A model generated the notes under the pieces. The model was not told the origin of the DNA and did no database searches. It saw only the letters and a program-made list of their open reading frames with translations. Below, piece by piece: positions 1 to 64,000 of a stretch of DNA of 64,000 nucleotides. This stretch comes from Entophlyctis helioformis (Eukaryota; Chytridiomycota; Chytridiomycetes; Chytridiales; Chytriomycetaceae), in contig JAHLKH010000024.1 in assembly GCA_025526915.1 (NCBI GenBank), positions 1-64,000 of the forward strand, in the 5' to 3' direction. Every line of letters starts with the position of its first letter. The first letter of the stretch is position 1. The position numbers and the translations under genes are program-made.

Positions 1-1
1 C

Positions 2-698
2 CATCTCGAGCGTGCCATGACAATGCCTGCCCTATTCAAGAAGATGCAAGAGCAGGCGGCTTCCGACTATGAGACCGAGAACACTCTGTTCGAGCTCGAG
101 ATGCGCGAGCTGAACATGTGGGTCAAGGGTCTTGATCGCGCAGCCATGGTGCCAACAGAGGTCGAGCATCTGTATCACAGCATTTTCAATCGATACCTGC
201 GGTCCTGTGCGCGCATGGAGGTCAGCATCCTCTCACTGCCCAATCTGTTGCAGACTGACACTAACACTGACGCGATGCTGCACACAGCTCAATATCCCTC
301 AGAAGATCAGGGCCAATGTGCGCAAGCTGTTCGACTCCAAAGCGGTTACGATCGGCGTGTTTGACGATACCCGCAAGCATGTGCTCGAGATGCCGTTCCT
401 CAACACGTCCCTGAAGCTGCTGAAGTGCGTCCGCGAGGGAGACGTCAAGCTCGGACAAGGCGACAAGCTGCTGCCAGTGATTGCACAGATGCTGCACAAG
501 AGCGTTCTTGGCAGCGATGACTGGGCTCACTCGAGCATCCATTGGATGGCAGCTGCTCACAGGCAGGTCTGCTGTGCAAGGCAACGGTACTTGTGTCCCT
601 CGTGCCGGCGCCACCATTTTCGAGTTGTGCAGATCGTGCTGAACGTGTTCAACCCAAAGCGCTCATTCCAAGCGTTCCACAACGACAAGAATATCTGA
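2..698 (+). CDS. RGS-domain protein, 3' part only (5' end outside window)
   Basis: The frame is open to the window edge, so the N-terminus is missing. Exon 2-220 joins exon 288-698 across a phase-0 intron (221-287, GTCAGC...CACACAG, with a CTAAC branch-like site). The joined protein reads like an RGS box. It has an 'ENTLFELEMRELNMW' helix, then 'EVEHLYHSIFNRYLRSCARME', whose last residue meets 'LNIPQKIRANVRKLFD' at the splice. A helix ending 'VLEMPFLNTSLKLLK' follows, where RGS proteins have the F-x-x-F/L-x-S segment. RGS domains speed GTP hydrolysis by heterotrimeric G-alpha subunits at the plasma membrane. The tail after about residue 150 is unrecognised, so the stop at 698 is uncertain and another intron may exist. 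The RGS assignment rests on motif spacing only. Confidence 0.55.
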
Positions 699-3600
699 CG
701 GCACAAGCGCCACCAACTCAGACACCCTCGTCGTGCCTTCGTCGTGCCCTCGCCCCGGCCGCTGCTCTGGCTGCTCCGGTCTCTCTCTCACGCACTCGCA
801 GCGGCCCAACAAGCTTCCAGACGCCAGCCGCCAGATGCCAGCCGCCAGACGCGAGACGCCAGACGCTGGCCAGCCGGCCCAAGTGGGTCGAGCCAACGGC
901 GGAGGTTGCTGCTCCGTTCCGCCAGCCTCTGTTGCGAGCTTGAACCAGGGGGTAAGGAGACTCTCAATGCCTGCAAGCGAGTGCTGACCTGCCCATCCAC
1001 CATTGCCTTTTGTCCGCGTCTCGGTTGTGACCCGACCCGCACCGACCGCCCACAGCCAGCGCGACAAGCTCCGCAGTGTCGTCGTCGTTCGCTCGCTCGC
1101 AATTGCGGTGAATCACCGGGCGGGAATCATGTCTGGCTTCGCCCGACCCTTGTAGGCAGGCTGGCCGTCGGTCTGCCTCTCCAACCCGCCGACGGGTCCA
1201 CGGCTGTCTGCTCGGCTGTGTGCCCACGAAGGTCGTGTCGACGGGTACCTCCCCAGTCCAGACCTCCACAGACCAGACACGGCTGCGCGGTATTCAATAC
1301 CACCCACGCTACCGCCATTGGTCTCTGCTCGGCCGGCCGGTAAAAGTGCTGCTTCCTGTTGGCCGCAGTGTCCCAAAGAGCATCCCGCCGCTAACGCCGA
1401 CCCCGACACGGCCATTGCCGCCTGTGCCGATGCAGATGCCGAGTTGCCAACGCGCTGGGTCGCTTCACCCAGGCAGATGAGCGCGAGACGCTCCAGTCTG
1501 CCTTGCGGTTGGGGCTGCTGCGGTGGTTGAAGCGAGACCACATCAGCTAGAAAGGCCAAGAAAGTGGCCAATCGCCCAACCAGCAGCACGCCAAAGCTGC
1601 AGGGCTTGCGGTCATTCTCTCCACTCTCTCCACTCTCTCCACCCTCTGCGTTCGCCCTACTATCCAACGTTTATCCATAATACTTCGCCGTGCAACGCCA
1701 TGACGCTCAAACAGTGACTGGATCTGTGAACGGCCAGTTGCTGTCTGCGCATCATGGCGATGCCGATTCCTCCGCATCTCCCCAATTGCTTCGGCTTTGC
1801 TGGCTCGCTGTCTCTGCATTCACGCTCACTCGCCTGTTCTCGAGACGAACGCAGCCATGCGGACCAGAACCGCCGATCTGCATCCCAATTCATTTTTGTT
1901 CCACATGGGCTTGCAAAGCAGACGTGGATAAGGACCGGCTGCTCCTTTGCATCTCCGCAGTGGCGAGACTATTGTTTGCAGATCTGCATCTCTCCACCAC
2001 ACTCTCTCGATCGCGCTCTCTCCACCGTGCTCTCTTCACCACACTCTTTCCACCACACTCTTTCCATCGCGCTCTCTCCCCACTGCCCTCTCTCCACCGC
2101 GTCGTCATCCTAACAGCTGGATGTTTCCACGACAGGGATCTGCATTCAGCCACAACCATCCCCCACAAACAGCTGCTTTCCACCAGCTGCTCTCCACAAT
2201 CTCCGATCACGACGCGCATGGTTGCTTGCAGGCGTGGGTGTGCGGGCCGATTTGACGCGAGCCTCCTGCCATTGCCGAGCATTTCATCTGCAATCCACAC
2301 GCGGACGTCACGTCACGTCCAGCCACACCACGTCCAGCCACACCACGGCCACGCGCCTCTCAACGCCCTGCTCTCCCTACCCTCCACGGCCGCCAGACCC
2401 ACGCCACCGGAATCGACAACTCCTGACGCAGCAAATCGGAGTTGGCCATGAGCAGCACGACAGCCAACTCCGCCTACTGCCTATCCATGCCTCGCTTAGT
2501 CGGCCCCACCAATGCTCTCGACACAGCGGCCTGTGCGAAACGGGCATGCGAAAGCGCTTGGATATTGGCAACTGCCAGTTGACAGGCAGATAAGCCGACG
2601 TATAAGCACCACGGCAGAGAAGCAACTGCTTCGAGAGCCGACCTGCATGAGCAGAATACTCGCCGTGGCGCTGGGTCGAGACGCCACAGACGCCACAGAT
2701 ACGCCAGAGGCCGCCGACGCCCAATGCGCATCCACCAGCCAGCAACACGAGCGATAGAAGCAACACCAGCAACAACGGCGAGCGGGACGGGCCGCAGTCT
2801 ACACAGGCCGACTGCCGCTTCTGTCCTGACGGCCATGGCCAAGATGGACACGACAGACGGCCGCTGCATGCGTACCGACTTGCCCCGCCAATGCTGCGCT
2901 GCTCCTGCGCTGCTCCTGCCCAAGCAGAACTCCGCCGTTGCTTCTGAAAATGCCGTTCTCACGCCCTCACGCCCTCACGCATTCAGGCCCTCACGCATTC
3001 ACGGACCAACGCATTCAGCAGCGCTCTCTGGTCGAGCTGTTTGGCTGCTCTCACGGCCTGCATCTGCAGCAGCAGCAGCAACAGTAGCAGCAGCGTCTTG
3101 CGGCGGTGCTGCTCCAGTATGCGCTGCCAGTCGCACGCATATCTGCCTGCGTGACCGTGAGCAGCTCCAAAAGCATGGGCTCAGCCTGCCTGCCCCCAAA
3201 TCTTGGCTCGGAAGCAGCAGCAGCAGCAGCAGCCAATACAGCGAGCCAGAATATTGGCACGACGACGGAATTGGAAAACACCTCTCGAGACGCCCGTCCA
3301 TGGCGCACCCGCCAAACAGCACGGCCCAGACCCAGATGCTCACAGTGGGATGCCATATCTACCGCGTCTATGGCCTGGCGTCGACCTTGACTTGTGGTCT
3401 CTGCATTTCCCACATCAAGCGAGTAGAGAGCGTGCAGGGCCTGTCAGCCAGCTCTCCGACGCGCCAGACGCATCTCAGACGCCTCACAGACGCCTCCCAG
3501 ACGCATCTCAGACGCCTCGCAGATGTGGAGACATACGTGGCGACAAACGTGGAGACAAAAGCAAACGCCAGGGGCAAAGAGCAGCCGGCATGAGATGAGA

Positions 3601-4095
3601 TGTGATGAAACGAATGGAATGTGATGTAATGAATGCGTTGTAATGTGACGTGCTACAATGTGATAGATGCAACGCCATTTGTTTAAACGGCCATACCCGC
3701 CGCCTTTGTACGCCTGGCAGTGTGACGACACATTTATACTGTACCAGACGCGGCAATACGCAACGCACGCCTTGGCGGACGTCCGGGAGAAGGCGTCCTG
3801 CTGCTCAATACATTGGATCCACGCGAGATCCGTGTCTTGCCTTGATCTGCCTAACATGATCGCTGTGATCGCCGTGATCGTGCTGGCCGTGCTGGCCGTG
3901 GTGGTGGCCTTTTGTGAGTACTGCGTGAACATGCCATCGTCGCCCGAACCGAGCAAGCATGTGAATGTGGCATGTCAAATACTACCAAGATCGGCGAGAA
4001 AGTGCCAGTAGGCACAGTCTGTTGAGCTGATGGGACCCGTGAGAGCCATGAGAGTGTGGTGGTCATTACGAGAGGCAAACACATGACAACCGGTT
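699..4095. other. Gene-poor 3.4-kb stretch with low-complexity repeats
   Basis: I see no conserved protein or RNA here. Open frames of up to about 290 codons occur on both strands, but they are rich in R/P/S/H and change character with every frame, as expected for GC-rich non-coding DNA. Visible low-complexity blocks are CTCTCTCCACC-like repeats (about 1985-2100), CACGTCCAGCCACAC repeats (about 2305-2350), CAGACGC/CTCAGACGC repeats (about 3460-3530) and GATG/TAATG-rich DNA (about 3595-3665). A plus-strand frame at 3855-4011 would encode one hydrophobic helix (MIAVIAVIVLAVLAVVVAF), but nothing else supports a gene there. Confidence 0.5.
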
Positions 4096-5389
4096 CTATT
4101 CATTAAGCTTGTTCAACCGATCAGTAAGATGACTGCTATAGTCCTGGTCATCATTTTCTTCGGCATCGCGAAGCATGGCAGCAAGCTGCTCAGCTGTCAG
4201 CGATCGGGCGAGAAGACGGGCAATGTCGTCATCCTGAGCACACATTATGGCGGCAAATGTGAACCCCTCAGAGCGGTTGGCGAGGAGAAACCGCACCACT
4301 TCCAGATGCCCATTCATGGCTGCCATATCAATGGCTAGCACCGTGCATCCTTCCGTCCGATGCTCGTGTAGCCACTGCACAACATCCAGGTCGCCAAACT
4401 CTGCTGCCACATCCATGGCCTGAGTCGTGCATCCTTCCGTTCGGTGCTCATGCAGCCAATCAGCCGTGTCAAAATGGTTACACATTAAAGCATCCTCCAT
4501 GGCTCTGGATGTCGCACTCGCGCCTCTGGCCGACAGCATCTTGATGACGTCAAGCGATCCATAATGTGCTGCATAGTCTATGCGGTATGGCGAGCGACAG
4601 GAGTTGACTGGCCCTCCTATATCCAGTGGAATGAGCTTCTTGTCCAGCATGTACTCGAGGAACGCGGCGTGATCGCCTTGGATCGCCACGTCGGCGAGAG
4701 CTTCGAGCGGCATGAGCGGAACGCTGTCGAGCCACATGTGCCGCATCGGGATCGTGCACATCCCTTTGCGGATGCCGTTGTAACGATACTTTTCGAGGTC
4801 GTAGTAGGGAAAGCGTGCCCACAGCCGATGGTACATGTTGCGGCTGCTAACGTGCGCAAAGTCCTCAAACAGCAGATTCGCGTCCGGAAGCAGAGCAAGG
4901 TCGCCCTGCCAGTCCATCTTGAAGGCATCGATCCACAGCGCTCGCTTGTCGTCGTCGTCCATCTTGGCGACATCGAGATGGCCGCACAGCAGCTGAGTGA
5001 GCGGGCCGGCGTGCACCAGGATCTTGGCTTGCAGCTCGTGCGGATACAGCGTCCACCAGTCGGTTGCCTTGACGGCACGGCCAGCCTGCAGCCGGGCAGC
5101 CTCGGTGTAGCGGCTGCTGGGCGGGTTGGCTGTGACAGCGGCATCCACAGGGCACAGCTGTGGCTGTTGCTGCGGCTGCTCGACCAGGGGTCTGTTGGTG
5201 CAGATGCAGTGGCAGGAGACGCACAAGAGCAGCGAAGCGAGGCACAAGGTCTGTGCGGCCAGCAGCCACAAGAGCGTCGTTCACAGCAGCCACAGTGTCG
5301 TGCAGCGTCTGGCTGTCCACGGTGTCGCTGCTGCTGCTGCGCTTCCGCTTGTTGCTTGCGTCGCCGCTCGCTGGCATCACTTGGCTCAT
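4096..5389 (-). CDS. Ankyrin-repeat protein with F-box-like N-terminal region (paralogue of the 60.7-kb gene)
   Basis: The two-exon model is exon 5389-5225 and exon 5157-4096, about 408 aa. The intron 5224-5158 starts GTGCGT and has several AG acceptors six bases apart that keep the same frame, so its 3' end may be 5158, 5164 or 5170. The start at 5389 was chosen because the N-terminus (MSQVMPASG...) has a segment 'LVAAGRTDLV' that matches 'LVALGRTDMV' in the 60.7-kb paralogue. Residues about 80-180 hold an F-box-like region ('HELQAKILVHAGPLTQLLCG'), followed by 'ALWIDAFKMDWQGDL', which is almost identical in the paralogue. At least four ankyrin-like repeats of the 'ADWLHEHRTEGCT' type follow. 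Such proteins usually mediate protein binding or act as ubiquitin-ligase adaptors. No function can be assigned beyond that. Confidence 0.7.
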
Positions 5390-5523
5390 TGTTGTTGAGA
5401 TGTCCGACAACCGCGCATCGTGCGGCGTGTCCGAAAGTGGTCGATGCCGGTGCACCAGCTGCCTTGAACGGACCGCTGATCGTAGACCGTGCATCGCAGA
5501 CCCACCTCTTGCACGGCATCGGC

Positions 5524-5529
5524 TTTATT
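5524..5529 (-). terminator. AATAAA polyadenylation signal of CTU1
   Basis: On the minus strand the hexamer AATAAA begins on the last base of the CTU1 stop codon (TGA, 5531-5529), so the 3' UTR must be very short. The next minus-strand gene starts at 5389. Confidence 0.5.
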
Positions 5530-7060
5530 CACAACGAGTCTGGCCCAGCAACAGGAGCATCAGGCTGACTGCCTGCTTGACTGCCAGGCTGGCCATCGTG
5601 CATGCGACGGATCTTGTTGGTGTTTCCAACGCCAAGCCTGTCCATGCCCAGCCGTCCCGGCAAAGCAGAGTGTCAGAGAGAGGAGCCGCCAGCCAATGCA
5701 CGGCAGCAGCAAGCAGACAGAGCGCATGATGACGTACTTGGGCAGGCCGCGGTTGAGGCCCTCGAGGAGGACACACGCCTTGCAGAGCTTGTTGCTGGAC
5801 ATGTACCCGCATCGCTCGCAGGACCCCACAATGATCTTGCCTGGCGAACGCGCGAGCGTTCCGTGCACAACAGGGGGATCAGTCCGTGAGTCCGCTACAC
5901 TGGCTGGCAGGAGAGCTGGTGTGCATGCACGCCTCGGCTCACCGTTCACGGGCACGTTGATCTTGACGTCCTGCTTGATCTGGTACGACTCGCCCGAGTG
6001 GATAATGTCGAGGATGGCGCTCGGCCGGATGGACTCGAGGTCCTTGAGAAAGGCACGCGCAAAGCCGCGGTACGCATTGGGCGAGTAGATGCACTCGGTC
6101 GAAAAGTAGTCGAGCTTCTTAAAGTAGGCGTACATGACAATCTCCTTTTCGTACGTGTACTTGAACGGCTTGGAGCGCGGGATCGTCTCGTCGGTGGCTG
6201 TCTGGATGGCCGTGCAGCGCTGGAGCCGTGCAAAGTCGCCTCGCAAGACTGTCAGTTGGAGGATTGAAGGGAGGTGTTAGCCGCAAGGGCTGGAGATCTT
6301 TCCGTGGAGCCATGATCCAACCCACTGTTCATCAAAACGGTCTCGGCGATGTCGTCTGCATTGTGTCCAGTGACAATGTGGTCGACCTTGAGCAGCGCAG
6401 CGCCACGATCCAGTGCCTGGCGACGGAACACTCCGCAGAACGTACCTAGCATGATCAGCAGCGTCAACGACGGGTCGTGGCACGGTCAGATCGCCCGCTC
6501 CCCCCAACACAGGCATGCAGCCTGCAACGCACAGTTGTTCTTGAGGCCAATCTGCTTCACAATGGCGTCCATGGTCCATCCGTACAGCTCGTCGTACGAC
6601 ACAATCTTGAGCGGAATGCCGTACTGCTGCTCGTTGCGCTTGACCGTCTCGAGCGAGTCGTCTCGGTACCCGGTGATGCCCTCGTCGATGGACAGCAGGA
6701 ACAGGTCCAGCCCGTAGTTGTGGCGCTTGTTGAGCAGGCTCATGAGGTAGGCGAGGACCGTCGAGTCTGCGGTCATGGCAGGTGCGAGTCAGTCAGTCGC
6801 CCGTATGCGTTGGGCAGCTCGGCAACGGCGACGCACGGACCCTTTCCACCCGACGCTGCAATGGCGACCCGATCGCCTGGCTTGAAGAGGCGGGCGCCTG
6901 TGATGGTTGCATGCACGTTGCTCTCGACATGTGCGTAGAAGCACTCTCTGCAGGACGAGGCGAGCGTCGACGGAATGCGCACCAGCGCTCGAGCCACGCC
7001 GCAAAGCACGCAGGTCCGGCCCCTTGTCTTGGCGGTTGCAGCAGCAGGTTGTTCTGGCAT
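5529..7060 (-). CDS. CTU1: Cytoplasmic tRNA 2-thiolation protein 1 (CTU1/NCS6)
   Basis: CTU1 is the ATP-pyrophosphatase that adenylates U34 of tRNA-Lys/Glu/Gln so that sulfur from URM1 can be added in the cytosol, acting with CTU2. Six exons (7060-6841, 6766-6533, 6445-6326, 6248-5943, 5840-5738, 5637-5529) give 363 aa with every junction in frame; family members are about 350 aa. Visible marks are the N-terminal zinc cysteines (CVLCG, CREC), the PP-loop SGGKDST split by intron 1, '[20 protein letters not shown]', 'GLKNNC' joined to '[17 protein letters not shown]', '[16 protein letters not shown]' and a C-terminal CERCGYMSS...CKAC zinc motif. The ATG at 7060 is preferred over an in-frame GTG at 7072. 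It is divergently arranged with the DUF4246 gene at 7.3 kb. Confidence 0.95.
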
Positions 7061-7310
7061 GGCTGCTGGCACGGATCAAGGCCAGCGTGGCATGGCATGG
7101 CGTGAGAGTCAGCAGCGTGCCTGCGCCAGTGAGCGACGAGCATCTGCGAGCATGCCGCCTACATGTGTGACTGTCGAGGTCGATCGGAGCCGATAAATCA
7201 ATGTTGGGAATCATTGGGTGGCTGCCTGGTCACGTGTCATTCACGTGACTCTGACTGACCATCAGATGCGAAATGGCATCATCCGAGCTTCGCCAAACGA
7301 CTCAAATCCC
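7061..7310. promoter_or_regulatory. Divergent promoter with an inverted pair of CACGTG E-boxes
   Basis: This gap separates divergent CTU1 (minus) and the HEAT/ARM-DUF4246 gene (plus). At 7229-7249 there is a perfect inverted repeat, GTCACGTG - TCATT - CACGTGAC, giving two CACGTG cores at 7231 and 7242. CACGTG is the classic binding site of bHLH factors (PHO4/CBF1/USF type). Regulation of both genes from this site is inference. An in-frame ATG at 7266 could extend the plus-strand protein into this region. Confidence 0.4.
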
Positions 7311-10300
7311 ATGGACGAGCCGACGCAAGACCCTGCCCTGACTGCCAAGCAGGCACTGATCGCACGCCTGCTGCCAGCGTCTGGCGACGATGCCGCCGTG
7401 AACGACGCCCTCTCTGCGTGGACTGCCATCAACGAGCCGCTCGTCGGTAAGCAACTGTCACTTGGACGATGGTGGCCGAGACTCGCTACATCAATCGGGG
7501 CTGACAGGATGGTGTGTGCACCGCCGGATCCGCTTCAACGTGCCAGCCCACCTGCCGGACATTGCGTACGCAGGCAGCTTCGAAGACGCCAGGCTCATGT
7601 GGCAGGCTGGCTTCCAAGCCGTTCTCGTCCAGGCTCTCCAGCACCCCCTGCCACAGATCAGGGCAAGTTCCGTGCCTGCATTATTCCGCACCGCGAGCCA
7701 AGCACGTGTTCTCATTGTGACGTGTGTGGCGTGCTGATGTTCCGCTGTTGGTGGTGGTGGTGTGCAGGCGGCCGCCCTCGACGTCGTTGGCCGTGGCCTC
7801 ACGAATTTCCGCCACATCTACGAGACCATGGTATTCTTCCAGCAGCATGGGCCGGATGCTGGCACTGCGCTCATCGCCGTGCTGCACGATCAAGACGCCA
7901 GCATCCGCCGTCTGGTAGGTTATGCATGTCTCACTGGCTGGCTGGCTGGTCAGCTGGCTGGCTCACTCGCTGGAGATTTTCCACGCTGACGCTTCTTGGT
8001 CAGGCTGCGGATGTCATCGCAAACATGCTCGACGTCGGCAACCCGGTCACCCACTGGATCTGGCCACGCGGCGATCTTCTCCTCGCCGCTCTTGCCACGC
8101 CAGGCACGGATCGCTCCATCGTGCTCGACATCCTTGCCCAAGTCCCCAAGAACATGAGGAGCTTGAGCAAAGCGACGGTGAGTCGTCATGACCCAATGTC
8201 ATTCCCCCCTTGCCATTGTCGTTTGTGCCACTGACTGGCCCATTCATGGTGCACGGACAGCCCGACTTTGGCAATGCGATTGCATCAATCAAGCTGCTCT
8301 TTGCATCAGCCGACGATGAGATTGCCGTCGCTGCACTCAAGTGCATCTGCAGCGACGAGCACCGACTGGACAAGGAACAGTTTGCGGAGCATTCAATCAT
8401 GCGTGCCATTGTCGCCAAGCTCGGGTAAGGGATGCCCAGCTCGCCATGGATCTAGAAACGACAATGTGACGCTGACCCTGTTAAACCAGCTCTGTCGCCA
8501 GCAACGAGACTCGCTTGACGATCCTGACGTGCTTCGGCACACTCAACAGCTTCGACGCGTACGCGTACGCCGACTATGCCGTCCAGCTCGTTGATGCCGG
8601 CATGATGGACGTCCTGCACGCGATGATGGCCGATGCTCGTGAGAAGCAAGAGGGGTTCCTGTTTGCTGCTGCTGCCCAAGCCACCGGCCACATCCTGCCG
8701 CACACCAACTCGGGCGAGTCTGCAGCGTCCTGCAACGCGGTGATTGGTCACCTGGTCGCCACGATCAACCACCCGGTGACGCTCATGTCGCAGCGTGCAT
8801 TCCAGAGCCTCCATGCGGCGGTCAAGTGTCCCGGTGGAAGTCCAGACGACAGTTTGCTGCCAGCGCTTTTCCGACACGGCATCCTTGCAGCGCTGCACCA
8901 ACTCGCCACGACGTCGCACAACTACAGCATTGTCAAAGTCTACGAGATGGTGGATGCGCTGCTTGGCTACTACGCCAAGCACAATGCTGGCGGCGGCGAG
9001 AATCCTGCCGCGTTGCAGATGGCGAGTCTTGGGTTTCCGGCCGTGCTGGATGCTGCAGTCAAGAGCCAGCGGAAAGACTACGCGACGGCACTGTACGGCA
9101 TGATGCGCACGTACTTTCCTGACCAGCTCGATCCGCGCGACACGTCTGTGCTTGACAACAAGGGTAACGCGGATCTTCCCGAGCATCTGATCACATACAT
9201 GGTGCAGGACTATCTCACCGTCAAGGAGCGCCAGTATCTGGGACTGCTGGGTGCGATCCTCTCCAAGCCGCTCTGGTGGACCAAGTTTACGGATCCAGGC
9301 ATCGCGGCCAAGTGGCGCGAGGAGGCTGTTGCGCAGGGCGTCTCCCAGCGCGCACTGAGCCTGCTGTTCAGCGAGCTGGCATACCTGGCCGAGCACGAGG
9401 TGCGCACCGTGGAGCTTGCAAGCGGCGACGTGGTGACTGTCACGCCTGGTGCCGCCAAGTGCACGACCGTGTCGGACGATGCCGTGCCCGCCACACTGCG
9501 AGACGCTCTCATCCGCCAAGTCGCTGTGCTCGAGGACGTCCCGACCGCAAGAAGGACTGGCATCCAGGATCGGACGGCAAGGTGCTTGATCTCGTGCATC
9601 CGTCCCTGTACCCGCTCGTGTACGGCCGCAGCCTTGTTCTGTCCCGCAGCGACCGTGTCAAGACGACATCGACGCCGCCATGGGACGTGGTGTCTGCGAG
9701 CGAGCGCGTGTCCGGCCAGCCCGTCTTTGAATCCCGGCCCCAGTTCATCTCGCAGCGGTTCCAGTGGCTGCCGTCCGAGTTCCGTGTCCACGACGATGGC
9801 ACCGTGGGCATTGCCTCGTACATCAACAACCTGCACCCAGTCTGGCACCACTCGCTCTACAAGACGATCGCCAAGGTGTTTGAGCGGTTTGTGCCGCTGT
9901 TTGAGAGTCTGTTTGGGTACAGCGACGGCGTCCCGGTGTACATTACCGATGTGGAGTCTTTTTACACGACGAATCACGGTCAGCGCCATCTGAAGCGCAA
10001 GATGTCTGAGCTGCCGAGCGAGGATGACGATGCAGGATACAAGCGTGCGCGTCAGATCATCATGGAGCACGATGGCACTGAAGAGGATTCCGGCGAGGAG
10101 GACGATGAAGAGGGCGATGAAGAGAATGAGGACGAGGACGACAACGATGAAGAGGACGAGGACGATGAAGAGGACGAGGACGACAACGGCGATGACGATG
10201 AAGAGGAGGATGACGATGACGAGGAAGATGACGATGACGAAGATCAGGAGGAGGAGCAGGGCGATGACGAAGAACCGGCAGCTCCCCGTCCGAATCGGTT

Positions 10301-11024
10301 CCTTCACCCGCGTCTGCCGACCGAGTTCACGCCGCCCGAGACGCCGTTTGCACCCGTCAGCCTGCGCGGCCGCAACTTGCAAGTGATTGTCAAGCTCGCG
10401 AGCATCCATCTGACGCCGGAAAAGCCCAAGTACGGCGGCGGCAGCTGGCACATTGAGGGCACGGAAAACGAGTCGATTGTGGCCACGGGCATCTACTACT
10501 ACGACATGGTCAACATCACTGCGTCGAAGCTGTCGTTCCGATGCGAGGTGGACGTGGACGAGCCGCCAGTCGAGCACGAGCAGTCCGAGACGGCGTTCAT
10601 TGAGGAAGTGTACGGCATTGAGAACGAGACGGGCATGGGCATACAGGACATCGGATCGATCGAGGCCGCGACAGGGCGGTGCATTGCGTTCCCCAACAGC
10701 TGGCAGCACCACGTGGAGCCGTTTGAGCTGGCGGATGCATCCAAGCCGGGACACCGCAAGATCCTCGCGTTCTTTCTTGTGGATCCGCGCAAGGCGGTGG
10801 TGTCGACAGCGCACGTGGCGCCACAGCAGCCCGAGTGGTACGTGGCAGGCGTGAGTGGGACGGGACTGCCGGCGGAGCTTGGCACGATGATTGCGCCGTT
10901 TGTCGGCGGCGTGATGGGCAGGCAAGAAGCTCTGGACGTGCGCGATGCGCTGATGGCCGAGCGGTCGCGCATTGACGAGGATCGCAGGAGCCGCATTGGG
11001 CAGTTTAACTTTTGCGAGCACTGA
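7311..11024 (+). CDS. HEAT/ARM-like repeat protein fused to DUF4246 (2OG-Fe(II)-oxygenase-like), copy 1
   Basis: Six exons (7311-7446, 7508-7671, 7768-7914, 8004-8177, 8261-8424, 8490-11024) give about 1,106 aa once one missing base near 9538 is allowed for. The first ~600 residues are a row of helical HEAT/ARM-like repeats (for example 'LPQIRASSAAALDVVGRGL', formed across a splice). From 'LTVKERQYLGLLGAILSKPL' (9208) to the end is DUF4246, a mainly fungal family. It keeps an H-x-E pair (WHIEG, ~10450), a distal His (NSWQHHVEPF, ~10700) and an Arg (GHRKILAF), the facial-triad layout of 2-oxoglutarate/Fe(II) oxygenases. An acidic D/E tract (10020-10270) interrupts the domain. At 9538 GACGTCCCGACC replaces the paralogue's GACGTTCCCGACC, shifting the frame by one. 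An alternative start is at 7266. The substrate is unknown. Confidence 0.75.
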
Positions 11025-11185
11025 GAGGCGGTGGGCAGGGTGTGAGTTGGTGACTGTGCGAATGAACGAGCGGGCAGATGTGCAGGCAGAAGCCCTCTGA
11101 AGTGGATGTGGAAGTAGATCGGGCGAGTCATAATTTTCTTTCTTTCCCTCATAAGCTGCCAACGAGGCCAGAGCCGTGAGTGACG

Positions 11186-11247
11186 GTTGAACGGGAGTGG
11201 GAGAGGGAGAGTGGGAGTGGGAGAGTGGGAGTGGACAGACCCACACA

Positions 11248-11292
<45 letters not shown>

Positions 11293-11322
11293 TGACTCAC
11301 ACACACACAGACAGACCCGCAG
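11186..11322. repeat. Simple repeats: GAGTGGGA tract and (CA)n microsatellite
   Basis: A GGGAGTGGGAGA tract (about 11190-11236) is followed by a long uninterrupted-to-imperfect CA run (about 11241-11310) just upstream of the HUWE1 start codon. A second, shorter CA/CG run sits inside HUWE1 intron 1 (about 11501-11527). Confidence 0.85.
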
Positions 11323-11349
11323 AGACAGACCCGCACAGTGAGACACGCC

Positions 11350-14300
11350 ATGCGCATCTCCAAGCCGGCCGTCAGAAAGCCAGGGTTGCACGTAAGTGGT
11401 CGCCTGTGGCCAGTATGCATAGTGGATAGTGGATAGTGTATGCATAGTGGATAGTGGATGCACTCGCTCTGTCTCACGCCCGTCTCACGCCTGTCCAACA
11501 CACACACACACACGCACACACACACGCCTGTCTCACACTCGCCCATCCAATCCATCATCAGCCGCCGTCGCTGCTGCAGGCCGCCGCCGCGCTCGCCTCG
11601 CCCGCCGACGTGCCCGACGCGGCGCTGTGCGCGACGCTCGCCCCCCTGCTGGCCGCCGACTGGCCGTGGCAAAAGTGCGACATGCACCTGTGGATCCCCG
11701 TGCTCAACAGGCTCGACGCCGTGCTCGCCCGCCTGGTCGCTGCCTACGGCCTGGTTGCTCCTACTTCGACTGCTCCTACTTTGACTGCTCCTACTTTGAC
11801 TGCTCCTACTACGACACCCACGCCTACTGCCAGTCCCACGCCTACACCAACGCCGGTGCAGGCCCGCCCCTTTGACCCCGCCGACAAGGCCCTCGTCCAG
11901 GCCATCCTGGCCTTCTGCAAGGCCCTCTGGGAGAACTCGACCAACAGATCCATCTTCAACTCGTACGAGGTGCGTCAACGACCCTGTCTACGACCCTGTC
12001 TACACATGTGCCTTGGCATATCTCTCTCTCGACTAATAACTCGCCTCCCCTCACATACCCTGCCCTGCCCTGCCCTGCCCTGCCCTTTCCCCGCTGTCCA
12101 GCATCTGGCCGCCCTCTTGGGCTCGACGGATCTCGACGTGGTCCTCGACGTTCTCCGCTTCCTCCTCAAGCCCGCCCAGCGTGCCCAGTCGCAGCGCTCG
12201 CTCCGTGCAAACTTCTCGCTGGCCCTCGACCGCATCCACGTCCTGGCCCAAAAGTGGCTCGGCGCAAAGGAGTTTGGCCTGGACCTCGCAAACCTGGCTG
12301 GCCCCGACGATCTGCCCATCCCAGAAGAGCTCTTGACCGTCCGCTACGAGTTCTACCGCGTCTCCTCGGCATCTGGATCGCCATCTGCAGCAGCAGCAGC
12401 AGCACCATCAGGCATCATGCCTCCACCTGCGCCGACCTCGCTGGGCTCTGCACCAGACAGGACACCCGCCAGACACGCGGCTTCATCCTCTGGAACGCCT
12501 GCTTACCCACCGTCAGCTGCATCAGCTGCTTCCGGCGTCTCGGCTGCAACTCCGTTTGCGACCCCTGCCACGCCTGCTGCTCCGGGTTCGGCTGCATTCT
12601 CTGACGTGAGCGGCTCGTTCCCAAAGACCCCAAAGACCCCAAAGACTCCCTCGCCCTTTGCAGACGCGCCGTTCAAGACCCCTGCCAACCACGGCCTGGT
12701 GGCGTTTGCCATCCCGCCAGCTGCATGGGCCGAAAAGTCAGACGCGCAGCTGCTGGAAGAGCTCAAGACGCAGCACAATGTGCCCGACGAGCATCTCTTC
12801 CCGCTCTTCAACCGCATCCGCATCGCCATGAACCTGCGAAACGCCAGCCGCCGTCGTGCCTTGCTCACCATCCGCGTTCATGCCATTGCCGTCCTCGCCT
12901 ACATTGTGCCCGAGGACCAGGCACAGTCAAAGCTGTTCCTCTACGAGCCCGATCTGGTGCAGCGGCTTGCAGATCTGATTTCCACGTCTGCGGACGGTGC
13001 CGGTCTGGACGAGACCATCCAGGCTGCAGCTGCCTATGCATTGGACGCCATGGCAGCATACCGCTCAAAGTTCAACGACGTTTTGGCCGCCATCAACCTG
13101 GCTGCAAACCACGGACCGTTCATGCAGGCGCTGCGTCGCGTGCTGCGCGCCATGGAAACCAACACGGCAACGGCTGGATCCGACTATGTCGACGCCGTCT
13201 TCACGTCCATCACGTACCTGTCGAGCACCGCCGCTGGCTGCAACATGCTCCAGAGCGCTGGCGTTGTGCCCTTGCTCGTCTCGGCTGCCACGATCCCCCA
13301 CGCGGCTCAGACAAAGCACATTGCCCGCTGCATCAACATGCTCGACAGCATCCTGTACTCGAGCCCCGCGTCGTTTGGCCCATTCACTGCCGCAAACGGC
13401 GTCGAGATCCACGTCAACCGCATCCGCGACGATGTGCAGGCGTGCATCAACCTGGCATCCGGCATTGACGTGAGCACTTTTGCCCCTGGCGCCGTCATTG
13501 ACCCTTGCGCGTCGCCGTCGTTCAAGGAGCTCGCCCAGCGCGTGCCGGTCCTGCGCGCCACGCTCAAGCTCGGCTTCCACACCATGCAAACATCCGGCAC
13601 CGTCGATGGCATGCGCAGCCTCATCGACAGCTCTCTGCCGCAGTCGCTCCGTGCCATCTTTGACCACTCGCGTCTTTTTGGCTTCCTGACCGTGTTTGGC
13701 CTGGCGGTCAACATCATGTCGACCTTTATCCACAACGAGCCAACGACGCTGGCGATCCTGCAGGAGGCCCGCATCACCCACGCTTTCCTGCTTGCGGCCC
13801 AGGCAGAGCTGCCTGCCTCGGCAGAGGTCGTGTCTGCGCTGCCCAACGCCTTTGGCGCCATCTGTCTGAACGAGGCTGGCATCGAAGAGTTCCGCAAGCA
13901 CAACCCGCTGGACCGCTTCCTGTCCGTCTTTACGAGCGAGGACCACATTCGCGCACTCAAGGACAATGACGTGCCCAACTTGGTCGGCAATGCCATTGAC
14001 GAGTTCATTCGCCACCACCCCAGCCTCAAGGAGACTGTCTTGACCGGCGTGGTCAAGATGTTTGATCGCATTGCCGATGTCGGCGAGTCGCTCGAGCTGA
14101 CCCACGACGAGGCCGATGCGTGCTTCCTCTTCACTGGCGATGCAAGCGCCTCTGCCGCCACGGCAGACGTGCCCATGGTCGATGCCGAGACGGGCAAGAA
14201 AGCTCCCAAGCCGGACCACCGCATGGTGCTGTTTATCGAAACGGCCACGCGTTTCCTCGAGGGCGTCTTCCAGAACGTGTCGCACAGCAAAGAGTTTATC

Positions 14301-17300
14301 CGTCTCGGCGGCGTGGCACCTCTGCTGCGCCTCTTTACCCTGCGCACCGTGCCCCACGACTTTTCATCCATCCAGGCCTCGTTCTCCATGTCCTATGCGT
14401 TCAAGGTCATGATTGAGACGAACCCGCAGGAGGTCATGGCGGCCATTCTGAAGCAGATGAATGTTGCCTTTGACCGTGCCGAGCCGTTTGTCGCCTACTC
14501 CGGCCCAGGCAGCCTTGCGTTCAAGTACGTGTTCATGGGTGCGACCGAGCCTAGCCCCGCAGACGCATCTGCCTCAGCCGCCGCTGCCATGCCTCTGCCC
14601 GGCAGTGTGCCTGCCTTGTCTCCGGACGACGTGCAAGTCGTGTTCCGGTCGCTCGTGACGCTGCTTGCCATGTGCCGCCTGCTGTCAGACCTGTTCTGCA
14701 CCCACGCCATCTCCCACACCAAGGCTGTTGTCGCCATCACCAACACGTTTGTGGGCGAGCATGGCGAGAAGCTGATTGAGCGTCTCGGCCGCCTGTTCCG
14801 TGCATGCATCTGGGAGCGTATGCTGCTGGCCAGCCTGGTGCCCGAGGCCTGGTACGCCAAAAAGGACGACGCTGCGGCCAGCGGTGCCGACCAGGTGTCA
14901 TCCAAGGTCGCCGAGCTTGGCATGGGTGCCACGGCAGCCGAGATTGCGGCCACGTTGGCAGAGTCAGCTAGCACGGCCGGTGCGCCAACGCCACTTGACG
15001 AGGCCATGCCGATGCACCAAGACACCGCACACGTCTCCGCCGCGTCGGGATCCGGCCCAGAGCCAGCCGCCGCAGGATTGTCTTCAGCGACGGCTGTCGT
15101 CAAGGCTTCGTCTGCACTCGCTGCGTCGGCAGCAGACGCAGAGTCGACACCCGCCAAGAACGCGCGTCTGATGTGGCACGTCATTGAGCAGATCCCCGCG
15201 CTTCTCGGAGCCGTGTTCAAGTCCATCCTCAAGCTAGTTTGCGGTCGCCGCGGCGCCGAGTCTTCCAACCGAGCGCTCATGCAGAGCATCGTCAACCAGA
15301 TTGCGCAGTTCTCGCTGGACAACCTCACTTGGTCTCGCCCGCAGTCGATTGCGCCGGCTGCCAAGATGCATCTGTACGACTACACGGGTCTGTGTCTCGC
15401 TCTCGTGGTCACGCTCATCACGGACGAGCGCAACACGGTGGTCTTGCAGACCATGGATTGGTTTGCCTTTGAAAAGGCCGGCGGTCTCGACTACATTCTC
15501 CGCCTGGTGGAAGAGCTTGTTGCCGACGGCAAGACACTCGCTGATTCGGCTGCATCCGCACACTTGACGGCCAAGGAGATTGAGCAGACCAAGACCCACC
15601 TGCAGGTCACGCTCGAGACCATCATGGTCGTGCTGCAGCACATCACGAATGCCAAGATGCTCCACGACTCGTCGCACACGGCCCAGATGGTTGCCCGCCA
15701 GCGCGAGAAACCATCGCCTGAGACGTTTGATGCGCACGCCTACCTTGTCCACACGCGTCTCCGCGTGGCTCCAGCCGTTCTGCGCATCTTGCCCGACCCG
15801 TTTGTGCACACGTCGAGCGCCCCCGTCCTGGCCGGAATCATGATGGTCCTGTCGCAGATCCTGCAGGCTGAAGGCGAGGAAGCGCCGCGCGTCAACCCGG
15901 CTGCCGCTACGCCAGCGTCCAACCTGGCGCGCGGCATCAATGCCATCAATGCCCAGTTTGGCATGCCGACCGCGCCGCCTGCCCCCGTGGTTGCCGACCC
16001 AGACAAGGTCAACCAGCTGGTCGACATGGGCTTCCCGCGTCCAGCCGCCGAGGCCGCGCTCATCCGATGCTCCAACAACATTGCCCGTGCGGCCGAGTAT
16101 CTCTTGGCGCACCCGCACTTTATCACGGCCAATATGGCTCCTCCGCCTCCTCCTGCGTCGTCTGCCACGACGGCGACGCCACAGACGGCTGGCTCTTCTG
16201 CGGTAGCGTCTGCAACGACTGCCACGCCTGTCACGCCTGCAGCTGCTGGTTCCTCTGGTGCATCGGCCTCGGCCACAGCCACGGCGTCCACGTCAACAGC
16301 TGCTCCAGTGGCTGCTACAGAGACTGCTGCAGAGGCTGCGACGATTCCTGCTGGACAAGAGGACGTGTCCATGTCTGTTGCTGCTGACCCGGCGAGCAGC
16401 ACCATGGATGACGACGACGACGACGACGAGGCTGCTCTGCTGTCTCAAGCCATCGCCATGTCCAACACCGCTCAGGAGGACCCCATGGAGGTGTCGAGCA
16501 CCACGGTCGCGCCGGCTGCGTCTGGCTCCGCAGACACGTCTGAATCGCAGTCGTCTGCCGCCGCATCGGGTGTGGCTCCCATGGACACGTCGGCTGCGCC
16601 ACCGGCACCTGCAGCGGCAACGTCAGATGCAAAGGGCAAGGGCAAGGCTCCCGAAGCGGCTGCCTCTGACGCGTCCGCCGAGGACCGCGCCAAGCTCAAT
16701 GAGCTACGCGAGCAGATCAAAAAGGACGGCGAGAAGTTTGTCTTTTCGCTTCTTGGCGTTGCCGAGGACACGCCCATCTTCAACATCAAGGACTTTGTGT
16801 GTCTGCTGGGCAAGGACGACCTCGCGCCGTTGCTCAAGATGCTGCTCAAGGAGATTGACGAGATCAAGGACACGCTGTTCTCGATCACCAAGGCGTACTC
16901 GCCCCTCGGATCGCGTCTCCGTCTCTTGCTGCTGCTCGCCATGGAGCGCGCTCACCAGCGACTTGTGCTTGAGCAGTCGCACGGCCTGGTGGTGCAGCTC
17001 ATTGCGTTGATCGCCCAAGGCAAACCCACGGCCGGCATCGGTCTCTCGTCGGCTCTGCTGCTCATTGAGACGTACATGACCGTTCTGGATGAGCCCCTCG
17101 AAGAAGAGTTCAAGTTCACTCCCGAGGGTCAGACGCCTAGCAGCCCCGTGCCTGCCCGACTGCCTGCCATCCCGGACGAGTCGCTCGTGCACCTGGTCGA
17201 GGGCATCATTGGGCTGTACGCAACCGATGGTCTCGACCCCAGCACGCTGCATGCAGCCTACCGCCTGCTTGTGATCCTGACACGCCGCCGCAACCTGGCG

Positions 17301-20300
17301 TCCAAGTTTGTCGAGTCTGGCGGTCTGGCCGCACTTCTCGGCGTGACCTACTTGAGCACGTTTGCGTCGCAGCAGTCGCTGTCCGTCATCATCATCCGCC
17401 ACCTTGTCGAGAGCGAGCCCATTGTGGACGAGATCATTGACCGGCAAGTCAAGGCTTGGCTGCACACGCCGCGTCTGCGTGCTGTCGACCTCAACACGTA
17501 CATCAAGAGCAACATTCACCTCTGTCTGCGCGACGTTGACTCGTTTGTGCGTGCGACGGATGTGTACTCGAAGCTGTCGCGTGTGGATGCCAAGGCACGC
17601 ATTGCCCAGATCTCGCGCCTCCCGACGCCAGAAGAGGTCGAGGCGGCCGCGGCCCCAGCGTCAGCGTCGTCTGCATCGGCACCTGCTGGCCCTGAGACGT
17701 CCGCCATGGACACGTCAGAGGAGGCGTCTGCTGCAGCCGGCCCGTCCTCTGCTGTTGCATCTGCAGCAGCAACACCTGGCCCCTCTGCTCCCGCAACACC
17801 TGCCCCAGTGCCGTCCACGCCCGGCCCCGCCACGTCGGTCGGTGCCCGCACGCCTGCCAAGACGCCGGGTGTTCATCTGGACAGTTTTGCCGAGGAGAAC
17901 CTGTCCTCGTCTGCCGGCCCGGTGGTCCAGTACCTTGTGCACGAGCTCCTGTCGCTTCGCGCCCAGCCGCCTGCGCCACTGGACCCCAAGACCAACGAGC
18001 CAGTTCCGATTGGCAAGGCCGACCACAAGGACCCTCGCTTTGCAACGCACATCCGCCGTCTGGCGATCCTGCAGTGCCTGTCGGAGCTCGTGATCTCGTA
18101 CCCTGTGTGCAAGCTGGACGTGCTCCACGCCTCGCAGAAGCGCAACTCGGGCAAGACGCCCCAGCGCGGCGGCAAGAACCCGCTGCTGATCCACGTCCTG
18201 AAAGACCTGATCCCGCGTCCGCTGCGTCTGGAAAGCCCCACGCCCGCTGAGCAGGCATCCATCGCCCAGCAGATCGAAAGAACCGAGAGCGTCTGGGGCA
18301 TCTACCTCATCTGCTCGCTGTGCTTAACGTCGGCCGAGGACGCGGGCGAGGAACGCCAGCAGAACGCCGAGCTGGTCGCCGTCCGCAAGATTGTTCTGGA
18401 GGCTGTTTCCAAGAGCGCCAGCAGCATTCTCTCGCAGCAGCAACAGCAGCAGCAGCACGAGTCGTCGCTTGACAAGCGCTATGGCCGTTTCCTGGCGTTT
18501 GGCGAGCTTTGCCTTCGTCTGCTGGCCTCGCGTCCTGCTCCTGCAAACCAGTTACCAGCATCCAACAATGCAGACGACAGCGTCTCGATCCAAATTGCGC
18601 GCATCATGATGGACACGGGCTTTGTTGGCCACCTCACCAGCATCCTGGCCGAGATTGATCTCCAGCACCCAGCCGCCAACCGCGTCATCTCGGCTGTGCT
18701 CAAGCCACTCGAGGTCCTGACCAAGGTGGCCATCAAGATTGGCCGTTCTGGCGACCTGACTGGCGCCGGTCGCGGCAAGCATCCAGCCGGTGCAGCTGCA
18801 TCGGGCTCTGGCGCCGGTGCCCATGGAAGCGGCCATGCGCACGCTCACGCTGGCGCAGCCGGCCACCGACCTCCACTCCCTGGTGGCGCTGCATCGTCAT
18901 CATCTGCCGGTCAAGGCGCAAGTGGTAGTCGCGGTGGCGGCCAAGGCTCGCGTGCCCTAGAGCCTTCGCCGTTCATTGTTGGCAATGATATGCCGTCTGA
19001 CGGAGACCATGCCGACATGGACCAGGACGACGAGGAAGACCCCACCGCCAACGAGATCTCGGACATGTACCGCAACTCGTCGCTCGGCATGTTCAGCGGC
19101 GAGCACCCGCATGGCGATGAGCAGAGCGAAGAGTACGAGGAGGGCTATGAAGAGTTCACCGACGAAGATGGCTCTGACATGGACATGGACGGCGAGGAGT
19201 CGGAGGAGGACGACGACATGGAGATTGTTGTCCCCGAGCCTTACCACGGCAACGAAGTCGACTTTACGTCGTCCGAGGACGATCATGGCCACGGCGAGAC
19301 GGGCGACGAGATGGACTCTGACGACGATGACGATGTCCATGATGGCGAGGAAGTGCTGGACGGCGACATGTCCTGGGAAACTGAAGACGAAGATGAGGAC
19401 GAGGACGACGATGCCGACGACCAGGACGACCACGACGCCCTTGCCCAAGCCTTTGCTCCCAGCGGTGATGAGAGCGACGGCGACGATGAGGACGATGATC
19501 AGGACGACCATGACGCACACGACGACGGCGATGCCGGCGGTGCTGCGCACGGTCACGGTCACAACCACGCTGCCCATGGTCACCTCGATGGCCAAGGCGA
19601 GTTCTATGAGGACGTGGCCGACGAGGATGACGAAGAAGATGAGGACAACGACGAGGACATCTTTGACATGAACGCCATCGACATGGCTGGTGGCGCTGGC
19701 AGAGTCGGTGGCGATGCTGCCGAAGCCGGCTTCGTGTTCCCCGAGGACGCCGCTGATGCATTCGGTGCTGGTGCCGCCACCGGTGCTGGCGGACGTCGTC
19801 GCGCGCAACACGGGTTCGACATGCCCATGTTTGGCTACGACATCATGGGCGACGGACTGGGTCGCGGTGGTGGTTTCGCTGATTCGCTTCCTGTGCCTGC
19901 CGGTCTGGACGACTTCCAAGTGCTCGGCCGCCAGCTGGGTCTTGCAAGCCGCGCCAACGCACACACCGACGCCATGACGCACCCGTTGCTGGTCAACCGT
20001 CGCACTCCGATGCAGGGCGGTCTGCGCACCATGGATGGCGCGCTGGACATGACCAACATGGGCATGGCCATTGGCGGTCCGGGCGGTCATCGCCACATCC
20101 TAGACTTTTCTGGAAACACCGACATGGAGACGATCAGCGCGCTCCAGCAGATGCTCACTCGCGGCGGACTTCGACGCGATGCCGAGATCATTCTGCCGTC
20201 GGGCGAGGGCGGCCTGGCCGACATGGCTTCCTTCAATCGTCTGCTGCGCATGCTGCCGCACGGCAGCCTTTCTGGTCGCAGTGCACACGCAGGCGGCCAC

Positions 20301-22795
20301 CGTGGCGGTGCAGCGCACGCACATGGTGCTACTCCTGCCGGCCACGATGCTGCTGGCGGCAGCAAGGCCGCTGCCCACGGCGAAGACGGTGCACCGTCTG
20401 TGCTGCCCTCCGTCGCCGAGCGCCTTGGATTCCTCCACAGCCACTCCCTCGCACTTACCGACGGTCGCTGGCGCCAAGAGTCCCGCGCCATCTACGGCGC
20501 ACTTGCACAAGAAAAGGCGCTGCGTGTTGTGAATGCCATCCTCAACCGCCGCATGCCTGCTGCTCTCGAGGAGGAGCGGGTTGCCAAGGAAAAGGCCGAG
20601 GCCGAGCGCAAGGCCCGTGCAGAGGCCGAAGAGGCAAAGCGTGCCGTTGAGGAAGCTGCACGCAAGAAGCGCGAGGCGGAAGAGGCTGCTCGGCGCGAGG
20701 CCGAGGCCGAGGCCCGCCGCGTCGCAGAAGAGGCTGCCAGACGCGAGGCGGAGGAGCGTGCGGCTGCCGAGGCTGCTGCTGCTGCCGAACGTGCCGCCGC
20801 AGCTGCTGCATCTGCTGCGCAACAGCCCACGGACATGAATGCAGAGCCGACGTCTGCTGCCGAATCCTCGTCTGCTGCTCCTGCCGAGCCCGAGCGCGTT
20901 GTCGTGATCATTCACGGCAACCCTGTGGACATTACGGGCACCGGCATTGACGTGACGTTCCTGGAGGCTCTTCCCGACGATCTGCGCCAAGAAGTCGTAA
21001 CGCAGCATCTCGAAGAGCAACGCCGCGCGCAGATGGCCACCGAGGCGACGGGCAACATCAGCCTCGAGTTTCTGGAGGCTCTTCCGTTTGAGATCCGCGA
21101 GGAGGTCATCCGCCAAGAGCGTCTCGAGGCCGAGCGTCGCCAGCAGCAGCAGCAGGCCCAGGCGGCGGCACAGGCGGCTGGATCGGCTGGTGCTCCTGCT
21201 GCTCCTACTCCTGCAGCTGCGGCCCCACATGCGCCAGTCCGCGGCATCCCGCCTCTCGGCGGTGCAATCAATGGCGACGGGTTCCTGGCTGCCTTGCAAT
21301 CGCAACTGCGCGATGCTGTCCTTGGCGGCCCTGATCCCATGCTGCTGAATCCTGCGACTGCTGCAGGCGGTGCTCGCTCCCAGCTTGAACGTCTGCTTGG
21401 CCGTGCTGGTCTTGCTGGTGCTGGTGGCATTGGCGCTGGCGCTGCTGCTGGCGCTGGTGCTGCTGTGCCACGGTCCAGTGTCACCCGCGAGACGGCGCAG
21501 CTGGTCGACAAGTCTGGCGTCGTCAATCTGCTGCGTCTCGTGTTCCTTCCGGAGCCCGTGTCGTCGCAGGTGCTCACCAACGTGCTCACCAACCTCAACG
21601 AGAACAGCAAGACGCGCGCCGATGTCCTGACGCTTCTTCTCGGCGTGCTTGTGGATGGCAGCGCAGATCTGGCTGCCGTCGACCGCGGGTTCTCGCAGCT
21701 GTCGCTCAAGGGCAAGGGCAAGGCGTCGTCGCAACAGCTGCAGCAGCAGTTCCTTGCTCTGCAACCGTCGCCTGCCGGCAGTGACAAGCTTCAGCAGAAC
21801 CAGGTTGCCCGCAAGCCGTCGACCAGCGCGATTCTGAGCGGCGTGTCCCAGGCTGCCTCGGCGATCCCAAACCTGGTCGCCCAGCGCTGTCTCGAGACGC
21901 TCCTCCACCTGATCAACAGCAACAACAACGTTGTGCGATTCTTTTTGGCCGAGAATGAGGCAGTGGACGCGCAGCTTGCACGCAACGCGTCCAAGACGCC
22001 GCGCAAGGGCAAGGGCAAGGAGAAGGAGAAGCCGGCACCGACGTACCGCTACCCCGTCGTCGTGCTGCTGAGTCTGCTTGAGCGTCGCACGTTCCTCGAG
22101 AACTCGAGCATCATGGAACAGCTCATGCAGGTGCTCACCAACATCCTGCGCTTACTGCCGGTGATTGTCAAGAAGAATGCCGCTGCGGCTGCGGTGGCGT
22201 CTGCCACTGCGACTGCGACTGCGACTCCTGCTGCCGCAACTGCTGCAACAGAGGCTGTGCCAACACCCGAGACGGCTGGCGCTGCCGCCGGTTCATCGTC
22301 TGCTGGACCTAGTGCTGCTCCAGCCACGCCAGTCAAGACGGCGGCACCGGCCGACAAGCCCTCGACTGACCACGAGTTCAAGACGCCCTTCATTCCTGAG
22401 CAGTACATCCGCAACGTCATCAACGTGCTCAAGGACGGCGTGTGCTCAAGCAAGACGTTCAACTACACGCTCACGGTCATTCAGTACCTCACGTCGATCC
22501 CGGAGAACTACGCCATCATCTCTCGCGAGCTCGTTGGCTTCTCGCAGCAGCTCGGCGACGTGATCATCCCAGACCTGACGGAGCTGTCGCATGCCGCTGA
22601 GCAGGCCACTTCGTCGACCGACATCACCAACGCGCTTCTGGCCAAGTTCTCGTCGCCGGTCGCCAACCAGTCCAAGCTGCTGCGTTTGCTCAAGACGATC
22701 GACTTTATCTGTTCCAAGCCGCCCGCGTCCCAGGCCGCTCCTGCGGCAGCTGAAGCCAAGGCTGGCGCCGCTGGCCCATCTGCTTCGACTGGCAC

Positions 22796-22833
<38 letters not shown>

Positions 22834-24505
22834 CGGCCACTGCTGCTGGGTCGACAGCCGCGCCATCTGCCTTGACTATTGCGCAGAATCCCGAGCTGGC
22901 TGGCTGCCAGGCGCTTGCCGAGGTGTGCGAGCAGTTCAACTTCCGCGCGCTTTGGCGTGAGCTGGGCAGCTGCCTGCACTGGATCAACCAAAAGCCGGAT
23001 CTGGTCCACGCCGCCACGGTGCTCCTGCCTCTGATCGAGTCGTTCATGGTGGTGTCCAAGCCCAGCGTTCTGCTCAAGAAGGCTGCCGCCGCCGCCGCCG
23101 CCGCTGCTGCTTCTGCCGCTGCACCGGGTGCGTCGACTGCCGGCGCTTTGGGTGCGAGCGCAGCATCGGTCGCTGGCCAAGCGGGCCGGTCGCTCATCCG
23201 CCAGGCCTCTGAGACGCCTTCGATGCTCGACCGCGAGTCGTTTGCCTCGTTCACGGACGAGCACAAAAAGGTGCTCAACACGATGGTGCGCAACAACCCG
23301 TCGCTCATGAGCGGCTCCTTCTCGCTCCTCGTGCACAACCCCAAGGTCCTCGAGTTTGACAACAAGCGCACGTACTTTACCCAGCAGCTGCACAAAAAGG
23401 CCAGCAACTTCCGCGAGCACTATGGCACGCTGTCGATCCACGTGCGTCGCCAGTATGTGTTCGAGGACTCGTTCCACCAGCTGTCTGGCCGGTCGGGCGA
23501 TGAGCTCAAGTACGGCAAGCTGTCGGTGCGATTCTACGAGGAAGAGGGCGTGGATGCCGGCGGTGTGACTCGCGAGTGGTTCTCGGTGCTTGCGCGCCAG
23601 ATGTTCAACCCGGACTACGCGCTGTTCCGCCCGTCTGCCGCCGACAAGGTGACCTACCAGCCCAACCGCACATCGGGCGTCAACCCGGACCATCTGCTGT
23701 ACTTTAAGTTTGTGGGACGCATCATTGGCAAGGCCATCTTTGACGGACGCCTGCTGGACGCGTACTTTACCCGGTCGTTCTACAAGTGCATTCTGGGCTC
23801 ACCGGTCGAGCACAAGGACATGGAGGCCATCGACCCCGAGTACCACAAGTCGCTCGAGTGGATCCTGGAGAACGACATCACGGACGTGCTCGACCTGACG
23901 TTCAGCACGGAAGTGGACGACTTTGGACGCCGCCGCATCATTGATCTCAAGCCCAACGGCCGCAACCTCCCCGTGACGGAGGAGAACAAGGTCGAGTACG
24001 TCAAGCTCATCACGGAGCAGCGTCTCGTGGCCGCGATCAAGGCGCAGATTGACGCGTTCCTTGCGGGTTTCCACGAAGTGATTCCGCGCGACCTGATCAG
24101 CATCTTCAACGAGCAGGAGCTCGAGCTGCTGATTTCGGGCATGCCGGACATTGACATTGACGACTGGAAGAACAACACCGAGTACCAAAACTACACGCCG
24201 ACGTCGCCGCAGGTGCAGTGGTTCTGGCGCGTGGTGCGGTCGCTGTCGCAGGAGGAGCGGGCCAAGCTCATCCAGTTTGTGACGGGCACGAGCAAGTGCC
24301 GCTCGAGGGCTTCAAGGCGCTGCAAGGGTCGACGGGCGTGCAAAAGTTCCAGATCCACAAGGACTTTGGGCCGCCGACGCGACTGCCGAGTGCGCACACG
24401 TGTTTCAACCAGATTGATGTGCCGCAGTACGAGAGCTACGAGCAGCTGCGCGCGATGTTGCTGACGGCGCTGAACGAGGGCGTGACTGGCTTTGGGTTTG
24501 CTTGA
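11350..24505 (+). CDS. TOM1: Giant HECT-type E3 ubiquitin ligase, HUWE1/TOM1 family
   Basis: The model is exons 11350-11391, 11562-11969 and 12102-24505, about 4,284 aa, against about 4,370 for human HUWE1. The tiny first exon ([14 protein letters not shown]) gives the expected family N-terminus, and intron 2 is in frame. Domains in order are the DUF908/DUF913 armadillo regions (residues ~1-1000), a UBA domain (~1447-1490, '[18 protein letters not shown]'), a UIM (~1586, '[16 protein letters not shown]'), a long acidic region (~2450-2680), two UBM-like ubiquitin-binding motifs ('[14 protein letters not shown]' and '[14 protein letters not shown]', ~3100 and ~3135), and the HECT domain (~3930-end). 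HUWE1/TOM1 ubiquitylates surplus ribosomal proteins, histones and others. One base is missing near 24296: AGCAAGTGCCG appears where AGC AAG GTG CCG is expected. The last ~70 residues, including the catalytic Cys of '[10 protein letters not shown]' (codon 24401-24403), are therefore in another frame. Confidence 0.96.
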
Positions 24506-24660
24506 TCGTGGTGGGAGTATTGGTTGTGGGATGAATGGGTGGCGGGTCGCTTCAAGTATCGCAACAATGAAAGGCATCATCTTCCACTTCTTCTCCTCGT
24601 TCTTGAAGACGACGCGTGCAACAACAAAGCCGCGGCGCAGATGGCGGGAACGGGCTCGTC

Positions 24661-27082
24661 ATGGACGTGACGAGCGTCGACTTTGTGGCCGACGCCCACG
24701 AGGCGGCCGTGCTGCGCATCGCCGACATGCTGCGGCATCCAGACGACCTCACCAACAAGCTGCCGCTGGCACGCAAAAAGGTAGCGATGGAGCGAGCGTC
24801 CATCGAGGCCCAGCTCAAGACGGTCATGGAGGCCCAGCTGGACGGCACGCAAAAGGGCATCGACGCCCTGCGCTTCTGCCGCGGCGAGACGGCCAAGGTG
24901 CGCGCGGCGCTCACGCACATGGACTCGCTCTGCGGCGAGTCGTCCAACGTCATCAAGAACTTTGCGCACATCAAGCGGGTGGGTCGGTGCTGCTAAGTTG
25001 CTGCTCTTGCTGCTGCTGCACTTGCTGCTGCGTCTCCTCCTTCCATCACTGGCATGTTGGCTCACCTTGGTGGTGGTGGTGGGGACCATACCCGCACAAC
25101 AGATGTCGCGCACGCACCAAAACTTTGTGGCGACCAAGGCCATGGTGGAGCAGTTCCAGCTCATCAACCAGCAGCTGGCGCGCATCCAGACGTTTCTCGA
25201 GGAGGACTCGGCCAAGACGGTCGGCCCAGCCGAGAACCTCGTGTTTGTCCACTACCAGCTGCAGATGCTGTCCAAGTTCCGCGACGCGACGCTGGCCAGG
25301 TCGCGCGGCTGCTCGACCGACGTGGTCAACACGCTCTCGATCATGTTCAAGAAGCTCGAGAGCCTCGAGTACAAGTTTGAAAACTACCTGTGGATCCTGT
25401 CCAAGGTCACGGTCGAGCTCGTGCGGTCGGGCTACTCGTCGACGGTCGTGCGGCTGGTCAAGATCATCGAGGCCGAGGAGCGTGCCGACGAGGTGTCGGC
25501 GATGCAGGAAGAGCTGGGCAGCTCGGGTGCGCTGGGCAGCGGGTCCGTGTCGGGGTCCAACCACAGCCTCGGGCGGAGCGAGTCGCGGCGGCCGGTCAAT
25601 GATCGCTCGCGGTCCAACAACGTCAAGGGCTACCGCATCAAGTTCTTTGACGTGCTGCGCGAGAGCATCCAGGAGGAGATGCGGCTCATGTACGACGCCA
25701 ACTGCCGCGACCCGCCCGCCATGCTCAAGGCGGCCGATGGCATTGTCGACACGCTCATTGTCGTGTCGGACGATGTCAAGCCGTTGTTCCCGAAACGCTA
25801 CAACATATTCCTGTTTTTCGTGCTCGAGTACCATCGCGCCATCTACGAGATGGTCAACAAGCTCACCGAGGGCGACATGGACCCGGCGACGATCCTGCAG
25901 GTCATCAAGTGGGTGCGCGACTACTATGCGAGCATGAGCGCGCGGCTGGATGTCTCCGAGGACATGCTCGAGCCGCGGCTGCTCGACGGCCGCGAGGAAG
26001 AGCTCACGCTCGAGTACATCAAGCTGGTGCGGTCCAAGCTGTCCGAGTGGCTGTCCAACATCCTGCAGTCGGAGACGCTGGATTTCCTCGAGCGCAACGA
26101 TCCGCCAGAGATGGACGGCAACGGCCAGTACCTGCTCACGGGTTCCGTGATTGTGTTCCAGATGTTCAACCAGCAGCTGGATGTCGTGGCCACGTCGTCG
26201 CGCGGCCAGCTGCTGCACGATGTCGTGATGGAGTGCTGCAACACGCTCGAGGCGTTCCAGGCCGCGTGGATCAAGATCCTCGACTCGGAGTTTGCAAAGT
26301 TTACCGCCAAGTCGGCCGATCTGTCCGAGGGCCTCGTCGAGTACATTATGGCGCTCGCCAACGACTCGCTGCGGTCGTCCGAGTTTTCTGAAACCATCTC
26401 GATTCGTCTCGAGGGCATGACCGAGGAGAGCATCCGCCAGACGGTGACGTCGCGCGTGCGGGCGGCCATGGACGGTTTCATGCGCATCACCAAACGCTGC
26501 CAGCAGATCCTAGTCGACATTGTCATGAGCGACATCCAGCCGGCGCTAGCGTACCTGTACTGCCCACAATGGTACGAGCAAGACGTCATGCGGCTGATCG
26601 TGGGCACGTTTGAAGACTACGGCGCAGACTTCCAGAGCCACCTGTCGGACTATGTGTACGGCAAGCTCATGACCGAGCTCCTCGACCGCTTCCTCATCGC
26701 CCACGTCGAGGCGTTCAAGAACAAAAACGCCAAATTCAAGATCCCCGCGGCGCCCGAACGCATGCGGTCGGACCTGGACCTCGTCACGGCCTTTTTCGCC
26801 GCCACCAAAAACGCCAAACGCGCGCGCGCGAGCTTTGACGTGATTGAGAAGATTATCGGCCTCATCGAGGCGAATCCGCGCATGGTGTTTCTGGATTTCT
26901 ATGCCCTGTGGAAGGCGTTTCCCGACGTGCCGCTCGAGTTTATCGAGCGCGTGCTCGGCAAGCGCGATGATCTCGAAAAGGCGCAGCTGAGAGAGATCAT
27001 GGAGAGTTGTCGCGCAAAGGCGAAAGAGGAGCGGCAGGAGAATGTGCCGCCGAGCCTGTTCTCCAAGATCTCAATGAAGTAG
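24661..27082 (+). CDS. SEC6: Exocyst complex subunit SEC6/EXOC3
   Basis: SEC6 is a core subunit of the eight-protein exocyst, which tethers secretory vesicles to the plasma membrane at growth sites. Exons 24661-24978 and 25103-27082 give 765 aa, against 805 in yeast and 745 in human. The intron (GTGGGT...CAACAG) is phase 0. The N-terminus is coiled-coil-like ('KVAMERASIEAQLKTVMEAQ'). The C-terminal half has the long helical bundle of the family, with 'LSDYVYGKLMTELLDRF' and the terminal 'FYALWKAFPDVPLEFIERVL' that matches the SEC6 tail. The gene starts only 155 nt after the HUWE1 stop, on the same strand. The ATG at 24661 is the first in-frame one. An upstream ATG at 24641 lies in another frame. 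Confidence 0.88.
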
Positions 27083-27089
27083 ACGGGCC

Positions 27090-27127
27090 CGTTGCATTGC
27101 ATTGCATTGCTTTGCATTGCTTTGCTG
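27090..27127. repeat. GCATT/GCTTT short tandem repeat in a 109-bp convergent gap
   Basis: Between the convergent ends of SEC6 (27082) and AMS1 (27192) the DNA is mostly TTGCATTGCATTGC-type repeats, followed by CATTGTCATTGTC and a short GTGTGTGTG run. No gene or clear polyadenylation hexamer is visible. Confidence 0.6.
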
Positions 27128-27191
27128 TTCTGTTCATTGTCATTGTCATTTCATGGATGTGTGTGTGTGTGCGTCTGGCTTGGCGAGTGCA

Positions 27192-30100
27192 CTAGAATGT
27201 GAGAATCAGCGTCATGATCTTGAATGGCGTAAACGGCACACGCAGGGTGTGGCCGTCCACCACTTCAACAGTGCCCTTGACATCCTCGAGCACATTGCCA
27301 ATGGCAGCGTCAACAACACGGGCAAGACTGCCGTCCAGATGGTTAGCTTCGGGTCGATCGCCAGTCCCTGTCCAAAGCTGATGATCGTCTTACCTGTGGA
27401 CACTGACAGTGCCACGGCCGCCGTATGCTTCGTACAGACGCAGCACAACGCGCGACACGCCCTTGCTGCTCGTCTCGGCGATCTTGACCGTGTCCAGCAC
27501 GACGTTGGGGCAGTCGACAGTAAAGAACTGCGTGGCTGCTGAGCCCGGTGCCGCGGCCGGCCATGTCTCATGGACAGGCGAGATCGTGGCCGTCAGGGGC
27601 ACATTGAACGTGTAGCCGGCCTTGACCACATCCGACTCGCCAAACGACCCCTTGTGTGGGTACAGCGCGTATCTGAACGAGTGGCGGCCGACATCGCACT
27701 GGTCATCGGGTGCCTGTCGTGTACACAGTCAGCCGCCCACATACGCCACTCGAGCCAGGCATGCAGGAGGCGAGGGAGTGGAAGGGGCAGCACGGCCAGT
27801 AACTTGCCTTGGGCGACCGCAGGACAGACATGCGCATGACATTGTCGTGCACCGCGAAGCCGTACTTGCAGTCGTTGAGCAGCGCCACACCGTAGCCGTA
27901 CTCGGAAAAGTCGACAAACTTGTGGCCGCAGACTTCGAACCGCGCAAGGTCCCAGCTGGTGTTGTAGTGCGTCGGGCGTTGCACCACACCAAACTGTGTC
28001 TCGTACGTCGCCACGTCGCTGGCGATGTTCCAGGGAAACTCGACCTTCTGCTCACCCGAAGTCGTGTCAGCGAGCCGGGCTATGAGCTACGCGATCACGC
28101 GACGATGTGGGAGGGACAAGACGCACCAGGATCTTGCGGTTCTCGTCCCAGAAGACGTCGTTTTCAAACACGAGTTGGCGGCTGCCTGCGGCGAGGATGA
28201 TGCGCTGCTCAAGCGTGCTGTTGGGCGACAGCTGGTGCAAGGCACGCAGGACAACGCGGAGCGGTCCGTTCTCAATGACCGACACGCTGCCAGTGCCTGC
28301 GGCCCACGTCTTTTCCAGATGGTACACTTCAACCTGTGCGTGCACAGTGCGTCAGTGTTGTTGTATGGATGCATTGGAAGCTTGGGTAACAGACTCACAT
28401 CCCATGCGTCCCAGAACAGCGGGATGTCTTCAAAGTACTTGAACACGTTGCCCAGCGATCCTGGCGGCACCAGCTGGCGGCTGTGATTGGCATGCATGCA
28501 CGAGCCGCGTCAGACAGGCTTCAGTGCGTCAGTGCAGCGGGATAATGATGCTTGCCCTTCAACCAGATCCTCGAGGCTTGTCAGACGGCCATTGGCATCA
28601 AACGTCGCACGCAGGAACTCGTTGGCAATGACAATCGACTTGTCAACCACGTTGGCATTGACTGCAGTATGTGTCAGTCCATGCCGTCGAACAGATCAGG
28701 CAACAAACGGCCCGACCAGCCTCCCAGCAGACACTGTCAACGTACCAATCACTATGTCGTCGTCGGACACATCGTCAACGTCAAGCAATGAAGCAGACAA
28801 TGGCAATACTGTTACGGTTGGGCAATCATGCCGCCACAGTCAGACGTATCAACGACAGCATGGGCAAACGCACCTTGCGACGCGGCCATCTTGGTTGGAG
28901 GCAGCAGCTCGCTGCTGATGGTTGAGATCGACATGGCAGGCACATGGTCCACTTGGGGGTGTCGATGCGCGTCAGTCGTGATGCCACAGGCATGCACGTC
29001 TTGGCCGCATCGATCGCACTCACACGCCATCACAACACGCGATCGGTTGGCAGCTATCTGCAGCTTGCCGGCCTTGACAGCCGTCTCCACGTCAACGCCG
29101 AGCTTCTCCACGACATCCTTGGTGTCCAGCTCAATGGTCTCTTCAAGACGATCCCAGCTGGTGGCGTTCAGGACTGCCAGCGCGTGCTTGGATCCGGCAG
29201 CACTCGACTTTGACGCGCTGCTCTTCTTGAGTAGCAGAGCAGACAGGGCATTCTCCTTGAGCTTGAGTCCTGTTGCGACGACATCCTCATAAAACTAGAG
29301 AGATGCAGGTGTGAGCATGATGGATGGATAGGTGGATGGATAGGCGGATGGACAGGGTGACTTGCCTTGATGGCGTCGACATAGACCATGCCGATGGATG
29401 ATCCAGGCAGCACGTCGTGGAACTGGTTGCTGCTCACCCAAACAGTAGCCGGTGAGTCTGCCTGCAAGTTGTCTGGTCGCAAACCATGCAAGCGAAGACT
29501 CACAGCAGCACAAGCTTCCACAGACGATCCATCTCGTGCTTGGGGTTCCTGCCAGACAGCGAGCCATTGTTAGACCGTCAATCATGTGCATGCCATGCCG
29601 CCACGCTCGACTTGCTCGTATCCAGTGCCTTGGATGAGATGCAGAGAGTGCAGAAGCTCAACTTCGCGCAGCAGCAGCTCTGTCATTCGGTTGTACCGCT
29701 TGACAAGCGCGTGCGTCGTGTACGTTCCCCGATGGAGCTCAAAGTACTGTGTGCATGCCCAGTGTCAGCCATTCGCCAATGACCGCCGCTTAAACCAGCA
29801 CTGCCCCATTTACCAGCTCGCCCGTCCACGTGGCCATGTCGCGGCCAGTCGCGGCAAGCGAGTCGTAAAAGGCGGTTGGATCGCCAAACTCGACGTTGGC
29901 AGGCAAGCCCTTGACCGACTTCATGCGCTGCAAGCGCTCGATCATGGGGATAAGCGGGCCGCCACCGCCGTCGCCGTTGCCATACAGCAGCAGCGACTTG
30001 GTGGTGTACTCTTTATCCTTGTTGTTCTTGACACTGGACACCGTGCAAGTGTCAGAGGCAGCTCCTCGTCTTGTGGAACCCCACCATCCGACTTACGAGA

Positions 30101-32449
30101 ACGTGACGTCGCGCACAGTGGCACCGGCAGTGTACGTGTCGGCTGGACAAAAGTGGGTCAGAACCGACGTGCCGTCCAGTCTGTTGCGGTTGGCAGCTGG
30201 CGTCAGAAGTGTAGCGTTTGTGGCGATCCATGTTTGGCAGCTGGCACCGCTCACCCTTTCCACATGAACGTGGTGTGCGGAAACTGCATGCATCGCTCTG
30301 TTAGTCACTGGCTGGCCCACGAGATCCATGCACGCTTGGATTACCTTGTTGAACAGATTCCACGACAGCTTCTGTGTGAAAAAGTACTTTAGATCCGCCT
30401 CGCGAACGATTTGCGGCAGCTTATAAGCCGATCAGCCAGTCAGTCAGCCAGCCAGTCCCAGATAGCAGGATGCAATGCTTGAGCATTGCAAGAAACCGCA
30501 CCTGTGCTGAATAGCCAAACGTGTCTGCGAGAAACAACATCGCGTCAGTCGTTGGCAACCACTCGACATCAGCCATCTGGCGCATACACACCTGGCAGCC
30601 AGAATACGCTGCACCGCTTGCCGAAACGCTCCTTGAAGTAGTTCTGCCCGTACAGAAACTGCCGGCAAAAGGCTTCGCCTGAAGGGATGTTGCAGTCCAT
30701 TTCGACCCAGGTGCCGCCAATGGGGATAAACTGTCCCGTCTTGACGTGGCGCTGGATGCGTGTCATCAGAGCCGGATACAGCTGATCCATCCACTCAAAC
30801 TGTTGCGCTTGCTGCAGGGCTGTAAGTGTGCCTGCGCAGTTTGAGTCGAGAATCGGCAAACGGGTCTTACCGATGCAGCAAACGTGTAGTCAGGGTACGT
30901 CTCAATGAGGCTGCATGGAGAGTCACGTTAGTGTATCATTACAAGCAGTTGCGGAATGTCATCTGACCACTCGACATACGTGCACTGAGTGGCCCAGCTA
31001 CGCGCTGCCTTGCGCTTGGTCTCGTCGTACGGCCACAGCCAGGCTGGTTGCCATCATCGCACGGTCTGTCAGAGACGTGCCCATCACATAATGCAGCAGC
31101 CACAAGGATCGTCTTGCCTGTATCAATATGGCTGTCGAGTGACGCGTCAGTTGAACAGCACGCAGACACAGCCCAATGCGGCCAAAGACTCGGGCTCACC
31201 AGTTGCCGACAGCCACGATCGTGTGCTCATTGTACCCGTACTGAGCGCGTTTCTGGAAAAAGTCGGTCGCGACGGCTTTGGCCTCGTTGAGCGTCTCCGG
31301 ATGATCCGGACGGATCAAGTTGACCATCTTGTTGGCCGTGTACAGGGCATCTGCACCCGCCTGCGAGTCCGCCGGCAGCTCCTGTCACGATCCACGTGGT
31401 CAGCATGACGCCACCGCCATGGTGCCACGCTCGAAGTCACCTTGATCATGCCAATGAGCACTTCAAAGTCCCACCACAGCGCGTGCGCGGTCAGGTTGGG
31501 AGCAGCAATCTGCACGGTCTCGAGCGTAAAGTACTTGTCGGGGTCTGGCGGGAAGATCATGTTGCCGGCCCCAGCACCAAACATGCCGTTGGCAGCCACT
31601 TCGATGTAGTACTCGAGCCGCTGTCCACAGTCAATGGGTCGGTTGGCTCTAGTCTGCAGTTTGGCACAACCGGCGAGCATGCAGGCTAACCTCGCCGGCC
31701 TTGCCGCTTTCGGAGACGACAAAATCCACGTGGCGGTCAAAGCCAGTGCCGCCCGTGAAGCCCTGCAGCGGCTCGCCGGCCGTGGACCACACAAGCGCCT
31801 CGCAGCCGGGATCGAACAGCAGCACTACACGCTTGCCGTCCATGGACGCCGGAATCACAATCGACAGATGGAACCAGTGGGTCGACCACGAGGGGCCGAT
31901 GCGGGCTCCGACGGCCGCGGGCTTGAACTCGCCCTTGACGGCCTCTGCAAACGGACTGCGTTCATGGATGCGAGTGCGTGAGTGTCTGACGGCGACTGGC
32001 AGCAGCGTCTGGTGGCACCCGACGCGATCCAGATCTGTGCGGGTGGCGAACGCTTGTCTGCACCAGCTGCCTGATGCCCGCTGCAAGGCACACGGCATCG
32101 AACATGGGGGCAGCGAGCAGACGGGCAGCAGACGTGCCGCCTGGGCCACCGCATGCGTGCATGCAGGACAAGGGCGTACGCACATGCGGGCAAGGCCTGG
32201 CACAGAGAACATTGTCATGTGCACGGCGGCGCTGTCCTTGACGTCCCAGAGCACGGCCGCCAGGTTGACATCCGAGAACTGGCCCGTCTGGATGTACTTT
32301 TCAAGCCGCTCGATGGTGATGGAGCGGTGCTGGTGCCAGACATACGAGCTCGCTGTCAGTGTCTGCCGGCTGTCTGTATCTGCGTCTGTATCTGTGCGTC
32401 TGCGTCTGTGCCTGTGCATCATCACCTTGCCCATGCCGTTGGCCGCCAT
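27192..32449 (-). CDS. AMS1: Vacuolar alpha-mannosidase, GH38 (AMS1)
   Basis: AMS1 trims alpha-mannosides of free oligosaccharides in the vacuole, which it reaches by selective autophagy (Cvt pathway) in yeast. I could place 26 exons giving 1,113 aa (yeast: 1,083), all junctions in frame: 32449-32426, 32362-32184, 31955-31691, 31620-31441, 31381-31200, 31132-31119, 31043-30980, 30910-30871, 30811-30592, 30524-30502, 30419-30345, 30283-30255, 30180-30097, 30033-29814, 29746-29616, 29548-29504, 29429-29366, 29294-29024, 28951-28874, 28808-28746, 28661-28556, 28480-28399, 28333-28127, 28047-27808, 27713-27394, 27327-27192. Conserved marks are '[20 protein letters not shown]' (zinc His/Asp), '[11 protein letters not shown]', '[12 protein letters not shown]' (nucleophile Asp), 'GNGDGGGGP', '[12 protein letters not shown]' and '[15 protein letters not shown]'. 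Five introns are GC-AG, and one exon is 14 nt. Confidence 0.96.
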
Positions 32450-32495
32450 TTTGGATTTTGGCCAATGGAAATGAGCACAGTTCCAAAAATGAGGT

Positions 32496-32738
32496 TTATG
32501 AGGACGGGGTGGACGGAGTGGACGGAGAGGACGGCTTGGGGTCCAGCAGCTGCGGCAGGGGCAGCGGCAGCATCTCGGTGGCCATCCAGCGCTTGGCAAG
32601 GAAGACCAGACGCTTGTTCTCGGGCAATTCCTGCTCGTGCACAAAGTAGCCGGCAGCGCCAACGCCAAGGAAGAGGAACGGGTCCAGCGACGGCGACAGG
32701 AACGAGTGGTAGATGATGCGTGCTCTTGCGGCGGTCAT
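32496..32738 (-). CDS. Small single-helix protein, possibly NCE101-like
   Basis: An 80-residue frame, MTAARARIIYHSFLS followed by 'PSLDPFLFLGVGAAGYFVHE', resembles the fungal non-classical export protein 1 (NCE101) family: short proteins with an 'S-x-x-LDP' motif entering one hydrophobic helix, then a basic tail. The tail here is P/S-rich. The ATG at 32738 is the first in frame. Its stop lies only 46 nt before the AMS1 ATG on the same strand. Without a search this is a tentative family call. The frame could also be a chance ORF. Confidence 0.4.
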   Translation of the reverse strand: MTAARARIIYHSFLSPSLDPFLFLGVGAAGYFVHEQELPENKRLVFLAKRWMATEMLPLPLPQLLDPKPSSPSTPSTPSS

Positions 32739-33019
32739 GGCTGTGTGCGGCTGTTGGGTGCGGGCGGTGCGGTGGGTGCTGCTGCGTGCTACGGCTGCTG
32801 TGCGCTACTGCTGCGTGCGTCTGCCGTCATGTCGTTGCGGGCATGGCGTGTCAGTATGTGCCTGCGTTGCGCTCGAGTGCACGTGGCTTACCGATAGCTT
32901 TGTATTGTTGTGGAAAAACCAAACATGAAGCAGGCGATCACGACGCCTTGAGTGGACGCGGTCGTGACTGAACAGCACAGGCCGTCGACTGACGGCTTCT
33001 GCTCGTTCATTGATCCAAG
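32739..33019. other. Intergenic, nothing recognised
   Basis: This 281-bp gap lies between the small NCE101-like frame and the end of the repeat-module gene. I see no conserved coding segment, hairpin terminator or RNA gene. It should contain the promoter of the NCE101-like frame and the 3' end of the upstream minus-strand gene. Confidence 0.4.
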
Positions 33020-36000
33020 TCACGCATACTCGACTTCGTCAAAGTCGAGCGGGATAAAGGCCGCGGTATTGCCTTGCTTGTCTGGGTGGTTTTGCCAGAT
33101 CTCGTCCATGAGCATGTCCACATCATCGCCCGTGATCTCGTCCTGATTACCAGCGGTTAAGCGTGCACTCTGCTGCTCATCCATTGCCGCCACGTCTCCT
33201 GCTGCTTGCCACCATGTCAGTTTCGCAATCCTGGCTGCACACATGGACACGGCCACTCGTACCAGATGCAGTCTCGTGTTTGACATCCTCAAACAGGTGG
33301 CTGTGTGTCTTTTGGAACGATTCAGCACTTGACATGACACGAGAGACCACTCTGTTGGCAGGTGTAAGTGACAGATATGCCATACAGAGCAGTGTTGACT
33401 TACGCGGCAAACAAGAGGACGAGCTGCTTGCACGACCATTGCTGCGTGTCTGGATGCGCCATCCATTCGTCCAACTGCTCGCGACATCGCATCATGGCAT
33501 ATTTGGTCGACCCATGTTCCAATATCAACTGAACCTCTTCTCTGAAATCCAGTGCCATTCACATCGTGTCAGTTTCCAGCCACACACCCAACGAGCATCG
33601 ACTGAGCAACCTTTGAATGTGCGACTCTTCAGCTGTGTGTAGCCTACGCTTGCCCTTTGCGCCTGGCTTGCTTGTATTCTGAAGCAGGCGACGCTTTATC
33701 CGCTCAAGCAACGAACCAGCTGGATCGGGCAACTGACCAACATTCTTTGGTGTGATGTCAGTGAGCATCTTGGCACTTGCAGACTTGAGTGCCGTGGCAA
33801 GCTGCTTCTGCTGATCTTGCGTCAATGAGGCGACTGTCTGGTCCAGAGATGGAACATCGAGGCGGCTGCTGATTATCGCGTCATCCACAGACTGGCATGC
33901 TTCTTGCCATGATTGCGAGTTATCGCAGGCAACTTCGACTTTCACCTCTATGACAACCCGAGCACCGCGTTAATGGTCACACATTCCAGCTGCTCATGCA
34001 AACATTCAACTAACATCGCCCATCCTGCTTACCTGGTGCACTTGCATTTCCAACCTCCTCAAACAGGCTGCCGAATATCTTTCGAAAGTTTCCAGCATTG
34101 ACAATGACGCGATGCACCACTCTGTTGCCAACCGCAGCAATCGTGAGTGGCAGGTATGCCGTGCCGTACAATGCTGACTTACGCGGCAAACAAGAGGACG
34201 AGCTGCTTGCATGACCATTGCTGCGTGTCTGGATGCGCCATCCATTCGTCCAACTGCTCGCGACATCGCATCATGGCATATTTGGTCGACCCATGCTCCA
34301 AAATCAGCTGAACCTCTTCCCTGCCATACATTGCCATTCAAGTCGAGTTAGTCTCCAGCCACACGCACACACAAACACAACAAGCATTGAACGAGCAACC
34401 TTTGAATGCGCGACTCTTCATCTGTAAGTGGTCGGCGTTCCCTCGAACCTTGCTTGGATGGATTTGGAAACAAGCGACGTTTGATCCGCTCAAGAGAGGA
34501 ACCAACTAGATCAGGCAGCTGACCAATACTCTTTGGCGCAACGTCTCTGAGCATTTTGGCTTGAACTGAACAAAGTGCCGTGGCAAGCTGTAGTTGTTGG
34601 TCTTGAGTCAATTTCGAGACTGTAAGGTCCAGAGACGGGATATCAAGACGGCTGCTGATTGTCGCGTCATCCACAGACTGGCATGCGTCTTGCCATGCTT
34701 GCGAGGTGGCGCGAGCAACATCGGCCTTCACCTCTATGACAACCCGAGCACCGTATTAGTCATCTCGCACGCAAACTGTTCATGCAAGCATCCAAGGCAG
34801 ATCCATCCATCCTGCTCACCAGACTCTGTTGCATTTCCGACCTCTTCAAACAGTTGACTCTGTGTCTGCCGAAACGTTCTAGTGCTTGACATGACACGAT
34901 AAACCACTCTGTTGGCCGATACAGCACGCGTGAGTGACAGCTATGCTGCGCTGAACATTGTTAACTTACGTGGCAAACGTCAAAACGAACTGCTTGCACA
35001 ACCATTGCTGCGTTTCCGAGTGTCCTATCCACTCATCCAACTGCTCGCCGCATCTCATCATGGCATACTTGCTGGTCCCATGCTGCAATATCAGCTGTAT
35101 CTCTTCCCTGCCATGCATTTCCATTCAGCCGTGTCAGTTTCCCGCCACACACACAACAGGCATCGAAGAGCTACCTTTGAATGCGCGACTCTTCATCCGT
35201 GAGTGGTCGACGTTCTCTCGAGCCTTGCTTGGATGGATTTGGAAGCAGGTGACGCTTGATCCGCTCAAGAGATGAGCCAGCTGGATCGGGCAGCTGACCA
35301 ATACTCTTTGGCATAACGTCACTGAGCCGGGCGGCATTTGCAGACCTGAGTGCCGTGACAAGCTGCTGTTGTTGTTCTTGTGTCAATTTGGTAACTTTAA
35401 GGTCCAGAGACGGGATATCGAGTCGGCTGCTGATTGTTGCGTCATCCACAGACTGGCATGCATCTTGCCATGCCTGCAAAATGGCGAGGGCTACATCGGC
35501 TGTCATCCCTAAAACAACCCGTGCATCGCATTAGTCATCTCGCACGTCAGCCGTCCGTCCACACATTCAACTAATATTCGTCCATCCTGCTCACCAGATG
35601 CACTTGCAATGCCACGTTTCTCAAACAGGTGGCTGTGTGTTTTCTGAAAGTTTCCAGCACTCGAAATGACGCGATGCACCACTCTGTTGGCAGGTGTGAG
35701 TGGCAGATATGCCATGTCGTACAATGCTGACTTACGCGGCAAACAACAAGACAACTTGCTTGCACGACCATTGCTGCGTGTCTGGATGCGCCATCCATTC
35801 GTCCAACTGCTCGCCGCATCGCATCATGGCATACTTGCTCGACCCATGCTCCAATATCAGCTGTATCTCTTCTCTGAAATCCAGTGACATTCATATCGTG
35901 TCAGTTTCCAGCCACACACAAAGAAAGCATAGCAACAACAACCTTTGAATGCGCGACTCTTCATCCGTGAGCGGTCGGCGTTCCCTCGAGCCTTGCTTGG

Positions 36001-38675
36001 ATGGATTTGGAAGCAGACGCCGCTTGACCCGCTCAACGGTTGATCCAGCCGGGTCAGGCAGCTGACCAATACTCTTTGGCGCAACGTCTCTGAGCATTTT
36101 GGCTTGAACTGAACAAAGTGCCGCGGCAAGCTGCTGTTGTTGGTCTTGTGTCAACGAGGCGACTGTCAGATCCAAGGATGGAATATCGAGCCTGCTGCTG
36201 ATTATCGCGTCATCCACAGACTGGCATGCGTCTTGCCATGCTTGCGAGGTGGCGCGAGCAACATTGGCTGTCATCCCTAAAACAACCCGTGCATCATATT
36301 AATGGCCACACACGTCAGCCATCCATCCATCCTGTTTACCTGGTACACTTGCATTTCCGACCTCCTCAAACAGGCTGCCGAATATCTTTCGAAAGTTTCC
36401 AGCATTGACAATGACGCGATGCACCATTCTGTTGGGAGATGCAGCGGGCGTGAGTGACAGGTATGCCATGTCGTACAATGCTGACTTACGCGGCAAACAA
36501 GAGGACGAGCTGCTTGCATGACCATTGCTGCGTGTCTGGATGTGTCATCCATTCATCCAACTGCTCGCCGCATCGGATCATGGTATACTTGCTCTGCCCA
36601 TGCTGCAATATCAGCTGTATCTCTTCCCTGCCGTACAGTGTCATTCACATCGTGTCAATTTCCAGCCACGCACACAACAGGCATCGAAAGAGCTACCTTT
36701 GAATACGGGACTCTTCATCCGTGAGTGGTCGACGTTCCCTTGCGCCTTGCTTGGATGGATTTGGAAGCAGACGACGCTTGATCCGCTCAAGAGAGGAACC
36801 AGCTGGATCGGGCAGCTGGCCGGCACTCTTTGGCGCAATATCACTGAGCCGGGCGGCATTCGAAGTTCCGAGTGCCGTCAGAAGATGTTGCTTCTGATCT
36901 TGTGTCAACGAGGCAACTGTAAGGTCCAGAGACGGGATATCGAGTCGGCTGCTGATTGTCGCGTCATCCACAGACTGGCATGTGTCTGCCCATGCTTGCG
37001 AGGTGGCGCGAGCAGCATCGGCCTTCACCTCTATGACAACCCAATCATCGCATTAACGGTCTCGCATGCCAGCTGTTCATGCAAGCATCCAAGGCAGATC
37101 CATCCATCCTGCTCACCAGATGCAGTTGCTGTTCTGACAGCGTCAAAAAGATGAATGTGAACGTATTGGAAATATTCAGCATTTCCACTGACGCGATGCA
37201 CCATTCTGTTGGCAGATGCAGCAGGCGTGAGTTTCAGGTATGCCGTGCATGACCATGTTGACTTACGTGGCAAACAAGAGAACGACTTGCTTGCACGACC
37301 ATTGCTGCGTGTCTGGATGCGTCATCCATTCGTCCAGCAGCTCGCTGCATCGCATCATGGCATACATTCTCAGACCGTGCTGCAATATCAGCTGAACCTC
37401 TTCCCTGCCATACATTGCCATTCACATCGTGTCAGTTTCCAGCCACACATAGCAAGCATTGAACGAGCAACCTTTGAATGCGCGACTCTTCATCCGTGAG
37501 TGGCCGACGTTCCCTCGAGCCTTGCTTGGATGGATTTGGAAACAGGCGACGCTTGATCAGCTCAACCGTCGACCCAGCCGGGTCAGGCAGCTGACCGAAA
37601 CTCTTTGGCGCAACATCACTGAGCCGGGCGACACTTGCAGATCGGAGTGCCGTGACAAGCTGCTGTTGTTGGTCTTGTGTCAACGAGGCGATGGAGAGGT
37701 CAAGCAATGCAGACAGGCCGAGACGATCCAATGATCTGGCTGCTTTGTCCGACAGCGGCATGCTTTGCAGTTGGAGCAAGACATCGTCTGTTGCTGTCGA
37801 TGATGGCGAGTCTGTGCGTTGTTCGAACGACTCGTCGATGCGTCTGCGAGTCTGGCGATGCTGATCCGGCGATGCAAGCGAGTAGCTGCTGTCTGCATCA
37901 AGTGCATCCGATGCGGCCGATGACGAGCGAGATCGCTTGGCAAGACGGTTGGAGTGGACGGCATCTGGTGCGTCTGCATCGACAGCCATGCTGCGCTGTG
38001 CCATCAACAGCGGCTGTCCATCATGGCGCTCTTCGTGCTGCTGGACCATCGACAACGGCGACTGTGTTGTGCTGCAAGCGGTCAGCCAGACAGCGCAGGC
38101 TGGACAGCAAAGGCAAGGCAGAGAAGCGGACACACAGACTCACTCGGTGTCTGCACGAGAGGCAGGCTGCTCAACAGCAACAGCAACAGCAACAGCGACC
38201 GCCTGCGTGGGCCGTCTGTTGGGTGCAGCAGGCTCGCTGGACGCTTGTGCTGGCTCGTCGCTCGGCTGCCCGTGTACCTCGGACAGGTGGCCGGCCCTGC
38301 CGCGAGGTTGCCGCAGCAGCCCCTATGGTGTATGCAGTGTGAGCCAGCCTGCCAGCCATAGCCAACCAACCAGCCGCACTCACCGCCACATCCGCCACTG
38401 TTGGCTTGCTGCCTTTCCTTCGCGTGCTCATTCGCGTCGTGTTGTCGCGAACGAAGGAAAGCAGTTGCTCTCCTGCCAGCAGATGCTCAGGCAGTTCTCC
38501 CTCTCGTTGCGCTTGCACAGACAACAGCAGCTCCACTCACCACACCAGCAAGCTTGACTGTATCCGTGTGCTTTCACAGCACACGTCGCAACACGGCACA
38601 ACCGTGGGTGTCAGTGCACACAACCCCAGCTTGGCAGATACACACAAAAGACACACCAGTTGCGCTCAGCCTCAT
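33020..38675 (-). CDS. Unrecognised protein made of six tandem three-exon modules
   Basis: Twenty-two exons give about 1,387 aa with all phases matching. N-terminal exons: 38675-38657 (weak), 38535-38384, 38322-38144, then 38071-37472, whose 3' part is module exon A1. B exons (138 nt): 37404-37267, 36627-36490, 35873-35736, 35107-34970, 34320-34183, 33541-33404. C exons (89 nt): 37205-37117, 36428-36340, 35683-35595, 34908-34820, 34121-34033, 33351-33263. A2-A6: 37030-36697, 36276-35943, 35508-35175, 34733-34400, 33947-33611. Last exon: 33198-33020. Exon A carries 'SSRLDIPSLDLTVASLTQDQ' and 'RERRPLTDEESRIQR'. Exon B carries 'EEVQLILQHG' and 'HPDTQQWSCKQLVLLFA'. Exon C is a short helix ('VVHRVI...F'). 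Modules are 187 aa. The N-terminus is acidic/Ser-rich with a basic 'RLAKRSRSSS' that could be a nuclear signal. I do not recognise the family. The gene start could instead be the ATG at 38431. Confidence 0.7.
33263..37700 (-). repeat. Six-copy tandem A-B-C exon-triplet array
   Basis: Exons A, B and C repeat six times with fixed phases (A ends phase 2, B ends phase 2, C ends phase 1) and almost fixed lengths: A 334 nt (337 in the last copy), B always 138, C always 89. The introns are also alike from copy to copy: each B-C intron begins GTAAGT, several sharing a CAGCATTGTAC stretch, and each C exon follows a CCAACAG or GCAACAG acceptor. Genomic period is about 730-860 bp. The first A exon is divergent at its 5' end. 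Confidence 0.9.
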
Positions 38676-38679
38676 GCAC

Positions 38680-38685
38680 TTTATT
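38680..38685 (-). terminator. AATAAA polyadenylation signal of SRP68
   Basis: AATAAA on the minus strand, 36 nt after the SRP68 stop codon (38722). It lies 4 nt before the candidate first ATG of the next minus-strand gene, so the two transcripts would overlap if that ATG is used. Confidence 0.55.
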
Positions 38686-38721
38686 CTTCAACACACACGG
38701 GCCAGGACCATCAGGACGGCA

Positions 38722-41527
38722 TCACTTGCCCTTGGATCCCCACAGACTGCCCAGCACGCCGCCAAGGAAGCCAGAGGGCGGCGATGCGCTGCCGGTCGCA
38801 CCACCAGCCTCGCCGTCCTGCTGCAACATGCGCGTCACCCGCGCACCACCACGCGACAGCGCACGGATGTTGCCCGTGGGGAACTGGATGCCGCCGTACG
38901 CGAGATCGTACAGGATCGGCTTGAACGCCACGTCTTCAAACGTGGGCGGGATGTGCTGGACAACGAGTCCGCTTCCAGCAGCCAGCGAGCCGCTCTTGCC
39001 CCGCTTGGGCCGCTTGCCCTTGGTGCCAGGTGTGGTAGCTGCAGATGCAGAGGACGAGCCTGCCGACACGTCGCGCGGCTGGAAGAACTCGGACATGCGT
39101 CCGGAAAAGTCGTTGGGAGCCACGGCCAAAGAGCGGGCGGGAGCATCGCCGTCAAGAGCAAGGCTGCCCATGGCGTCCGTGATGGACGTGGGAGCAGCAG
39201 TCTCGTCGCGCGTCAGAAGCCATCTCGCGTGGCAGCTGGCCATTTCGCCACGGATACGCTGCTCAAGAGCGGCAAGGCGGGCCGTGTCGAGCGGTGTCTG
39301 GTTGTGTGGCAGCGTCTTGGGCTTGACTTTGTTGAGGTCAGCGCGGCCGAGCTGGACGTTTTCAAGAGCCTTGGTGAGCAGGGCAAGCGCCTCGGGGATC
39401 TTGGACTCGGCCGTGTACAGGTCTGCCGTGTGCGCAAGTCTGCCCAACCGACCCACCAGACACGTCAGCCAAGGGTTCGCAAAAGCGGGGCAAGATGGAT
39501 GGATGGATAGACTGGATGGGATGGCGACATGCCACGTACCTCTGTGCAATGCAGGCAAACGTGCGCGATGCAACAATATGGCTCAGGGCAGCATCCGTCT
39601 GCATGATGGGCAGCTCGGCCATCTCCTTGAGTGTCTGCAACGCATAGCCGTCAGTCTCTTTGGGCGGTACATCATCAATGCATTCGCCAGTTCCAACGAA
39701 CCTGCAGAACCGACAGATCCAGACGGACGAGCTCGTCGCGGCGGACAGGACGTCTGTCTCCTGTGGTGGTGCCGGTGCGTGCCTGGGCCTGGAGCTGGGC
39801 CGCGGCAATCTCGCTGAGAAGCGCGCCACGGTCGAGCGTGTGCTGCAGACGGTCAAACGACACAAACGAAAAGATGTTGCGGAGCATCTCGGTGTGCTCG
39901 TCACTCTTGGACGACTTGACCTTGGAGACTGCAATCTGCACCGCGTCCAGCACGATCGAGGATCAGCAACTGCTCAGGCAGCAGAGGGCACACACGGGGC
40001 ACAAACACAACGCACCGCATCTTCCTTGATGTCCTTTTCGGCGAGCTTGGCAGCATCCCAGCCAAGACCAATCAGCTTGTCGTACAAGGCAAGCAACTCG
40101 TCAACACGGCTCTTGTCGTCGTCGCCAGCCTTTAATGCCGCGACCACTGCCTCCGTCTCTTTGGCGACCTGCACGCCAAGCTCGCGCGTCTCAATGACAA
40201 TCGCCATCAGCTTCTCGTTGCCGACCTGCAGCTGCAGTCCGCGCCAGGGCACGACATGGCTCTTGGCGGCCTGCAGATGGAGGTTCTGTGCCAGGAGAGA
40301 CTCGAGCTTGGACGCGAGGAGGTCAGAGCCAGGGCCAGTGCTCTTGGAGCGGAGCTCGAGCAGCGAGGCAATGTCGGCATGGTTGCCGGCCGTCTTGCTG
40401 GAGCGGAGGTTGTAAGCGCAGTAGCGGATGTTGGGATCGATCTCGTCGATGGCAGCCTGGTACAGCGTAGCCTGTGCGGGCGAGGACGCCACGAGCGCCA
40501 GCTGCTCGTAGATGGCGCTATCAACGTGCAGCGTCAGCGTGTGTGTGAATGTGTGCATGTGTGCACCAGTGGTGTTGGGCTGCGGCGCTCTTACCGAGAC
40601 GAGACGAACAGATCGAGGGCCGCCTGCCACTGCTGACGCTCAAAGGCCAGATAGGCAGCCAGCAGCGACGAGTACGCCTGTACACATGCACGCAGGCAAG
40701 CACGCAGGCAAGTATGCAGCCAGCCAGCCAGCGAGCGTCAGTCCAAGGTGCATCTGGCAGCACGGCAGCCGACGGCACACGCACCTGGGCCTCGAGGGCC
40801 GAGCGAGAGTCGACGGCGGGATCCTGGCACAGCGTCTCGAGCGACTTTGCAGCCTGCGCAGCCCTGACGAGCCGCTTGACGAGATGGTGCTTCTTGCGGG
40901 GCTCGTACTGCGAGTCGGCACGCAGCTGCATGGCGTATGCCCACGCACGCTCGGCCTCGAACAGCAGCGACTGCAACGCCCTGTCGGTGGTGCAGGCGAG
41001 AGGGTCAGCAGAGGGCGGGTCGTGAAGGCGGACAGACGCAAGACGCAGGATGCAGGACGCACTTGTCGTCGGCGCCGATGGTGTCGGCGGTCACCACCTT
41101 GCGCTCGTAGCGACGCTTGGTGCCCTGCGAGAAGCCCGACGCCTTGCGCACACGGTGGATCTTGCGAGCGCAGTACGTCCTGTGCCGGCGTGCGAGCGGT
41201 GTTGGCAGGCGAGCGTGAGACAGGCGTGAGGCAGCAGGCGTGAGACAGGCAGGCAGGCAGGCAGGCAGACGCACCGGTAGCGCTGGTAGTCCTGCTGGCG
41301 CAGGCCGTACATGTTGCGAGCCTCGTTGGTGAGCGACAGGACTGGGCGGCGTGGCGCAGACGCAGACGCAGGCATGGCGTGCGAGGGTCAGCAACCAGAA
41401 CCACCACTACTACCACCACCACCACGACTACTTCCGCCACCACCACCACCACGGCCACCGCCGCCAGATACGCACCCTCGAGCACAATCTTGGCGCCGTC
41501 TGCGCCGTCCACGTCCATCGGCGACAT
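38722..41527 (-). CDS. SRP68: Signal recognition particle subunit SRP68
   Basis: SRP68 with SRP72 binds the SRP RNA and is needed for co-translational targeting to the ER. Nine exons (41527-41476, 41341-41275, 41179-41063, 40980-40785, 40677-40595, 40517-40016, 39935-39702, 39634-39540, 39439-38722) give 687 aa, all in frame; human SRP68 is 627. The N-terminal RNA-binding region reads 'LSLTNEARNMYGLRQQDYQR', then 'YCARKIHRVRKASGF', close to the family pattern 'YGLRHQDYQRYR...YCARRLRRLRK'. The middle is TPR-like helical ('RRKKHHLVKRL'-type segment, 'AYSSLLAAYLAFERQQWQAA'). The C-terminal 'FQPRDV'/'FKPILYDLAY' segment is the SRP72-binding tail. Its start codon is 14 nt from the left edge of the inserted element. 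Confidence 0.93.
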
Positions 41528-41541
41528 GGCAGCGAGTTGGT

Positions 41542-41557
41542 TTGTTGGAAGACGCTC
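41542..41557 (+). repeat. Left copy of a 16-bp direct repeat flanking the Fanzor element
   Basis: TTGTTGGAAGACGCTC lies 14 nt upstream of the SRP68 ATG. The identical 16-mer occurs at 48928-48943. A chance match of this length somewhere in 64 kb is possible (order of 0.5 expected). A chance match exactly at both borders of the intergenic region is much less likely. Confidence 0.6.
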
Positions 41558-41690
41558 TTTCCATTACCCCTGGTGGAATATTCCTGATTGGTCGATCCTG
41601 GTGGAATCGCTGTGATTGGCCGATCTTGGTGGACTCGCTGTGATTGGTCAATCCTGGTGGAATCGCTGTGATTGGCCGATCTAGAGAGCC
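41558..41690. repeat. 28-bp tandem array carrying CCAATCA boxes
   Basis: TGATTGG occurs at 41585, 41613, 41641 and 41669, an exact 28-bp period. The consensus unit is TGATTGG(C/T)CGATC(C/T)TGG plus TGGA(A/C)TCGCTG. A degenerate first unit (CCTGGTGGAATATTCC) starts right after the left 16-mer. On the minus strand each unit gives CCAATCA in the sense direction of SRP68, 58-148 nt upstream of its ATG. CCAAT boxes bind NF-Y/HAP complexes. Confidence 0.8.
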
Positions 41691-43060
41691 CTTGCACGGT
41701 GCAGACACTGCGCGATGCGAGCACAGCAACAACGCGCCATGCCAGATCCAGATGCTGCTGCACTTGCCGCCCAACTGCACACAAACAACAACGAGCCAAA
41801 CGACAACGACGGCAACGACGCAGGCGACAGCACGGATATGGGACAACACTCGCTTGCTGGCTGAGTCCTTCGGGGGAGATGGCGAGGCTCACTGCTCAAG
41901 GTGGCATGCAGCAGGCAGTCCAGCAGGTCATGCAGCAGAGCAGCGTGGTCGTGGCCGTCCAAAAGGCGCACTGAACAAGGCGGGCGGACAGAAGGCAGGC
42001 TGCAGACAGGCGAGCAGGTGCGTTGACTCGCTGTCTGTCCAGGCATGCTCCATTGCCCATCAACGACGACAGCACAGCAGTCTGACGGCCGTGTCTGTGT
42101 TGTCTTGGCACTGACTGTGTGCATGTCTGATGGCTCCAAACAGCAAGGGACGTTGGCAGGCGGCCGTGAGCAGGGCGATCTGGTTGTTGTTCAAGAGGAC
42201 AGCGAGAGCATTGGCATCGCAGGACTGAGCTGCCTGGTGCTTTCCGACTGCGACATGGGATGCAGCAGCAGCGATGAGCAGCCACTGAGACGTGCTCAAT
42301 GGACCGATCCTTGGAGTTGGCTGCAGGAACTGCTTGCTGGGCAGCTGGATTGGCATGCCGACTTGGATGCCAAACTAGGCAGTGGCAGCACACTCGACGA
42401 GCAGCACACTCGGCGACACTGATCCAGGCGAGATTGGTGAGGAGGACGCGAGTGCTGGCAGGCGTGTCTGGCCACATTGCACTTGGTGCGATGGCATCTT
42501 GGATGCGATCCACTGAGCAGCACATGGAGTGGCCAGACAGACCAAGCACTCTCCATTCATTCAACAACCACAACAATGATGATGGCGATGGTCCTGACTA
42601 TCCCAGTCTTGCATGCACTGTGTTTGTTGACAAGGACAATCCAGAGCAGAGGGGCGATACAGGCAGTGTGCCAACAGCCAACCTGTCCATGGACCAGCTG
42701 GCCAGTCAGGCAACACCAACTGCATCGCACTGGGTCACAATGCAGACACATATCAGGGCGATCGATGGATGCAATGGGACATTGACTGAGAAGACGCTAC
42801 TCGGAGAGAGGCTCACTGCAATGCAGCTCAAGACATGCAGAGTGATGCTGCACAGTGCATATCGAGCTGCGCACTGGGTGGCATCACATCAATGACTGTG
42901 CCAGCAACATACGACCGCATCTTGAACGCCTGGCTGTTGGCTGTGCTCGCTGCTCCCTCTATGGCTGTTGGACAGTGGGCGGCAAGTGCCAGACTGCTTG
43001 CTCTCTATCCACTCGCTCTCTGTTTTCATCCAATAGACACTTAAACTCCGCCAGACGCTC
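41691..43060 (+). other. Coding-like left arm of the element, includes an AT-hook motif
   Basis: Several plus-strand frames look partly coding but I could not join them. At 41941-41985 a frame reads 'EQRGRGRPKGALNKAGGQK', whose GRPKG core is an AT-hook, a minor-groove DNA-binding motif. A frame ending at 42422 continues with an acidic stretch ('GDLVVVQEDSESIGIAG'). Another (to 42895) contains 'DGDGPDYPSLACTVFVDKDN'. A last frame reads to 43044. These may be exons of one element-encoded DNA-binding protein, or decayed remains. No start, stop or splice model is firm. Confidence 0.3.
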
Positions 43061-43165
43061 CGATTCTTTTCTTGTAAACACAGATACAGACGCAGCAGCA
43101 GCACGCACCAGTACGCAGCACCACACAGTACCACACACACACCACGCAGCAGCAGCAGCACCAAC

Positions 43166-43722
43166 ATGACTTTCGTAGGCCTGCTGAAAGTGGCCGAGAT
43201 GCACAGCGCCGTCCTTGTCCACACCGCTGCCTGGGCCCTGGGCCAGGTCATGCAGGTTGTGCTCCACAGCACACTGCCGCAACAGCAAGCCGCAACAACA
43301 GCAACAGCCGCAACAACAACAGCCGCCAGCAGCTTCATCAGCAGCATGCTGCACGTCGACTATCTCAGCACATTCTTTTTGGCCTTGGTTGCAACAGCCG
43401 CCGTCACCAGCCAGACTCCAAGGCCGGCTGGAAGGCCATTATCCAGCCGGCCTTGGATGTCTTCATGGCGTCGCTTGGTAATGGCCACGACGTCTGGTTC
43501 CATGTTGACAGGCGTCTCGGTGACTCGGAGGTCAAGCTGGTCCACCACAGCCGCACACTCAAGATGCTCGAAGCAGCCGCCACAGTCCAGCAGCACACCT
43601 ACCGGCGTCAAGAATACAAGCAGGCAGGGTCAATGACCAAGTAGGCTTGCTGCTCTGAATTGTGTGGCTGCCTTACTAACCACCTTCTGCTTCTGGCGAT
43701 CAGGGAAGAGACCCATTGTTAG
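43166..43722 (+). CDS. ORF X of the element, unrecognised
   Basis: The start CACCAAC-ATG has a good initiation context. The N-terminal part reads MTFVGLLKVAEMHSAVLVHT and then a Gln/Thr/Ala-rich linker. From about 43430 the coding look moves to another frame ('DVFMASLGNGHDVWFHVDRR', 'LVHHSRTLKMLEAAATVQQH'). Either a short intron or a frame error lies near 43380-43430. The end is supported by an intron 43641-43703 (GTAGGC, CTAAC branch point, GATCAG) joining ACC-AA to G-GAA-GAG and a stop at 43722. I do not recognise the protein. Its place just upstream of gene Y and the Fanzor suggests a companion gene. Confidence 0.35.
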
Positions 43723-44009
43723 ATTATTGTCTGTTGGCTTTTCCAATTCTGTGTCTCGCGACTCTCCCTTTCCCTTGCTGTTCTATTCAATTGCCTGCCT
43801 CAGACGCTGTCGTCTGACAGCTCTTCTCCCTTTGTCTGTGCCGCAGCCAAACCCGCAGTTCCCTGTGCCTTCGCTGCACTCGAGCAGGAACTCTGACAAC
43901 AACTGTGAGTGGAACTGCAGGCTTGTGATTGTGAGCATCTTGTGCACGCAGAATGGACACCTGATACTGGATCCAACCGCGGCAGGAGCCACGCCATTGC
44001 ACGCTGGCC
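43723..44009. other. Gap between ORF X and gene Y
   Basis: Pyrimidine-rich DNA, with CTGCCTCAG- and GCCGCAG-like acceptor sites, precedes the gene Y ATG. Upstream exons of gene Y may lie here, but none can be fixed. Confidence 0.3.
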
Positions 44010-45393
44010 ATGCTGGCTGCACGTGAGAAGGAGAGGGCAGAGCGTGCAGAGAAGGCCAAGGCAGATGAGATCGTCAAGGAGAACAAGAAGGAGGGAGGTC
44101 TGGATGCCCGAAAGGACAAAACTGGTGACAAGACGGGCACGTGAGTGGCATATGGCATGTTGCATGCCTTGATTGTGCTTGCTGACATGGATTCTGCTGG
44201 CAGATACGCATTTCATGCAAGACGCACCTTGCACAATGAGCTTGTCCGGATGGGCGACTACAAACAAGGGGCCTGCCAGACTCTTCCTGCAGCCGCCAAT
44301 TTCAAAGCACCAACAGAGGAGGGCACAGAGAAAGACAAGGACGAGCACGAGCGCGAGCAGGAGGCACAGCAGCATCCCAAAGCACCAAAGGCTCAGACAA
44401 ACACGCAGCAACATCGCCCCAATATGATCGTGGATCTGAAGGTATGGGGGTTGATCGCGATGCTGCTCTGCATGCTCGGCTTTGTGTGTGCTGACAGGTG
44501 TGCAGGAGATGGTTTCAGACAATCCAGCAAGCGCAAAGTTGTTGGGCCCTCCAGCCAAACCACCATCAGCAGAGCAAACCATCGCCATGGTTGTCCTAGC
44601 CTGCATTTCCAAGGTTTACACGTTCATCGTCGGCGCTCGGCATGTCGGGATTGTGATGCTCGGCGCTGTTCTCGAAGTACTGCTCAAGCTCGAGTCAGAC
44701 GAGCCACTGCCACTCGATTATCGCGTTTTCAAGTGGACCAGCGATGGAAAGACCAACTACTGCTTTCTTGATCGCAAGAAACTTGACCGCAAGACGGAGG
44801 CTGCGCTCTTGGCAGGATACTGTGTGCTGGAAAAGGACACCATGGTCCGGTTTATGTACGGCGTTGGTCCACATGGTCGCAAGGGCAAAATCCCTTTCTA
44901 TGGGGATTCTGTGATCCTCTCAAAGGACACAGTGCTTGAGCTCTGCTCGCTCGGACGCGTCAAGAAGCCCAAGCAGCCCAATGGCCCCAATGACCCTGAC
45001 AGTCCTGACAGCCATGAGGACGATCGCGACCACGAGGATGATGATGATCATGATGACCACGAGGACGATGACAATCATGATGACCACGAGGATGACGAGC
45101 AGCATGAGCAGCACAAGCAGCAAGCAGAAGCAGAAGCTGCTGCAGTCATTCCAACTGCCAATCAACTCCTCACAGCACTGACCAGCAGCAGATCCGGTGG
45201 CGAGACGTCTGTGGCATGTCTCCTACGCCACATTGTCACGATTGTTGGCAATGGTCGCATGGCAAAGCCGCGATCATATATGGACACCACCAACGCATGG
45301 TTGGTCACCGTCATGCAGTTGATTGTTCACCGTAACTGGACACGGCGCATGGTGCACGCCAATTGTAACGGATGCTCGGTCGCGGTCACGTGA
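44010..45393 (+). CDS. Gene Y of the element, unrecognised protein with charged N- and C-terminal tracts
   Basis: Three exons (44010-44140, 44204-44441, 44506-45393) with introns of 63 and 64 nt give 418 aa, all in frame. The N-terminus is a highly charged, probably coiled-coil segment ('AREKERAERAEKAKADEIVK'). The middle has a hydrophobic stretch ('TIAMVVLACISKVYTFIVGA') and a compact, well-conserved-looking part ('DYRVFKWTSDGKTNYCFLDR', 'TMVRFMYGVGPHGRKGK'). A D/H/E-rich run follows at about 45005-45120. The stop codon lies inside the first CACGTG of the E-box palindrome. No family is recognised. The introns, spacing and strand match the Fanzor downstream, so it may be an accessory or mobilisation protein, or an N-terminal part of the same transcription unit. 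Confidence 0.5.
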
Positions 45394-45422
45394 TCCACGT
45401 GATCCACGTGACCCACGTGACC
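45384..45422. promoter_or_regulatory. Four-E-box array forming an imperfect palindrome
   Basis: Four CACGTG cores occur at a 9-bp period (45387, 45396, 45405, 45414). The outer ends GGTCACGTG and CACGTGACC are inverted copies, so the whole 39 bp is near-palindromic. It overlaps the end of gene Y and lies 230 bp before the Fanzor ATG, a plausible bHLH-factor-bound promoter. Confidence 0.5.
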
Positions 45423-45472
45423 GGACAGACATTGTCGGGCCGCACCGGCCGCTCTGGTTTCCCCGTTCTTGC

Positions 45473-45596
45473 AGTCGTCTGCCCGCCGTTCCCCTGCGTG
45501 CATACTCACTGCCCCGAGACCAGGTCTGTGCTGCTCCCAATGAAGTAGTCGTCTGCCCGCCGTTCCCCTGCGTGCATACTCACTGCCCGAGACCAG
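45473..45596. repeat. 50-bp tandem duplication upstream of the Fanzor
   Basis: The 51-bp sequence at 45473-45523 (AGTCGTCTGCCCGCCG... to ...GAGACCAG) is repeated at 45547-45596, lacking one C. The period is 74 bp. Both copies end in a potential 3' splice site (GACCAG), so the duplication may have copied an intron end. Confidence 0.85.
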
Positions 45597-45654
45597 CCGG
45601 CAAGTCCGCCTGGAGGCCCAGTACTACACCAATGCAGGCAAGGTGCGTGCAGAC

Positions 45655-48600
45655 ATGGCTGATGCTGACATGATGGACATGGATATGATGGATGCTGACA
45701 AGATGGACGCGATCCAGACAAGCGCGATCCAGACAGATTTGGACAAGGCAGTCCTGCCATGCAAGCTGGCTGTTGGTCTGTGCTCGAGAGCGGCCAATGA
45801 CATCTACAGCTACTTGGCCCGAGATATCTGCACCATGCTGGCAGTGCATGTCATCTCGAACCAGTCGATGCTCGTGCTTGCTGCTGCCCACCAGCTGATG
45901 CCCGGCGCATCAAAGGAGGAGGTCGTGGCATCAGTCGCGGCCATGACCAAAGCCATTGAGGACGCCACGCCACTGGCCGCCAAGGACGCGGCACCACTGG
46001 TCGCTGAGGACGCCATGCCGCTGGTCGCCAAGGATGCCCCATCGCCGGCCGATCTTGACGCTGCACCACAAGCCACTCTGGATGCTGCACCTCCTGCGGC
46101 AGGTCGCAAGAGGGCCCTGTCTAGCTCTTCGTCGCCCACCGATTGCACCGCGACCAAGAAGCCATGTGGCAAGAGGGACGAGGCCACCACAGACGCGGCA
46201 TCCAGCACACCTTCAGACACGGAGGGAATGGCCATTGCTGGGATCCCCCGACAGCTGGTTAGGCTTGCGGCGATCTTGCTCAACAAATCGCTGTCAGAAA
46301 TAGGCAAGTTCTACCAGCTGCGCAAGCTGGCCGGCGAAACAGTGATCAAGTTATGCCCTGAGGCGGCGAACCGGGACCCGTTTGTCCATATCACCGAGAC
46401 CATTCTGTTTTGGTCGGTGATAGGGAACCTGAAGGATCGCAAGCCAACCAAGAACAACGCGGCATTGCAGGCTTTGCAAAAGCGTCTCTTGGCTGCGATC
46501 AGCAGTAGGTCGCACTTGGTTATGCCATGCTTACATGATTTGATACTTACAAACCACTCTTCTCAAAGAGCCTGGCTTGCAAGCCTTGACTCTTGCGTCA
46601 TCCAACAACGACATACAAGCCGCTTTCAGCTCAAGCCGCGAGGATTGCGTTCTCGACATCCTCCTCCCTGGACTCGCCTCGGATACACGTCGCTTCCAGA
46701 CGCCTGCAGACGCTAAGGTCCAGATGGACGCGGCCAACGCCAAGGCAAAGAAAGCGGCTACAGCCAAGGCGACGCGAGAGGCCAAGAGACTCCTTCTGGT
46801 TGGCAAGGTGCGCGAGGATTACATCCAGGCTGCGATCAAAGCCCTGCCCCCAGCGCGACCAACCAAGGCTGTCAGACTAGGCAGCATCAAGACCGATGGA
46901 TACAGCGTCTCTCAGCTGACTCTGGACTTTCGCACAGACCGTCCAGAGTCACCACGCAGTATGTGGCGTACTTGAATGCGATGGTGCACACATTGGTTCT
47001 GACATCCGCCTTGATCTGCAGATCCCAACGCGGCGTCTTCAGGCGAGCAGCTCAGTCTTGCTGGTGATGCTCATGATGATGAGGCCAATGACGGGCATGA
47101 TCACATGGATGTCACATGTGAGTTGCTGTGCCAATCCAGACGCGCACTTGTTGACCACACCGACTGACATGCCATCCACAGCCGCCAATCCAGCCGACCC
47201 ATCAGCCGCCAAGCCATACACGCCCAATCCTGTAAGCCACTTGCATGCTAAACTCGCGTATTGGTGCACATGCATTGCCCATTCCTCACTCATGTCATGG
47301 CACGACAGGGCAAGCGCAGCTTCTACGCCTCGCAGCGATTGCCCAACATTGTCAAAGCCAACAAGTTGTTCACCAACAAGGGCTACCGGTTTGTTCGCGT
47401 TGTCAGCTTTGATTGGGGCAAGCGGTACCTGTATGGCGCGTCCAGCATCTTGGTCGATCTCAGAGACTTTTCATATACGCTCGAGGCCAACTACGTGCTC
47501 GCCTCTGGCATGGCACATGCTGAGCGCATCTTTCAGGACTGGTATGCATGCAATGACTCTGCCACGCGCACTCTTGACCAGATCAACTCACAGTGCTTGT
47601 CTCTTGTGCCATGTTTGACGACCGACTTGCCAAGGCTGCTGACGTCCATGAGGCCATTGCATTCAAGACAGCAAAGCATGCCGATCCAAACGTCAAGCCT
47701 GGCGAGAGAGCCTTTTGGGATCTGCGCTGCCATGCGTACTGCACGCCATTCCTGAATGCACGGGTACGGTTTCTCTGGTTCTGGATGCCTATTGCCATGG
47801 CTGCCATTCTGCTTTATCGCCTGCTGATCGCACTGGATGGCATGGCATGGCATGGCATTCCACAGAAGGTCAAGGCCAAGCGGTTCACCATGCGCAGCAA
47901 CAGCACCTCTGATCGCGGAAACGCTCTTGAGGGCATCATGAAGCTGGCAGGCTCGACCACTGGAGAGCGCGCATCTGCTGCGTCTCAAGGCCGCTGTGAC
48001 AAGCCAACAGAGGACAACATTCCCGTTGTCTGGGCATTTGGCATTGACTTTACAGGTCAAGGTGGCCGGCACGCTGTGTTTGAGAAGTTTCTCATCAGGC
48101 ATCTGCAGTCGTCTGGATATGCCTATGTGCGTCTGATGCCACGCTGTCCATCCATCCATCCATCTGTGCACCAACTGACACACGATCCTGCACACACACA
48201 GATCTACCGCTGCAACGAGAACCTGACCAGCCAGATGTGCCCGCAGTGCAAGCAGCGGATCCCATATGAGAACCGCACCAACCTGCGACGCTACGAGTGC
48301 ATACCATGCAAGACTGTCTACCACCGCGATGTGCTTGGAGCCACCAACATCGGGATGGTTGCACTGTGGCATCTGCTCTTTGGACACCGGCCGCTCTACT
48401 TGACGCACACCAAAGCCGACAGCAATCCAGCCACGCAAGCGCACCTCAACAGCATCGCGGCAATGCATATCTCCATCCAGCTGCGTGCAATACGTGCTCC
48501 GCCTGTCAACCAGCAGCCTCTGGCACCACCCGATCCGCCCGTCATCCAGCAGCCTCCAACACCATCTGATCGGCCTGTCGTCCAGGATCGTGCAAGACGT

Positions 48601-48699
48601 GTCGACAAGCTGCGTCCAACACAGTCACAGCGCGTCAGCAAGTCACAGCGTGCCAGCAAGTCACGTGCCACTCCACGTGACAAGCCTATGGCGCACTGA
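45655..48699 (+). CDS. Fanzor (eukaryotic TnpB-like, RNA-guided DNA endonuclease)
   Basis: Fanzors are eukaryotic relatives of TnpB that cut DNA guided by an RNA transcribed from the element. Proposed exons are 45655-46504, 46569-46958, 47022-47117, 47182-47231, 47309-47541, 47594-47763, 47866-48126 and 48202-48699, about 850 aa. The N-terminal half has a helical segment ('IYSYLARDICTMLAVHVI') and a basic/acidic linker. Then come 'SIKTDGYSVSQLTLDF', the beta-strand block before RuvC in this family, RuvC-I 'FVRVVSFDWGKRYLYGASS' (Asp 47411), 'VVWAFGIDF' with 'FEKFLIRHLQSSGYAY', the 'NENLTSQMCPQC' segment (Glu 48217, alternative catalytic Glu position of Fanzors), a second zinc pair 'ECIPC', and RuvC-III 'YHRDVLGATNIG' (Asp 48328). 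The C-terminal tail is Pro/Arg-rich. The join 47541/47594 is one base out of frame. Upstream exons are possible. Confidence 0.88.
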
Positions 48700-48927
48700 C
48701 TTCCAGCACCACCAGCAACTTTTGGAATCGGGGCACCTCCCGATCGACCTAACGGGTCACTTTCAAATAAAGGTAAGACCCTCGTTGGATGTGCTCGCCC
48801 GCCTGTCGTCGCATGCTCGTTGCTGACTCGAACCTTCCCTCGTGTGATGTGCTGGCTTGCATTCGTCGCCTCTCGGGTCGAATTTAATTCCAAAATTCTT
48901 GGTAATTGTATGAATATCGGGCCTGGA
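48700..48927 (+). ncRNA. Candidate Fanzor guide (omega-like) RNA scaffold at the element right end
   Basis: Known Fanzor guide RNAs come from the DNA just 3' of the gene and run into the flank. Here two short hairpins follow the stop: TCGGG-GCACCT-CCCGA (about 48727-48742) and GACC-TAACG-GGTC (48747-48759). There is also an alternative GGGTC...GACCC pairing around CAAATAAAGG. AATAAA at about 48769 could instead be the mRNA polyadenylation signal. A GGTTCGAGTC string on the minus strand (about 48830) resembles a pol III B-box. No expression evidence exists. This is a position- and fold-based guess. Confidence 0.35.
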
Positions 48928-48943
48928 TTGTTGGAAGACGCTC
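48928..48943 (+). repeat. Right copy of the 16-bp direct repeat
   Basis: Identical to 41542-41557. It begins right at the right end of the element and lies 15 nt beyond the SRPK stop codon (48959, minus strand). Confidence 0.6.
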
Positions 48944-48958
48944 GTTCAACAATTTCAT

Positions 48959-52272
<3,314 letters not shown>

Positions 52273-52403
52273 GGCTGCGTGGGAGGCTGGTCGTGCCTTG
52301 ACGAGTGCGTTGTCGCTGGCAACACCAACTGCGACAGCAGAAAAAGAAGAAGAAAAAGTTGGCCAACTAGATAAGAAAGGACAAGAAAGGACAAGAAAGG
52401 TTT

Positions 52404-53644
52404 TTACAGCACGGCAACCACCTCGCCGCAGCCCTCGCACAGCAGCAGCAGCCCGCCCGCGGCCTCGGAGAACCCTGCGCGGAGGTGCGGCTGCGACTGC
52501 GGCTGAGACTGCGACTGTGACTGCGACGCGCACTCGCCCGACTGGCTGCTCGCCACCGATCCATCCATCGACAACCCACCGATCCACAATCCATCCACCG
52601 ATCCATCCATCAGCCGTCAGCAACACGTGCATGCAGATCGTGGTCAGTCCGGTGTGCACACGCACGGCAGCGTGCCTTCTGCGGCTGGCAGGCACCCACC
52701 TGTGCTGCAATGCGATGCCGTCCAGCTCGTCTTGGAAGAGATCCAGATCTGCTGCTGCTCGCTGTGCGCTCTTGCTGCGTCAGCACACAAGTCCTGCCCA
52801 CACCACACGCTCACGCCGGTGCACAGCAGACACGCATGCCGCACTCACCGACACGTGCATGCCACACATGCTGCACGCGATGCGGCCGTGGCCGGCCTCC
52901 AGCCCTGGCTGCTCACACACCGGGCACAGCGCCCGCAGCATGGCCCCGATCTGCTCGTCATACGCACTGCCGCTCTCGCCGTCCACGCCGCCGTCCATGC
53001 CGCCGTCCATGCCGCACCCGATCCCGCCGCCCGTCTGGCCCGCCTGCTCGGCCATGAGCCGCGTCTCGTACTCGCTCGCCACGTCGGGATCGTCGAACAG
53101 CGCCCGTGCGTGCACCCATGCCGCCTGTGCCAGCTGCTGGCGCCACTGTCGCTCCTGCCGCAGCACCTCTCGCATCTCCTTGTCCTGCATCTCGCCGTCG
53201 CTCTGTGGCATTGCACGGCACGGCATGGCATGGCAGCCCACGCCCATCCAAGCCATCCAAGCCAGTCAGCCCATGCCACACGCCATGCTCCGACAAGCTG
53301 CCAGCCAGACACACCGAACCGTCGCCTGCATATCCAGACGTTGCTGCCGCTGCCGCCGCACGCCGCTGCCACACCATGTCCGCCCTGCTGTGCCGGATGC
53401 GGTCCATGAATCGCTGGCGGGACGTTTGCCGCCACGACGTCTGCGCCAACGGCTGCTCGCTGCTGCTCTGCTCGCTGCTGCTCTGCGGGCTGCTGCCGAG
53501 CGGGCTGCTGCCGCCGTGGACGAGCGGGACGTTGTGGCGGTTGGGCGGTCGACCCGATGCAGGCGACAGCGGCGACGACATCCGCGGCCTGTTGCCTGCG
53601 TATCTGCCGCCTGCTGCACTAGCCCGGTCCATCGCACTCAGCAT
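52404..53644 (-). CDS. RPA-interacting protein (RPAIN/RIP-like) with zinc-binding C-terminus
   Basis: RPA-interacting proteins help import replication protein A into the nucleus. Four exons (53644-53315, 53202-52849, 52761-52700, 52545-52404) give 295 aa with matching phases. The N-terminal 'SWRQTSRQRFMDRIRHSRAD' fits the family pattern W-R-x-x-x-R-x-R-x-x-x-R-x-R-x-S-R. The C-terminal part has CPVC...CSMCG zinc cysteines, then 'LDLFQDELDGIALQH', and ends with 'LLLLCEGCGEVVAVL', a second C-x-x-C. A Gln/Ser-rich linker (SQSQSQSQPQSQP) precedes the last zinc pair. The start could be the ATG at 53632. It lies 131 nt before SRPK on the same strand. Confidence 0.75.
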
Positions 53645-54077
53645 GCCGTGTCGTGTGTTGCCGGTCGCGCGGGCAAGCCGGGCGATCGCACCTTCAGCGG
53701 ATGTCCGGTCTGGGCGGACAGATCCACTGCGTGGCAGCCAGCCCAGCACTGACAGCCCAGCACCAGACAGCCCAGCACGGGTCGGCCCGCCACTCGCCGT
53801 CGCTGCCACTCGCCGTCGCTGCCACCATCGGGCACCTGCGATGCCGCGGCTGCACTGGAAACACAGAGCGTGGAGGATCATCCGCATTTCCGGCATGGTG
53901 GCGCGCCACGCTCGCTTGTGCACCACCCGCTTGTGCACCACCCGCTTGTGCACCACTCCTGCCCGGTTGGCCGCACCTGCTTTCCCTGGCATCCACCGAC
54001 ACTCCTTTGCCCATTCGTGTCTGCACATCGATCCTACATACGCACCACATCAACCCTACATACACACACCTTACGCC
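53645..54077. promoter_or_regulatory. Divergent intergenic region with a 15-bp x3 tandem repeat
   Basis: This 433-bp gap separates the RPAIN-like gene (minus) and the seven-helix gene (plus). It holds three copies of CGCTTGTGCACCACC (53913-53957), repeats of CAGCCCAGCAC (about 53740-53780) and CACTCGCCGTCGCTGC x2 (about 53797-53830). No further gene is visible. Confidence 0.5.
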
Positions 54078-55410
54078 ATGCTGCTCATCGACGTCAAGAA
54101 CGACATCCCCAGCTGCACGCTCTGCACCATCTCACTCGGCGCCGCCATCATCGCCGCCCTCGCCTCGGTCTACGGCGCTGCCAAGTTCACGCTCTTTGCC
54201 CTGAAGAACCGGTTCACGCCGACCATCGTCTCGCTGATCGTCCTCAACGGCATGGCGCTGCTGATGCAGCTGGTCATGATGGCGTATGTGTACTCGGACG
54301 AGGACAATCCGTCGGCCTTTATTGCCCGCAACTGGCTGTTCACTTGGTCCGTCTGCCTCCTCAATCGTACGTCTTGCCCTTGCCAGTGTGATCATCAGAC
54401 TCCACGACTAACGCCACCGCCATTCCTGGCTACCATCGCCACCAGTCCTCCAGGTATGCAATGGGCAATGCATACCCATTGGTGCACTCCTCTGGCTCAC
54501 TCACTCGCTCACTCGCTCGCTTGCTTGCCTTGGACAGCTCCAAGTGTACAATGTATTCAACGGCGGCATCTTCCAAACATCCTTCTTCCACACGCAGAAC
54601 ATGCCCTACATCCGTGCTGCTGCTGTCCTCTTCATGCTCCTGTACGTGACCACGCCGCGTATCCACGCAACCACACCTCCACACCTCCACTGTGCGACTC
54701 ACGCCCTCATCCCATCCGACAGCACCTGCTTCCCGATCCTTGGCGAGGGTATCCTGTACCCACACGACAACAAACACGTTCTCAGCAAGTACGCCGGCGT
54801 CGGCTCGGCCTTCTACACGTCCGTTGTCAGCCTCTGGGGCATCGTGCAGAACCTGTTCATTCTCAAGCGTGTGCAAGAGCATATCGCGCGGCTGCACTCG
54901 ATCGACTCGGGCACGGTCTCGGGCACAGGCTCGGGGTCGGGCACAGGCCAAAAGATTTCCGGCGGTCGCACCATCCAGCTGTTGACCCTAGCCATGTTTG
55001 CCGTCGACCTGCTGTCGCTGACGAGCTTTGTGATTGCGTTTGGTGTCAATGGCCCTACCGGCACCAGTGCGAGCCGCACGCACTACTCGCTGCACCAGAT
55101 CGGTCTTGCCATTGTTGGCTTCCACATGGTGCGTCTGCATCCAAGCTGTCAGTGTCACTGGTCGTGCACTAACGCGTGTTCCTCTGGACCGTCCTTCCCG
55201 AACCTGCAGGTTGGAGAAACGGTTCTGTTTGAGCAGATTGCGGCCCAGTTTAGACGAGGCTCGTCCGGGGACAGCCGCACGGCGACGCAGACACACAGCC
55301 GGACGCTGTCCAACCAGACACTGTCCAACCAGACACTGTCCAACCAGCACGAACTCAAGTCGTTTTCCAACAACAATTTGGCGGCTGTCGTGCCGCTCGG
55401 CAAGGCGTGA
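54078..55410 (+). CDS. Seven-transmembrane-like membrane protein, family not recognised
   Basis: Exons 54078-54366, 54446-54453 (8 nt), 54538-54641, 54723-55128 and 55210-55410 give 335 aa. The 8-nt exon TCCTCCAG is inferred because it is the only way I found to connect the frames. Hydrophobic helices can be seen at 'LGAAIIAALASVYGAAKFTL', 'IVSLIVLNGMALLMQLVMMA', 'NWLFTWSVCLLN', 'YIRAAAVLFMLLSTCFPI', 'SAFYTSVVSLWGIVQNLFIL', 'LLTLAMFAVDLLSLTSFVIA' and 'LHQIGLAIVGFHMVVGETVL', so seven segments are plausible, with a hydrophilic Gly/Ser loop before the sixth. The C-terminal tail has a TLSNQ repeat (three copies). The layout is GPCR-like but no GPCR signature is seen. Confidence 0.6.
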
Positions 55411-55565
55411 GCAGTGGCTGTGTGCGTTTAGAGTGCGCTGCGCACTGGCAATCAAGCATGCCCAGCCGCAGGCGGGTGAGCCAGTGGGCTTGGTGTTGGC
55501 AACAGGAGTGCATCGGAACACGACCAATAAATGCACATTGACAATGTGGCTTTCCCGGTCTTGCG

Positions 55566-58500
55566 ATGCCGACTGCGATGGATGACGTCATCGCCTTGGT
55601 GGGCAGGCTGACGCCACAGGCAGCGACCGAGGCAAGCGACGGCTCGCCAGCAACGTTCACGGATGCTGCGGTTGCAGACGCTGTGGCCGCATGGTCGACG
55701 CTGCTTGCCCGACTGCGTGAGTCTCGCATCGGCCTGCCTGTCCCTCAGACTGTCCCCGATCCAGCGGTGCACAGCTGACCCACAGCCGTCACGGCCACAG
55801 CGTCGGTCATGTACAGCGAAAACGACAGGACGCTGGTGTACATCCAAGCCGGCCTGCTCAAAAAGGCACTGCCCAGCGCCTTACTGCACCCTGCTCGTCC
55901 CGTCAAGGTCCGCTCGCTTCTCTGCTGTTGTTGTTGTTGCTGTTGTGGAGACCGCCGCCGTATTGACCGACTGGCGACAGCTGGCTGCCCTGGACGCCGT
56001 GCCACGGCTGGCGCTGATTGTCGATCTGGACGCCGAGGGCGACAACGCCTTTGGCGACGAGCATGTGCCTGGCATGGTCATCTCGATGCTTTCCAGCAAT
56101 CACTACGACACCAAACTCAAGGTATCTGCGCTCGCCTCCGCCGTGTGCCGTTGCCGGGCACTGCAATGCTGACCATGAACTCGGCAAGGCTGCGGAAGTG
56201 ATGGGGCCGATGTTGAGCATGAATCGGTCGTGGCTCCCATGGGTGCTGGACTACTCGGCGCAGCTCGCATCGGCGATCGAGAAAGAGACTGATCGGACGG
56301 TCCTCGTGTCCGTGCTCAACGCCGTCAGGAACTCGATGCTCTCCACATACATGAACCTCGATCTCGTCAGTTGAAGCGTCCCCGCCAAACTGCTGAGACG
56401 TGCAGACTGATCCCCCTTGTTTTGCGGTGGTCGGGGTGCAGGAAAGCGCAGGACATCTGCTCGAAGCCGTGCGACCCAAGATCGCGTCAGAGGACGACGA
56501 GGTCGCTGCTGCTGCCTGCGGATGCATGGCGCGTCTCAACCATTCAGGCGACGACATCATCAACAGCCGTGTCATGCACGCCATGCTCGCGCGTATGAGG
56601 TGTGTGCCCTATGCGCCAAAGCAGCCCCGCATCCCACACTCGACTAACCCCTTGTAAACAGAGCAACCACAGATGTGACGCACTTGACGACGATGGTCAA
56701 GGGTCTGCAGTCCATTTTCAGCAGTTTTGGTCTTGAGTACTTTTACAGGCACGCGCTCGACTGCGGTATCCTGGATACGCTGAACACGGCGCTCGAGACG
56801 TCCGAGCAGAGCACTGCGCCAGACATTTTCACTGCCGTCGCCGGTATCATGGGATACATGGCGCGGTGCACCGAGATCCGCTCGCTTCTTATCTTTGACT
56901 CCCCTGTCATGGCCAAGCTGGTTGCGGGTATCGCTCACACGAACGAGACCATTGCTGCAAGTGCTTTCGAGAGTGTCTATTCGGTTCTGCAGTACACGAC
57001 CGATTTCACGGATGACGTGGTGGTCGATGCGTACATGCGACATGGACTCATACAAGCGGCGTTCAGTCAGCTGCGACACAATACGTCCAACCCGGCCGAA
57101 TACATCGACCTTCTCGACAAGATGCTGCAGCGGTACAAGTGCGAGGCCGTCAATGTCGCCCTCGAGCAAATGGCAGACGTTGGGTTTCCGGCGCTGTTGA
57201 TTGGGCTGGCTAGCGATGTTGACACGCCAGCGCATGCAGCAAACGCCGCCAACCGACTTGTGCACACGTATTTCCCGGACGTGGTAATGACAGGCGACAC
57301 GTCCATCTTGCCCAACGAGGACAACGCTGATCTTCCCGGTGTGCTGATCCCCGAGATGGAGCAGCCGCGACTGACCGTCAAGGAGCGCCAGTATCTGGGA
57401 CTGCTTGGTGCGATCCTCTCCAAGCCGCTCTGGTGGACCAAGTTTACGGATCCTGGCATTGCAGCCAAGTGGCGCGAGGAGGCTGTTGCACAGGGCGTCT
57501 CCCAGCGCGCACTGAGCCTGCTGTTCAGCGAGCTGGCATACCTGGCCGAGCACGAGGTGCGCACTGTCGAGCTTGCGAGCGGCGACGTGGTGACTGTCAC
57601 GCCTGGTGCCGCCAAGTGCACGACCGTGTCGGACGATGCCGTGCCCGCCACACTGCGAGATGCGCTCGTCCGCCAAGTCGCTGTGCTCGAGGACGTTCCC
57701 GACCGCAAGAAGGACTGGCATCCAGGATCGGACGGCAAGGTGCTTGACCTCGTGCATCCATCCCTGTACCCGCTCGTGTACGGCCGCAGCCTGGTTCTGT
57801 CCCGCAGCGACCGTGTCAAGACGACATCGACGCCGCCATGGGACGTGGTGTCTGCGAGCGAGCGCGTGTCCGGCCAGCCCGTCTTTGAGTCCCGGCCCCA
57901 GTTCATCTCGCAGCGGTTCCAGTGGCTGCCGTCCGAGTTCCGCGTCCACGACGACGGCACCGTGGGCATTGCCTCGTACATCAACAACCTGCACCCGATC
58001 TGGCACAACTCGCTCTACAAGACCATCGCCAAGGTGTTTGAGCGGTTCGTGCCGCTGTTTGAGAGTCTGTTTGGACACAGCGACGGCATCCCAGCGTACA
58101 TCACTGAGCCGCACGACGAGATGTACCTCAAGCAGCAGCAACACTTGAAACTGATGAGCCACATTGGTGTCCTTCCGAGTGACGATGACGATGCAGGATA
58201 CAAGCATGCGCGTCAGATCATCATGGAGTACCGTGGCACTGAGGACGACAACGACAACGATGAAGAGGGCGATGAAGAGGACGAGGACGATGAAGAGGAA
58301 GAGGAAGAGGACGAGGAAGAGGACGAGGACGATGAAGAGGAGGATGACGATGACGATGACGATGAAGAGGAGGACGAGGATGACGAACCGGCAGCTCCCC
58401 GTCCGAATCGGTTCCTCCAACCACGCCTGCCGACCGAGTTCACGCCGCCCGAGACGCCGTTTGCACCCGTCAGCCTGCGCGGCCGCAACCTGCAGGTGAT

Positions 58501-59136
58501 TGTCAAGCTCGCGAGCATCCACCTGACGCCGGAAAACCCAAGTACGGCGGCGGCAGCTGGCACATTGAGGGCACGGAAAACGAGTCGATTGTGGCCACGG
58601 GCATCTACTACTACGACATGGCCAACATCACTGCGTCGAAGCTGTCGTTCCGTGCACAGTACTCGGGCGACTCACTCGACCTATCGTACTCGCAGTATGA
58701 CCACGACTATTTTCAAGAGCTGTACGGCTTCCAGGGCAGTGAGGTCAAGGCAGTGTACAACCTCGGATCGATCGAGGCCGCTACAGGGCGGTGCATTGCG
58801 TTCCCCAACAGCTGGCAGCACCACGTGGAGCCGTTTGAGCTGGCGGATGCGTCCAAGCCGGGACACCGCAAGATCCTCGCGTTCTTTCTTGTGGATCCGC
58901 GCAAGGCGGTGGTGTCGACAGCGCACGTGGCGCCACAGCAGCCCGAGTGGTACGTGGCAGGCGTGAGTGGGACGGGACTGCCGGCGGAGCTTGGCACGAT
59001 GATTGCGCCGTTTGTCGGCGGCGTGATGGGCAGGCAAGAGGCGCTGGACGTGCGCGACGCGCTGATGGCCGAGCGGTCGCGCATCGACGAGGATCGAGAC
59101 CACAATATTGATGTGTTCGACCTGTGCGAGCATTGA
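55566..59136 (+). CDS. HEAT/ARM-like repeat protein fused to DUF4246, copy 2
   Basis: Six exons (55566-55716, 55801-55907, 55981-56121, 56189-56365, 56442-56599, 56662-59136) join in frame apart from one missing base near 58535. The helical N-terminal half ('DDEVAAAACGCMARLNHSGD' and later repeats) is only distantly like copy 1. From 57369 the DUF4246 part is nearly identical in DNA to copy 1. The acidic D/E tract (about 58240-58385) differs in length, and a segment at about 58650-58760 is unrelated in sequence. The metal/2OG motif H-x-E (about 58560), 'NSWQHHVEPF' and 'GHRKILAF' are kept. At 58531 GGAAAACCCAAG replaces the copy-1 GGAAAAGCCCAAG, shifting the frame within the H-x-E segment. 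The start at 55566 or 55578. The substrate is unknown. Confidence 0.75.
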
Positions 59137-59281
59137 ATGAAGGTTATTCTAGGTGGTTGCGGCTCTCCATATCTGCTGAACCAGCAGAAGAGCCCGATGC
59201 AGTGCACAAGGCCGTGCGCATCCAGCAAAAAGACAAGCGGCTGCTGAACAAGCGCCGCTTGCATCGTCAGACTGTCTGAAT

Positions 59282-59512
59282 GGCACAAAGCAAAAAAGTC
59301 GAAAAAGATGGTGCAGAGGGGCGGAATCGAACCGCCGCCAACACGGCCACAACGTGACGTACTACCACTATACTACCCCTGCATCCCTCCTTGTCCCGTT
59401 TTTCGCCAATTCAATACACAAACATTTGTTATTGTTATGGTTGATTCTGGCCATTTATTACGGCAATCGTGGCTTGACGATGACGTGCATCGCCCTGATC
59501 GCCGGCTGCCAC
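59282..59512. repeat. 231-bp duplicated block, copy 1 (contains tRNA-His)
   Basis: This matches 62889-63119 at a constant offset of 3,607 bp with no gaps and only a few substitutions (for example CACAAAG/CACTAAG, TTATTAC/TTATCAC). It includes the tRNA gene plus about 30 bp on its 3' side and 130 bp on its 5' side. Weaker similarity (ATCCAGCAAAAA, CGCTTGCATCG) extends about 70 bp further to the left. Confidence 0.92.
59312..59382 (-). tRNA. tRNA-His (GTG)
   Basis: The minus strand folds as a tRNA. Acceptor stem is GCAGGGG/CCTCTGC with one G-U pair. The anticodon loop TTGTGGC carries GTG (His), on a stem closed by CACG/CGTG. T arm is GGCGG-TTCGATT-CCGCC, with a B-box GGTTCGATTCC. The A-box-like region TAGTATAGTGG is present. 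There is no intron. It is about 71 nt including the discriminator base. Confidence 0.9.
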
Positions 59513-59986
59513 CACAGCGGCCTTGGACTGGCATCAGTTACAATGCAACTGAAGGTTGGCATCAGAGAGCAGTGGATTCTGCCTGGTGCTCCTGCCGCCT
59601 GTGCCTGCTCACCACAGCAGCATAAATGTCAAGAGTGATGCCGCGCGAGTGGCACATGAATGCATGTGACGTGGCATCCATGTTGAACCTCTAATGCATG
59701 CATAATGAGGACTCTGGCGGGAAGTAAAGGCAGGGCTGCTTTGCATAGCAGATGCTATGGGAGCCCAGCCTGATTAACTCAGCGTGGAGACCGCCGTCCG
59801 TCAAGCCATTGCCAAGTGCAGCAATCAGAGAGCCAATCTCTGCCTGGCGTTTGTGTATACGGGCCAGGTTGTCCTGCCTGTCCGTCTCAAGACTCTGGCG
59901 GCAGACATGAAGTGACAAGGCAAGCTCCTCGCGCTTTGCCTGGACTCGGTCTCAGATGAGATGGCCGACTGTTCGTCATCTGCATC
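59386..59986. other. Unassigned 600-bp stretch
   Basis: The first part is the right end of the duplicated tRNA block. A minus-strand frame at 59775-59900 reads 'NLARIHKRQAEIGSLIAALG' and looks mildly coding, perhaps a decayed or missed exon. Nothing else is supported. Confidence 0.35.
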
Positions 59987-60496
59987 TTAGTCCTTGTCTT
60001 TCGCTGCTTTCACATCGACCTTTAGAACATAGATGCCCGTATGTTCGCCCTTGGCGTGTTCTTGCGCATGGAACTGCGCGAAGGCAGTATCTACTGCCGG
60101 CTGCAGAAGGCGGTCGAGTAGATTGTTACGCGACTGGAGGCGCTCCTCGTCTGTCTTGAGAAGCTCGACCAACAGCGCCGAGCGAACAGCCGTTCCAGCT
60201 GTCGCGATGCCAATTTCGACGGCCGAGTCTGTTCGTCGACCCACAGCCTTGCCCTTGAGGAGCTGCTCAAAGGCAGCAATGTCGAGGCTGTCATTTGGGG
60301 TGGCATGATTGTTCTAGATGCGCCGCGCGTGGGTCAGTGCAGACAGACGGCAAGCATCCCTCGCCATAGCAAGGGCCACCAGACTGGCAGCGGCAAGCGC
60401 GTCAAAGCTGTGCGCCGCGACGAAAGCTGAGCTGGTCGACATTCTCTGTCTGTCTCTGGCGATGTATAGGAAAACTGTCGACTGCGCTGCTGGCAT
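59987..60496 (-). CDS. Small unrecognised protein, two exons
   Basis: Exons 60496-60380 and 60313-59987, joined by a 66-nt intron (GTGGCC...CTGAC...ATCTAG), give about 147 aa; a second in-frame ATG is at 60442. The second exon looks truly coding ('DIAAFEQLLKGKAVGRR', 'VELLKTDEERLQSRNNLLDR', 'FHAQEHAKGEHTGIYVLKVD') and is mostly helical. The in-frame TAG just before it is the last base triplet of the proposed intron, which supports a splice there. Family unknown. The donor is weak, so exon 1 is tentative. Confidence 0.4.
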
Positions 60497-60723
60497 GGCT
60501 TGTCAAAGTGGATGACGTCACTCGCCACTTGCGGCTGTGGACTTGGCAATGGACAGCATCTGGCTGTTATGGTCTTGCCTTTGTATGAGCAGGAATGCTT
60601 CATTCCAAGTTCTCGCAGAGCACGCCATACTGTGCACCATGACATGTCGTGTCGGTGCATGTCCCACATTCTCGTTCGTGGATCTTGTCCTCACAGCCAC
60701 AAAGCAAGCAAGCGGCTGTGACG

Positions 60724-62439
60724 ATGCAAGCAGAGCGACAGACGGCAGACAACGCAGACGCAGCAGCAGCTGCTGCTGCAGCCAGCGACGAGCAAGTGCG
60801 CCGTCTGCAGAGCCAGCTGCAGAGCACAGCCGAGCAGCTGGTTGCCCTTGGCCGCACCGACATGGTGCTGGCTGTGCTCAAGCAGGTCGTTGGAGCGAGC
60901 GGCAGCCAAGCCGTCGAGCCAGGACAGCCAGGTGTGCCTCGCTATGTGGTGCCGCCAGCCGCCGGCGACCTTGCGTTCGGCAGCAGCCACTGGGACGGCA
61001 AGCCAGCCGAGATCCACGCCTTGATCCTCAAGCACGCCGGTCCGCTCACTCGCTTCCTGTGCGGCCTGCTCGGCGACACGGACACACTCGACGAAGCGAC
61101 CAAGCTGGAGCTGTGGATCGAAGCGTTCAAGATGGACTGGCAGGGCGATCTGGATCTGCTGCCTCTTGCCGACCTGACGGCCGACAACGGACTGCTGCTC
61201 GCACACTCTCGCTCCATGTACGACCGCCTCTGCAAGCGCTTTCCGAAGCACACCGAGCCCTATTGTGCGACAGAGGACGCCGACATCAACAACTACGACT
61301 ATCCGTTCGACTACGCCTACTTTGACAGCCGTAGGCTGCTTCTCATTCCCATGCGGCACGGCTGGTTCGACCTGGTGGACTTTACGTATCCAATCATACT
61401 CGCTCGCATGGCCATCCGGTTTGGATGCCTCGATCTGCTCAAGCATCTCGATGACAAGTACAGCACGCTCAAAGACTGGATGACCAGGCACGAGCTGACG
61501 AGCTCGTACTGGCACGAAGCCGTCGACCAAGCTGCGCGCTTTGGACATCTCGATGTTGTGCAGTACCTGTTTGGTCGCGGTGTGACGGGATGCACGAAGA
61601 TGGCGATGGACTGGGCGGCTGGCAACGGCCATCTGCACGTTGTCAAATGGCTGCACGAGAACACGACGGCAGGGTGCACGACTGCTGCAATGGATTACGC
61701 GGCTGTCAACGGTCATCTGCATGTCGTCCAGTGGCTGCATGTCAACAGGACGGAAGGATGCACGGAGTGGGCGATGGACAAGGCAGCCGAAAACGGTCAT
61801 CTGCATGTCGTCAAATGGTTGCACGAGAACAGGACGGAAGGATGCACGACTGCTGCGATGAATCAGGCGGCAAACAACGGCCACCTGCATGTCGTCATCT
61901 GGCTCCACGAGAACAGGGCGGAAGGATGCACGACTGCTGCGATGGACTGGGCGGCTAGCTACGGCCATCTGCATGTCGTCAAGTGGCTGCATGAGAACAG
62001 GACGGAGGGATGCACGACTCGTGCGATGGATAGTGCGGCTGGAAACGGCCGTCTACACGTTGTCAAGTGGCTCCACGAGACCTGCGGTTTAGAGTGTTCG
62101 CCAGCCGCGCTGGATGCCGCCATCCGCTCGGGACACGTGGACGTCGCCAAGTACATGCACTCGGCAGGCAGCCGCGCATCAAGCGATGTTGTTAAGCAAG
62201 CGGCCATGTGGAGCAACACCAAGACGCTGCTGTACTTGATGTATTGCGGTTATCCAGTTGAGCTCGATGCACTCAATCATGCCAAGAATGCCGCCATCGC
62301 CGATGTTATGCTTGGCAGCCTCACAATGGACCAGGCACAGGCGCTACTCGCAGAAGCAAACCAAAGAACTGCCACCAAGGTCACCACCATCAAGCGGCTC
62401 GAGTCGACCATCCAGAAACTTCAAGCAACAAGCAGGTGA
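60724..62439 (+). CDS. Ankyrin-repeat protein with F-box-like N-terminal region
   Basis: A single-exon frame of 571 aa from ATG 60724; the frame is open further upstream but only from a GTG. Residues ~1-60 are a Gln/Ala-rich coiled-coil-like stretch. An F-box-like region ('AEIHALILKHAGPLTRFLCG') and 'LWIEAFKMDWQGDLDLLPLA' follow. From residue ~280 there are about eight ankyrin-like repeats of 33 residues with the pattern A-M-D-x-A-A-x-N-G-H-L-H-V-V-K-W-L-H-E-N-R-T-E-G-C-T, several nearly identical, so the repeats were recently amplified. The protein ends with a short coiled-coil ('IKRLESTIQKLQATSR'). It is a paralogue of the 4.1-5.4 kb gene, which is intron-bearing and on the other strand. 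Confidence 0.85.
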   Translation: MQAERQTADNADAAAAAAAASDEQVRRLQSQLQSTAEQLVALGRTDMVLAVLKQVVGASGSQAVEPGQPGVPRYVVPPAAGDLAFGSSHWDGKPAEIHALILKHAGPLTRFLCGLLGDTDTLDEATKLELWIEAFKMDWQGDLDLLPLADLTADNGLLLAHSRSMYDRLCKRFPKHTEPYCATEDADINNYDYPFDYAYFDSRRLLLIPMRHGWFDLVDFTYPIILARMAIRFGCLDLLKHLDDKYSTLKDWMTRHELTSSYWHEAVDQAARFGHLDVVQYLFGRGVTGCTKMAMDWAAGNGHLHVVKWLHENTTAGCTTAAMDYAAVNGHLHVVQWLHVNRTEGCTEWAMDKAAENGHLHVVKWLHENRTEGCTTAAMNQAANNGHLHVVIWLHENRAEGCTTAAMDWAASYGHLHVVKWLHENRTEGCTTRAMDSAAGNGRLHVVKWLHETCGLECSPAALDAAIRSGHVDVAKYMHSAGSRASSDVVKQAAMWSNTKTLLYLMYCGYPVELDALNHAKNAAIADVMLGSLTMDQAQALLAEANQRTATKVTTIKRLESTIQKLQATSR

Positions 62440-62527
62440 TGGATGGATCGCCAAGAGTAGCTGTTGAAATGAAGACGCGATTGCTCGTGCGTTGTGAGGT
62501 CGCAACCATTGACGAGTGAGTTGAACC

Positions 62528-62821
62528 GCACAGCACTTTCAAGCCGACATTGATTAGCGAGATACCACGGTGGTTGGACGGATCGCTCAGATCGCCCTTC
62601 TTTGGCAGCGAGACGATGGACGCCGACTGCCAGGCCTTTGGAATGACTGCGTCCTCGAAGATGGTGTTGCACACACGCATCAGCCCCTGTGCTGCTCCCG
62701 AGATGCCGGCCGCTGCCGACCGCTGGCCCTGGAGCTCCGGTGGGATCTTTGCGTCAAACGCCTTGTAGAGCGACGCAGGGATGCCATCGTCGCCAGGCGC
62801 TTTGCGTCCATTGCCCGAAGC
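62528..62821 (-). pseudogene. Broken LINE (non-LTR) reverse transcriptase fragment
   Basis: The minus-strand frame contains the RT entry block 'GRKAPGDDGIPASLYKAF', then 'VCNTIFEDAVIPKAWQSASI' and 'SLPKKGDLSDPSNHRGISLI'. These match the conserved first RT motifs of LINEs (K-A-x-G-x-D-G-I-P, W-x-x-x-x-I-x-x-x-x-K-K-G-D, N-x-R-G-I-S-L). The catalytic YxDD block and everything after it are absent, and there is no upstream ORF. It ends abruptly about 100 bp from the second tRNA-His, next to sequence shared with the first tRNA block. Confidence 0.8.
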
Positions 62822-62888
62822 AGTACACAGGGCCATGTGTATCCAGCAAAAATGGCGAGCACCGCTTGCATCGACCGACTGTACAGAT

Positions 62889-63119
62889 GGCACTAAGCAA
62901 AAAAGTCGAAAAAGATGGTGCAGAGGGGCGGAATCGAACCGCCGCCAACACGGCCACAACGTGACGTACTACCACTATACTACCCCTGCATCCCTCCTTG
63001 TCCCGTTTTTCGCCAATTCAATACACAAACATTTGTTATTGTTATGGTTGATTCTGGCCATTTATCACGGCAATCGTGGCTTGACGATGACGTGCATCGT
63101 CCTGATCGCCGGCTGCCAC
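62889..63119. repeat. 231-bp duplicated block, copy 2 (contains tRNA-His)
   Basis: Second copy of 59282-59512, same orientation. Confidence 0.92.
62919..62989 (-). tRNA. tRNA-His (GTG), second copy
   Basis: The 71-nt sequence is identical to the tRNA at 59312-59382, with the same GTG anticodon and intact stems, so it is probably functional. Confidence 0.9.
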
Positions 63120-63337
63120 TAGGACTATCACCCCAATAGTCTGCACACATCAGAGCACAGATGCCATGCCCGCCAGCCACAGCACCTCGACCGTCCGAAA
63201 CGTTTTTTCTTTTCTTGCCAAACATTGCGGCAAGCTTGTGAGCGATGCTCCACTGAGCCTGGCATGGACGAGCAGACGGGCGGGCCAGACGGGCAGCTGG
63301 CTGACGATACATGCATGCGTGCGACAGAGCAGACAAG
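63120..63337. other. Upstream region of the C9orf85-like gene
   Basis: 218 bp between the duplicated tRNA block and the start codon of the C9orf85-like gene. I see a CGTTTTTTCTTTTCTTGCC pyrimidine tract (about 63200-63220) but no gene. Confidence 0.35.
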
Positions 63338-64000
63338 ATGCCAGACAGAATCTCGTCGTCCAAGGGCAAGGCCGGAGCGCAAAAGGGGCGCCAAAAGTAC
63401 CAGAACCGCACGGCGTTCACACCCAACAAGTTCTCGCCGGTTGCGCTCAAAATCGCTGCCCGGCCAGTGCAGGGCGTCTGCCAGCGCTGCCTCGACATCA
63501 TCAACTGGCGCAAGCGCATGGGCAAGTACAAGCCGCTCAGCCAGCCCAAGACCTGGTGAGTGATTGCGTGTATGGCCTCGCCATGTGCGGTGTCTGCGGC
63601 AACACGGCCAGCGTCCAACGGGATCACGGCTGGCTGGCAATCAATCCACTGACGCACATTCATCCATGCCGCTGCTGCTGCTGCTGCTGCTGCTGCTGCC
63701 GTCACTGACGCCGCCGCTGCTGCTGCTGCCAGCCTGCGATGCCAGAACAGAACCGTCGTTGATGCCTACCACGTCATCTGCAAAAAGTGCGCCGAGGCCA
63801 AGAACTGCTGCGCAAAGTGCGAGGAGTCGCACGAGATTGTCCAGTCGGAGGAGGCCAGAGCCAAGGACCCCGAGGTCCTCAAGGCCGCCGCAGAGCGCGA
63901 GAACATGGTCGAGAAGCTCTCTGAACGCCAGCGGAGATCGTACCTGCGCAAGCTGGCTCGCGGCGACGAGGAGGGTGCCGAGAAGGTGCTCGTTCACGCC
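63338..64000 (+). CDS. C9orf85-like (DUF2039) cysteine-rich protein, 3' end outside window
   Basis: Exon 63338-63555 joins an exon starting 63733 and running off the window. The 177-nt intron is rich in CTG repeats. The protein begins with a basic 'SSSKGKAGAQKGRQKYQNR', then 'GVCQRCLDIINWRKRMGKYK' and 'PLSQPKTC', where the last Cys is formed across the splice. 'CQNRTVVDAYHVICKKCAE' and 'CCAKCEE' follow. This matches C9orf85/DUF2039 proteins (QKHQN..., CQRC, KYKPLSKPKKC, C-x-x-C pairs), small conserved eukaryotic zinc-binding proteins of unclear function. The C-terminal part here is a Glu/Arg-rich helix. Confidence 0.85.

Follow-up and report, generated by a model that had tools for sequence, protein, structure and literature searches.

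The window, a 64,000 nucleotide stretch of the genome of the chytrid Entophlyctis helioformis, contains a gene with Fanzor-type motifs (45655-48699) inside a copy of a DNA transposon (Table 1). An earlier note on this DNA had recognised a Fanzor gene in what it took, correctly, for a fungal genome, while the abundant transposon that carries the gene had gone unnoticed. The element is flanked on the left by an SRP68 gene (PF16969, E 9.3e-12; 41480-41527, minus strand), whose apparent start codon is separated by about 15 bp from the repeat that flanks the element, and on the right by a protein kinase gene (PF00069; 49090-51147, minus strand).

Table 1 Features of the Fanzor-carrying element and its gene, in positions of the window
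Feature	Position	Strand	Basis or remark
Fanzor-carrying DNA transposon copy, 7.4 kb	41558..48923	+	Right border and left start near 41555 common to other copies; end patterns genome-wide
Left copy of 16-bp direct repeat TTGTTGGAAGACGCTC flanking the element, instead of an 8-bp duplication	41542..41557	+	Printed sequences
Remainder of left inverted repeat (...CCATTACCCC), outer ~15 nt lost	41558..41570	+	Against intact left ends GGCCCGGTTCTCATACCATTACCCC
Companion-gene remnant (MTFVGLL...)	43166..43712	+	Similarity to L049/L050 until about 43711; XPG-like motifs in fuller copies; rest deleted
Upstream part of Fanzor frame, severed by LTR	44455..45363	+	Continuous 733-aa frame in L049; window frame stops inside LTR
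Solo LTR, 265 bp, TGTAAC...TACA	45364..45628	.	CCAAT on both sides (45359-45363, 45629-45633); missing in L049 and in other copies
Fanzor exon 1 as named in the earlier note; true gene start further upstream	45655..46504	+	Open spliced model
Fanzor exon 2 with TDG (KTDGYS)	46569..46958	+	Spliced model
Fanzor exon 3	47022..47117	+	Spliced model
Fanzor exon 4	47182..47231	+	Spliced model; GT-AG intron 3' of exon 4 in 19/19 aligned copies
Fanzor exon 5 with RuvC-I Asp	47309..47541	+	Copy alignment
Intron 5, mutated acceptor AT at 47611-47612	47542..47612	+	AG in the other 34/35 copies; splice position from annotated protein P0001
Fanzor exon 6 (where the acceptor works)	47613..47763	+	Copy alignment
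Fanzor exon 7	47866..48126	+	Copy alignment
Fanzor exon 8 with Glu, C4 ribbon and HRD	48202..48699	+	PF07282; residues kept in 35/35 copies
Conserved 3' block up to right border; candidate guide-RNA scaffold	48784..48923	+	45 copies, mean column identity 85%
Right inverted repeat GGTAATTGTATGAATATCGGGCC	48901..48923	+	Exact pattern match; border common to other copies
Right copy of 16-bp direct repeat	48928..48943	+	Printed sequences
Inverted-repeat sequence of the Fanzor element family			GGCCCGGTTCTCATACC

The residues named in the earlier note could all be placed at codons of the window gene, namely the RuvC-I Asp (FDWG, 47411-47413), the Glu of NENLTSQMC (48217-48219), the four Cys of a C4 zinc ribbon (48238-48240, 48247-48249, 48298-48300 and 48307-48309) and the RuvC-III Arg-Asp (HRD, 48322-48330), in the order given there, with RuvC-I and the ribbon on different exons and introns of 63-102 nt in the spliced model and copy alignment, as short as had been described. 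Their spacing, D-X(188)-TS-X2-C4-X5-RD (X = 197 with the GC donor discussed below; TS-QM-C4 at the ribbon), falls within the Fanzor/TnpB motif D-X(125,275)-[TS][TS]-X-X-C4-X(5,50)-RD as published by Bao and Jurka (2013, PMC3627910). The Pfam profile PF07282 matches both the raw frame (E 2.2e-9, 37.7 bits) and the spliced core (E 1.4e-10, 41.6 bits, above the curated cut-off of 26.3), and the spliced core also matches the transposase family phrog_506 (E 2.5e-8) and, below cut-off, two NCBIfam TnpB models (E 3.5e-5 and 1e-4). By motif and profile the gene is a genuine Fanzor/TnpB relative, in agreement with the membership first proposed for it.

In an alignment of 35 copies, every one retains the ribbon Glu, all four Cys and HRD, and 34 retain DWG; the remaining copy, its frame shifted, reads DGA. 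Two traits of Fanzor1 according to Yoon et al. (2023, PMC10711439) are a Glu adjacent to the zinc ribbon and, in the WED domain, a TDG. Here the Glu, placed by motif as the E of NENLTS, adjoins the ribbon in 35 of 35 copies, as the earlier note had it for the window, and exon 2 carries a TDG (KTDG, RTDG or MTDG in copies of a 19-copy alignment); judging from these residues, the class is most likely Fanzor1. RuvC-I reads DWG, as against the DPG that Yoon et al. assign to the Fanzor and pro-Fanzor clade (PMC10711439), and the residues named for SpuFz1 by Saito et al. (2023, PMC10432273), D383, N385, E541 and D606, suggest, going by D383 and N385, that DPG is not universal within Fanzor1.

Comparison of copies shows that the element ends in inverted repeats. 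Their patterns match genome-wide at 87 left and 127 right ends, while the reversed patterns match nowhere in the genome, and pairing of the 87 left with 100 of the 127 right ends, on the same strand and within 22 kb, gave at least 47 pairs (31 of 7.2-9.8 kb, 3 of 1.0-2.2 kb and 13 of 10.7-20.6 kb). Target duplications of 8 bp, allowing one mismatch, flank 8 of the 16 copies in which both ends were read, seven of them exact; the other eight have no clean 8-bp duplication, among them C198 and C348, with a different outer sequence on the left, and C37 and C5c, in which a comparable repeat is shifted out of register. Inverted repeats together with these duplications identify the gene as one encoded in a eukaryotic transposon. 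A Helitron or retrotransposon, considered because the 16-bp direct repeat in the window and a longer one at L052 resembled duplications of variable length, was set aside in view of the inverted repeats in 16 copies and the 8-bp duplication in eight.

Several further features of the family were observed. Over the left 1.5 kb of the element (41597-43111), identity stays at about 93% even with L051 and L052, while their middle part, where it aligns, reaches only about 70-75%. Variant flanks adjoin the border in some copies, the right ends of L015-L019, L021 and L060 continuing as ATTTGCCGGCGG... and the left ends of L059 and L063 reading ...GACCCTTCCTGC; these may reflect either a nested insertion or a subfamily whose ends are longer. 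Three short elements, known from end pairs alone, carry both inverted repeats (G000:C35:164494-165475, 984 bp; C436:7865-8909, 1046 bp; C199:20585-22746, 2163 bp) and are possibly akin to the 'ghost loci' described by Saito et al. (PMC10432273).

Motifs and zinc ribbon had been called intact, which holds for the residues but not for the gene. The intron 5 acceptor reads AG in 34 of the 35 aligned copies and AT in the window alone, where ordinary splice sites no longer connect RuvC-I and the zinc ribbon in one frame, and the exon-5 frame read through intron 5 meets a stop at 47755, 5' of the ribbon. Upstream, a solo LTR interrupts what in another copy, L049, is one 733-aa open frame, and the start at 45655 is artificial, the frame extending further upstream in L049. 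About 1.9 kb of L049 is missing from the window copy, in which 188 bp take the place of 2.06 kb, and with it went most of the companion gene described below; the left inverted repeat lacks the outer part present in intact left ends. The lost splice acceptor, the LTR in the frame, the deletion and the truncated transposon end make the 'possibly active' nuclease of the earlier note unlikely for this copy, which probably makes full-length Fanzor protein no longer and is probably a fossil, neither moving nor producing a complete Fanzor.

Fanzor sequence occurs at no fewer than 121 separate places in the genome, a lower bound from a search in which the best candidates were scored. The copy alignment comprises the window and 34 of the 42 loci taken up, the eight dropped being second fetches of places already included. 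Exons 5-8 (to 48402) are open in 23 of these 35 copies; because the copies were drawn by best score from the 121 places, the open share may be lower overall. Mean dN/dS among the 23 open copies (253 pairs) is 0.51, against 0.75 and 1.40 in the shifted frames, which suggests that exons 5-8 were once under moderate purifying selection, although these estimates are probably blurred by exchange between copies, since introns 5-7 (47309-48201 region) are 92-97% identical between copies as against 84% for exon 5, as if copies exchanged pieces. The catalytic part is still readable in many relatives within the same genome, and Fanzor activity of other copies is plausible. Intron 7 (48127-48201) measures 66-117 nt across copies and is a multiple of three in 28 of 35; retained, it leaves 16 of the 23 otherwise open copies still open, and it may be translated in some transcripts.

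A profile of six spliced cores, searched against proteins with the best 7995 word-sharing candidates scored, finds five, P0001-P0005, from Entophlyctis helioformis only and all annotated as 'hypothetical protein'. All five are truncated: in none does the frame extend to the zinc ribbon, and precomputed Pfam annotation assigns no domain to any of them, so that genes of this kind could be overlooked in surveys based on predicted proteins. No relatives were found with a single spliced protein as the query, and none in viral contigs. An element with the same ends lacking Fanzor was sought, and the candidates, C10 and C215, proved to hold a Fanzor exon. A search of main texts found, among the matches listed, no paper on Fanzor in Entophlyctis helioformis, which published surveys may nevertheless include.

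Fuller copies contain a second conserved coding region to the left of the Fanzor gene. XPG_I_2 is the best Pfam match in all five annotated companion proteins of the set (P0006-P0010; P0011, partly different, was excluded), with E 0.0047-0.014 and scores of 15.3-16.9 bits that lie below the curated cut-off of 24.2 in each case, and a 5'-3' exonuclease N-domain matches weakly in three of the five. The order of acidic residues resembles that of XPG/FEN1. The profile search that gave PF07282 for the core returned no match for the companion protein, sequence searches of solved structures gave weak PDB matches of other kinds and no XPG-type support, and the AlphaFold model (pLDDT 37.7) was too poor and was left unused. 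The resemblance to XPG nucleases may serve as a lead. Following it, the family might spread with two nucleases, the RNA-guided Fanzor1 cutting the empty site and an XPG-type 5' nuclease trimming flaps or ends, with no transposase recognised; we consider this unlikely, and if true, such an element could rely on an RNA-guided cut and host repair to a greater degree than the Fanzor transposons in the literature compared.

The last 140 nt before the right border form a conserved block in the copies compared, which would be the candidate source of a guide RNA, but introns are as conserved as this block or more, so its conservation alone is no evidence for a working RNA. Window positions 48788-48927, reaching four bases past the border, fold no better than shuffled sequences (z -0.09), none of 13 consensus pairs in the block has compensatory changes, and Rfam gave one chance-level match to the candidate (E 0.53).

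Three other readings bear on the identity, the activity and the movement of the element. Significant profile matches are limited to the C-terminal ribbon region, as they might be in a zinc-ribbon protein with a RuvC-like pattern outside the Fanzor/TnpB nucleases, and solved structures gave no significant match to any solved Fanzor with either the ribbon profile or the whole core. The whole core found a single unrelated protein (E 1.1) and no Fanzor or TnpB, while the ribbon profile gave 16 matches at E up to 10, led by an unrelated enzyme (E 0.059), with two unrelated proteins ranking above the best TnpB-like match (E 0.073). Yet 11 of these 16 weak matches are TnpB, Fanzor, Cas12-type or named transposase proteins, among which we count LaTranC and 9j09, taking them to be of these types, and the full ordered motif, the TDG, the position of the Glu and the transposon setting all agree with Fanzor/TnpB, so that a protein outside these nucleases seems extremely improbable. 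As to activity, a GC-AG splice or an internal start could give some product from the window copy: with a non-canonical GC donor at 47550, and only with it, the spliced model is free of stops from 45655 to 48699, and all 19 copies of one alignment share this GC and the AG at 47592-47593. This GC-donor form of intron 5 was adopted at first, the frame being open with it in 23 of 35 copies, and was dropped when P0001 pointed to a GT-AG intron with an acceptor 19 nt downstream, which the window alone has lost. For the window copy to make a working Fanzor, the GC-AG intron (47550-47593) would have to be combined with an internal start after the LTR, perhaps driven by it. We think this very unlikely, given that 34 of the 35 copies, all but the window, retain the normal GT-AG acceptor, so that the GC is not required to explain the conserved sequence, that the LTR cuts off the 5' portion of the frame, and that rescue by the GC donor has no independent support.

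As to movement, no Pfam transposase was recognised in the pieces of L049, L050 and L052 searched, and the element could be a non-autonomous passenger of a KDZ transposon of the Zisupton type, moved by the transposase of the latter. Zisupton, a KDZ member, is described as making 8-bp duplications (PMC12730594), the length found at 8 of 16 copies here, and the same genome has four KDZ matches over the cut-off, on three contigs (C334, C271 and C396). However, none of the 47 paired elements contains a KDZ match, and 8-bp duplications are also made by hAT; a KDZ carrier acting in trans is possible but rather unlikely. A MULE search of the genome gave no match, and an hAT search gave none either, in the genome or in controls, and is uninformative.

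With a probability of about 0.83, we read the window gene as part of a decayed member of a large family of DNA transposons in Entophlyctis helioformis that carry Fanzor1; direct observations behind this reading are the core with its RuvC and zinc-ribbon motifs, the number of copies, the inverted repeats and 8-bp duplications seen elsewhere in the family, and the damage to the window copy. By analogy with published Fanzor/TnpB systems, the Fanzor of intact copies would take up a guide RNA that combines the element's 3' end with the DNA beside the right border, and would then cut the corresponding empty site, on either a sister or a homologous chromosome, where repair from the element-bearing copy would keep or spread the transposon. 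As none is recognised in the element, a transposase would presumably act in trans. While the single window copy is of little weight alone, the reason transposons keep Fanzor is unsolved, and here one genome offers at least 121 Fanzor places, many open catalytic exons and a conserved partner gene. A compact chytrid genome of this kind would allow purifying selection, right-end guide sequences and empty sites to be compared together.

Among the systems described by Bao and Jurka (PMC3627910), the MuDr-like Fanzor1 elements of Rhizopus, Phycomyces and Mucor and the IS4-type elements of Ectocarpus are likewise, by description, TIR elements, with duplications of 9 bp in the MuDr-like elements and 8 bp in ESvi-1B, although the Entophlyctis genome has no MULE match to set beside the former. 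High copy number is shared with CRe-1/2/3 of Chlamydomonas and CMe-1A of Cyanidioschyzon, the latter given as about 150 copies, and Fanzor1 genes with introns with CRe; CRe are, however, described as Helitron2 elements and CMe-1A as having no inverted repeats (PMC3627910), in contrast to the TIR element of Entophlyctis. SPu-1, with SpuFz1, of Spizellomyces punctatus, also a chytrid, shares the Fanzor1-type core with Glu beside the ribbon, and is described as multicopy, lying between inverted repeats and having no internal transposase (PMC3627910, PMC10432273). SPu-1 is described as about 2.1 kb long, having a single unbroken frame, repeats of 33 bp and duplications of TA (PMC3627910), whereas the Entophlyctis element spans 7-10 kb, has many introns, 8-bp duplications and a second conserved gene, and its Fanzor sequence is found at 121 or more places in one genome.
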